Below, in pieces: positions 1 to 64,000 of a DNA stretch of 64,000 nt. The first letter of the stretch is position 1. Each line of letters begins with the position of its first letter. A program made the position numbers and the translations under genes. The stretch spans positions 23,838,001-23,902,000 of the forward strand of contig NC_134025.1 of NCBI RefSeq assembly GCF_964204645.1. Direction: 5' to 3'. The notes beneath the pieces are model-generated. The model worked only from the letters and a program-made list of their open reading frames with translations, was not told the origin of the DNA and made no database searches. Source of the stretch: Tubulanus polymorphus (taxonomy: Eukaryota > Nemertea > Palaeonemertea > Tubulaniformes > Tubulanidae).

Positions 1-219
1 CAATCGTAAGCCCTCGAATCGTCGATATTCCAACCTTAGAAGGGCGTCGGAAACGACTGAAAAATATTTTCAGTCCATTTTTTCTGTCGGTCCGGATATA
101 TTTGCGAAACGATTTGCCGGCGTGACCCATAAAAGATTTTTAAAAGTCTTTTGTTTCAACGCTAGTTATGCCGACTGAATCTATTAGTTTCATTATATAT
201 TTGACATATTTGATAAAAT

Positions 220-259
<40 letters not shown>

Positions 260-3200
260 GACATACACTAAATGTAAGCTATGGTTTCTATAAATTTTTC
301 ATGGCTTGATATTGTCTGGCACTAAACATGGTTGACTGTCATCTTCTACTACCGATGATCTTCTGAGTTTATCCGAATTACATTTCGATGATATAAACGC
401 ACCGTTTTCATATGGCTTTTTGTATGAATGAATGAATACGAGCGTAGCCGACTAGAAAAACCGGCGACAATCCGGATATACGTGGCCAATAATACAACAT
501 CATACGACTTCTGCTTATTCCGACTCGGCGCTTCACTTCAAATACGGGAAATGAAACTAACTACATCTACATATTATTAGATCCCGTACTGACGATGCTC
601 AAGGAAGGGGTGAGAAAATGGATCGACATAACAGAATTTTATGGATTATGATATTGAGAATTCTTAATTCTTTCGAGTGTAGCCCCGACCGCCTCGAAGT
701 CTATAGTTCTTCTCGTTATGGAGTTGAAATTATATACTCAGGAATTGCCTGAATGCCGACGCCGAACCTCGAAGGGAAAAATTCACTTTTCGAAACAATT
801 TCCTGTCTCTTTCTTTTCAGGAATTCTCATTAACGTCGCTAACACCGTACCCCACGTGTCTGTCTTGTCAATTATGACGTTAACTACCATTCGAATGATA
901 AGGGATGCACGCCGACGACGACAGCTTCTCGTAACAGAAGCGTTCCCGATAATTTCTCGGCGGTGCCAGTTATTTTGCGTCTATCTTCAGAAACGAGATG
1001 ACGTATTATTATGATCTACGCATCCTCAGGTATATTCGACTGTAGTCGTTTTCGTCGTATTTCATGAAGAGCGTTCATCCGTCCGTCTGCTCGTTGCAGA
1101 CACCGGAATACTCCGTAAACGGCCATCATTTATTCAAATATGACTCGTCGAATAAGGAGATGTTTGCAGTTTTGACGCAGCCGATATATTAGATATTTGT
1201 CCTGATCTTCAGAGCATTAATGGCTTCCGGTTGGCGGTTAATGCCCTGAATTACCGTCGGCTTCGGCGCGAGTGACTTATCCATATGATTTTGCCGCGTT
1301 CGATTGCATTTCGGATTTCTGAATATACGCGCAGAGTTTTTTTGATCGTCGGTTTCTCGTAATACTGACGGTGAATAAAAACGTTTAGCGCCTTCGATGA
1401 TTTTCTGTACAATCGATAAAAGAGCATCAATCTTTGATCGCGGCCGCGTTTGATTCTTTTTGTCTGGCATTTAAGGAACAATTTTTCGGCGATGTATTGG
1501 TAATTCATCCATGCGCCGTGACAAATCATGTTACTGAAATAAATGATATCATTTGTTATTGTTAAGCTATGTATAGGCTGACCTTTTGCTTCCTGCGCCG
1601 ATGCATCACATTTAGACTAGACACTTCATTTTGGCCTTATTAGGCACAGCGGTTTAATCGTATATGTTTAGGTGATTGAATCCGCGGCAATAACTTTCCT
1701 TCTATTACATAAATAAGTTCAGAAAATTAGAGTGATCGTAATCGATGTATTCATAAACAGTGATTATCGTGAGCCTTGGCATTCGGCTTTTTGAAATGAT
1801 ATTTGTTTAGCTGACTGAAAGTAAACCGCAGGGATGAGACATTAACAGAAGTTTCCGCTTCCTTCAATATCGGTTCTTTATACCGGTACCTCTAACAGTT
1901 GTTTCCGCTTTCGATATCTGTTAGTTGTACCTCTAACCGTTCTATCCGCCGTTCTTTTTATCGGGGAAAAGGTCAAGGTCATTATATTTCGTCGCTTTCA
2001 AACTTCTCATCTTGAAATTGATATTGAGACGGAACATGTCTCGACTTCGAATAGGAATTGTTCTTCTGTTTTTACATTTCGTATTTCTACGAAGTTATTG
2101 AATTCGCGACGTAGCCTGAAACCAGGCGACTGGTTTTGGTTTTGCGGATTGGTATACCGCTGGTAGTATATGTTTCAGTGTATTGATGAATCAGATGTCT
2201 TACTGTACTCATTGCCTATGCTGCCACATGTTCTCTCTAGTTATTCGAGGCTAATGTCCGTTTTTGGTGTCCGGGGCGTTCAATTTAATTCATCTCCATC
2301 GCGAGCGAGGGACTCGTAAAAACAATACTATACAAGCATATCGCTTCCCCGTTCCCCATGCGTACCATATTTGGTAGCGATGAATCAGTCTATGTATAGA
2401 ATTATATATTTGCCATATGTTCAAAAATTGTCAAATCCAATCCAAGACTAGCTAATGGGTCTAAACCAATACTGGAAGCGAAGTTTTGTTTATTTCCTCT
2501 GGTAGCGAGTAAGAAGCTAATCAAAAGATATCGAACTCAAGCGCTTCAGGCTTTTGGCGTCTCGATGTCGCTAACTTCCTTTTCTAGTTGTAGGCCTACA
2601 CCAAAAACTCTTGGAAGAAATTTAATATCGTAGATCGATCAATTATACGACAAGTATCTGCATTATATGAGACATTATTAGAATGTGAGATTATTGGCCT
2701 TCATTTTGTCTTGATGAGATGTTTATATCCCGTACATGTATGAATATATCGATTATTCATTTTGCTATCTAATAAACAGAGAGGGCTGCTTTCTTGAACG
2801 CGCTCGTAAATTACTCCAAAACAAAGAACGAGACGAATATGGTTTTGAAAAATATTTATAGGTTTTCGTACCGGCGGCGGCGGCGGTAACGAGATTCGTA
2901 TGCGCGTTTTTATTCAGCCTTTCGGAAACAGAAGAGACCTTTTATCGTCGAATTATGACCAACGCTCGAGTCGCGAGTTCGGCTTATGAATAATTTGATG
3001 ATGAAAAATTGTATATCGATGTTCGTATCGATGTTCGTATCGATGTTCTGACAGAATTAGGAATTCGAATTCAATTTGTTATATACGCAATTCGAGTTCT
3101 CCTTTATAAAAAACTTTGGCACTTCATCGAAAATAACTAATAGATGTGTGAGTGTTAAACGATACGAAAAAGATTTACGATTAGTTTATGAAATGTATAT

Positions 3201-4445
3201 GTATATACGTAACGTGGTTTTTACGTGCGTGGGGGGGGAGTATTTTGCTTATCTTACGAACGTTCTCGGTCTTGTTTCCACTCGTCAAGAGGAGCGAGGA
3301 GGGTTCTGAAATCATATCTCCTCGTGTATGAGTAACGATGATATTTCAAATATCATAACGATTAGTGATATCGAATACGATATGCGAGTTTGATTTAGTT
3401 AGCATTTTTAGACAGGGGGTATTTATCGCGAGATGTCGACATCTTATCCCCCGCATTTCCCCCATTAAACCGCATCGAGTTCCGGTGTTTGCGAGATACG
3501 ATAGGATACACGTATTAACGCCTCTAGAAAGCCGAGTCTATAGTCAGACGCTTCTTAACAGCAGGTAGATATACGTACATAACGCGTATACATATGGACT
3601 CCGTTGTATTCCGGGTGCAGCTCTTTCTCTCTCTCCCGGGGAACGAAAATACTCGTGTTTCAGGAATAGTACGGATTTATCAGTTAACAGTCCGGATTTG
3701 TGAAGCGATTATCTAGGCTTCGCGCTTTACGGTTACTTCTGGAATATCGGAATTCGCAGTTTAGAAATCGTTTTGGGGCGCGAGGATTATTTACAAATGA
3801 ATCGCGCCGTTCAAAAACGCAGCGACGTTTGTTTTTCTATACGACATTCCGACAAATGGCCTGTTCTTTGCGTAAACGACAATCGTTGTATAATGTACAT
3901 CCATATTTGTTCGCAGTCTGTTTTCCGTTTGCTTGCCGCGTGATCGTAGCTGTGTGAGTATACTCGACAAGAACCCCCCTCCCCCTTCGCGTTAACGTAT
4001 TGATTCATTATTTTCAACCAAATAAAGAAGGTTCTAACGTCTCGCCATCACCTTCGCGTATATACATTCTGTTGCATCTCGTCCGTCGGCTGAGAAAAAA
4101 GTGTTATGAATATCTAGCTAATGAAGTGATGGCCCTGGACCCCTAGTTCATTCTCATAGACAATGTTTATGGAATCTTTTACAGAGTATATTCAACGAGA
4201 TTTGCCTTTCAAATTTGGAATATTGTACTGAATGTTTTGAATGCAGAATAGAAAATCTTTTACTGATGTTTATTCCACCGATGAGATATTCCTTACCTTT
4301 ATCATTGTTGCTGCTTTGGTCAGATGAAATATATATATATATCCCTGGATATATTGTATATCTGGCCACCTTGACGTATAGGTATATCTAATGTATATAC
4401 CTATCGATGTGTCTAATGTTTCCTATCATTTCCGTATATTTGTAG
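1..4445. other. Non-coding stretch: intron or 5' flank of neurabin
   Basis: No exon with recognisable protein similarity was found here on either strand; the open frames are short and of random composition. It is probably an intron of the neurabin gene, because the first exon I can place (4446) begins in mid-codon and needs an upstream donor exon. Visible structures are an (AT)n tract at about 221-254, a short run of three near-identical 12-bp units at about 3011-3048, and a GC trinucleotide run near 2872-2887. The missing neurabin N-terminus (actin-binding region) may lie to the left of the window or, less likely, be too divergent to recognise here. Confidence 0.55.
221..254. repeat. (AT)n microsatellite
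   Basis: Uninterrupted AT dinucleotide tract of about 34 bp. Confidence 0.9.
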
Positions 4446-7400
4446 TGATGACGATGAGGAGGATGATGCAGATGCAGTAAAGCTTGCTGAACCTCTCAAT
4501 ATACAACAAGAAGATGGGGATGGAGATGATGAAAACATTCACAGTTTTCCTCTCGGTCCACAAGAAATGGAAGGTAGGTAGTGAAAGGGTTAAAAGTATT
4601 ACGCGAATTGTCGTGGATGATGATCCGGATAAAGCAAATATGTGTCTGATTACCTTGCATTAAATTACAGTGTACCAAACTGTACTACTCGGGGGTGGAT
4701 TTAGGAGGTGGTGTGGACCCCTGCCTTCCCATTGAGGTTGCCCTTTTCGTCAAGACAGAGGTCGTTAAAAGCTTTAAATTTGACCCTCATCCTCTCAGAA
4801 ATATCTACAATCAATGAAGGAACCCCGAAAAAAGGCTTTTGAATTGGCTGCTTCACCCAAGAAATGCCTCTTCTTCTGGACCCGGCCTTCGAATTTTCCT
4901 AGATGCACCCTTGCTACTGTACTTTTACTGTACTATATAACCGTTATGTTATGTTCTATTTCATGACACACGCTATATCTCGGTGCTTGCGTTTAACATG
5001 TTCAGACGAATTATTGATGAATTCTTGTTCAAAATAAAGAGATACGCATTCGCCAGTCCGTATGAGAAGCACATAACGTCCTATACGGCGGAACAATATC
5101 AATTCTGTAGAATGGTGATAACCACTTGATGATAAGTTTAACGCGCTTGCGGAATTTCATGAATTGATTGAGTGCGGCTATTGTTTCATTTGTGATATTT
5201 TGCAATCGGAAAAAAATGGGTCGTTTATATTTGCTGATCCAAGTACGGTATTGATTTGATAATCGTGGTCGTTGCTGTTGTTTATTGCTTTCGTAATATC
5301 AATCATGTGTAGTCATGCTTCAATTCATCGTTTGATTTCGATCGCAGAATAAGTGTAATAATATAATAAATACAGTTCGGTTTACATCGCGCTTACTTTT
5401 TCGTCTAAAGCCGTTTCGCATGATTCGATGCATAGCACGCGCGAGCAGGCGTCCGTTTTATCGAAGTCAAATATCCTCGAATTGGAGAATGGGAAATGAT
5501 ATTTATTGAACGGATCACTTTCGAAGCATTCGGCGTAATGATGAATTGACGGCTCTAGTTTTCGGGCCTTGTATTAGTACAGCCCAGAAGACTTGGCCTC
5601 GGTAACAGAAAGATACCAGTAAGTCTTCATTGTGACTGAAAAAATATTAGTGACCAGGGGCCAGTTGCACAGTCAAGACTTAAGTCCAAAAATGGTCTTA
5701 AATCATAAGACCAGCCTTAAATTGTTAGATTGGCTATAGAACTAAGTTGGTTTTAGACTAGTGTTAAGTCAAAGCCATGACTTAAGGCTTCAGACCAGTC
5801 TAAGACCAACTTAGTTCAATAGCCAATCTAACATGTTAAGACCAGTCTTAAGATTAGAGCCCACTTTTGGACTAAGGCATGTCTGTGCAACTGGGCCCCA
5901 GTCATGACTTACATCCAAACTGGCCCGTGGACTTAGAGCAGAATAAATCGATGTAGAAATTTACGGTCCGTGCTTTGTTTGAATTGTAAGCGGCAGTCGG
6001 GCAGTTTCCATCAAAAGTTGATCAAAATTCTGCGAGCGTTATGATTTATTAACCGCGGGGTCATAATCAGTGCGATTCCCAAATGGATCGGTTATAAATT
6101 CTTGACATTGATGACCTTGCCGACCTTGCCGCGCTCATTATTTGCCGAGATACATGTGAAGATAAATGCCATCCGTGTATCTCGGTAGCGTAAATGTAAC
6201 CACCCTTCGCTATTCGCGATGGAATCAAATCTTGTCGAGCGCCACAACTGTCATTTAATATAACTGAATCGTGGCAAATGAACTCATACCACTCTTCTCA
6301 TTCGACATAGATTCAATTCTACAGTACTTGACTGTCAATTAAGTCCGACAGAATTGAATTTCAGCTGTCATCCACCACCCATCGTATGCTGAAGATGATA
6401 ATGACCTTGCCTAAAATAAATTTTTAGGTCAACACTTGAGTTTGCCGAGGTCATTAACTTTAAAACGAAATAAAATCGGGAGTGAAGAAATTAAGATCGA
6501 TTAGTAATAATAGATAATAGTTATTGTTACACTTGTATTGCGCCTATTTCACTAGCATTATCAAAAATTTTCTAATTTAGGAAAACAATGTTTGCTAATA
6601 ATGCTTATTAATTAGGAAACATCAAAGATTCAGAACTACTAGTCTTTATGAATGTTTGGAAAAATATATGGAGTTAAGATGATCTGTAATGTTTGAATTG
6701 CTTTTTTCAGTTGAGGATGGTGTTCATATACTAGAAGATGGCAATTTCTTTTACGACATTAGTGGACTACCTCCAGATGATACTCATGAATACTTACCAA
6801 GCACGAAAAAAGCAACGAAAATACGTTTCAGTAACGCTCCTATACGGGTAAGTCGAATGTCCCCTCGGACACCACGCAACCAGCTGTTCCATAGGGAGCG
6901 CTCACCCCCTTTTTTCGGCTGACCAAACTTTTCAAAAACATGGTCAATATCATGTCAACAAAAACATACATTGCAAAACAATTTTACACAAAATTCTTCA
7001 TAATAATCCGTGTTGATTTTCAGCGTTAAAAGTGCTCGGAATGCACCAGAAAGCATCTAATTCGTCAAAATTTTCTGGGCGAGTGCCCCAGACCCGCTTG
7101 AGGTGCTGGCAGGAGGGCGGCTGACTACCGCATGATCTAAATTGGCCCATTCCTTTCCAATTACAATTCAAATACTATTAGAAAATTAAAGCGCCTTAGA
7201 TTTCAATGCACTGTTTATACACTGTTCGTCAGCATGAGTCGATCATTTAGATGTCACATTATACGTTTTTTCCTACCGGTAAGCTCTAGTGTATTTGTAA
7301 AAAGCTTTCATCGCAGAAACAATGACGTACGAATGTAAAAGCTATTTGCTGACGTCTCGCGACATATTTCCTGTGATTGGAGATAACGTATGTACGTAAG

Positions 7401-10400
7401 ACTCGCCAACCGAGAGCGAATACGCGTTTTGAGAATTGCGGCTCGATTGCGAGCCTTGGGGGCCGTCTGGCTGATTCTATACGGAGGAGAAATTTTCCGA
7501 TGATTTATAACGATAGCGAATCTGTTCATGACAACAGATCGCTAATACGCCGGGGTCCGTGTTGGCTGAGACAATTCACAATTTTAGAAAAACCAACATC
7601 ATCAAAATCGCGAAGAGAATATGGAGCATTGATGAATACACGGGAAATGATGTAGACTTACAAAATGTATCTAAGCGTTCTTCATGTGCTTGTGACATGG
7701 ACTGGTACATCAATCATTCTCGAGATAGTGGCTTCAATTCAATCTTCGTGGTAATTCATCTACCTATTGAAGGAGAATTTCGTTATAGCTGTGATCACAC
7801 GAGCCTTTTTTTGGCCCGGGCCAACCGTTCAGATGGGTGCAAAATGGTCCCATGTCTGTTCGGCCCTACCAAAAACGTACCAAATTTTAACTGGTTCGAA
7901 ATGTTACTCACTTCGCTTTGTTTAAGCATTGTTTAATATCAAGTGAGTGATTTACGTATGAAAGCGCTCTCTGATTAAGCACAGACCCAATCGGTCTCAT
8001 TTTTGGTCGGGCCAAACAGGCCCATTGGGCAACTGTGTAAACAGTGCTTCCGGTTCTAATTCGACAAAAGTGATCATGTGATCATGGCTCCTGTGATCGC
8101 ATCTCGTGAAAAGCTGGAATGATACACCGTTTTCGAACTGTCAAGAATAACCCTTTTTGCTGACAGTGATAATACACCGTTTGAATTTGAAATAATTTCG
8201 CGACTAATAAATCATGCTACATTTCCTGCTTCGGTATATTGTACTACGGCGGTTCGTTTCTCGTCATTTCGGAGACAGAATGACAGTGAAATTTTTGATG
8301 GATCGTTTTCGGGCACGTATCGTAAAAACTATGTATGAATTGCATTCATTTATAACCTGCTCGAATAACTTTTAGAATATTACATAAACGCGAGAAAATT
8401 TTTAAACATCTCAAATCCGCAAAATAGATAGCTGAATTGTTCTAGGTCACAATGAACATTCATTCTTTGTTTGAACTAGTGTCATTTATTCATATTGGCG
8501 ATATATATATATATATTTGCTGAGCAGTCGTACAGAACTGCCATGACACCAAGCGATGGTTGAATATGTCTACAAGATTCCCCGCCTGAAGGGGCTGGAG
8601 GCATAACCAAAATGACAGAAATGCCACAGCTATTGTCGATTAATCAATTTATTGAACCCCTGTTCTGAAGACAATTCAATGGATCACCGCCGGAGTTTCA
8701 AAAACACGCTTGTGCCGGGGCTGTCATCACCTATTTCAATTTAGAAAATTGAATTTTATGGTCATTTTGACGCGAAAATGACAATTAACCCTTTCATTGC
8801 CGTTTCATTTCTCAGGAAGATGGGGCCTTTTATTCATAATTCTATATGTTAAAGTTTGCAAAAAGCATATTTACGGATTGACTTGCCAAATTTGATCCCT
8901 TTTCTTATGCAAACCATTTTTCACATAGAAACGTTAAAGCACATGCATAGAAGTTATGACATCAAAGTTGAAATTATTTTTCCGTAGTTGTAGTGCTCAA
9001 AATACTAGGAAATATCATTCCAACATTAGTTGAATAGGTTTATAAGTCAGCGACTGCAATGGTATCTCTGTTTTCCCCCATGAGAGACATAACACTGTCA
9101 ACTGTGTTATATCGTCTATGATAAAATTTCTTTGTGTGACGGTTATTTGCAACATAAACTTTTTGTTGCAAATAACTGTCTCAAAAAGAACACTGTTAGT
9201 AAAACCCTTGGGTCAGTCGGGTCTATGTTTGAAGACAGCGCAACCAAAGTTTTATTAAGCAAAGTGTAGATTGATTTCGATTTGTTGAAGAAAAAAAAAT
9301 AAAGATGGCTTAGTTTTGATGTTCTATGAGGGGTGGATCCAGGGGGACTTATGAAACTTGACTGTTGAAGTCCATCAAAATTTTGAGCGCCCTTTTGCAT
9401 TTTGTCAACAAAAGATAATTGGTTCATTTCAGTGCGAGAGTACACCTAATAGGCCTATGGCCGTTTTTGGGCATCAAAGTCACCTTTTGGGTAGTGACAA
9501 GTCCTTCAAAATTGTCCTCTAGATTCACCCCTGTTTGTGATTGGCTTGAGATTTCTTGACTCGCAGATACTGTACAAACTTTAAGGCTTCGTTATGAATG
9601 ATTTGAACGTTTCTGATTCAATTTTCAGGTGTATAGTACGTATTCAGTGAACGAATACGACAGACGGAATGAAGATGTTGATCCGGTGGCCGCGTCCGCT
9701 GAATATGAACTGGAGAAACGCATCGATCGCATGGATGTATTCCCTGTCGATCTTATGAAAGGTGAGGATAGTACGTCATATTCATACGATCGCTCTCCGT
9801 AGCCGCGATATCTCATCTGCACAAGTTGCCACTACGTGTTATCTCACGATTCGTAATAGGAACGAAAAATTCATAATTGATCGATGCGAAACGAGTTTCC
9901 GCAGCCGTCCGATGATAAAAACGTATCATGATTTCCAGCGTGGAAAATCAAATACCGCTTAATGTGATACTAGCAGTATTCTTTCGCGAAAAACGAATCA
10001 AAACTTCAATTTCAATACTACGAAACAATCAGATATCCGTTTCAATTTAGATCGCGCGAATTGATTTTCGATCCGTTTCGAAGACGATTGTCGAGGATTA
10101 ATTCGTTTCCGATTCGTATCTATGATTAATTTCTTTTGTTTTTATTCGCTGGCGCGCTCAGAGAGAATGAGCTCGTGTCGCATTATCAGTACGGATACAG
10201 GTCGTTAAACGCGCAGTTCACTCCGTCGTTCGAGCGCTGATTTCTATTTTTGATATCGTTGAAATCTTGTTTGAATACGGCGACGATGATGAGCTGCTCG
10301 TAGACGATGTTTGCGAAGATAAAAGTCATCTGCTCAACGAAGGTCGAAGCGTTAATGCCGGAAATCTTCTAGTATCAATAGTATCTTTATTTTGACAATG

Positions 10401-13400
10401 CATTCAGATTTTAGTAGTGACGGTATATTTTTATCGTTCCAGGCTGAAATTTTTAAAATTGTTGATTATTGAAATTTCTTTGAAATGTCTTTCGTTTATT
10501 CTGTTGTAGGACCAGAAGGTTTAGGATTAAGCATTATAGGAATGGGTGTCGGGGCAGACGCTGGTCTCGAGAAACTCGGTATTTTTATTAAAACTCTCAC
10601 TGAAGGTGGTGCTGCACAAAAAGATGGAAGGTAATTTACTGCAGTGATTTCTATGTAATGAATCGTGAGCTGGAAATGAGTTTGAAATTGAATGATTTTT
10701 TATTGAGTCTGAAATCTGAGTTAGGTTAAGTTCATCCTCCCTCGGCAGGGATTCAATCCTGCTGGCATCGCAAGACATGGCCACAGCACATAACCCTGCT
10801 GCACTAGACCTGGTGCGCATGTTTGCCGCAAGAAAACTTGTGGCACCGCACCGATCAGATTGCCTGTTGTATAATTGCTAAAGCAAATTTCACGAATAAA
10901 TTATACCGGTAAATGAGAAAACCTAAGCTAAAATAAAATGTGATTTCTGATAGGCCAGTAATGTCATCTTGTCTAACTCAGGCTAGTCAAACAGTTTGGC
11001 AGTCTCGATGCCATCAGGTTCTAATCCCTACCGGGCGAGGATGGGTTAAGTTTTACTGTTAGCGCCATGATCTGCAGATGAGATAGTTGCATCCATCTGT
11101 ACTTTTCTAGTCTATGAATAATGCCCTGAATAGATGCGTAGTAATGCATTAAATACACTCACAGCTGTTTAGGCTTATTCCATTAGAATGCGAATAATCA
11201 TCTGACTGAATAATAGATGTACAGTGATGTATATGCTCTTCATTTTGAAGAGTTCTTTTTGAACCAGTTTCATAAAACGTCCATATCATAACAGCAACGG
11301 CAACGCCCAGATAAGTAGTAGAGCTTATTGAAATTATGGTTGATTCATAGATTTCTACGAATGTCGATTTGATTTAGTTGTATGTCTTCTGCGCAGGGGC
11401 TGGTCCAGACTGCAGTAAATATTGTCCGTACTATAGCAGAGTAATCTTTAGTGCCTTTTTGTGATCAGTGTAATACTTGTCCACGCATTACTGAGTAAAT
11501 GCATGTAAATAGCTTCAAAAACAAAAGCGAGCCGCATCAATTACTCATTTCTAGCTTCCCATCCAGATCTTCCCTGCTAAAATACAGTATATATGTACTT
11601 CGATTTCTAATTTCAAAATCAAACCTCCGGTTTCGATCCCGGTAGGTGTGGTGGGTTTGAAAGGGACACCAAATCAAAATGAATCAAACGAAATCTACCA
11701 ATTAAATAAATGACGGGGACAATCCCTATTCTAAGATTTGAAATAGATAGAGTATATATCAATAGTATATTATAATTAGTATTTATAGACATCTGAAAAA
11801 TTATTTGTGTCGAACTATATCGATATTCCGAAGGTTAATTGATAATTTCTAATTAGTGCTGTGTATGAATATGGGTGCCCCTGAGAGCTAATGTATCGAC
11901 TTGACCGACATAGCTAATGATTAGAAGTATCTGCACTGATTTCTCTAATTTCAGAATCTTTGTCAACGACCAGATTATTGAAGTGGACGGAAAGAGTTTG
12001 GTCGGTGTAACGCAGGCGTACGCAGCGTCTGTGCTACGCAATACGAGCGGTAAAGTTTGGTGAGTATTTTCCACTTTACGCTGCAATTAGTTACGGGGCA
12101 AAACGCCGCGTCTACCCATTGAAAGCACACTTACTGGAGAAATATTTACATAATAGTAGTGCTCGATACAATTATTGTGAAGCGGTATTTTCCTGTTTTT
12201 TTTTGTTGCGTAAAAGTAGAAATGTGATACGCGATTGGAATTCAACTTTTTTCCGTAAACTTCGAATAAAACTGATGAAAAATTGAGTCACGTTAGTTAG
12301 AAAAGTGGAAATAATGACAAATTAGTGATAAACCGTAGCACATTATTAGCAGATGGTAGAGATGAATTAATTTAATGACGAAACTCCGTACAGCGAATGT
12401 AATACAGAAGCTGACAATGAAATAAATGAAAAACAGGGTTAAAGAGTAATAGTTATGCTGGTAATTTAGACGTGGCTGAATTTTGGAACTGGAATTATTG
12501 TGGTATCATAAGTTGGACTTTTTTCTGAATTCCGCATATACCATTGTATAGTACTTACATGTGTAATTTTTGCTTGTGTTATTTTTTCGAGAGTTCAATA
12601 TCACCATTCTGATTCATTCTCCTTCATAACGAAGAGAATTATTTTCATTTTTTTTCCGCGATTTCGATTATAGTTTCCTCATCGGGCGCGAGAAGAATCC
12701 GGAAAAGAGCGAGGTCGCGCGACTCATACAACAATCGCTCGATCAGGACAAACAACGTCAGGTGGTGCGACGCCGCGAGCAAGAACGTCAACATGAAATA
12801 CGTCAGGAACTCCGTCGTGAAGAAGAGGAACTACAGCAAAAACAACAACTACAACAGGAACAACAGGAACGATTAGAAATGGAGCGAGAAGCTAGCGAGG
12901 TACACGTTAAAACTATTCTTCTGTACTCTTTAGAAATTGAGAAAGTTCTCCTGAATTCAAGTCGGTAAACCACTTCCTCTTTGAAGTTTCCAATTTTCCC
13001 ATCACAAGATCCTCAATATCTGTCCTACTAGTAACTATACACTGCAATCATCACCAGTGGTTATCTTGGAAAACTGTTCAAGTCAATAGGTTTTAATAAG
13101 ATTCAGTTTCCCTGATCATCAATTGGTAATTCAAAAATTTGAAAAAAACTTAGCCAACAAACTATTGCGTTCCTTTTTCATCCATTGGCTGTCCTTGAAA
13201 GTCCAGTTATTTTTGGAAGTTTTGAAGACGCTTTAATTGAGTGTGGCATGCATGGACCCCTAGTTGTACTAATAGTTCCTATTCATGTTCATCATTGGGA
13301 TTATAGATTCGAGAACCAGAAGTTTCACCCGAGGATGCACCCATCGAAAATTCAATGGAGGATATATCGCCGGTTGACGGAGTATCGGGGAACAATATTG

Positions 13401-16400
13401 AGGTTTTCGACCTCGAAGAGAGCAGCAGCGAATCTATCACTCCTGATATGGATGCTCAGGTGCTATTCATCAAGCTCAAAGAGGCGCAATACAAAAACGC
13501 AGTCGCCGAGGCAGAAGTTGCCAAACTTAAAGCTAGAGTAAGTCATAGTGATATATAGCGAATTTGCTCCCATGTAAAAGCTTCAGAAGTTATCGAGCAA
13601 AATACGTAGCATGTGGCAAAAAATTTCTCAATAAATTTTGCGGTGCTTAATTTCAAATTGGGATCTATGCTACTTCTTATACATATAATATATGATAATC
13701 GTGCATGTGACATTAATATCTTGCAGCCGCTTACTGCTGTCAGTATGCAATGCATGTACGTTATGAATATATCTATCGAATTGCAGCTTATTTTATTGGA
13801 TAATATCGAAGTGCAGAAGAAGAATCTTGAAAAGAAATGCGAGGATTTGTCGAAGAGAATGCGCGATACTGAACTTAATCTGCAGAACTCCACGAAACAA
13901 ATGGCTGAATACCAGGTAAAATGAATGCGCACATTTGCCGATGCATACGTAAGCTTCCAAATATTTAATGGATGACATTAAAAGCATGTCGTGTTGATGA
14001 GAATGCAGTTCCTTTCAAATTCAGTTCTTTTACTTGATTTGTCCTATGTTTGGGGGTCTTAAAAAAACTATTACTAAGACCATCAGAATGTTAGACATTG
14101 TAGAAACGATTTACTTTCCAGTATCCTAAAAGACAGGGAGGGTCTTTTACAGTCGAAAAGCTCAGATTTAATGTTAGACATTGTAGAAACGATTTACTTT
14201 CCAGTATCCTAAAAGACAGGGAGGGTCTTTTACAGTCGAAAAGCTCAGATTTACATACCGTGCCTCAATATATAACTAGTCATAGGATTTAAGCCTATTT
14301 TTTGGCGAGTTGTATCGATTACTTCTAGGTTTAACTGCACGTTGTTATTTCATGTGCTTTGTTTCTCTCTGTTTGTCGCATTCAGGAAGGGGAGAAAACC
14401 TTAAAAAATCAAGTGGTGAGTCTTAAGAAATCATCAACTGCCGCCATTTATTACAATCATCTGGGCACACGTCATCCCTCAATTAGTAGTACGAAGTGAA
14501 TATTTTCCGCTTTTTCCTTAATACACGTGTACACATGAGTGCAGATTCTTCATCCTTCTTTCATTGTGGATAACATCTTTTTTGATGTATATAACAATAC
14601 CTGTCCTGTTATATCCTGCGGTGCTATGGTAGAATTGAATGCACGCTAGATAGAATTTCTACTTCCGTCGCATGTTTAATCGGGAGAGGTTTACATTTAA
14701 TAGATTCATTCATTCATTCTCTTCTTAATGTGGAATAAGGATAACCTTTTCAATTTGCTCAACCCAAGAAATCAGATTGCCCGCATCAAAACTTTTGATT
14801 TTTTTTGGGCGGTGATTAGATGGCTGTGTGCGTGGAAACTAGGTACTTTTGCATAAGCAATGTCTATTGAGTGGATCTTCTCTTTTTACCTCGTGGGCCA
14901 GACAAAATTCTAAGAATTAACTCACTCCAAATCAACTCATCAGTACACTGCCCTGGAATGTGAGGTTCCACGAGATCCATGGCAAATTAATCGGCCTACA
15001 TCCCTCTGCAAATTGTTTGTGGTCGGTGGTGATATTTTATAAATGGATAGGCCTATGGCTTACCATGAAAATATCCTATCGTGAAACTAATAAAATCACA
15101 GTCATGATCCTGTGAGAACTGACTTAGTGACTGTGTCAGTAAACTGGACAGGTTTAGTTTTGCATTTTCCTAAAAATTGAAGAACTTGCCAGCTTGCCTT
15201 CTGATTCATTTAATTCATTAATGAAAAACCCTTGGATTAGACCAGGCTGCCATTTTCTCTCTAGTTCAGTGTTATATCTTTCTAATAGTTCTCAATTTGC
15301 ACCATCAAACCATCTCGAAATTTCCATCTTAAGAATTTGTAGCTTGTTATGTGTTTGCAGTGTGTAACAGAGTTATATCTGATAGTTTGAAAGTTCTCAT
15401 CACTTCCCTATGTACTTTTTTTGCAATCCTCACATGCAAGAATGTTAATTCTAAAGTAATAGTTGTTTCATTGAGACTATTTTATTTAGTTTTACACTAC
15501 AATAACCTGTAAATGTTACTGGATATTTATTCATAATAACAGCTTACAATTACGCATCCAATCTATTATTTTCAGTGCATTTTGATTACGGGTATTCTGT
15601 TATTCAATTTTTGTTATAGTATGCATCTTGGTATTATTCTTTCAGGACCTGCTGGAAGGGTCACAAGGTCAGTACATAATGTTGGAGAAGAAAATGCAGA
15701 ATGAATATGGAGCTTTAGAAAAGAAATATCATAAAGCGAAGAAACTGATTAAAGATTATCAACAAAGGTAAAAAAAAGGTTAATCTAAGAGATATTATTG
15801 TAGAAGTTTCATTGATCATGAAAATGATACAACTAGACAAGTAGTACTACATGGGTTAACTATTTTATTTGATACATGAGCTTTCATTACTAGTGTATGG
15901 TAGCTTCATCAGATTCATCCAATGAAGCTACTATACACTAGTGGCGAAAGCTTGTGCATCAAATAAAGTAGTTAACCTATAAAGTGCTATTCGTCTCGTA
16001 TTTATCCTACCCCCGGTTAACACGGCTACTCTACGAATCTAATGACCATAAACTTGAAATATAACTGCTTAAATGTGATGATGCTTACAGGGAAAAGGAT
16101 TTACTACAAGAAAGGGAAGCATTTATGCAGGTACAATCTGAAAGGGACCAACAATATAATCAATTAGTGAAATCTCTCAAAGACAGGGTAAGTACTCAAG
16201 TTACCCGGAAATCTAAATATTTGCAATGGCTGTTGGACCACTTCAGTAAATATGCGATCTTGTTCGATTACAGATCTTTGAGCTGGAAAAGAACCTAGCG
16301 GAAGCTCAAAAGGCTGCTGGTATTCCTGTGGCTATTCCTAAGGAATTAAGTGTCAAAGATGGACATCGTATCGATGTCACTCCATCAATTCAGAGTGTCA

Positions 16401-19400
16401 TCAAAGGTATGAACGCGGTTATATTCACACATTAGAATATTTGCTTAGAAAATAATTCAGCTTTTGCTCAAAACATTTCAATCTAGGTCATTTAGTAAAA
16501 AGCATGTCAGTGCATCTCTTAAATCGTTGAAGTATTTACCGATACTAAGATTTATTCCTGCCGTGTATGTGAGGTGTGTATTAACAAGGTGCATTGTAGA
16601 ATATTTAAAATGGGCTGAACCCTTTGAAATCTTTGTATTTCATCCCGAGACATACGCTGTGTAATTGCATTGACATGTTAATGGTATCAAATTGCGTCGA
16701 ACTGCAATTATTTATAGGTTTGTTTTTTTTTCTCTTTTCCAAATTGATTATTTTGCTCAATCGTTGCTTTGGTAAATATTCACGGAACACTGAACGCTTG
16801 GTTAACACGATAATGCAGTGTTTATAGAAAAAGTCACCCATTCAGCGTTGCTATACCCTTGACGAAAACATCACTTTTTCAGCTCTTGTAAAAATTACTG
16901 GCTTGGCTTTGCTGTACATTTAATACTGAAGCCATTACGGTATCTGCATACAAGTGTTATGTAATCATTCTGAGGTTTTTAAGTGTAATTGAGAATCATC
17001 GGTGATCTTAATCCTTTGGTTAAAATTGGCCCCCATTTTGCATGTTCATATTGAAATCTTGAACAGATTTCCCAAAAAATAATTCAGGAATCTACGCATG
17101 TTTTAAACATAACAGCGAGTATCAATCAGACATTTTTGATTTTCTTGATTTTTTCGATAATATCTTACATTCATAATTTGCACAAGATTCATTCAGCGAT
17201 ATCAAATTGATAGGTTTCATCCAAGGACAAATCATGAAATCTTTTCCTGAACTAAATCTGCATAAACATGAATGTAACTTATTACGTCTAGTGTGAATAT
17301 GTAGTTGTATGTAAACTAGATGAATGTTTGTGTTATGAGATTTTTACTGAAACGATTCCTTGATTCTCTCATGCATTACAGTGACTGCTATACAGCAGTT
17401 AGTTCCTGATTACTTATCGGAAGCTTCGTCTGAGTCGGAGCTTGATATGAGCCCAGGTGAGATTGTATGTCCATAACGTATTATGATTTGCATGGTGTAT
17501 GAACATTAAAATGATGTAATTGGCTCCCTTTCGACAATTACCGGTATATCTACGTACTGTGCACTCTCCCTTTAGCAAATCCCTCGTGGTCCGAAGCAAG
17601 TAATGAACTTGTTGAACTAATATATTGGTTAAGGATATCCTTTAGAGATGCCGAATTATCACATTCTCAGTGGTTAGAAATCATTCCTAATGAAACTGAA
17701 AAAAATTCAATGAAAATTGCTTGAATTGACAATGGGCATATTTGTAAGCATGAGATATTTTAGATTTAAAAAGTTGTAGTTTAGACATGTGTGTGAATGT
17801 TTGCTGTTCTCGTGGTGGTAGTGGCATGGCTTGCTTCTTAATTTAATTCAATCTAATTATACTCGAGATGAGACAGTATATTACGTCTATGTTGTAAGTT
17901 TAGACAAACATATACTCTTTTCAGCAAATACCGACTGCTTTCTGGTCAAAATGAGATTCACGAAGCATGTTGGCACGGCGTTTCTACTGAATTGAGTTTA
18001 TGTCCTCTACATTTAGATGTTATTGCTTTTACTTAGTACTGAAAAGCCGTGGTTTCGACTTAAATTTCAGTCATTTGTTAAACTGTCAATGTCAAAACAG
18101 ATGCTGATACATAATGGACTGAAATGTTGAGAAAGCTGCATAGATGTACTGTAGAATTGATAGTTTTACTAAACTTTATCGAAACAATAATCTATTTATT
18201 GTAGAGGAAGAGAAAGTTGTCCAACAAGAAAATGGTCACGTTGTAAATAGTCAAATCAATTTGGAGGAAGTTCCAGACACTGAACTGTTGGATGTTTCTG
18301 CCGCCAAAACGAAAGCGCAGCTTGCAAATACCGGTGCAATGGCTACCAGAAAACCGCCAACTAATACCAAAAAGGTACCTTTCACAACTCCCACCCTGTC
18401 CTCTTAATACATCAGGTATTTCCTTCAAGTACTGAACCATTTCCTGTGGTATTTGCCAACATTTTCTGAATTGGAATTGTATGTACTTGTTTCATTTGGG
18501 GGCCATCTTTTTCAATAACATTCTCATAAATGCTTCGTCTTTGACCGCTTCGGGAACAAACACGAGTCTCAGGAATATTGGGAGGCTTTCCGCCTCTTTA
18601 AGGTGAGTCCCGTTTCATTCTAAGGGGGATTCTCTGGGATTTTCTGGGATTTTAGTCCCAGCAAGCTGTTGCATTCACTTTTCGTCCATCCTCCGTCTAT
18701 AGACGGAATCCAGTTTCAAGTTTTCAATATGCTTTGATATGGTCTTGATATTTTATTTATGTATGGTTATGTTCTGGACCCTTAGTTTACCACGCGATCA
18801 AGCTGTTTATCTATTGGCCGGCCCCTGCTACTACCCTTGTGCTGGACTAGTCTAGCAAAAACCATAGAAAAGGGTACAACAGTACTTGAAGGAAATCATA
18901 CAACTTTTAGTCCCAAAAATTAGCTCCATTTTGTATTTTGTTGTCGTATATTTTAGATTCTTCAAGATGGCGATGATTTAGAAACGGAGGTTGTATCGGA
19001 GAATTTAGAACCGTTCATCAAGCATGATAGGTATATATTCTTATAATTCTGCATAGTTTATATTAGTTTATTAGAAACTAGGAGTTCACTTTTAGTGGTA
19101 GAACTTTTATACCAAAAATACACACCCGTATTCATTAGGGGTATGTATTTTTGATGAAATAGCCTGCTATTAATTGATACTGATTGCATGAAAAACCAAA
19201 GATATATTTTGCTTCAGTGAACTAATCAACTGATACATTTTCCAATGATTTACTGTATCATATTTTCACTATTAGTTTATATGTTCTTGTGTAGGTTTCT
19301 AGAGGATGATGAGTACGTAGGCAGTGTTTGTATTCGCCGGTTTAGGGTTTTGTTCTCCTTTCTCCTGTTCTGGGATAATATTTCATCATTGCTGCTTCGA

Positions 19401-22400
19401 GTCTTTGATAACCGCGTAAACCTACGATGTATTACTGTAAACCTTTTCTTATCTAGGCATTCAAATCAAAATGAAATACATTTTCAGCATTCCCCGACTA
19501 TTTTATGCGTAGGTTTACCGTAAAAACTCGTTTAAAATCGATAGACTAAAAAAAGTAATTTTCTTGGAAATAGTTTCATGTAGTCCTGTTTAATCAAAAT
19601 GATGATTTTTCTATAAGTTCCCATAGTAGTAGAGTTTTGATTTACGTATAACGTTTTGCTGTGGAAAATGAAATTTGAGACGATTGAGTGCTTTAAACTA
19701 ACAAAAACTGAAGTTTGCATCATAAAAATTAACACATTCAGTAATTAATGATTAACTGCATAATACCAGTAGATCTTTCATAGCTTTCACTATTTTGGCC
19801 ATTCATTCGCAATTATTCGCAAAAATTGGGGTATCAGCTGAAACTCATCTGATTTCTATTCATTTTGAAATACAAATGATGATAGGAAACATCACAATAG
19901 ATAGGATTACGATTAATACATGTTTCTGGTACATTGTTGTTCATATCTGCATGCTTAGATCCATAAGTAAAACCAAGATCTGTTCTTTGAGCTTTGACAG
20001 ACTATTTTTTTAGACAAAAAAGCTCATGGTGATTGTATATTTCACACTGTTAGGACCAGCACACTGCTGGTTAGCTCTATCTCTGTATATTTCAACACCT
20101 CACGTTCTGTGCATCATTTGCTTTACAGCGACAGCACAGTCAAAAAGAGAAAGCCACCTGCGCAACATTCGCCATCATCGGCGAGCCCCTCTCCACCCTC
20201 AGCACCCCCTTCATCATCGTCATACCCTGTCAATAATTACGATCAATATTTCGGCAGCGTATTTACCGACGAGATCGAAAATTCCGATGATTCCGATGAA
20301 ATTGATGATTTCACGAACAGGTAACGAAAAAAATAATTAACTGAGCAATCGATCGATCAATATATTTGTTATATTAATTTTTTGTAAGTACAAAATGCTA
20401 AGGGTCGATGATTGTTCAAAATGGAGACAAGAAATCTTCCGATTACTGATTTTTATTTAATTCGCTTCGAGTCCAGCATTATATAACCTTTGAATCATAA
20501 AGAGTTGCATGTTTTCAAACGATTAGTTCCCTCGTGAATTATTAATGCTACTAACAGATCATGCATGCGAAACGCTGAGCGTAGCAACTTTGTTCAGAAA
20601 ATGATCCAGACTAATGTAAATTTCACGCTGTATTTGTCTCTATTTAGATAATTCTCTTCACATTCTCTCCCGTTAAAGTTAAATCAGGTGATAGAAACTA
20701 GATTGTCTGTATGTTTGTTTTGTGTAGAAAAAAGGGATTTGATTTATTTATGGCGATGAAATTTGCTAAAAATTTGGCGAAACTGTTGAAACGTCTGAGA
20801 TGATATGATTCGATTTTTGTGGAATACCTGTTTCAAAAATTTTATTCATATTTCATTTTTTTTTTAGCCACGATGAAATGAATAGTAACCGAGATGCACA
20901 GTCCGATACGTCGAGTATATCACAAGTCAGTTACGAGCCGTCGCAACCCGTATTCCGAGGAATGTCGTCGGAGATCCCGGAATCTGTTGATGCCGTTGAC
21001 GGCGGAGTCATGCTAGTCTCAGCGAAACCAATTTCCGGTACTAGTAAGTTACATTTCTTGATATCTGTTTACTCAAAATGGTGGATAAAAGATTTTAGCC
21101 GAAACACATCCTCCCAGCTGGGATTCAAACCTGATGGCTCAACCACGGCACGAAACCCTGCCACACCCGACTGGGTGCGCAGGTACATGCATAGGTTTGC
21201 CACAAGAAAATTTGCAGCACCAATCAGATTGCTCATTGTATTATCGCTGAGGCAAGTTTCGTGGATAAACTAGAAATGGAAAAACCTGGGCTAAAATATA
21301 ACAGAATATCTGATTGGCTAATAATGACATAATGTAAGCTGCGCATGTGGCTGCGCACTCGGGCTAGTGTGGCAGGTTTTTGTATCATGATGAGTCTTAG
21401 GTTATCAGGATTGAATCCTTGCCGAGGGAGGATGACCAAAACACTGACATCAAAATATCTTATCTACAATAATATTCATCTGAACATTTTCTATGCTTTT
21501 TGCTTGTATAAGTATATTAGTATATATTACTTCAATAAGATATGTTATATCTCTGTGCATTTGAATTCCTGCTTCTTACTCATTTCTTGTGGTTTCGCTT
21601 TTGTCCGTAACTGCAATTGTAGCTGTGCGTTCTTTCAACAGGTTCTCCAAAGCTCAGTTCCTCCACACCTACCCGTCCTCAGAACAAAATTGGTAAATCG
21701 TTCTTGTCTAAACTGGCGAACAGTCTAGACACATCGGGTGATTCTAGTTCAGGCATCACATTGATATCCTCGAAACCGCTGGATACTGGATACTCAGGGT
21801 ACAGAAACTCAGGTAGCGATCATGTCAGTGAACTGAAGTGATATTTTGATGAATATACACTGTACATTGAAGCTAAGAGTGTACTGCTTTTTAGGCATTA
21901 GTTTTATTAGTAATTTAACAGAAATCGCTATCTTTTCTACTCTTGCTATCATTTATTCTGATGCATTGCTAATGGACAGTTTTGAAAATCTTCATATAAC
22001 TTTCCTTCGATCTAAAAGAAACTAAATGAACTATTATTATCATCATTCAACTATTATTATCATCATGCTTGCATCGACTATTTACAATGTATTTCATGTG
22101 ACAATACCATATTTTTCAGATTCATTGATAAGCAGTGGTGATACGTTAAACAGTAGCAATGTTGGATTAGTACGAGAATATGATGATGATAATGTACATG
22201 CTCAATCATATAACTTCGCCTCAATGTCCCTTACCTCAGAAACTGTCTCAGTAAGTATTGAATAAATTAACTTAACTCAACTCGATGGATGGATGGACAT
22301 TCATAACAGTAATGTTTGGGTTTGTTTTCAGGAGTCATCGGCACGGAAGGGTAGCAATCAGTGGCAGTCAGCTAAACCTGTACATGAATGGACGATAGAG

Positions 22401-22951
22401 CAAGTTTGTCATTGGCTTATTATGCATGAACTGGATCACTATAAAGATATATTTATTCATGAAAATATCGATGGGTCCAAACTATTGTTAATCGATGGTG
22501 CTCGTTTAAAGGTGATTACTACGGTTTTGTTTCTCGTTGCCCTACTCTTGCCTCAAATTTCCTATGTTCTTCTGGGAAAATTACCAAAACGCCGTAGAGA
22601 TTTGAGAAATTATGATTAACTAAATGATCGTTAGTTATTGTATTCTTAATTGCGGCGAGTTCAATTTCAGTTTTAGTTCCCGTTGCAAAATGCAATCGTT
22701 TCTGGAATGTCGAAATTCCCAAATGTCGCCTGCAAAAAAATCAATAATACTAACTCGGAAAAGCTTTTGTTCTTCAGACTATGGGAATAGTGAATAGCAA
22801 TGATCGAAATGCTTTCAAACGAAAACTTAAAGAGCTGAAGAGTAACATGGAGAAAGAGAAGAAACGAATGGAGAAAGAAGCGAAAAAAGACAACAGCTCA
22901 ATGAGTAGTAGCATTAAAAAGAAGAAAATGTTCACGTTCGGAAAGTCATGA
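4446..22951 (+). CDS. PPP1R9A: Neurabin/spinophilin (PP1 regulatory subunit 9), 5'-partial
   Basis: Scaffold that targets protein phosphatase 1 to F-actin and synaptic or junctional sites. Exons: 4446-4573, 6711-6847, 9629-9761, 10510-10630, 11955-12059, 12674-12899, 13307-13537, 13787-13915, 14386-14415, 15646-15767, 16091-16187, 16274-16406, 17382-17456, 18205-18374, 18957-19030, 19295-19312 (microexon), 20129-20320, 20868-21043, 21642-21812, 22120-22250, 22332-22511, 22778-22951 with TGA. All junctions are GT-AG and in phase, giving about 983 residues. In order: acidic segment, PP1-docking motif KIRF near residue 80, the spacer typical of the family, PDZ, a Q/E/R-rich coiled coil, a second coiled coil containing [15 protein letters not shown], a serine-rich linker, a SAM domain, and a basic tail. 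The SAM domain matches neurabin-1 rather than vertebrate spinophilin, which lacks it; invertebrates usually have one gene. The actin-binding N-terminus is not seen. Confidence 0.95.
5657..5899. mobile_element. Fold-back (MITE-like) element, GGGGCC termini
   Basis: About 243 bp lying in a neurabin intron. It begins GGGGCCAGTTGCACAG and ends with the inverse, CTGTGCAACTGGGCCCC. The inner parts are also complementary (arms around AGACCAGCCTTAAATTG and its inverse), so nearly the whole element can form one hairpin. No coding capacity. A clear target duplication was not seen. Confidence 0.75.
6711..6847 (+). other. Neurabin exon carrying the PP1-docking motif
   Basis: This exon ends with [18 protein letters not shown] fits the RVxF-type docking consensus for the PP1 catalytic subunit and sits where vertebrate neurabin and spinophilin have RKIHF. 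The next exon (9629-9761) continues with [18 protein letters not shown], equivalent to the second PP1 contact segment of spinophilin. Family knowledge supplies the function; the motif and its position are read directly. Confidence 0.9.
7787..8105. repeat. Dispersed repeat, copy 1
   Basis: This intronic stretch shares long blocks, in inverse orientation, with 38170-38490. Shared features are GGCC-rich GGGCCAAACAGG segments, a CAATGCTTAAACAAA block (read here as its complement), and an end with GTGATCRC. Non-coding, probably a non-autonomous transposon family. Confidence 0.6.
10510..12737 (+). other. PDZ domain of neurabin, split over three exons
   Basis: Exons 10510-10630, 11955-12059 and the start of 12674-12899 encode one PDZ domain. 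It starts [16 protein letters not shown] (carboxylate-binding loop and strand B), continues [21 protein letters not shown], and closes with CFLIGREK. The fold is complete. In the family this domain lies directly after the PP1-binding segment and contacts PP1's C-terminal groove. Confidence 0.93.
10733..11043. mobile_element. Non-autonomous DNA transposon, copy A
   Basis: About 311 bp. It starts CATCCTCCCTCGGCAGGG and ends with the inverse, CGGGCGAGGATG. It is flanked on both sides by the same 9 bases, GGTTAAGTT (10724-10732 and 11044-11052), a target-site duplication. No ORF. A second copy lies at 21107-21434. Nine-base duplications with CA...TG ends fit Mutator-like elements, though other superfamilies are possible. 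Terminal B-box-like sequence (GGATTCAATCC) makes a tRNA-derived origin an alternative. Confidence 0.8.
14087..14252. repeat. Tandem duplication, 83 bp x 2
   Basis: Two head-to-tail 83-bp copies (14087-14169 and 14170-14252) that I read as identical, in a neurabin intron. No exon is involved. Confidence 0.9.
15836..15995. mobile_element. Long fold-back element
   Basis: Two arms of about 74 bp (15836-15909 and 15922-15995) are inverse copies with a 12-bp loop between them. The inner stem reads GTAGCTTCAT...ATGAAGCTAC. It lies between neurabin exons 15646-15767 and 16091-16187. Non-coding; MITE-like. Confidence 0.8.
19295..19312 (+). other. 18-nt in-frame microexon of neurabin
   Basis: The segment lies between a TTGTGTAG acceptor and a GTACGT donor and keeps the frame between exons 18957-19030 and 20129-20320. 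With it, the protein reads HDRFLEDDDDS; without it, HDSDS. The flanking exons also join in frame without it, so it could be a cassette exon. Transcript data are needed to show use. Confidence 0.55.
21107..21434. mobile_element. Non-autonomous DNA transposon, copy B
   Basis: Same family as 10733-11043: it starts CATCCTCCCAGCTGGG and ends CCGAGGGAGGATG. The flanking 9-mers are GCCGAAACA and ACCAAAACA, which differ at two positions, so this is the older insertion or the duplication has decayed. Confidence 0.75.
22332..22511 (+). other. SAM domain exon of neurabin
   Basis: This exon encodes most of a sterile alpha motif: it has [18 protein letters not shown], then [19 protein letters not shown], the order typical of SAM helices 1-4. 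The last exon completes the helix and adds a lysine-rich coiled tail that stops at 22951. Confidence 0.9.
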
Positions 22952-25239
22952 TAGAAACCTGCCATGTTTATACATATAATCGCTGTACATAGGAGAAATA
23001 TTCAATCGCGCTGTTCTTTTAAACGATGGTTGTGTACAGGCGGCCAAACATTGCGTTCACGCAGTGTTGATTGTTGACACGAGTTTCTTATCCACCTTTT
23101 GTGCTGCAATTTTCATTGATATTCACGTTTGAAATTAAGTAAATGATCATAAATGGAAGAGAATTTATTTGTATACTCTAGATGATAGCTTACATTAAAG
23201 CTTTGTTGATACTACTCAGATTCCGATTTTACAATTTCTGGTTTCATTTGTAAAAGATTCGTTCACTTTTAATCATTTTATCTCTAAAAGTCGAATATAA
23301 CTGGCCCACAATAAGAATTTGTATCGTATTTGATTTGATGCAATTCAGGAATCAAAATCACCAAATATAAAAACACATGCATGAAAAATCATAAACCTGT
23401 AAATTATGAAAATCGATAGAGTCATTGTTCTGATATGACATCCCCTTTGAAAGCAGACATGAACTATCGCCAGGTTTATCTGACATTCCTATAAGCTTCG
23501 TCGTATTTGGGTCTTTGCTGGTTAGTCATATCAGTAATAGTAGTTTATCTCTCATTTTTTGTGTCAGATCGAACGAAATAAGGTATATTATATTAGCATT
23601 GAAATTCTTTTTAAGACTTCCAAAAGGTCAGTGCTGTTTGGAGTGAGTATTCTATTTTAAAAGTATCTGTATGTTTACTATACATAATATATAATATATT
23701 TTCTGTTAGATTTGGCTTCCTGGTAGGGTGTTTTCTGATAAAGGACCATATATGAATTGTGTATTATTATGACTGATGATTGTACATACATACATACATA
23801 CATAAGTATTTTGTACATACATGTATATACTTACATGTGTATAATATCTTTTATGTATAATGAGCAGATCGTGTTTCAGAAAAAAAGACTGGGTTTGCTA
23901 CGTCAAGAAAATGTATATTTCACTTTTTTCAGACAGATGTATCATGAACCTGATACATGTAATTCAAAATCCCTTTGTATTAAGAAATAGTACACGTTGC
24001 TTGCTTTAAGGTTTTGTTTCGGTTATGAATGATTTCCTTCGTAAATGTTCTTATCCTCTCATGAATGAATCTGTTTTTCGGTTTAGTACTTAAAATTTAG
24101 TACTTAACGTCTTAGAAACTGAAACTGAAAACTTGTATCGCACCATTCAGAAATGCTACTATGTTATCACTAAGAAGTTCTCAATCATTTCATATATCTA
24201 AAAAGATTTGCAATGTTTGCACGGGTACTTAATGTGAATTATGGCAGAGGGAGCCCTAGTTGCATGCATATTGTATCAAGTGAGTGATTTACACCGATCT
24301 GCTGTTTCCTTATTTTGTGAGGAATTTGGTGCAGATTATGCTGAAATGTCAAGTGACGAACACTTCTACTTAAATATGATTAACGAATGTTAGTTATTGT
24401 GTTTCTGCTTAAAGAATAGGTTAGACCTGTAGTATTTTAGCAAACATTTAATCGTTAAACTATAGTCTAGTCGTCGTAATAAGGTGGCATAAGTTAAATG
24501 CTTTGCTGTGTATCTTACTCCGCTTGTTCGCTTCGATATCAGGTAAATGTGGATTTGATAAGCATTATTTTGATACAACAGCAGTGGGAGAGAGAGGAGC
24601 AGTATCTTTTTACTGCTATGAGAATCTCGGTAGTATTACTGATGAGGTTTATTATACCTCTCTCGCTCTCCATTCAGCCACATTCTTACAGTTTGTCTTT
24701 GCTCGAAAGGGGTATGCTTTGGTTCGTTAGCCTTGCTAAACTCCTCAACAGTTGTTTGCTATTATCATCTATTCTTGCTACTATAGACTGCACTGGATCT
24801 TAATGATAGTGAATGCCAATGAGGGGATTGGCCCGGTGTAGTTATATTTTGTATTGAAAGTATTACTTAATACTTTACAAACAGTTATGTAATAATGCGA
24901 TCTATAGCATATCTTAGCATTGATCATTAAATATTAGCAAAAAGTCCATTGATGTTGAAAGTCTGAAAAAGACTGGCACAGTATGTTTTTCACTCAAAAT
25001 TTGGATTCTATCAAAGAAATGCCATTTCTCTGCTTGATACACCACTTTCTAAGACATTGAAAATATCAGTTCAACAATAGGATCAAAATTAAGTAATAAT
25101 TTTGAAGTAAACAACTAAAGAACATGCGCCTAGCTAAGAACTGAACCCTCTTTGTTCAGTTTTCTTACCCGCTTATACGGGGGTCTTATCTTGACATTCT
25201 ATACAGATGTGTTGAAAATGCTAGTGCAATATATTGAGT

Positions 25240-25245
25240 AATAAA
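25240..25245 (+). terminator. Candidate poly(A) signal of neurabin
   Basis: AATAAA followed about 80 bases later by a T-rich tract. It implies a 3' UTR of about 2.3 kb. Other signals further downstream are possible. Confidence 0.3.
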
Positions 25246-27136
25246 AATGCATATACAATTGTTATGTATTATATGATATAATATAATGAATTTGATTGTC
25301 GATTACATGAATATTTGCATGTGTTTTTTCTTTTTCATTTTTCGATGTACATCTCTAAATGTACTTTTCAACGCGTCGTTTTATTAACGCGATGAATTTG
25401 CAACAAAAGATTATTCAAATGCATAAGCTGTTGCAATTTTTTTTTGGGATCATTCATTTATTGCGTACACTTTAGGGGAGGGGGAGGGGTAAGTGCAATT
25501 GCCTACGGTAATGCTTAATGTTTATGAAAAAATGGCCGATTTTGAGTACTGGGGTGGTTGAAAAAGTCAAATTTAAATGAATGATCCCTGTTGAAAAAAA
25601 ATACAATTTGTGATATTTTCTGGAATATTTCGTGCATGTGTATTCGTGTATTGTTTGTTTACGAACCGTTGGCACCACCACGGTCAATCGTCGTTTACAC
25701 CTGCTGGGTGAAAAAGAAATTCTTTTTCGTGTCTTTTTGGTGGAAAATATGGTCATAAAAGAAGCTTTTAAACATATTGGAAACTGATAATATGATGGTT
25801 GTGAAATATTTATGTATTTTTCTTTTGTGCGCAACTTTTTCTTCCGATCCCCATTCAATTATATCCAGCTTATTTGGCTTGATTTATCTATCCTTCCTCG
25901 GGGCAGGGAGTTGACTCCACACCTCACCCTCTTCCGGGCAGAGGTATAACTTAAACACAACAATAATCAGTATTGAATAAGGCATTTCTGTTCTCGCTAC
26001 TAACGATAATAAAACATGAAAATCTCTTTCATTTTTCGCGAGGCAGGCGCGTATTAATGTTTTCTTTGAGCGTCTGCTATCTTCTCGTGTCAGTCTGCGT
26101 TGGGAACAATAACCAGATCATAGAAAAACTCTTGTTTTATCGAGTGGAAGAAGTTAGAAGTTAGCGCGCGCGCGTGCGCGTGAGTCTGTTCGTATCTTAT
26201 TGCGTGAAAACGAATCTTTAATCGTGTGTACAATGTATAAACGAGATGTATGTAATTAATGATGAATATTTGTAATTAATGATCGCCGGATATATTCATA
26301 TTCATAAATATAAAAAAAAATTCATTAGATTATTTCGTTGCGGTTTTCATTTCTCGATGTGCTGAACTGTTTTAAAGGATCAAAGCCTCGCCTCGTACAT
26401 GGTTCAGTGTACATATGTCACTAAATTAGGCGTCACTGTCAATAAAATATGTCACTGTCCGAAAATTAGACGTATGTGACGTTGAAATTGTATCGATGCA
26501 GATGATTTACAGTTGAGAAAATTCTATCAAAGCCCCAACAATATGAATTAATGATAAACAGTAGTTTTTTGTTTTACGACCATTGGATTTGAATGCAGGC
26601 GGTGAGTCGTATATTGGTGTGTTTAGGGCAAGCCAAATCTGGAATAAGTGTATGAGAACTGACCTCCATGTGTATTGCATGTTTTGAATGACCAAAAAAG
26701 TTAATTGGGGTATATATATAGGATACTGATGATCTCTTCATCCGGAATCTCTGTCAAGAAACTGCGTACGGTAGTGTTCGTGTTGTTACGAAAAAATCCT
26801 AGTGCAATGATGGGTACCGTACAAAAAGCGTCAACCCTAGCAACATTTTTCTTTCTCATTTGAATCACATGAGAAAAAGTTCATTTTCAAAATAAATTAC
26901 TCTCTTGACCTAGCTAATTGTTATCAATCGAATATGCATGTTCCTTAGTCCTTAGCCAGGGTTGATGGAATACGCCGCCGTTCATTAGCATACTTGATAC
27001 ATTAAAACTCTTCGCCAGCGGAGAAAAGAAAATTGACAGCAGCCAGAATCCCATCAACAGCGGTAGTTTCAGTGAAATACCGCTATTAATAGGCAACGCG
27101 AGTTCGTTCAGAGAGAGCGAGAGAGAGAAGAGCGGA

Positions 27137-27142
27137 TATAAA
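27137..27142 (+). promoter_or_regulatory. TATA-like box, possible MGAT5 promoter
   Basis: TATAAA preceded by a GA-rich tract, about 0.9 kb upstream of the first MGAT5 coding exon, which itself follows a splice acceptor (TTTCAG at 28031-28036), so an upstream non-coding exon is expected. Weak evidence. Confidence 0.25.
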
Positions 27143-28064
27143 CAGCAGTGTAGTACTGGCAGCGGTTGGATAAGGGTAGTTTTCTAGAATCATTTCCTTA
27201 ATTCAAAAAGTCGCTCAACGCCGTTTTCTTACGGCAGCAATTTCGTGGATTTTTGAGAGGATCAACATCTAACGTAGTTGCAGTACCGAGCGGTTGCCAT
27301 AGCGATGGATGGATGGATTTTTTGCTGAAATCAGGCTCAGATACAGCCCCCGACTCCGAGGAGAATGTAAGCCTTCTAAAACACGCGTGTTCTCGCTGCT
27401 TAATGACGATCTAATAACTGAAATAGGATCATGGATGCAGTCACCGCTCGTCACCTTAGCGCTATGAGGATTTCACCAAAAGATTATTTACTACCGTGAA
27501 GGTACAATGTTTTTATCTCGGCTGGATTGTGTTTTTAACGTGTTGCTATAGAATGTTCGCGCTTCTGTGTTATAGTTTCAGTGTTTGTCTGTGAGTTCGC
27601 AAAACCTAGTTCTGCGTGTGATAAGTAAAATCATTATTTGTATCGAATTACCAGATTCCCAAACGTAATATCTGAGAAGCCGGGAAAAGTAAAAAAATTA
27701 TCAATACTGCGATATTGCGTCTGAGCTTACTGAATTGCTTTAATTATCATGCAGAATATAGCATACACACGCATCGACTCTGGAGATGCATCGTTCTTAT
27801 TGATTCATAAAAGACATCTAATCGAGTTTGTAATTGAATCGGCTCAGCGAATCAAACAACGTTGTCACGGCCACGAACATAAAACTATTTCAATTTCAAA
27901 ACCCGATTTCGGAATGTTCTCTTTAGCATTTTCTGAACCGTTTTACTATAAAACATTATGTGTTAGTATGGAGGCGTAGGAAAATACCGGTAATTCGATA
28001 TTTGAAAGCTGTTTCTTGGTATCGGGGTGTTTTCAGGTATTAATTAGCGGCACTTGAAGGAGTG

Positions 28065-28816
28065 ATGTCCAAATGGTGTCATTTATGTAGAGCAGTAACA
28101 CCACGACTGCTGCTGATAAGAGCTAGAAAGTTGACGGTGATTTGCGCAATCGTTTGTTGGATTGTCACATTCATCAGTGTCATCAGGTTGCAGACCTTTC
28201 AAGAGCATGATAAAATAGCATTGGAGGTAAGTTTTATCCTGTGTGTGAAAAGTGTGAAAGTGCACTTTTAGAGAGATATCCTGCATGGGAAAAGAAGTGT
28301 TTTTTTGTTGGCAAGCTTTGTGAAGTAATTTGTTATACTGTCAGGCGACGATCTCACCAGAGTTGCGAACGTTCGGCTCAAAATATGCCTTTTACACGCC
28401 TTGTGTTTATTTGGATGCGATTTTGTAAACTGATGATCGTTACGACAAGGCGATTCGTAGCTGTTCGTGACCTCGGGATCCCATCCGATTTGTAGTCCAC
28501 GGCCGCCACGGAATAGCAAAACAGCTCTCTGTGTGATGGCATACTTTGAACACGCTTCAAAAAACCATGTCAATATCTTCATCGAATTCTTTCGACAGGC
28601 CAAAGAAGAAATTCATGAAGGCGAGGTTTCGTATACTCGCGAGATAACATTGCTTCAACTTGGAGCGATGAGTTCTGCAAAATGGGATCAACCATACGGT
28701 ACGTATCAATGTTATATAATTATCTTATATAATAATACCGAATTGTTGTGCCGACTGCTCCGTCGTTACTGGACGTATCGCCCTTAACGGGTTCAGATCT
28801 TCAGTACCGTGTATAA

Positions 28817-28905
<89 letters not shown>

Positions 28906-31900
28906 TATATATATGATATGATCGTATCGGTACTTTACATATTTCTATGCTATCTATAGTTCTGTTACGGGCTTCCATGGGAAGATGAAATTTTCAATAA
29001 GTGATTAAGGGACCGAGTATCCTCTCGGTCCGATATCCCATGGTCTCAACGGGTATGGGTGATCACAAAATACTCCTACACAAAAAAAGCGGAAGTAGTA
29101 TGTTTAAAAATCACCCGTGGAACCACGGGCTTTTCATACATTATAAAATGATCATACCGGTACTTAACATATTTGTTTGCTATACCCGGTAGTTATGTTT
29201 CGGGTGGGTTCAAATCTTCAGTACTGCGTACAATTCATACATTATGAAATGACCATATGGGTAACATATGCCTATTTGTTTCTATCTATAGTTCTATAAC
29301 CTTGGGCCTCTATGGGAAGAAGAAATTTTCAGTATGTGATTAGGGGCCCCAGTATCCTCGGGCACAGGTCAAGTCGGTCCCGAGGTCCCATATGGTCTCA
29401 ACGGGAACGGGTGATCATACCACATAATAAGCCACTTTAAAATGCTCCTACTCAATTCGTATGAACTAATAAGTAGGAAGTTCTACATTTAAAAATCACC
29501 CGTGGTTTCCACGGGCTTTCCACTAGTTTACTAATATTCCGTTAGGATTTTACAGTTCAAAGGACGTTTACGCGTCAAATATTTATTGAACCAGCTGTTG
29601 AAAAATGTACGCAATCAGATGGACTCGTTGACCGACACATTTGTCACAAATAGATAAAAGAATACGTACTCCGGTGCACAGCTGAGTAGAAACTTCGATC
29701 GGAGTACCGATTTCTGCTCTGTCTACATTCTCAATAATGATCATGAAATATATGCTTGATATAGAATGATATAACTAAATAAATGATGTGCGTCGATTAA
29801 AATCGACATCTCAGATTATTCAATTAGCTTTCGCAGTGATTATAGACGACAAGGTTTTTCTAATATTCATTTTGCACCTTCGGAACTGTTTATGTTTATA
29901 CCGTTATACCGTTTCCAACCGGCTATTTCCAAATTATTCTCACGACTCTCCATTCACATACCGAATACGTGAGGTATTGCAAACCACTGCTGGAAAAATA
30001 GTATATAATATAGTTAATAGCTATGAATCAGAAATGTTCATTCGTCAATTCATCAAAGTCGTGCTGTGAAAAACGTGATTTTTTTCTACCGCAATCGGTC
30101 AATAATACAACGAGTCCCGAGGGTGTTTTAGCCTCCGTGTTTTAGCGTAATTCCGATGATTGGTTTCGGTAAACTATACCATTCCCGTCGGTTTAGTAAT
30201 CAATATTGCCATTCTGCTTCGAGTGGGAAAGAAATGCAGTTGGCATCGTTTTAAGTGAATTTAAAAGTGAATCCGTACGACTATTCACCGTCGTATCCGA
30301 ATTTCAACATTTGAGCGACCGGCATTTAGGAATCGATTGGCTAATATCTATGCGGCAGTACCGTTTTGTACAACATAACATAACATAACATAACATAACA
30401 TAACATAACATAACATAACATAACATAACATAACATAACATAACATAACATAACATAACATAACATTTTAAAAATTTCAAATTTCCTACAGTACTCAGAT
30501 TTGACGCCTGGAACCGCTACTGAAAGATTCATTTGAATTTTTGTTTGCACGCCTTTTGGATGACGATATTTCTGATTTAGTAATCATAAGATGGGCTTCG
30601 TAATCAACTCTGTAAAAAATGATACATCTAATCTAAATCTCAGTATCCCAATTTCTCATCATCTATGCGACATCTTCAATCGAAATCGTATACCCATGCA
30701 CGGTATTTAGCGTGGCCGGCTTATCTGCAACAACGGTCAGATTATGTACGGACGTGTGTGTGTCGAAATAATCCTATCATCAACGCTTACCAGGGACGAT
30801 TTCCGTGGGTTGGGCATTGTTACGCATTGCTAAACATATCGGAAATGTGATTACTGTATCTGTATGATATACGCTCACTTTTTAGCCGTCGAATCCGGAC
30901 TGTATAAATCGTGTTCATTGTATGCGTACTATATAAAATCAAAATGCACACAATCATAAATACAGTGTCGCATCCTCTCGAAATCGTATCTCGAGTGATA
31001 AATGGGACGAATTGATTTAGAGGCGATTATTTAGCGAAGGCCGTCATCACAAATCCGGGATTTATAGAAGCCTCGCCGCGGCAACATTACATTATCGATC
31101 ACTCACATAAGACAAATAGTTTATCACCCGTTTGATAGATGTCCAAAGCGTCCGCATGTTCGTAATTTCCACATGGCACGAATATTTTTAATTGCCTGCA
31201 GAATAAAATATTATCATACAATAAATACATAAATGCAAAGTGCTTTAATTTGAAAATGAATACTAATCATATATATATATTGACAACAGATGACAGTAAT
31301 CGAATTTCTCACTAATTTCGCGGCGATTGTCGGGAAATTCCTCGATATTGCGGTTACTGGCATTTCCGCGGGGACACAGTTGATTTATATCTCGGCAAAA
31401 GCGTAATTCGATCGCGCAATTAATAACGTCCGACATTCAGCGGTTATCGGGGTTGATCGAGAACTTGCCGAGCCGAAACCATCATACACGTGGTAAGTAT
31501 TTTTGCGAGCGTTCGACAAGCTTATATAACACCGTCACAGCTGTTCGCATCCCAAACGGACATTGCCCTGTCACACCCCCTTTATCCTCCTCTTTGTCAA
31601 TCGTGTCGGATCAACAAATTGAGCTAATGAATTATTAATGAGACACGTATGTCTCCGTGCAACTTTTGCGTGGAAACCGTATGAATGCGGCTCCTCTCGT
31701 TGATTAACGATCGGCTACAAGACTCATTTGCAGTCAAAGTGCAAGGCTTAATTAGGCTTTCTTTTCTACATTCACGTGGTATTTATCTCCATATACTAAT
31801 TGCGTGTAAAATTCAAATCTCATCCATTTCGTAAATTGCGGTATATATCATGCTGGCAGTCGATTCTCATCAATCAATTATGGCTAGATTGTCGTGCACG

Positions 31901-34900
31901 CACGCGCCAAAGTAAAAGCAAACAACCCCTCAATCAGAATCCATCATCGGGATTATGGATTGCTCGAGATCAAAGGCGCCAAATATATTTTCCGCTGGTT
32001 GACGGCACGATCCACCGCTGATTTCGTTAAACTTTCATAAGTCACAGACAACACCAGTGCCTGCGTCAGGGTTCTGACTTCACAACCCTCTATTACAGAA
32101 TATATTACTAGATAAGGTTTTCCTTGCTTTTGGAGATAAGACTGGCCTGCATTTCACCACTTATACTTATGTACGTCAAATTCTTCCCGTCTTGCCATAC
32201 ACCATTGGGATAGAGCGGTTTATTGTTCTGGTACTGTATTTACAACAGGTAAAATCAACTTCTTCAGTACTGATTAGGTTTTCGAAGCCCCAAGCCTAGA
32301 ATAAAAGTAAACCACAACATATGCCCACAGTGCCTTTCTCTAAACCTAATCAAAGCATTTTCGTATGAAAGCACAAAATGATTTCTTTTTCTTTTACTAA
32401 GAATAGTCTATAAGACATGGATACCAGTAGATATGTTGTCTTGTACTCCGTGATTTTTACGCAATTTTTACGCAAACCAGCTTGGTTCATTCAAATTTGA
32501 AGGAACATCGATAGTCTCTTGTCCAAAATACTCGTGAAAGCTTAAATTAGGCAAGTCGAAACTTGGAAATTATAGAAATGCAATAAAAGTTTGTGTGATT
32601 AGCAGCTCCTTTGAACAGGCGAAGTCGCCAATCTTTGATTTATCTTATCCAATAAATCAGGAGTGGGATTTGCACGGATCCATCATTCTGTAACCATAAT
32701 TATTGATACCGGTCAGTTAAATCTCTCCAGAATATTATGCTATCTTATACGAATGACAGTTCCATTCCGTGTAGCAAACAGATCATCAAAATTCAACTCA
32801 ACAACGACAAAAAAGTCTTGTGTTTTTCTTGTATTTGCATTAAAATCACCGCAAACGCATTGCTATCTCCATCATTTAAAGAACAAAGGTATGCATTGAT
32901 CTAGATATCAAACAGACTGGCATGTTCGTAAATGCGCTAGTCTCTAGTAAGACCAAATCAATCCATCTGTACATTTTTAGTTATGAATATGTTTCGAAGA
33001 ATAGCCCATATTCATGAATTCTTGAATTTAAGGGAATAACTTCACTGACCCAAGAGGAGTAGATGTATCGAAATGTGTCGTCACGCGCATTGATGATATG
33101 TACCCACATTGTGATGCAAAATTCCAGGTGAGTGGAACTATATGGCCTAGAAATTTTCCGGGGTTCGCTATGCCATAGACGTATAAACTAGATTATACGT
33201 CCATGACTATACCCAGATTGTATCGTGATCCATGCAAAAATTGAAGACCAGCTTCCGAAATCTATCGGATATTTTCCGTCGAGTTAACTCGTGTTCGACA
33301 TTTTGAAAATGTTAATTGGTTGAAAGCATACGGCGGAGATTTAGATGCACGAAAAATGAAAGCCGTGTCCTTTCCACGATTTGTTTGATGTAGATAAAGG
33401 AATCTAATTAAAGAATTAATGTTTGTTCATTAACTTTGCACATATTTCATTTTCTAAACTGTATATTTAGTGCATTCGACTCGATTTATTTCAGTGGATG
33501 CGTTTACATTGGAAAAGCGATACGTGTTACGGCGAAAATGGCGTAGACGGTTCCGACTGCTCATTCCTGCGATATCTGAGCGAGGTATGATCATCTGCGG
33601 TGCTAATATACCTTTCCCTCTTGACCGATAAACTCTCCTTGATGGGTACTCATGATATCAGTTGGAAAAACAAGCTATGTTCTGTTGTTGTTACTGAATC
33701 ATCTTGTACGTCTGGTTTTGACATGTCTGTAATCCGAGCCTTCGTCGATATCGGACTTTGTATCCGTCGGGATTATCACGATAGCTTGGTCCATTTGTTG
33801 AAGCGTTTATAATTGTTATTGCATTATCGATATCCAATACGCAAGGCTTTATGGAGAGATTTCTGAAAATCAACAGTTTGGTTTATGGCATCTTCAAATA
33901 TATATATTCATATGTTGACAGGTTGAAAACTGGTGTCCACATTTGCCAGGTCGACAAACTGTTATGGCTAACAAGTCACACGCAGATTCCAAATGGCATA
34001 AAAAGGTAAACAAAATTGATCGCGATGCTGACGTTAACAACTTGATATGCTTGAAAAATGTATCCGTACATTTATTTGCTGCAACGTTATACCTATTTGC
34101 AAACGGAGAAGTAACATATTGTTGTTGGTAGTAGAAAGGTAAAATGTGGTTACCTTGACCTTCACAGGTTTATGGTGGCATTCTTCTGAAGACCGATTCG
34201 TTGTTGTTTTGACTAAGGAATTTTTTTTATAATGAATGAAATGGGGAATTGTTCTTTTTATATGTTTGATTGATTGATTGATTTTGATTTGAATATTGTC
34301 CCTTATAAACCCACCACGCAACGGAACAGGTGGTTTGACATTTGAATTGGAAAAAGACGGCCTCCTTGATCATTCTAAACCAAGACATACCTAAGTCAGG
34401 ATAACTAATAGATGTAATACGTTACGATTCTCTCTTTTCTAGGGCTGGGCTGCTTTCTTGTATAAGCTAACTGTTGCTTCAAAGCAGTCCTTCATTTAAT
34501 TTTGTTACATTTATAATTTATTTTCTTATTCATTGATTCTGTAAAAAAATTTACTTGAAATTAATCATATATCATATATCATGCGTATATTATACGTAAT
34601 AAATGAATGGTCCTCAGTAAACTAGTCGATAGTGTCGATATTTGTTTACTGCTTCACGTCCGTTTGTGTCAAGATGTATATATAAGTATACGAGGTTATG
34701 ACTCCAAATGTGGAGATTTTGCGAGCTATTTATTCAATATACGATGAGTATTGCCTCGGCAGAAAAGTAAATAGTTGTTATCATTGTACATGTAACAATT
34801 TCCTCATTACATCTAAACCCTCCGAAACAATTTTACAAGGCTTTCATAGACATAGACATAGACATAGACATAGACATAGTTCTTGATAGTTTTAAATTGT

Positions 34901-37900
34901 ATCCATTTTGGATTAATTTCTATCAGGCTAGTTTGAGACTTGAAATAGAACCATTGATGAGTTTACTCAAGGATCCGGTGTCTGCTCATAAGAACTACGA
35001 TTGGATGAGATTGCGTATCCGTCGTATGTGGCCAAATTGGGCAGCTGCTGCTGAAAATCTCGGGCGAAAGCAAGATCTACAAAACAGAAGGCAGATGAAG
35101 GTAACAGATTGCTGGGAAATTTTTTTCCGATTACTTTGATGTAATCAAACTTGTTTTTCTCCATTTTTTCTAATCAAAACAGTTCTTGATAATTTGATTT
35201 TTTGGTCGTGAAAATACGCGGAGGCCAGCACGCGATTTCAAATAAGTGCGAGTTATAAATTTCTAGATAAATCATTAATGTTCTGTCGGAGAATATACAT
35301 TTTCATAAATTTCCTTTTTTATCGATGAGTGGGGCAACAATTTTCAGAATCCATGCTGTAACTCCCAGTGAGGGGTTTGTCATTGAACAAGGACAGAAAC
35401 GATTTTTCGATATCTTAGTAATTCGTTTTATGTGAAAGCCAGCACGTGTTCTCTATAAGCCTGAGTTATAGATTTCCTTAACTGTTCTGTCGGAGAATAT
35501 GCATTTTCATAATTTCATTTTTTACCAATGAGTAGAGGCAATGATTATGAGAATCCATGCTGTGACTTTTCAGTGAGGGGTTTGTTAATATATGTAATAT
35601 TCTAAAGGGTTTGTCATTGAACGAGGACAGAAACGATTTTTCTAAATTGTGTTCACTACCTGTTTTTTTGCTATGGTATGTTTATCTTTTTTAAGGTCTT
35701 TATGCATTTAGGATTGCTCACAAGACAAGCGGGCCTAAAATTTGCTGAATCTGCATTTAAAGGTGAAAGAATTAATGAAATGTAGCGATATTTCAGCACC
35801 AAACCATCACAACGATGGGTGGAATATTTTGATTATTGTATTATTGATACTTTTAGGTGGACCATTAGGAGAATTAGTTCAATGGAGTGATTTGATCACA
35901 GCTTTGTACATATTAGGACATAATCTAACCATTTCTAGTGAAATAGAGCAGCTATCTGGGTATTGCTTCTTGTTTCTTTTTAGTTTTACAATAAGTATCC
36001 GAACATACATATTTCATCATCTATAGTTCGATGTGAATGTTTGTAAAGTGCAAAAAGATTATACTGCGAACAAAATAATGAATTTGTCTTATTATTTGAC
36101 ATAATCTTGTGAATTATGCGCAAGTGCTTTAGTTGTCCTTCGATCTACATCTACGATTCTTGCGAATCTAAATGCCTTCAAAACATTATTTCAGGTATAT
36201 CATGAAGTATAAGTATGGTGCTCACACGTGTCCACCGCCTAGTGAAGACAGACTAGACCTGTTATACACTGATATACTCGGTTTAAAGCAAATTAAAAGA
36301 TATAATAAGAAACAGTACACATTCCTTCGGTCAGTTTATCTTTTTTATTGAATGGGATTTTTTTGTATATCGTCGAAATTGTTTTTAAATTTAGTATAAA
36401 ATTGGTTTTGGCAACAAGCAATAATTATTCATCAATATTTACATCAATATCATAGATATTGTTTTGTTAAATTGTTGTGATAAATTGTTGTGCAATTCTT
36501 ATTTCAGATGTGCTTTGCGAGTATTGGACTCATTTGGAACAGAACCACAATTCAACTATGACATGTACGCGAAGAAGCACCGATTAAAAAGCGATTGGGG
36601 AAAACACAACTTACTCCCGAAACAGTTCAACACGATGTTCCGTAAGGACGCTTCAATCCTCTTCTGATGTAGATAATAGATACTAATTTATTCATTAGTT
36701 ACAGCATCACATATTGAATCCATAGATCGGATGCACTTACTGAACTAAAATGCTTCTCGAGTTTATTACTCGTCGGATGTTACGACAGGGAATAGTAAAC
36801 CCGGAAAAGTCGTTTGGTGCTTTAAATAGGTTAAGAGGCAAATCACCCTCTTGCATCTATCGACGAGGATCGGTTTCTTCTTTACCTATGCTTGAGTATA
36901 CAGATAATGATAAGAACATTTTTGTTCGAGAATGTGAATTCCGAGCAAGTGTATCTACTTCGAAGCTTCTCTTATAACTTCTGCATGAATTCGTACTATG
37001 TCAAATGCATCATCAGCGTCGGTGAAGAGTGGATTTTCTAGTTCACAATTATACGCGACTTCTTTATCGATACTGAGTTCGTTGACACTTCTCGACTAAT
37101 CATCTCGACAAGCCCAAGTGTAATAAAAGACAGGCTTTTATCTGATGATATATTTTATGTACATATTTACGTCATTCTAGCTCACACTCCTGACAATACA
37201 TTTCTTGGTTTTGTTGTCGAACGGCCGCCGAACAATTCTCGAATCAATTCCATCGCACGACGCAACCGTGCGCTAGTCTACGGCAAAAACGACTACATGT
37301 GGTATGGAAAGGCTGGCTATCTAAATATTGTTAAAGACTATTCGGAAATTCACGGAACAGTTGCTCGAGGTCGCAAAGGAAAGAACGATGTAGCGAATGT
37401 TCCGAAATACGTGAAAAACCACGGAATTCTTGTCGGTGAAGAATTAACTGTATTGTTGCATACATCAAAGGTACTTACCGTATATATTTTCAGGCTAATC
37501 AGCCGATTTTCTAGCCTCAGATTTCTACCCCAAAAAATCATGGTCGACTTATTGGACGGATACGATCTGACCTAAAAAATCATTTCCCAATCTATGTCAC
37601 TTAGATGCTCCCAAAAATCATCAAAATCAAGAAGAGTGGTCCATATTTATTTACGTAGATTGTATGTATTATAGTGTCTATGAATTGCAATATTATACTT
37701 TGGTTTTATATAAGATAAGAATATTAGTTAAATTTAGACTTCAGAGTATAAAATCAACAGGTACAACTAGTAGTTAAACATGGAAATATGGTGAAAAATT
37801 CATCGTAAAATTCGCTGAAAAAGAATTAAACTTCAATCGAATCATTTGTCATAAAAAAATGTACTATGCGTTTCCAAAATGAATTGTTTGCTTTACATTC

Positions 37901-40184
37901 ATTCTCTTGCAGCTATTCCTCGGTTTAGGATTTCCGTACGAAGGCCCTGCTCCCCTCGAGGCTATCGCGAATGGTGCTGCTTTTATAAATCCGCGTTTCA
38001 ATCCCCCGCACGGCAGTAGAAATACTGACTTTTTTAAAGGCAAGCCGACTCAAAGAGAGGTTTGTACAAATGTTTACTTTTCATGTTTACTTTGAGTGAA
38101 CTGGCAAGAAATAGATTCTAAATTTAGAGAATACACCACTAGCAAAAAGAAACTATTGCAGAGCCTTTCGTGAAAGGCATTTAGTCGCCATCACATAGAG
38201 ACCATTGGCCCAGGCCAAACTGGTACGAATCAGGCCCAAGCCAAATTATGGCCCGTGCCTAATTAGAGAGGGCTTTCACATGGAAACCACTCACTCGATA
38301 CTATAAAACAATGCTTAAACAAAACGTAGTGAGTCACTTCCAGAACCAGTTGCAATTCAGACGCAATGATTTGACCTATGCTGAAATTTGGATTGAGCCT
38401 GGTTGGATGTTTTTGATTGGGCCAAACAGGCACGGGCCTTTTGGCACCCATGTCTTGTTCCAGGCCTTATTTGCTCGTGTGATCGCGGCTATTATCAAAC
38501 ATTATCAGCACGTAATATCTGTATCATTTTCTTGATGCAATATACAAACTTTTGAAATCACTATCCATGAATAAATCGTAATTTCAGTTAACTAGTCAAC
38601 ACCCCTACGCTGAGCAGTATATCGGTGAGCCATTTGTATATACAGTGGATATAAATAATGCTGCTGAAGTGCGCAAAGCTGTTGAGAAAGCTCTTCAGTG
38701 CTCAAAGGTAAGAAAAAGAGGCTTATCAACTGGTATCTATCCAGATAAGTAGCCACGGATTGTTTTCATTGATTATACCTAAATACTTGATATAACTCGA
38801 TAGATCTTAAATATAATAATGTACGATCATATTGGAGTATATAACCTATGGAGACAAATGAAAAAATTAAAATAAAACTTTTTTTAGGGCGAATCCTTTC
38901 TTCCATATGAGTTTACAGAAGAAGGTATGTTACAACGAATCAACTCATTTATTAACAATCAGAACTTCTGCGATTCAAACAGCCCTCTATGGCCACCGCA
39001 ACGAGATGTCAACATCTACTTGGCAATCGAGGGTGTCTCGTGCAAGGACACTTGTTCAGCAAAAGGTAAACAGTCAAATACAAGATAAAGCTCATGAGAT
39101 GTATACACTTTTATTCAAGAAATCGTCATCTGTGGCTGAATTATCGTGCGATTTCTCATCAAAGATAAATTAGTTTTTGATGATTTTGAACCATTTTTCA
39201 TTAGTGTTCATGGTAGTGAGATATCCTGATGAAGCAAAAATCAAGTAGGCTATCACACTGTGGCGGTGTTCATATCGTCAATGCAGCTCATTGATATAAC
39301 TTGGTGTTCATTATGCTTGACTAATGAATCATGACATGTATGACATGGGTATATGACTAGATTACATTTCAGTCCCGATAGCAAAACAACCTTATACTTT
39401 ATTCATCTGAGTGCGGAATTATGTGAAATCGAATGTTCATGCCCGATAAATACAACTTAATCCAAATCTTTATTTCAAACAATCTATCATGTGGTAAGAT
39501 GTTACAAAGGTTTGTTAATCTTAAAAAAGAGTTAGAACTTTTTATTGTTTTATTTTGGATATTGCTTCTAATTTTGTCACTATTCAGTATCCCTGAAGAT
39601 GACTTTTCAGTCTAATGTAATACCGGGTAGAGTATTTAATTACTAGGAACAATGAATCAATGCTGGTCTATAGTGATTTTATGTATATGTTGTGCAGGGG
39701 TCAGTTGCTCAAAAGTTGGTTAGGGTTAACCAGTAGATAAATGCCAAAGTGTTAATTGAAATTTCATTGTTTCCATGGTATTTTGCCACCAGTAATTCTA
39801 ACGCAACTGGTAAGCAACTGGCCCAACTTAAATAACCCATCATAGTTGAAAATGACCTATTTATTGGCAATGGCTGATTATTTCGAGCAGATCAATTCTT
39901 ATTCAGGAAATATCCATTTATTTTCAGGATTAATCTGTGAACCGACACATTTTAAGCGCATCAATTCTGCTGCATATCTCGCTCAATTAGGTATTCACTG
40001 TCAGAGGAAAAATCGCATGGAAGGTCTCATATACCCAGCTATCGATCGCCGCTCACAAATGTGCACATTCCAATCACAGGAGCTGTTGTTCAGTTGCGTT
40101 GGATCAACAGAAAATTATGCCCGCATTTGTCCGTGTCGCAACTATATGAAAGGCCAAACAGCATTGTGTCATAGGTGTTTGTGA
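28065..40184 (+). CDS. MGAT5: MGAT5, alpha-1,6-mannosyl-glycoprotein 6-beta-GlcNAc-transferase
   Basis: Golgi type II membrane enzyme (GnT-V) that adds beta-1,6-linked GlcNAc from UDP-GlcNAc to the alpha-1,6-mannose arm of N-glycans, starting tri- and tetra-antennary branches. Exons: 28065-28226, 28599-28698, 33033-33127, 33495-33584, 33922-34005, 34927-35100, 35696-35762, 35857-35959, 36195-36329, 36508-36641, 37181-37470, 37913-38059, 38588-38707, 38888-39065, 39928-40184; all in phase, 711 residues. A membrane anchor (TVICAIVCWIVTFISVI) lies near residues 23-39. Diagnostic blocks are WMRLRIRRMW, GGPLGELVQWSDLITALY, RVLDSFGTEPQFNY, YVKNHGILVGEEL, GLGFPYEGPAPLEAIANG, and a cysteine-rich end with CPCRNYMKGQTALCHRCL. 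The Glu of PLGEL corresponds, from memory, to the proposed catalytic base. The start follows a splice acceptor and is the only ATG before the anchor; GTG at 28062 is not used. The stem is a little shorter than in mammals. Confidence 0.96.
28788..29527. repeat. Two diverged tandem units with a Helitron-like end
   Basis: Intronic. Two units of about 420 and 320 bp begin with GGGTTC(A/G)(A/G)ATCTTCAGTAC (near 28788 and 29209), and each has a block with GGTCTCAACGGG and a perfect hairpin CCCGTGG-loop-CCACGGG (29114-29129 and 29499-29515). The second hairpin is followed after 7 bases by CTAGT. The first unit contains the long (TA)n tract. Confidence 0.65.
28819..28903. repeat. (TA)n microsatellite
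   Basis: About 85 bp of almost pure TA, inside the first of the two tandem units. Confidence 0.9.
30372..30466. repeat. (AACAT)n microsatellite
   Basis: About 19 consecutive pentamers in an MGAT5 intron. The other strand reads as an artefactual MLCYV-repeat peptide. Confidence 0.93.
34853..34889. repeat. Hexamer repeat (ACATAG)n
   Basis: Six perfect units just upstream of the acceptor of MGAT5 exon 34927-35100. Non-coding. Confidence 0.85.
35221..35644. repeat. Diverged tandem duplication of about 210 bp
   Basis: Copies 35221-35412 and 35437-35644 share TTCTGTCGGAGAATAT, GAATCCATGCTGT, AGTGAGGGGTTTGT and GAGGACAGAAACG-like blocks in the same order. It lies in the intron before the MGAT5 exon at 35696. 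Confidence 0.75.
38170..38490. repeat. Dispersed repeat, copy 2
   Basis: Inverse-oriented relative of 7787-8105, located in the MGAT5 intron 38060-38587. It has the same GGGCCAAACAGG and CAATGCTTAAACAAA blocks. Non-coding. Confidence 0.6.
39697..39823. mobile_element. Short fold-back element
   Basis: Starts GGGGTCAGTTGCTC and ends with the inverse-like AGCAACTGGCCC, about 127 bp, in the last MGAT5 intron. The ends resemble those of the element at 5657-5899, so it is probably a related or shortened family member. Confidence 0.55.
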
Positions 40185-40533
40185 TAGGACATGATTCGTT
40201 CATAAATTTTACAACGTATTGCATTGTGCGATGGCAAAGCTATCATTTCATAAGATGTGAATGCGAATTTGAAAGCTTGAAATAATAATCAATCTTATGT
40301 TGATTAAGGTCAAAAAGAGAAATAAGGATAACAGCCTTATTTTATTAGTCTTCTGGTTTGTTTTTGATGTCAAGAGCGCATAATGTGTCATGATTTGTTT
40401 TCAACGATTATTCTTGGAATGCATTTACGAAAAGGTACAGATATTTCTTCGTTACGTGCCATCACGTGATAGGTAGTTCTTAAAAAATCATCCGATTGAA
40501 AAAAGAAAACCGGAATGTTTTTTTGCGCAGAAC

Positions 40534-40539
40534 AATAAA
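40534..40539 (+). terminator. Candidate poly(A) signal of MGAT5
   Basis: AATAAA 350 bases after the MGAT5 stop codon, the first such hexamer downstream. Confidence 0.35.
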
Positions 40540-40868
40540 AAAAGTGTTTACAGCATTCAAAGCTGTCCTAGTCTGCAATCAAGTCATGTGTTGGTTATAT
40601 TACATGGTATTTTGTTTCACTGCCATAAAAGAGATATGCCCCCCATATAAAACAAGACACTTCATAATTGATAAATTGCAGAAAATCACGGAGAATATAA
40701 TCATACGTACTTCGTGATGAGCGAAATTTCCATAAATGCTTGCATTGTTTTGATGTCATATATTTTCTAGGCATTTTATTTCTAAGCTATGAAATAACTG
40801 TTAACATTTTCTGAATACAGATTTTAGTCTCCTCGTTTAAACACCGTTTGTTTAATCAAACTACTATG

Positions 40869-41229
40869 AGGCTGTCCATAAAACATGCACAGAAAATTGC
40901 ATATCTCCATATGCCCACATTGCACTAACCCCCCTCCACTTCCTTGTCCATCGGACAAAAAGCAATCAAAGACGTCGGACATCCAAAATAATGTTTTTTT
41001 TTAATTCACTTAATCACATTCTGGACTACAGTTTTTTCCATACATTATGTGAACTATATCTCCTCTAATTCGAAGTTGAAGTAATCATCCATGTGATGCA
41101 CTCAATGATTTGTTCTGGCTTACAGGAGGAAGAAGATGTCCACATCCTAACAACCCCCTACCCTTGTTCACAAAAGTCCAAAGTTCGCAAGCCCCTCCCC
41201 TCAATTTTGGACATCTTATGGACAGCCCC
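40869..41229. mobile_element. MITE-like element with GGCTGTCCATAA ends
   Basis: Left end AGGCTGTCCATAAAACATG and right end CATCTTATGGACAGCCCC are inverted repeats about 360 bp apart. There are further inner complementary blocks near GGACATCC and GATGTCCAC. Non-coding; target duplication not clear. Confidence 0.6.
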
Positions 41230-42159
41230 TGTGCATTTAAGTTTTATCGCATAGAGCAATACTATGCAATATCGCATAGCATACCGTCATACTTTACGGA
41301 TAATCAAAAAATGGTACAAAAATATAGGAAAACTATGATGATTTTATGGAACCATTTACCCCTTGTATCAATCCTGGCCAGTTTCCGAGTGGAAAGTGTT
41401 AGTCCAGTTTCCATAAACTATATACAACAGTACAAGAGCACTAATTCAACCTGATTAAGAAGGAAGCTGTTATCAGTTAAACAGGAAACTAAATTTCTCC
41501 TTCAATCAGACCATGTTCTCAAATGAAGTTCTATAAGAATATCGATATTCGAAGGTTTTTATTTCAATGAGTGGAGAAACAAACTATCATGCTTCATTCA
41601 TCCGAGTATGATGGGAAGGAATGTGGGATAATAATAGATTTGTTGATACGTATCTATTTGTACTAAACATGTATTTTAATACTAGAGTATTTTTCAAACT
41701 GAATGCTGCTAGTTTTGTTGGTTTTCATATAACATTTTTGTATTTTGTAAATTCTTAAATTGCCTTCAAGCATTGCTACGATAGACTCCTCCTTACTCAG
41801 TATATTAGTTAACGCAGTAAACTGCTCAAGTCAGCAATTCAAATACATTTGGAAAACAAGTCATCTCTGTGAAATATTGCAGTCCGAGCACCAGCGAGTC
41901 TACTGTACTTTTTAATATCAGTTATCAGAACGGGTTTGTTATGGCAGGTGTCTAATTCCAATGATATTGTTTTATACTTGTAAACTGAGATATGTACTAT
42001 AATAAACATAAAATGGTTATTTTGACGAAACTCTGTTCCCAGTATGCTCACTTGAATCTCTTCAACTCATTTGCATATTTGACATCACACATTCCACTTC
42101 CATCTGGATCAATGAATTTACTGGCGTTAATACATGTATGCAGATATAAGGATGAACAG

Positions 42160-42305
42160 GGTTAATCTTAAGACATGGGACCTATTCCATAGTCATGGAA
42201 ACCAGTCTAACATAATCTTAGTCCTATCACCAATCTAACAGTGTTAGACCAGTCTTAAGAGGTATGATCACTTATGGACTCGAGCCTTGATGGAACTGGC
42301 GTCTG
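42160..42305. repeat. Relative of the 5657 fold-back family
   Basis: Contains ACCAGTCTAACATAATCTTAG, CCAATCTAACAGTGTTAGACC-like and CAGTCTTAAGA blocks in the style of the element at 5657-5899, but the terminal GGGGCC repeats are degraded. Confidence 0.45.
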
Positions 42306-42528
42306 GATTACGCAGGTTTTACTGTTAGTCTGAAAACTTGTCTTCAGTTGTCTAAGGATAAGAACAAAAATCAGCTCGACCCTGGCCTGAACACTTGAGA
42401 GATACCATCCAGAGAATCTCCAAACAAATACTCAAGCACATTTTTTCTTATGAATGGATTCTATTTATAACTTATATATGAAACAACTAAAGCACAGACA
42501 CTTACAAAAAATCGACAAGCACCCTGTT

Positions 42529-43552
42529 TCAACTTCCCTTCGGTCGTATAGTGCGTATCTTCTTCAGTTCTTTATAAAGAACTTCTTGTTGTACTGAAAA
42601 TAAAAGCAACATAATTGTTAATTTGATGCAACAAAGCAAGTATAAAGTAGCGATTCCCAACTTGAAAGAAGCAAAAACTAATTTCTTACCCCAAGGATCA
42701 AAATTTATTTCTTCCATTTTATCGGCGAGTCTTGGTCTTACTCTGATAAGCTTATGTCCAGTTCCAGACATGCTCTCCAGTACCACCATAACAGCCCTTA
42801 AATAAGATTATGGCGATAACATGACAATGACAATATCCCGGTAACTCTTCAAATATGTCATAAATACGACATTAGATTACGTTTGTGGCTGTCAGCAATT
42901 GTAATTAACAATTCCCAACAACGAGTATTTATTATCTCCAAGGAGATTGCACGATAACTCAATAATCAATGTTAATTCACCAGTCACATGTACAAATAGT
43001 TCTAACTTTATCGTTAATTATCTATATGCAATGTAAACATTATCCACATACGCACTAGTAATATAATACCAAGATGCTTTAGTTTCAATCCTTATGGATT
43101 CACTAGGAACTTTAGTGTCTGATGTTATCACAGACACTGAGACACGAATGTAATTTTCTCGATACACTTATAGTTATGAATTACTGCCACTGTAAACCAC
43201 CAGAAATCCAGTTTCACCAAATCGATTGCGAAAAATAAACCGCTATCATTACGAACTTCAGATAAACAGTTTTTTTTGTATTATGTTTATTCAAAGGAGC
43301 TTTGATCAGTCGGTGGATGATGCGAAACAAATGCAAAAATTTGCAAAAATGACTCACTTTATCAAAATATGGAAATTAATTGCAATGAGCTGCTACGACA
43401 ACAAAGCCCTGAGATGCAAATTCATTCTTTGCCGACATAGTTCTCATGCATTTGAATGCAGCGATAACACTATCTTTATCTTTAAAAATAACTTTGCATC
43501 ATACTTACTTTCCGGCTTTCTTCTTCGCCAGTCTGGGAATAGTTAACAGCAT
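42529..43552 (-). CDS. MRPL33: Mitochondrial large-subunit ribosomal protein L33
   Basis: Small structural protein of the mitochondrial 39S ribosomal subunit, bacterial bL33 family. Three exons on the minus strand: 43552-43509, 42796-42690 and 42593-42529 (TGA), in phase, 71 residues; the human protein is 65. It starts MLLTIPRLAKKKAGK, a short basic leader ending in the AK(S/K)K motif typical of mitochondrial L33. The middle exon gives ESMSGTGHKLIRVRPRLADK, matching the family's SEAGTG...R-R--L--K pattern, and the end is VLYKELKKIRTIRPKGS, matching the family's VLF-E-KKIRS ending. The family's zinc cysteines are absent, as usual in animal mitochondria. It converges with MGAT5 and diverges from TMED10. 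ATG 43552 is the only suitable start. Confidence 0.9.
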
Positions 43553-45721
43553 TTTATCGCGTCGTCAATATTTCTTAAGTTTAAAAAATTTTTCTTTCGT
43601 AACACGCATTTGGCTGAAATAAAAAATGAAAATCTAAGATTATAATTATATATATATTATAGATTATAATAAGCGTCCTGGGAAATTGAAAAAAATTCCA
43701 TTTTGCTTTGGAATAAAATATCAAATTTTTCCTATTTATGAATTTAAAAAAATACTATAGGGCCTACTAATATAAAATGATCTAAACCACTACACTATTC
43801 TGATGACATTCTGAGTCTGAAACAGCGATCTTTTAATGATTTATTGAACCATTTATGAAAGGTGCAGATATGACCGGAATCTCAATCTGTTCGTGTTGGT
43901 AATTAGTGCGATTAATCGTTCACCGCGGCATTTCTTCATTCAAGCCGCATAACAGAGGGATTAATGCATATAAGGCCCTATTCTACATTTTATGCCACTC
44001 CAAAATTCCCAAATTTATCTCAAATATGACAGTTTGTACCTTGATTTCCTTTATATGTTAATGTTTTCTATATTAATCGATTTACGTGCTAACTCGACCC
44101 GGAAGTAATTAAGAGACTGGTTGACGTATTTCACGCGCCAACCAGTCTATACGGCGTTATCGTGGAAGGGTATTTGCGTATTAAGAAAACTTGCTTGCAG
44201 CTTCGTACGGTCACCTAGCGAAATTTACGCGAACTACTACTGCGTGACCAGCTCCACCGGGAGGACAAACTCTGTCATTTTTACTTTACGAAAATCAACA
44301 AAGTTAATTAACCAGTAGAGAATAGTTTTGAATTCATTTTCATTGTTTCATGATAAAAATGATTTAATCTAAGATGTTACATTATTGGGCCATTTTTGGG
44401 GTGTACACTTCTTGAATGGGGCGGCGGGGCCCGGGTGCTGATTTCGTCAATTCGATTTGTGCAAACCCGCAAATTTCTTTTCGGATAAGTGATGCTGACG
44501 ATGTGAGAGGTGTTTAATTCCACTATGAGTCTTGAGTTCCACCAAGGCTGGGATTGTGCAAAATTGACATGATCAAGAGAGCGCCGCACTGGCCATCTGA
44601 GCGGAGTCCACTGTCAGACCCCCCACACCTTAAAAACTCATCCGTCATATCAACGTTACGGATGATGTATCAGAGAGTTGATTCTCACATTTTTTTTCCA
44701 CATTTCTCATTCTTTTTCAAGGGGAAAATTACTATACCGGCAACTCCGAGACTCAGAGCCACAGAATCCAACCAAGGGGCACTATCAATGGCAACTAAAT
44801 CCACTCACTCAGACCAAGAAACAACATTCGGAGCGGGAACGTTTTCAGTCAACGTGTTGTGCGAATATAACTGGAATCCAACAGAGTACTAGAGTTAACG
44901 GATGCAATGACATGAGCTCCTCCTAAACTTCGCACTCCGGTTTGGCGCCAGACGAGCCGACAACAACCTAGAAATAGGCATAAAATATTCTCTCGTTGGT
45001 TGTGAAAACGACGATACAGTTCTGTCTCTGATAAATGAAAACCTGTTTTGTAAATTCTGCTGAGGTCCAGCTACTGGCAAATGGATTGGAGATGTAATTA
45101 TTAGAAATATCCTCGGCCACCAGGCCTAGTGAAAGCGAAGATTAACGCAGAAATGTGGAGTTACGATTGGAACCGTTTCGACTACCGGTTATTCTAATAG
45201 TCATCTTCAGCAATCTGGGAGAAATAAATCCAGAATCATGACTCTTCAGATGTGATACTAACTAAGAAAATTAATGGAAAAACAGTTAACGGGATGGCCC
45301 GCAGTACCACGGCACAGGGGAATCCTTACTAATAGTACCTATTGGGGTCAAAAACTTATTATGTCGGGCCCCTGTGAGCTCAAGGAAACATTTTCGGACT
45401 GAACGTTATTTTCTCGTTATTGTTGTGGGATTTTCTACATATCATGGCCACAACACGGATCCCGATGTGTTTTATCGATGGTTAAATGAATTGGATATTT
45501 GAATTGAGTGATATCTGCATTTCTCAACACCCGGCTTCTCGCGGATTACGTTTAGTATATGCAGATCTATGGTGCCACGTTAGCTTGACACGGCCGGTGA
45601 ATTTTAACACGTCAAGTTACTTTCTGTGCGCTTCCAATTAACTCGATTAGCAGTTAAATTGCCCGATAGGAACCTGCTAGTTATTATTAGTGACGCTGTA
45701 AGGAAATCCACCGGGTGAAAT
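43553..45721. other. Intergenic region between divergent MRPL33 and TMED10
   Basis: No coding exon recognised. It must hold both 5' ends and promoters, but no convincing TATA box or other element stands out. An AT-rich palindromic stretch lies near 43641-43670. Confidence 0.5.
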
Positions 45722-47380
45722 ATGGAGATTTTACATTATTTGTGCGGTGTGTTATTTTGTGTTTGTTTGATGATTGACGACGCGAACGCTCTGCGATTTT
45801 TTGTCAGACCGGGCGCTAACAATAAAAAATGCTTGAAAGAAGAAATACATAAAGACGTTCTAGTGTCGGGTGACTATGAATTCCAGGAGATGCCTGGTCA
45901 AAAGGGTAGCATACATGTGAGTATTTCGATACCGTATTGTATTATTGGTGCTGCTGCCCCTTTTTGCGCGGCGGGATAATATGCATTATGACACATATGA
46001 TAAAAACATATGATAACCTATCTTGCTATGTTACAATTTGAATTACAGTCAAATTCGGCTTCACAGACCAGAAATCCATATGTCAAGATATCGAGCATCC
46101 TTTTTTGTATTACACTTTCTATAGAAAAAGACGCCATAAGGGAGCAGAATCGTCATTTCAGCAATTCTTATTTCGACAACTGATGTACAATTTTTAGTGA
46201 ACTTAATCGATTTGTGAATTTGTTTTCGACATTTCAGATAACCGATTCAAAATCGCATACGCTGTTTAAAAAAGAAGACGCATCAAAAGGAAAATTCGCT
46301 TTTACTACTGAAGAATACGATATGTTCCAAGTTTGCTTCGAGACTAAAATGATAGCTGGTAAGCGCAGAAAGCTGGTTTTATTTTATCTTTTTGAAAAAG
46401 ATACAAGCGGTTATATTAATTCCATATGGCAAATCTTTATATAATTTCAGGTGGACAGGGAGCTGACCGTGAAGTTTTCATTGACATGAAACATGGTGTT
46501 GAAGCGAAAGATTATGGAAATGTAAGTCCTGGCGGCATACCAGCAGAGCTTGGAAGAAATTGGTTCTTTTTTGAACGAAGGTGCTTATCGTATTGTTTGT
46601 TTATTCCAGTTGGCGAAAGCCGAGAAACTAAAACCTTTGGAAGTTGAATTGAGACGTCTAGAAGATCTTTCCGAATCTATCGTAAATGATTTCGCTTATA
46701 TGAGAGCAAGAGAAGAAGAAATGAGAGACACGAACGGTGAGCATAGGCTTAATCCAGCGTATTAAATATTAGCTCAGTTGAATCCTTAAGATACTTGTTA
46801 GAAATGACAAAAGTTTGGGGCAAATAGCAAATATATTGGGATATTCGAGAATTAGAACATTTTGGTGGGGATTAAGTCAGTAAATGAACGAACTGTAGGG
46901 TAATTTCTATCAATCATTAACCCTAATTTGAAATTTAAAAAAAATTCCATCTGGGGGGTTGAAGAATGGGCATACCACTTTAGTGCGTCTACACCACTGT
47001 GCAGTGTATCTTTAGTTACTAATATTTCACTGTTTGACAGGTGCTGCCATCTTTCAAAAGTGATAAAATCTAATTAGGCTACTAATAACTTCATTACACT
47101 GCGATGCAGTATACTACCAAGTCCATCACCGATTTATACACCGACTGCAGTGAAGATGCACTGAAAGGGCCGTATTCTATGTATCCTACTATACATTATA
47201 ATATTGTATAAGAAACTTGCATGATTACAACACTATCTTGCTTTTTTTTTCATTTCAGAATCCACCCATTCTAGAGTTTTATACTTCAGTGTATTTAGTA
47301 TGTGCTGTTTATTAGGATTAGCGACCTGGCAAGTTCTTTATTTACGACGATTCTTCAAAGCTAAGAAACTCATCGAATAA
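45722..47380 (+). CDS. TMED10: TMED10 (p24-delta / Tmp21) cargo receptor
   Basis: Type I membrane protein of the p24 family that cycles between ER and Golgi in COPII and COPI vesicles and helps load cargo such as GPI-anchored proteins. Exons: 45722-45916, 46238-46358, 46451-46521, 46610-46736, 47259-47380, in phase, 211 residues. Signal peptide at about 1-23, then a GOLD domain beginning [19 protein letters not shown] with a disulphide partner in [11 protein letters not shown] coiled coil follows ([19 protein letters not shown]), then a membrane span ([18 protein letters not shown]) and the tail [11 protein letters not shown], with the FF signal for COPII and the KKxx-type dilysine for COPI. 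The tail is exactly that remembered for vertebrate TMED10, so this is the delta-1 type rather than another p24. Confidence 0.97.
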
Positions 47381-49293
47381 ATAAGTATTTATATTTAAGC
47401 AGTTATGATTATTATGTAGAGTTATTTTATTTCGTTTCAAAATGATAATGTAATTTGAGACACCGAGAATAGTAACATCCATTATTCTGGTGCTGAATAT
47501 TCGAGGTCTTTCTGTTCTTATTTTTGATTTAGACAAGAAAGTTTTTTGTTTGTTTTTGGATAAATTAATAGGTCATAATGTTAGAAATGTTCCTTTTGTT
47601 TATTGGAGATAATTCAGCAATATGGAATGTTTTACATTTAAGAATTGCATGATAAAAGTTTGAGTTAAAAGTACTATCATGTGAACCACCAGTCTTTAGC
47701 TGAATTATACGCTTGAAATAATTATATCCTTTTCCATCAATGTAAATTAAGATATTTTCATAGTTTTGCTATCTTTCATTTTTGAATGAACTCCAATGCA
47801 CTGTCTGTTGGCTGAAGGTATTTGAGGGTAATTGAAGGGCTTGTTCGACAGATACGGACAAACAATAAGAAATGAGCTAATCTCATTTATCTCAACTGTT
47901 TCGTAACAAGCTCTTGAATCTTTTCTTATTTGGCTAGAATTCTACTGAACTTCTTATTCGCGAAATGTAAAACTCTAAATGAGATTTTGTGATTTCTTGA
48001 TAGTTAGCTGAATCCCGAGTTGATTTTGGGATATTTCGTAATCAACGATGAATTTATACGTCTGTATTTTCAAAATGAAAAAGACATTCTCATTGTCTAT
48101 TGTAATCCGATCGTCGCGTTGGTCATCGCTCTACAATCACATGTACCGACCGAGACAGTGTACATGTATCATTGTTAAGAAATGTAAATAATAGAATTAT
48201 ACTGTAGTGTTGTAAATATTTTTTCAAGAATTATGAGACAGACGGTTTGTGGTCAGGATATTATATACTTTGTAGTTGTGTCCATGTGATTTCTGAGTAG
48301 ATTAACATTTGTTTGAGGTCTTAGATACAATGGACGACATCAAAAGCGTTTTCTAATTTATCGATGTAGTTAGACAGTTTTCGTAGTAAAATAGAAATGT
48401 TTTGGTGTAATTATCGTCCTCTCCTGTTACCAGTTTTCAGGAAAGAGTTCATACTTATAAAGTTATGAAGGTTGAGTTTTGATTAAGTAACGAATTGCAG
48501 ACCAATAGTTTGATTAAACGTTTTCATGAAACTGGACCCTGTCGTCACTATGTCTGGGTATAATTTGGTTGGTTAGTTCGTTCTGGGTCAAATTATGTGA
48601 TATTCGCACACACCGCTCGGTATATGGTATTTAAGTTATATGTTGGCTTAAAGCTGGGTTCTCATTACTCATTTGGCCATTACAGTAATTGACGTGTATA
48701 ATCCATGATAATTATAATAATCAATAATTGTTTTCTTTCACATTGTTAAGATGATAGCAACATTGACCGGCCATTTAAGCATATTTTGCGTATAATTCGA
48801 AGAAGAATATCGTTAATGAGAACCCACGTTAAGATGCCTCTGCTGAAGCAATGTTTATTCATTGCAATTGTCTTCTTATATTCAATATTTCTTCATATAT
48901 TCCCTTCTATTGTGTTTCAACTAAATTGAATTAGTTGGTAATTCTTAGTTCGGTGGTAGTAAGTAAAAATCTAATGTTAAGTGTTAATACGTTCAATGGA
49001 AACTTTTAAGGGTTAGTTCAATGTATGTTGTATGATATGCCATGTACATTGGACTTAACGTTTTTGCTTGCTAGCAGAGAAAGGACATATAAAGAGTATG
49101 AAATGTCTGTTGAATCCATGTACTACTCAAATCGATAGTTGTTTCCTGTTGGTATCCATCCTAAGGGCAGAAAAAGATTTATAAACGAGACCACCCTGCA
49201 CACACTCATCAGCTTCAGGTTATCAATCACTTATTTATTTTATCATTGAAATGTACTGTATCCTAAGAACTTTTGGATATGAAATATTTCTGG

Positions 49294-49310
49294 AATAAAT
49301 AACAAATAAA
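49294..49310 (+). terminator. Candidate TMED10 poly(A) signals (two)
   Basis: Two AATAAA hexamers 11 bases apart, about 1.9 kb after the TMED10 stop. The 3' UTR between is AT-rich and has no other gene. Confidence 0.4.
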
Positions 49311-50118
49311 AGGTACCGATGGTTTGTTTTCTGGATCTTGGTGTTGCATATACCCTGGTACATGGTAAACTCAATAGCTTTGTTTGTTAGTGCAGACGTC
49401 ATAGACCATTCCGGGTATGGTACTGGACTAGTATAGGGTACTCAATTCTGAGTATCTTTAGTGGATAAATGAGTTTAGTTGATTATTGTAGCAACAAGTA
49501 TGGCCGAACTGCAAATGAGTGGCCGCCATTTTCTGTTCATGGGTATACTCGGCTTACCATGCTCTTGAGCATGGTAAGGCAAGTACAGTATCCGAAATTG
49601 AGTGTTACCCTTGGATAAATGTGCAGAGTACCATACTTCAAAATGAGTACATGCATCGATAAAATGCCAGTTGGGGTACTGAGTATATTTCGATAAGTTC
49701 GCCTTAGGGCATCGTTATCAGTAACATAGTCATCCTGAATTCTAAACCAACAAGAAAAAGTGGAGTGAACCCCCAACCAGAATATAGAGCCAGTCATTGC
49801 ATCAGAATCCTCAATAGTTGCTCTTATTTGCTATCTCTATCAGAAGAGTATACTAAGTCTTACCTAGAATCCATCAAATAAGTATTGATAAGCACTATAA
49901 TGCTATCTCTACCCAGGTGAAGACATTGGAACCTAGTTACAAAGAACTTCATGAATTGTCCTACTTTGGATGATATTGTAGGTTTGTAATAACCGATAAA
50001 TCGTTGTTCCACTGTATTTGATTACCTCAGGAATCTGTGGATGATAGTTAAAAATCCAATGAAAGGAAAGCAGCGATAGAAAATAGTTGCTATCTACAAG
50101 TACTTCAATATATGCACA

Positions 50119-50124
50119 TTTATT
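50119..50124 (-). terminator. Candidate poly(A) signal of the F-box gene
   Basis: AATAAA on the minus strand, 1.1 kb after the stop codon at 51216. Nothing else supports it. Confidence 0.25.
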
Positions 50125-51215
50125 TACAAAGAAGCTCAACCAATATATATATATATATATATATATAGTTTATAGTATATATCTAAACACATCGCGACCA
50201 GTAGCCTGCCTTGCCATTCAGTAGTAGCCATCCATTTACCGGTATGAATTAATTTACATATCGTAGCCAGACGTACACATGCCTTTACTTCCAAGTACAT
50301 TATCCAATGCTTGAATGACAAGTTCCAAAATGGAGAAGCCTAATAAATGCAACTTTTACTAACAACTCTTCACATTCTAGTCTGATCAGATAAGATTTGG
50401 CAGCTGAATTATTTTGACGTCGAAGACAACAAGTATATCTGGAATATGAGATTAAAACACCAATCGATCGCGAAAAAATGAGCAAATGACCGCACGCAAT
50501 GTTTCACATTGATCGATAAACGAGTTTATAGATTTATATACAAAAGATCACTGTACAATACATGCAAATTATCACCATCGATGTACACGTACCATGAGCC
50601 CCGTTCAAAACAAGAAGCAGAGTCTACAGCAATTTATCAGCAAATTGGGTCAACTACATTCTTTTGAAATACACCAGATTTTTCATTACAATCGTCGACT
50701 CATTTGTATATTCCTTGATTGATATTAACTAGATCATCATTGGACGGCCATACAGAACGCGCTAGTCAAACCAACTATACCAGACAAGACGATTAACACA
50801 GACCTTTACTTATCTCTTAATTATTCAAGTAGGTTTTTCAGTCAGAATTTATCAAATGCCGCGAATGAAAAAGGATATAAAGCACTCCTAGAGTAAAATC
50901 TAGCGGAGAAGAGGTCAGACCTTTCATTACTTCCGAGTTAAAAATATCTAGCTGCACAATTATAACAACAGTATAGTATAAGTCATAGCAGTCATGCATA
51001 AACAACAATACCGTACAGTCCAACATTCTCTAAGTAAACCATTCTAACCGATGGTTCGTCTGGTGTCTCGAAATGCACATAACTAACTTCATTCAGTCTC
51101 ACATAAAGGCACAGCCATCAGTGAAAATAACTCCTGAAATCTTCACACTTCCGCAAGGTTATCGAGTAACACACTAACAACATTTATGCTTTCATTGTTT
51201 TTGCTATTTGTTGAT

Positions 51216-54200
51216 TTAAACGTCCGGTTTCTTCAGGCCAGAAACGACCGGTAGTCTCGCGACTCGAATCCGCGTTTTCGGCAGATGTCCTTTTAACGTA
51301 CTAGCTAGTTCTTTCGCGCTTTTCAGCTCGATCGAATTGCTATCCGGCGTCATGAACGGCACCGATTTCGCATCGGCGCCGCTCACTTCATCGTTGTTTT
51401 TCATCGTACACCATTCGAGAAATTTCAAACTTTTCAAATCTTTCACGGCGTTCATGGCATTCGTGTTCATGACAGCAGCCTGACGAAAAAAAAAACGCGC
51501 ACAGTTTTAAAATCTTGTAGGCTAAGTAGTTATCATAGAAGTATTAGATCTGATTATGATAAAACGTACTTGTGAGCGTGTATCCGGCCACAACGACAGG
51601 CGCTTCAGATTTGCCATATTGGGTAGAACTTTCGCCAATGTGTCGGGCAGTTGGAAAACCATCAGCTGAAGTTGTTCGAGTCTAACAAAACAATAGATAA
51701 ACAGTTGTGCATCTGTACATACCAGCCAGTGAAAAATCCCCAAAACGGGGGGTTTCTATCAAATTTCATGAACCGATTCAACTTACTGGGTCATCTTCGA
51801 CAAACCATCGGCAAGTCCTAAATCCGGATGACAGCCGCCGTTTTCAAGTCGTAACCGCCTCAATTTAGTCAGCTTACCAAGACATTTATACGTCTGGAAA
51901 CATTTCAGAGAATGATTTAGTTCAATCAGCATTAATTGTTACATGTAGTTAACTTTGCGTTAAAAACTCAGTTGTACAAAAATCCAGCCATCAGATTACC
52001 AAATAACTAATCACAACTCAGTAACAGCAGTAACAGTGGTTCCCCACCCCCTCGTTGGGCATTAAAACCCTGTATTCCTCAATATGACCTACAATACCAA
52101 TGGCTTTAGATAGGCAGGCGTACATCTTGATGGGAAACATTAGTTTACGACTGGCCTTACTATGAGTAGACAGATCTCTGTCGACCCACAAAGATTACAG
52201 GCGATTCTCTAGAACTCTGGTTTGTTAGGTACGCCGCACTGCGATTTCATAGTCGTTGCCTGATATCATCATTTGACAGGAATCGGGCCTTGCGATATCG
52301 TTTAAATTTTATGACGTTATTCATATAGCTAAGAAATACCAACCTCGGCCGTCCAAGAATCGCAGTCACCGACTTCTAATTCCTCTAAATTCGTGAGAGA
52401 AGCGATAAAACCAAACTCGCAAGCGGCGATGTCTTTTAGAGTCGTCATCGACTGAAAAGATCACAAATCACCAATGATAATTTTTGGTTTCGAGAAACCT
52501 TAACCGCAGGAGTGATGTACAATCCGTAAGAACTTACAAGTTTCCGTAGTTGTTTTAATGCGCTCAGGCGTGTCATACCAGCTGAGACACTGAATGCTGG
52601 CAGCACTAGCCCACATATGCCGCGTAGTCTAAGTTCTTCTAAATGAACGAGTTGGCTAAATTTGCCCATGTCCAGTTTGGTAACAGTCGACCTGAAATGA
52701 AAACAAAGTATATGCAGTATTTTAGAACAGATTGTTTTAAGAAAATTTACATGCTTACGACGATCGGTTATTGAAAATTAGCTTATTGAGATCGCCCTCG
52801 AGAACTTACCACATCTGAGGCTCCGTGAAAACATCGGTAATCCACTCCGCAGTGAGAACCTTTAAATTTACCAGCTTATCGGATACAGCGTGGAGAATAC
52901 TCGCTGGACACTGTCCAAAGTGGAAACATTTCAAAAATCGCATTTGCTCAAGAACAGCAGTCATTTGATGCCACGTTCGATTTCTGTCATCGGCATGATG
53001 AGCACCGCGCAAATCCTGAATTGAAAATAACAGTGGAACCAAACATTTTCTAGAGATGAACATTGTGCGCAGAAAATAAGTCACGTGACCCAGCTAGGTC
53101 GAATTATAGGATTCTGTCATCAGATTACCAAATAACAAATCACGTGCAGTAAATAAAAGTGAACCTCGATCGTACTTGACGATTGGGCATCGACTGCCCT
53201 GTACTCCTCTGATCAAACTTGATTCCATCAACTTCAGCGAACCAAGACGCCCATGTCAGAGGAGGATTTAGTTTACGACTGGCCTTACGATGAGTAGACA
53301 GATCTCTGTCGACTCACCAAGATTACAGACGATTTGTTTTTACTCTGGTTTATATGAACACAGTACTGCAAGTTCATCAATTAGCCATATCATCATCATT
53401 TGACAGATTTCCATAAACGACAAAGAAATTAAAATTCTATGAACTATTATTTCACGAAGGCTTAAATCAGTTTCGAGGTCATAGTGAAACTCACCAGAGT
53501 ATGAGTCTGCATGCGTTCCAGGAATGAAGATGCAATCGCCCAGTCAGTCACATGGCAATCTTTCAACATCACTGTTTGCCACTGTTGGAAAAACAAATAG
53601 GTATTCATTACACATAAGTGTCATAACAGCTGAAGCTTCAGGCTATAGATCAATTCTTTTTTTTTCACCAATGAATATATTGATTAAAGCTGTTCACATA
53701 AAAATTATCATCCATATGCCATCAGTTTACAACGTACTCAAGGACTGATAATTGTAACATCAGAGTAAATCAGCATCTTGATCTCATTATGAACTGAATA
53801 AAATCTAAGCAAGTAGCATCGAATGATCATTACAATAATCATATAGCATCAGATTTTCAACAGAATAATAACTTACTAATGACGGTTCAAGAGCCACTCT
53901 ACGCCAACGCTTACAAACTCTAGTTATCCTATAAACAACATAAAATTCAGGAATAAACATGTGTAATTGATTTTAGTTGTCAGCATCTGTTTTTGTTTCA
54001 TTCTTCAACAAGAACGAAGACGTCAGGGTCCCTGGCTATGGATCATTCTTTCCTGGAGGATATAAGGAGTTGGGAGTTTTCAAGGAGTTTAAAGGAGAAA
54101 ATCTCAAATTTTGACGAAGCGCCCGTATCACTTTCATATCCCTGTAGAATCCTTTTAAGTCGGTACTGTTTATCTTGGTAAACCCGTAATTTAGTGGTTG

Positions 54201-57200
54201 GGTGAGCAAATTTTTATCCTTAACCCTACCTAAACTTAGTTTCTAATTTGGTAACCATCTAATTGGATAAAAAAGAAAAATCAAGGACTCAACTTTATCG
54301 ATTTAGGGTAGTCTACAACTACAAATAAGAGACAAAAACTCATAATTGCCTATTCCTCAAAATTGAAGGAGTTTGGGCACTTTGTTCAAATTAAAGAAGT
54401 TTCGAGCACCTTTTAAAGCATTTTGCACTTCGAAGGTGATTTTAAGGAATCAACAAGTCGTAGGAACCCCGAACTACGATAAGTTATGTTCCTACCTTAA
54501 TAAGTCGGGAATCGACAAGTAGGAAAAGATCTGTAACATGCAGTCGAAACCGCTATCCAATTTATTCACAAAGCATAACGATGGCTTGATATTTTTGTCG
54601 ATTATCGGTTGTGACGCTTTACTGTCCGTAGTAGATTTAGATGAATCTATAGTTGAGATACGCGGCGGCGTCGGAGTCACGTGGCTAGTAGGCGCGCTGC
54701 TAACATCCTTAGTAACAACATTGTTAACATCCTTAGGCGTCTTTTCAGAGTTCGACGCAGGTAGCTGACCCGTTAAAATTGTCTTCGGTGCGCTCTTCAA
54801 CGAGGAACTGTTGACCGACAGATCGAAACGCGGCGGCACGCGCACGTTCACGTCGATCGTTTTATTCGACGGCGTCGCCGGCAACGTGTTCGCCGGTAGA
54901 AATATTTTGATACCGTCGCCAGTCTGCACGAAGCACGAAGGGTTTACGGTCAACGCTTGGCCGTTTATTTTCAGAGCGAGCGGCTCGGTAAGATTCAATT
55001 TCGAGATAACGTGCGATGGCAGTGTCAACAATTGTCCGCCTTTAGTTTCGACCACCGGTTGTTGCGGAGCGCCACCCTTCACTATAGCAATACCCGGTCG
55101 AGTCGAGCCTTTGAGATTCCCCGCAGCTCGTTGTAGAGGCGGCGGTCCGGCGATATTCTGCGTGTGTTTCACCTGCGCTACAGGTGTCATCGGTCGCAAT
55201 TTAGGCAACGGTGGCAATATTTGACGAACCACCGAAATCGGGTTGGTTTTAGGTTGTAGCTTCGGTAATCCAAGCGTTTTCGGTGAAATAATTGGCGCCG
55301 TCGTTTTCGACTTCTCCAATAGGCATTTCTGAAATCAGATATGTCAATATGTAAGTCTTAAGGAACTCAGAACAGACACGACCAAAACAATAGTTATTTT
55401 CATTTTATCATTAGCGTGCTACGGTCAGACTAGGCGAATTTCTTCGATGAATAATTCACTGTATATTTCGCCTGCGAGACGAATTCAGTGCGACAACTGA
55501 TTTTTCACCCAATAACTCGGTTTTCACGACACTGATTGGGTAAAATAATTCAGGTCTCAACTATATTCATTTCTAGACATAGTCTACTACTGTACAACTA
55601 CTAACATTTCTAATTGCCTATTTCTCAAAATTGACGGAGTTTCAGGCACTTTGCTCAAATAAGAGCAGTTTTAACCACCTTGAAAAGCATTTTCTATTTG
55701 AAGGGAATTTTTACGGAATCAAGGAGTCATTGTAGGGTCCCTGAATATGGCTATAAACGATACGCCGAGTAAATTCGCCTAGTCTATCACGGGATTTACC
55801 GGGCAAACAAACGACGTCGTTTGCTGTGATGTTTTAGCACATTTCGGGTGATAAAGGCAGAGACAGATAGAACACTGCAGCGACGGAGGAACGTTATCCA
55901 TTCCTGGGCATTCCAATGAACACGGTTTCCAATGATCCTCGATCCTGAAATAAGACAAAAAAACATCTTTCTTCACTATAATGTGAATCTACATCATGTA
56001 TATGACATCTCAAAATGGAGAACTCTGCATCTTCCGTAATGAATTGATTCTCGATGTTGCGCAAATTTGTTTGACTTACTTAGAATAATGAAGGTATTTC
56101 GTAACTTTTGATGGAATATCCCCGTCTCCGATAGATTCACTCGCCCGTCGTTTCAGAATAAGTCCGCTGGTCGATGATGCTATTTTCTCAGCGCGGCGCA
56201 CCGCTTCACTTTTAAACTTCCTATTCGGCGGTAACTTCGGTTTGAATACGCCTTTCGACGAATCTTTCTCGCTCGATTTCGGGGTCTTCACTTTTTCGTT
56301 GGGCGTTTTTACTTTAGCGTTGCCGGTGTGTGTTTTATCGTTCACTTTCTGTCCGGGAGATGTCTTCTTACGCGCTGCCATTAACGGCGAGCTAACTTTT
56401 GATTTTCCCGCATTACGAACCAACTCGAATGGCTCCTTATACACAGGCGCGCGAGCAAATGTAAAGTTTTTCGCGGTTAAAGTTGTATCGTTCGTTTTGG
56501 CCACTAAAATAATGATATAAAGACACAAAAAGTTTGAGAACGTTCAAGAAAAAATCATCACTGTCTAAAGATTTTTTAATACAGCAATACTCACGAAATT
56601 CATTAACCTGTACCATAGAACGCTGAAAACAAATTGATGGAAATAATCAAATTTGAATCTGTTTTGATTTGTCTGTCTGACATTTTAATGATTACCGGTA
56701 TTAGTGAGATTTTTTTTCAATACAGCTGGGTAACTTTTGTGAATAATTATGAAATTTGTAATCAGCTCATAACTGCTGGTCTGTTATGATTTTTTTTTTT
56801 AAAGTAATGTAGGAGGCCAGCTGGATCAACTTTTAAGCTCAGCAGAAATGAGAACAAGGAACCGGGTATCAATTTCATAAAGCCTAAACTCACAAGCTTC
56901 TTTCCATTAGGATTGAAGTAATATGTATCCATTTGTTTCTTGCTGCCATCGTACGCGTTTCGAACAACAATTTCCCTACCCCAACCTGAAATACAGATTC
57001 AGATCAAAAATCTTAAAACGACGGATCATCGCAGAAAATTCATTAAAATAACAAAACAATAAGTTACCTAACGAAAAAGGTTTTGCAAACGCTTCTAGCT
57101 CTTCTTTAGAAAATTCTTTCTGAACTGAAAATAGATCGAAATAAATTGTTTACGACTGATAAACATAATTCAACAGTTTAGGGGGAATGCAAATCGAATC

Positions 57201-58261
57201 AAAGGCCCAAGATATAAAACCGTACCTTTATTTTTGAACAGACCAGGTGATTTAAGGTCGACGGGTTTCCCGGAAGCCGTCCGCCGTTTCTTCTTCTTGT
57301 TATTTTTCTTCGGGTGAACGGTGAGCGCGCGGTCGTCCATCGACGGACAATAATCGTCGTCGGAATAGTTATCTTCGCCGATCTCGTCGCCGGGGTCGTC
57401 TTTATCGTCGGTTTCCACGGCGGTGGGTATCACTTTCTGAACGTGTTCGCCCGTCAGCGGACATATTACGTAATCGGCGCCGTCGTCATCGGCGACGACG
57501 GGGTCTTCGTGTTCGTTATCCGACTTATCGTCCGCAATGTCCTCGTCGTCGACGACCCTCGATACGAATTTCTGTTTGCGCTTTTTCGCGCCCATCACTT
57601 TCACCTCGTTCGTCTGTTTAGCGGGCTCCGGTACGTCCTCGTCGATAACCATTTTATCGTCGTCGCTATCATCGACGTGTGTATCGTCGTCTTTCAGCGA
57701 TGAAGACGGACCGATTTTTATGACTAATTTAGGTTCGTTCTCGGATGTTTCTTCATCGGGTTTCGGGTCGCTATTCTCCTCTTCTACGCTCGTATTGACC
57801 TCCATTTCTTCAGACGTATCGTGTTCGTTTTCTTTATTATCGTCGTTTTCGTCGACATTCTCTTTACTCAGATCTTGTTCTTTGCTTTCCGGATTTTCCT
57901 CGTCAACTTTTGAGGTTTTCGTCTCATCGTCAACAAGTGTCGCATCGGTCCTTATTTCTGACTTTTCCTCTTCTACATTATTTTTCTCTTCTGTCGATGC
58001 CTCATTCTCTTCATCTATCTCTTTCATTTGTTCTTTCGATTCGTCATCATTTGAACTTATGCTGCGATCATGTTCGGGTATATCAGAATCCTCTTCTTTG
58101 ACGGCTGGCCCATCGTTCTCAAGCTCGTCAGATTTTTCAACGTTTTCCACCTCATCCCCAACATCTTCGAGTTCATCCTCATTTTCGCTGAGATTATCAG
58201 TCGGATTTTCGGATTGAAGAGGTTCAAAGCCCATGAATAACCCATCACCAGGGTTATCCAT
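51216..58261 (-). CDS. MBD-PHD-F-box-LRR protein
   Basis: Probable chromatin-associated F-box protein; no gene name recognised. Minus-strand exons: 58261-57226, 57124-57068, 56985-56894, 56622-56595, 56503-56080, 55944-55800, 55328-54496, 53928-53877, 53581-53495, 53015-52810, 52691-52538, 52451-52344, 51893-51787, 51681-51570, 51479-51216; all in phase, 1234 residues. In order: a very acidic D/E/S-rich segment (1-320) ending in KKNNKKKKRR; a methyl-CpG-binding domain (about 364-425); a basic linker; a PHD finger (about 552-597); a long Pro/Thr/Ser linker; an F-box (about 858-895); then leucine-rich repeats to the end. F-box proteins couple substrates to SKP1-CUL1 ligases. The order resembles FBXL19 and KDM2A/B, which carry a CXXC finger where the MBD lies here. 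The start ATG 58261 is the first in its exon; an upstream exon is possible. Confidence 0.9.
51989..52280. repeat. Dispersed intronic repeat, copy 1
   Basis: Shares CAGATTACCAAATAAC, TTTACGACTGGCCTTAC, GAGTAGACAGATCTCTGTCG and ATCATCATTTGACAG blocks, in the same order and orientation, with 53117-53415. Both lie in introns of the F-box gene. Confidence 0.75.
53117..53415. repeat. Dispersed intronic repeat, copy 2
   Basis: Second copy of the family at 51989-52280, about 1.1 kb away in another intron of the same gene. No coding capacity. Confidence 0.75.
53877..54560 (-). other. F-box of the MBD-PHD protein
   Basis: The end of exon 55328-54496 and exon 53928-53877 join as MLQIFSYLSIPDLLRITRVC, followed by KRWRRVALEPSL, a clear F-box (L--IF-YL---DL-R---VCK-W). 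The next exon starts WQTVMLKDCHVTDWA, the beginning of the leucine-rich repeats, as in FBXL proteins. Confidence 0.9.
54333..54480. repeat. Intronic repeat, copy 1
   Basis: Shares AATTGCCTATTYCTCAAAAT, GCATTTTGCACTTCGAAGG-like and GGAATCAA blocks in order with 55600-55748, in the flanking intron of the F-box gene. Confidence 0.65.
55600..55748. repeat. Intronic repeat, copy 2
   Basis: Second copy of the repeat at 54333-54480, same orientation, between the PHD exon and the long linker exon. Confidence 0.65.
55795..55944 (-). other. PHD finger of the F-box protein
   Basis: This exon plus the first codons of the next gives C-x3-C, then CSIC, then H-x2-C (YHPKC) and finally CPKC, where CPKC is completed across the splice junction to 55328. 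This is the C4HC3 spacing of a PHD zinc finger, with x3 instead of x2 in the first pair. Confidence 0.8.
56503..57124 (-). other. Methyl-CpG-binding domain of the F-box protein
   Basis: Exons 57124-57068, 56985-56894 and 56622-56595, continued in 56503-56080, join in phase to give GWGREIVVRNAYDGSKKQMD, then TYYFNPNGKKLRSMVQVNEF, then a tail with LTAKNFTFAR. This is the MBD pattern: W-R-----R---G---K-D-YY--P-GKK-RS---V--YL, with the basic DNA-facing strand and the tyrosine pair in place. Whether the residues contacting 5-methylcytosine are all kept needs an alignment. Confidence 0.85.
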
Positions 58262-58671
58262 ATTGTAAGTTGATAATTTTCTAAAGCAGCGTCACTTATT
58301 TAGGATGGAAAATCAAATCTAAAATGAAAACAAAATCTTATTTGGAAGCAGTTTTCGATTTCTTGTGTGGAGTTTTTATGAAAATAAAACTTGATTTACA
58401 CCTCAAGTCAGCTCAAACAGATACACGGATTGTGAAGTCATGGAAATGCCATTTGGAATCGACTGGCACATGCATTAATGCACACTCAGTGCCAGACAAT
58501 CTGCTAAATCAAATCATTTAAATAATAGTCTTCTGTACAGTTTTCATACCTAGAACTATTTCAGTATGCAGTTTGTAGGCATGGACATTCTACAGGCAAC
58601 CATTTTAAGAATCATTTATGTCTATTCAACTTAAAGAAGTTTCCAGGGTTCAAGTGAAAACAGAGGGTCCA

Positions 58672-59467
58672 AGGGACACCATACCCAGTTGAGGAGTGGT
58701 TTTTAATGTTTAACAACCTGACAATTTCAATATCCGATGCCCCCAATGAACATAAACTGTAACAAAAAACCTTGAAAATTACCAAAATCATAGAACATGT
58801 CATTAATTATAATTTTGCAATTGATTGTGGCAACATAATATGCCTAGATACCAATATATATTTATATGGAAATACTGAGTTATTCGGCAATTCAACGCCC
58901 CCTGGTGACGATACACAAAAACCAATGACCTTGAAACTCACCACAATTATAGGACATGTCATGAGCTATAACTTTGCAATTGATTGTGGTTACAAATTAA
59001 AATATGCAGCGCAGCCTACCAATATAAATAGATTAATTGTATATGATTCAATATACACTCCCTCTCTGGTGGCAAGAACAATATGGAAGATCTCAATTTT
59101 ACTGAAAAATGGCAAACCATTAGGAATTACCGGTTGAAAAATCCATGCCAAAATTGACCTTTTTGAAAAAAAAAAAGATTAGAGGATGGCCATTTTGAGC
59201 CTATCGACAATTTTTCTAATGCTGTGGGCTACAACCTTAAGAGTATCTTCAAATATTCCATTGTGTAAAAATGCCGATTTCGGTAAACAACAAAGGCCGC
59301 TTGTTTCCGGCCAGGTCAGCTTTGGAGATGGAAATGTGTCTAGGGTAGATACATATATCGACATCCAGACAATCCACTGAAGCATCTTCCCCTGGATACC
59401 GTCTATGGATGCACTAAAAGTGAATGCAATAGCCCGCTGGGGCTTTCTTTAGTCCAAAGCGGGTCAA
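58672..59467. repeat. Interspersed repeat family, copy 1
   Basis: Contains two internal repeats (58763-58832 and 58917-58993) with AACTTTGCAATTGATTGTGG-type blocks, and an end with GTGTCTAGGGTAGATACAT and a GC-rich AATAGCCCGC...AAAGCGGG hairpin. The same blocks recur at 60652-61117. Confidence 0.65.
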
Positions 59468-60235
59468 AAATGACTTTCTAATTCTAGTGAACATGCATCT
59501 TAAAACAAATAAGCAATTATCCTAACTTGAATCGTCGCAACAAACAACTTGGGTTGTGTTTGAAGAGGAAGCCGTGATCCTGGCCAAACAAAATCATATC
59601 ATCGAAACAGTTCGTAATTTCTATCAACAATTGAGTGACTCGCCGACGACTCACAAACATTATTACCCAAGACGCCCCCTACCCAATGTCCAAATATCGA
59701 TCGTGATCACAAATCCATTGATCGTTGATACTGAATTGGATGATCTATTCTATCGATCATAGGCCTAGGGTATCACTATATTTCCCAGGCGGAGCGGCGA
59801 TTACTTTATTCGTACCGAAATTGAATAAAATTGCTCATCGCCGTCCGCCATATTTTCATCGAACGGCTCATACTGATTGAATCGCTAAGTCGAAAAATGC
59901 TGCATACCAATTACTAAAACATTTACTTGATAGGAGTAAAAACATGATAACCTGCCTCAACAACCAAAATGGCTTCCTCTCGTTAAATGGACGGGTTCCC
60001 GCTGGTTGTAGAGAAAGGAGGGAAACATAAAACAAGACCTTTTAAACGAATTTAACCGCTCGTATTCTTATTCGACAGACCATCTGAATGATCAATACAC
60101 ATCGTAAATACCAGTTAAATAAAATAACATACCTGACAGAGACAGAAAATGATCCTAAACGCTCTTAAATGATCAAAAACTACGTGAGGACTCCAGCCAT
60201 TCACAGAAAACGGCACCCGCAGGCCGGATCTAGGC

Positions 60236-60300
60236 GGCAGCACTAGCCGGTAGAGAAGTGACCATCGCGGGCTCTGCGCGCCGGGTTCGAAACCGGCCAT
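60236..60300 (+). repeat. tRNA-like SINE head
   Basis: Has a perfect pol III B box, GGTTCGAAACC (60284-60294), and a weaker A-box-like TAGCCGGTAGAG (60244-60255) about 30 bases upstream, in an unusually GC-rich patch. It does not fold as a full tRNA by eye, so a tRNA-derived SINE fragment is more likely than a gene. Confidence 0.4.
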
Positions 60301-60401
60301 GCACACTCTTTTCATAATCCACAAAACAATCCATGATACAGATAATCAGATACACGATCATAGATAAGAATCAAGCCGTAAAAATATTTTGTAAATAATA
60401 A

Positions 60402-60407
60402 TTTATT
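60402..60407 (-). terminator. Poly(A) signal of AP5M1
   Basis: AATAAA on the minus strand, 71 bases after the AP5M1 stop codon. Confidence 0.55.
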
Positions 60408-60477
60408 AATCATAGAAAATCACACAGTCACAGTAGTATCACAACTATATAAAATACGAGACAGCTTCGAAAAATAT

Positions 60478-63469
60478 TCATGTAGGGGATTGAAGATATT
60501 TCGGTGGTGGGAACGCAATTTGTGCATCTCCATGTGAGTTCCATATCTTGTAATCAGAGACAGCATATTCTCGGACTAAAAGATTACAAAAAATGCTGCA
60601 TAAAAATTATGCTTCATCGGGCAGCTTTTGAATCTCTGATACAGAGTAACTAGGAGACATCATGCCCACTTGGTAAAATGCTCGACAATTTTACAATTTC
60701 AATACTCAACACCCCTGGTTTACAGACACCAATGGCATTAAAACTCACCACAACCATACAATGTCATGAGCCACAACTTTGCAATTGATTGTTTAAAGAG
60801 CAGAAGTTTATACTTATCTTAAAAGATATACTTATCTTACTTCCTGACAAAAGAAATTTGCTTAGGGGGATGAGTGATCTAGCACCTAAAGCATTCCCTT
60901 GGATCTGCACTTGAAATGTCCATCATGATTCTGATCAGGCAAGTTTTTTTAGCTGGAGGTGTGTCTGCGATAGATACATGCATGAACCAAATATCATGAA
61001 AACTCCGAAAACAACTAGATTCCATCTATGGACAAATGTTTGGACAAAGGGACAAATGAATGATGGATGAAAAGTGACTGCAATAACCTACTGAAATTAA
61101 GACCCAAGTGGGCTAAAAAAACAGTTACCTAGAATAAATTTTGCCTTGGTATTCGGTGATATCTGAATTGACTTGGGATCTATGCTACACCCCGAGTATG
61201 TGTAGTCAGCTATTTTGAAAAAAAGCTGAAAGGAATTTTTTTAAAGTCATTTTAAAGCAAACATGTTTGAGTTTATTATTACGTATTGTATGACTGTAAA
61301 TATGAATAAGACTCACTTGAATATAGGAATTTTGTCCCACACAGAAAGGGTCATCTCGGTTATTTTGTTTTTCGATGATATTGTCACCAAAATTTACAGT
61401 TGCCTTCAGCATTATTTCTGGATTTTTGCTGGGAAACTTTTGACCTGGAAATTGACATATACATACATGTGCTCATATTAAAGTATCAGACTCGAACAAC
61501 TCTAAACTATACTGACCAATATTCCAGACGAGGATTTTCCGGTCCGGGGATATCAACAGGTTTCCATGACATGGTGAAGCATCATAATTCAATATGGGCC
61601 CCCTAAATGAGATGACAATAATGATAATAATCAAAATATCATCTTATAAAATTGTTGTTTCTTGCAAAAAATATCACTTCACCTATGAAAGAATGGAATT
61701 TGTAATTCACAATATTCGAAATTGTTTTTGACATCTTTACTCAACTGCAGTTGAATCAAAACTTCAACAGTGGTCTCACCCTAAAGATAAATTGAACATC
61801 TAGGTATATAAGCCGACGCATACATTATAACATTTTCTAGATTTCATTACGTAAGAGAAGATTTGTACCTTCATTTGGTAGTAACCTTTGATCGGTAGCT
61901 CAGGAATGCGAGATGCTGTATAATGACAGAGCGTAAATGATTCAACAGGCGGGGTGAATCTGATCTTGTGGAAATTGACAGTTTTCTTCAGATTCATTGC
62001 TGCAATAAAGGTATTTCAATTTTAAAACCATTAAATGCAATTCGTATAAAATTCAAATAAAAACTATGACTGGATGTAATCCAGAGAAGCTGACTGCTAA
62101 ATTATTCTGAGCTACATGCCAAGTTTTACCTTTTGAGGTAGTGATACTCTGCGTACCGGTATCAACTCCGATAACGCATGGTCCGGTGATGATATTCTCC
62201 AGTGGGACGCAATTCGATTCTGAACCATGCGCTAATGTCAATGACACATCTGGCGCTACACCTTCCAATTCAGCATGACATGTAATCGTACCGTAGTTAT
62301 CCCATACATCGGGAATAGTCTTACTATCATACTGAAAATGAAATAATGACATTCATTTAACAATCTTATACAGCTGGCTGTTTGTCTGTTATACCATACT
62401 AAAATCAAAATTCACTAAACAGAGTTTATCTACGTTTCACTATTAAAAACATCACCGACCTGCACTGCTCTTATTGACTCCAATATAACGCAGTGGATTG
62501 TGTTACGTCCTTTATATGGAACTGGTTTCCAAGCAGGTTGCTAAAATATAATGCGTATATATATTTCTCTAAGAATCTAAAATGACACATGTAAGAATAT
62601 TTCATGTATTGTTTTTACCTTCTGAGGTGGTGCGGTCGCTGGAGGTTTACCAAAGAGGACAGCTTTTACTGTTGACGGCGTCAAATCAACAGGTGTACCA
62701 AATGGTGCCGCTTGTCCGAGATAAAAGTGCAGTTCAGCAAATTTTTGTAAAATCTGTACAAACAGATAAATATTCTACCATAAAATCAATAGCATTTTAG
62801 CATGTATAGAGCAAAGTACCGATAAGTGTTGATACATACGGCATTTGCATCTGATGGCAATGAGCCGAGGAGATCAGACATTCCCAGTAATAACGAGAAA
62901 CCAGCCGATATTCCTGGACTGGAAATTAATGTTTGAAATCAGAAATTTGGCATTAAGGAATCTGAATGAATTATGCATTTTTTTTTAGATAGGCTAATTA
63001 CATATTGATTATTGGTGGTCGTCCACTTTCTTCAACTAAAGAGAGACAGCAGAAGATGTAGCCATACTATGAAAATAGAAGACATCATTGCAAAGTCAAA
63101 GTGATAATTGAATTTAAATACATGATATAAAGTTGAACCACTGACCTGTTCAATAGCCAACATAGGCCAAAGTTTCCCATGAGGAATTGGAATCTCAAAC
63201 ACAGGCTTTCGATCAAATCTCTTACAAGTGTCTCTTGATTCTAGAAACTATAGTAGAGTTACAAATATGATTTAGGATTAAGGATTAAATGTGAATTCGA
63301 AGTTTTAAGAAAAATTCGAACTCCCTTCTACACTCTTACTTTGTCATTCTTTAATCTTTTCAATCCAAGTTCTTCTTGTATATATCCTGATAAGTCAATA
63401 TTGTCTGGTATCGATATATAGTCATCGTTCAGGAAAACTTTGCTCCTACGCTCAACGGTTGGAAATAAT
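60478..63469 (-). CDS. AP5M1: AP5M1, AP-5 adaptor complex mu subunit, 5'-partial
   Basis: Medium subunit of the AP-5 adaptor complex, which works with SPG11/SPG15 in sorting out of late endosomes. Minus-strand exons: 63469-63340, 63247-63146, 63066-63002, 62918-62840, 62753-62619, 62540-62460, 62331-62130, 61999-61869, 61780-61683, 61602-61517, 61444-61317, 61225-61129, 60575-60478 (TGA), all in phase. The first visible exon begins inside codon 1 of LFPTVERRSKVF, equivalent to about residue 27 of the human protein, so one short 5' exon is missing; I found none up to 64000. Recognised blocks: FLESRDTCKRF, APFGTPVDL, PPQKQPAWKPVPYKG, TPPVESFTLCHY, GYYQMK, VKNNFEYCELQIPFFHRGPI, DYTYSGC, and the family's closing SDYKIWNS. 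The C-terminal two-thirds is a mu homology domain. Confidence 0.95.
60652..61117. repeat. Interspersed repeat family, copy 2
   Basis: Second copy of the family at 58672-59467. It has GGAGACATCATGCCCACTTG, CAATGGCATTAAAACTCACC, CACAACTTTGCAATTGATTG and GCGATAGATACATGCATG blocks. It fills most of the last AP5M1 intron (60576-61128). Confidence 0.65.
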
Positions 63470-64000
63470 CTGCAAAAATAATCCCTTTAACAATCATCTC
63501 ATTAGAAATAATATCAAATTAAACAAGGAGATTAGAATTACACAAGTTAGTACGGTAGATGCTTCTATTCTACTTGTACAGTAAACTGCATGCAAGATAC
63601 CCTCTGATAAACTGGATTCTCACTTAAAATTGTACTGAAACTCCTCATGGTCCTGTTTTTTATAACCATTATTGCAATGGTCTCTGAATATCGGATATCA
63701 GGTATATCACAACAAAATCTCTAGTCCCAGTGTAATGCAGTTCCTTTAAAATCCCTTAATAGGAGCAGACTCCTCGTAGCTGAAGTGTAGGTTTATCATC
63801 TTGTAAAGTCTGTAGCGATTGGACAGGGCAGGCCCCGGTGAATCCTCAATGAATATTGCTGCTTGGTATCTTTGAGGATGGATATCATTTTATTTGGACA
63901 AGTGCTAGCAAATTTGTATACATATCGTATGAGAGTATGACAGTGCCTACTACACTACCACTGCCAGTATTACATATAGGCCTATGATACAACGAATAAA
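63470..64000. other. Upstream intron of AP5M1
   Basis: No exon recognised. The missing first AP5M1 exon should end in a donor giving two bases of an Arg-like codon before the acceptor at 63469; no convincing one was found, so it probably lies beyond the window. Confidence 0.5.

What the first reader, a model, noticed from the sequence alone, without database searches (positions are those of the whole stretch)
51216..58261. F-box/LRR protein with a methyl-CpG-binding domain in place of a CXXC finger
Fifteen exons, all in phase, join MBD, PHD, F-box and LRR into one 1234-residue protein. Known CXXC-PHD-F-box-LRR proteins (FBXL19, KDM2A/B) read unmethylated CpG and link chromatin to SKP1-CUL1 ligases or Polycomb. 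Here an MBD sits where the CXXC would be. If it binds methyl-CpG, this protein would bring a ubiquitin-ligase scaffold to methylated rather than unmethylated DNA. I do not recognise this order in any vertebrate gene.
Basis: partly seen in the sequence, partly recalled or inferred. Interest (0 to 1): 0.85.

Follow-up and report, generated by a model that had tools for sequence, protein, structure and literature searches.

The report
MBD–PHD–F-box–LRR chromatin protein gene
An invertebrate-type genome carries one gene that appears to join a methylated-DNA reader to an F-box/leucine-rich-repeat adaptor of the protein-degradation machinery, a pairing not found in the literature searched here.

Summary
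The gene is as described: 15 exons, minus strand 58261..51216, all GT-AG, 1234 residues. Pfam finds MBD (1.6e-12) and F-box (1.9e-13) above cut-off; LRRs below cut-off but clear; the PHD-like finger far below it (10.3 bits) though its eight zinc ligands are present. The last PHD cysteine and the start of the F-box share one 833-bp exon, so a split there would cost the PHD a ligand. The MBD keeps both arginine fingers, the aspartate and the tyrosine of methyl-CpG recognition, and the genome has a DNMT1. No second copy was found. "KDM2/FBXL19 with MBD in place of CXXC" is not supported as descent: the genome has its own KDM2, and the LRRs match it no better than shuffles; only the weak PHD signal points that way. 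Two introns also hold U85 scaRNA copies on the coding strand. Most likely: a nuclear protein that places an SKP1-binding F-box/LRR module on methylated CpG. No transcript, binding or ligase data were available, and no other animal genome could be searched.

The parts
57226..58261 (-). exon 1, aa 1-345: acidic N-terminus (33% D/E) with basic clusters KKRK (226) and KKKKRR (322)
   Evidence: open frame, codon score +139 bits, best of 3 sense frames
57068..57124 (-). exon 2, start of MBD
   Evidence: GT-AG, in phase; Pfam MBD 360-423
56894..56985 (-). exon 3, core of MBD (R373, D384, Y386)
56595..56622 (-). exon 4, 28-bp exon that opens with the second arginine finger R396
   Evidence: codon score negative
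56080..56503 (-). exon 5, end of MBD and basic linker
55800..55944 (-). exon 6, PHD-like zinc finger C554 C558 C570 C573 H578 C581 C593
   Evidence: Pfam PHD_4 only 10.3 bits
54496..55328 (-). exon 7, last PHD cysteine C596, linker, start of F-box
   Evidence: one open frame joins PHD end and F-box start
53877..53928 (-). exon 8, middle of F-box
   Evidence: codon score not best frame
53495..53581 (-). exon 9, end of F-box
52810..53015 (-). exon 10, first LRRs
52538..52691 (-). exon 11, LRRs
52344..52451 (-). exon 12, LRRs
51787..51893 (-). exon 13, LRRs
51570..51681 (-). exon 14, LRRs
51216..51479 (-). exon 15, C-terminus and stop TAA
53115..53404 (-). U85 scaRNA copy inside intron 9
   Evidence: Rfam RF01296, 68.6 bits (cut-off 41), E 3.2e-15
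51986..52277 (-). U85 scaRNA copy inside intron 12
   Evidence: Rfam RF01296, 71.4 bits (cut-off 41), E 5.1e-16

Best explanation
A single-copy animal gene encodes a nuclear chromatin adaptor. The MBD docks on methylated CpG, the PHD-like finger adds a histone or protein contact, and the C-terminal F-box binds SKP1 while the LRR arc selects a partner. The protein would thus bring an SKP1 module, either a CUL1 ubiquitin ligase or, as reported for FBXL19, SKP1 without CUL1, to methylated gene bodies or repeats. Shown here: gene structure, domain order, the mCpG-contact residues, a DNMT1 in the same genome. Inferred: expression, nuclear location, mCpG binding, SKP1 binding, ligase activity, targets.
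For: 15-exon in-phase model with good splice sites and codon scores. MBD and F-box above Pfam cut-offs. Best PDB match of the MBD is MBD2, 3.8e-6; the two positions at which the chains of 7mwm and 7mwk differ by R to K from the first MBD2 chain are both arginine here. D384 and Y386 are kept, while the aligned BAZ2B chain has E and A, and the genome's own BAZ2-like and SETDB loci have I, at those of the two that line up. PMC5240623 (passages) names two arginines and a tyrosine as the critical residues. F-box nearest to SKP2 in the PDB, 1.6e-8. DNMT1 present. Exon 7 holds both C596 and the F-box start.
Against: No transcript, protein or binding data. PHD is below every cut-off. The MBD loop has a one-residue insertion against MBD2. 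The residues alone do not suffice: the same paper says MBD4 keeps the tyrosine but turns it away and is much less selective. The gene's exons are CpG-rich (CpG o/e 1.58, window 1.08), so methylation here may be sparse. Only the DNMT1 locus matched the DNA-methylase model, no DNMT2 or DNMT3, though exon splitting could hide them. FBXL19 purifications contained SKP1 but not CUL1 (PMC5997449, passages), so an F-box does not prove a ligase.
Confidence: 0.55

Rival explanations
1. Same gene, but the MBD acts as a general DNA or protein-binding fold (as in BAZ2 TAM domains or MBD3) and methylation is not read; the protein is an ordinary FBXL adaptor held on chromatin.
For: The extension after the MBD (LTxxNFTF) resembles the own-genome BAZ2-like locus and human BAZ2B; high CpG o/e around the gene.
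Against: D384 and Y386 are kept, whereas the aligned BAZ2B chain has E and A there; both arginine fingers kept.
Confidence: 0.26
2. A true KDM2/FBXL19 relative that lost CXXC (and JmjC) and gained an MBD.
For: Same order PHD, F-box, LRR; F-box 43% identical over 40 columns to own KDM2 and PHD similarity z 5.5; the only PHD model with any signal, PHD_4 at 10.3 bits, is the one that own KDM2 matches at 79 bits; KDM2B and KDM2A appear in the PDB list at 7.4e-5 and 2.8e-4 over F-box plus LRR.
Against: With the LRRs alone KDM2 is not among the 60 PDB sequences shown of 81; LRR against own KDM2 z 1.63, 36 of 500 shuffles as good; six loci rank above KDM2, the sixth by 0.4 bit (five genes if the L016/L017 pair counts once); KDM2 is not among the 14 genome matches at E 0.01.
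Confidence: 0.1
3. Two neighbouring genes (MBD or MBD-PHD, and an F-box/LRR gene) joined only on paper.
For: No transcripts available; intron 6 is 471 bp and intron 5 separates MBD from PHD; exon 7 has a methionine at residue 641, upstream of the F-box, that could start a separate protein.
Against: The PHD needs C596 of exon 7; the F-box is spread over exons 7-9; exon 5 runs open from the MBD to a strong donor 135 bp before exon 6; phases match throughout.
Confidence: 0.07

Closest known systems
FBXL19 (CXXC-PHD-F-box-LRR) and KDM2A/B (JmjC-CXXC-PHD-F-box-LRR)
   Same: DNA-reading domain, PHD, F-box and LRR in that order
   Different: MBD instead of CXXC, no JmjC, LRRs not recognisably KDM2-like, PHD atypical (first pair C-x3-C); a separate KDM2 exists in the genome
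MBD2/3, MeCP2 and MBD4 methyl-CpG readers
   Same: MBD with R, D, Y, R contact residues
   Different: no MBD2/3 C-terminal or glycosylase family in the Pfam scan; carries F-box/LRR
BAZ2A/B (TAM/MBD plus PHD)
   Same: MBD with a C-terminal NFTF-type extension and a PHD-like finger on one chain
   Different: no DDT or bromodomain in the Pfam scan; F-box/LRR instead; D and Y of the mCpG contact kept
Other FBXL proteins, such as L025 in the same genome (FBXL14-like by recall)
   Same: F-box followed by LRRs; best match elsewhere in the genome
   Different: Pfam finds only F-box and LRRs in the 427-aa frame of L025; the whole gene of L025 was not assembled, and the other FBXL loci were not scanned for MBD or PHD

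Membership tests
MBD methyl-CpG reader | Pfam MBD above curated cut-off | tested here: met
   47.3 bits against 21
MBD methyl-CpG reader | two arginine fingers, tyrosine and aspartate of the mCpG contact | tested here: met
   R373, D384, Y386, R396
MBD methyl-CpG reader | selective binding of methylated CpG | not testable with these tools
   needs a binding assay
FBXL (F-box/LRR) proteins | F-box above curated cut-off | tested here: met
   F-box-like 50.4 bits against 24.3; F-box 33.7 against 20.5
FBXL (F-box/LRR) proteins | C-terminal LRRs | tested here: inconclusive
   LRR_14 4e-8 but 32.8 bits against 40; PDB LRR matches; collinear with FBXL locus L025
SCF ubiquitin ligase adaptor | SKP1 and CUL1 binding | not testable with these tools
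   none
KDM2/FBXL19 | CXXC zinc finger | tested here: not met
   no zf-CXXC in the Pfam scan of the whole protein
KDM2/FBXL19 | JmjC domain (KDM2 only) | tested here: not met
   absent from the Pfam scan
KDM2/FBXL19 | KDM2-type LRR sequence | tested here: not met
   z 1.63 against own KDM2; not among the 60 of 81 PDB sequences shown for LRR alone; with the F-box included KDM2B and KDM2A do appear
KDM2/FBXL19 | PHD finger | tested here: inconclusive
   eight ligands present, z 5.5 to own KDM2 PHD, PHD_4 10.3 bits against 30.6
MBD2/3 | MBD2/3 C-terminal domain | tested here: not met
   not in the Pfam scan; the genome's MBD2/3-like exon is elsewhere, L004
BAZ2 | DDT and bromodomain | tested here: not met
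   not in the Pfam scan

The most novel reading that the evidence does not exclude
A hitherto unnamed reader class: an SKP1 adaptor aimed by an MBD at methylated CpG, the counterpart of FBXL19/KDM2, which are aimed by CXXC at unmethylated CpG, arisen independently and working beside a normal KDM2, so that one genome has SKP1 modules for both states of CpG.
Probability: 0.4. Interest if true: 0.8.

Novelty: new variant of a known kind. Interest (0 to 1): 0.55.

Why it matters
What invertebrate gene-body methylation does, and who reads it, is largely open; the annelid catalogues seen here name MBD1/2/3 and MBD4 as readers (PMC8330077, PMC11292947; passages). A methyl-CpG reader tied to an F-box/LRR would give a concrete, testable reader with a link to protein turnover at methylated genes.

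Tried and rejected
Rejected: a chance chain of frames (domain hits, splice scores and codon scores agree). Rejected as main reading: KDM2/FBXL19 descent. In one search I scored 17 of the 30 F-box loci fetched; the row for L041 was read from the wrong place (51 aa, no F-box) and means nothing. In the CXXC search (5 matches) L009 was not identified and L012 has three stops inside and was set aside.

Led nowhere: the viral-contig scan (two 25-residue matches, taken as chance and left out). Paper searches for the architecture: searches found none; one search found 94 papers (25 listed), 19 found 4, 43 found 6, 52 found 3, 70 found 30 (15 listed), 78 found 4; no title or start of abstract shown describes MBD with F-box/LRR. 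By find in full text, F-box occurs 0 times in PMC5240623, PMC9476566, PMC5433704 and PMC8330077 and MBD 0 times in the FBXL review PMC7729025; PMC11292947 was read for MBD passages only, PMC4053861 and PMC5997449 for other points. Roloff 2003 (id recalled) and two de Mendoza 2019 papers are not held, and are the likeliest places for an earlier description. The genome-wide count of U85 copies (RF01296) was asked 15 times and never answered.

One search was an incomplete filing.
Full report
The DNMT1, SETDB, BAZ2-like, MBD2/3-like and KDM2 genes found in it (below) are those of an animal; the species is not identified.

Observation. All 14 acceptors are within the best 4.3% of the other AGs in the gene; 11 of 14 donors are within the best 5.4% of the other GTs, the rest at 10-19%. 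Codon scores trained on the other exons favour the model frame over the other two sense frames in 14 of 15 exons; exon 8 fails, exons 3, 4, 8 and 9 score below zero, and in exons 4 and 8 an antisense frame scores higher.

Domains. Pfam places MBD at 360-423 (1.6e-12) and F-box-like at 857-894 (1.9e-13), both above curated cut-offs. LRR_14 reaches 4e-8 but not its cut-off, and PHD_4 only 10.3 bits. The PHD-like finger has the eight ligands C554 C558 C570 C573 H578 C581 C593 C596; its best PDB match is 0.028, to a flavorubredoxin, with PHD chains at 0.079 and above. C593 is in exon 6 and C596 in exon 7; exon 7 also opens the F-box, which ends in exon 9. Splitting PHD from F-box would cost the PHD its last cysteine. 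A separate F-box protein could still start at the methionine at residue 641 in exon 7.

The MBD. Its best PDB matches are MBD2 chains (3.8e-6), with BAZ2B, MeCP2 and MBD4 after them. The alignment keeps R373, D384, Y386 and R396. Of the five alignments printed, two MBD2 chains (7mwm, 7mwk) differ from the first by R to K at exactly the R373 and R396 positions; I take these to be finger mutants. The aligned BAZ2B chain has E and A at the D384 and Y386 positions. PMC5240623 (passages) states that two arginines and a tyrosine are the critical residues; MBD3, with phenylalanine, and MBD4, which turns its tyrosine away, are much less selective. So the residues permit methyl-CpG reading but do not prove it. 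The second arginine finger opens a 28-bp exon; skipping that exon would remove it and shift the frame.

The F-box/LRR part. The F-box is nearest to SKP2 in the PDB (1.6e-8); KDM2B and KDM2A follow over F-box plus LRR (7.4e-5 and 2.8e-4). With the LRRs alone KDM2 is not among the 60 shown of 81 sequences. The genome has its own KDM2: CXXC by Pfam, PHD_4 at 79 bits, F-box by Pfam about 2 kb further on (L040), LRRs in the same exon, and upstream a JmjC exon piece at 20.3 bits, E 7.9e-4, below its cut-off of 24. Against it the window's F-box aligns well (43% over 40 columns), but the LRR part does not (z 1.63; 36 of 500 shuffles as good), while the PHD does (z 5.5, 0 of 500; against the CXXC1-like PHD z 2.7, 6 of 500). 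Pfam F-box-like finds 45 exons in the genome, a lower bound; 30 were fetched. In a tblastn of the protein against 41 of the 43 loci then held (L001 and L002 left out) the best is L025 (48 bits over 858-1072), then L018, L017, L016, L014 and L020, then KDM2 (37.0 bits, 0.4 behind L020). L025 also leads among the 17 ORFs scored (z 22.3; KDM2 9.2, eleventh). Searched genome-wide, the F-box/LRR part finds 14 matches at E 0.01: nine of its own exons, L025, and four F-box loci; KDM2 is not among them. The MBD part finds only three of its own exons at E 0.1; this search does not reach the other MBD genes either, so it excludes close copies only. The likeness to FBXL19/KDM2 is thus one of order and perhaps of PHD, not of demonstrable descent of the F-box/LRR.

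Methylation context. The genome holds a DNMT1 at C7:2.92 Mb, named by recall from its catalytic motifs and a CXXC exon about 5 kb upstream. No second DNA-methylase locus passed (2 matches of 6 candidates, one locus); DNMT2 and DNMT3 were not seen, which may be due to exon splitting. Other MBD exons found are SETDB (L003), MBD2/3-like (L004) and BAZ2-like (L005), named by recall. CpG o/e is 1.08 for the window, 1.58 for the gene's exons and 0.88 for its introns; the gene itself is not CpG-depleted.

Intronic RNAs. Rfam finds two matches in the whole window at gathering scores, both U85 (RF01296; 71.4 and 68.6 bits, cut-off 41), in introns 12 and 9, same strand as the gene. The two share a stretch of 46 bases with one mismatch. 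U85 is called highly conserved in a study of fly and human (PMC4053861, passages). That both lie within predicted introns on the coding strand also supports those introns.

Mechanism. The best reading is a nuclear adaptor that sets an SKP1-binding F-box/LRR module on methylated CpG. FBXL19 is the nearest working analogue; there SKP1 was recovered but not CUL1, and CDK-Mediator was the partner (PMC5997449, passages). Hence scaffold and ligase roles both stay open.

Novelty. Eight literature searches for the architecture (two of them listed only part of their papers) showed no description of it. Annelid and snail studies, seen as passages, name MBD1/2/3 or MBD2/3 and, in some annelids, MBD4. No eukaryote sequence other than G000 and the PDB chains could be searched, so orthologues in databases under no name are quite possible. 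I call it a new variant of a known kind.

Noticed in passing
window 53404..53115 and 52277..51986 (minus): Two U85 scaRNA copies in introns 9 and 12 of the same gene; the gene would be a double host for the RNA that guides U5 snRNA modification (guide role recalled).
   Followed up: partly
window 34774-35136 and 37045-37572 (plus): Exons of a glycosyltransferase family 18 (MGAT5-type, name recalled) gene, Pfam PF15024 2.2e-7 and 3.1e-30.
   Followed up: no
window 22269-22616 (plus): SAM-domain exon, Pfam SAM_2 5.3e-9.
   Followed up: no
window 58763-59137 (plus) and L011 from base 91: Short reading frames containing a sequence like TLKLTTIIxHVMSYNFxIDCG, twice within this window frame and once on another contig, looking like an interspersed repeat.
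   Followed up: no
window 56622..56595: A 28-bp exon carries the second arginine finger of the MBD; skipping it would remove that contact and shift the frame.
   Followed up: no
L016 and L017 (G000 C6:9496483 and C6:9573627): Two F-box loci 77 kb apart with identical scores and frame lengths, possibly a recent duplication or an assembly duplicate.
   Followed up: no
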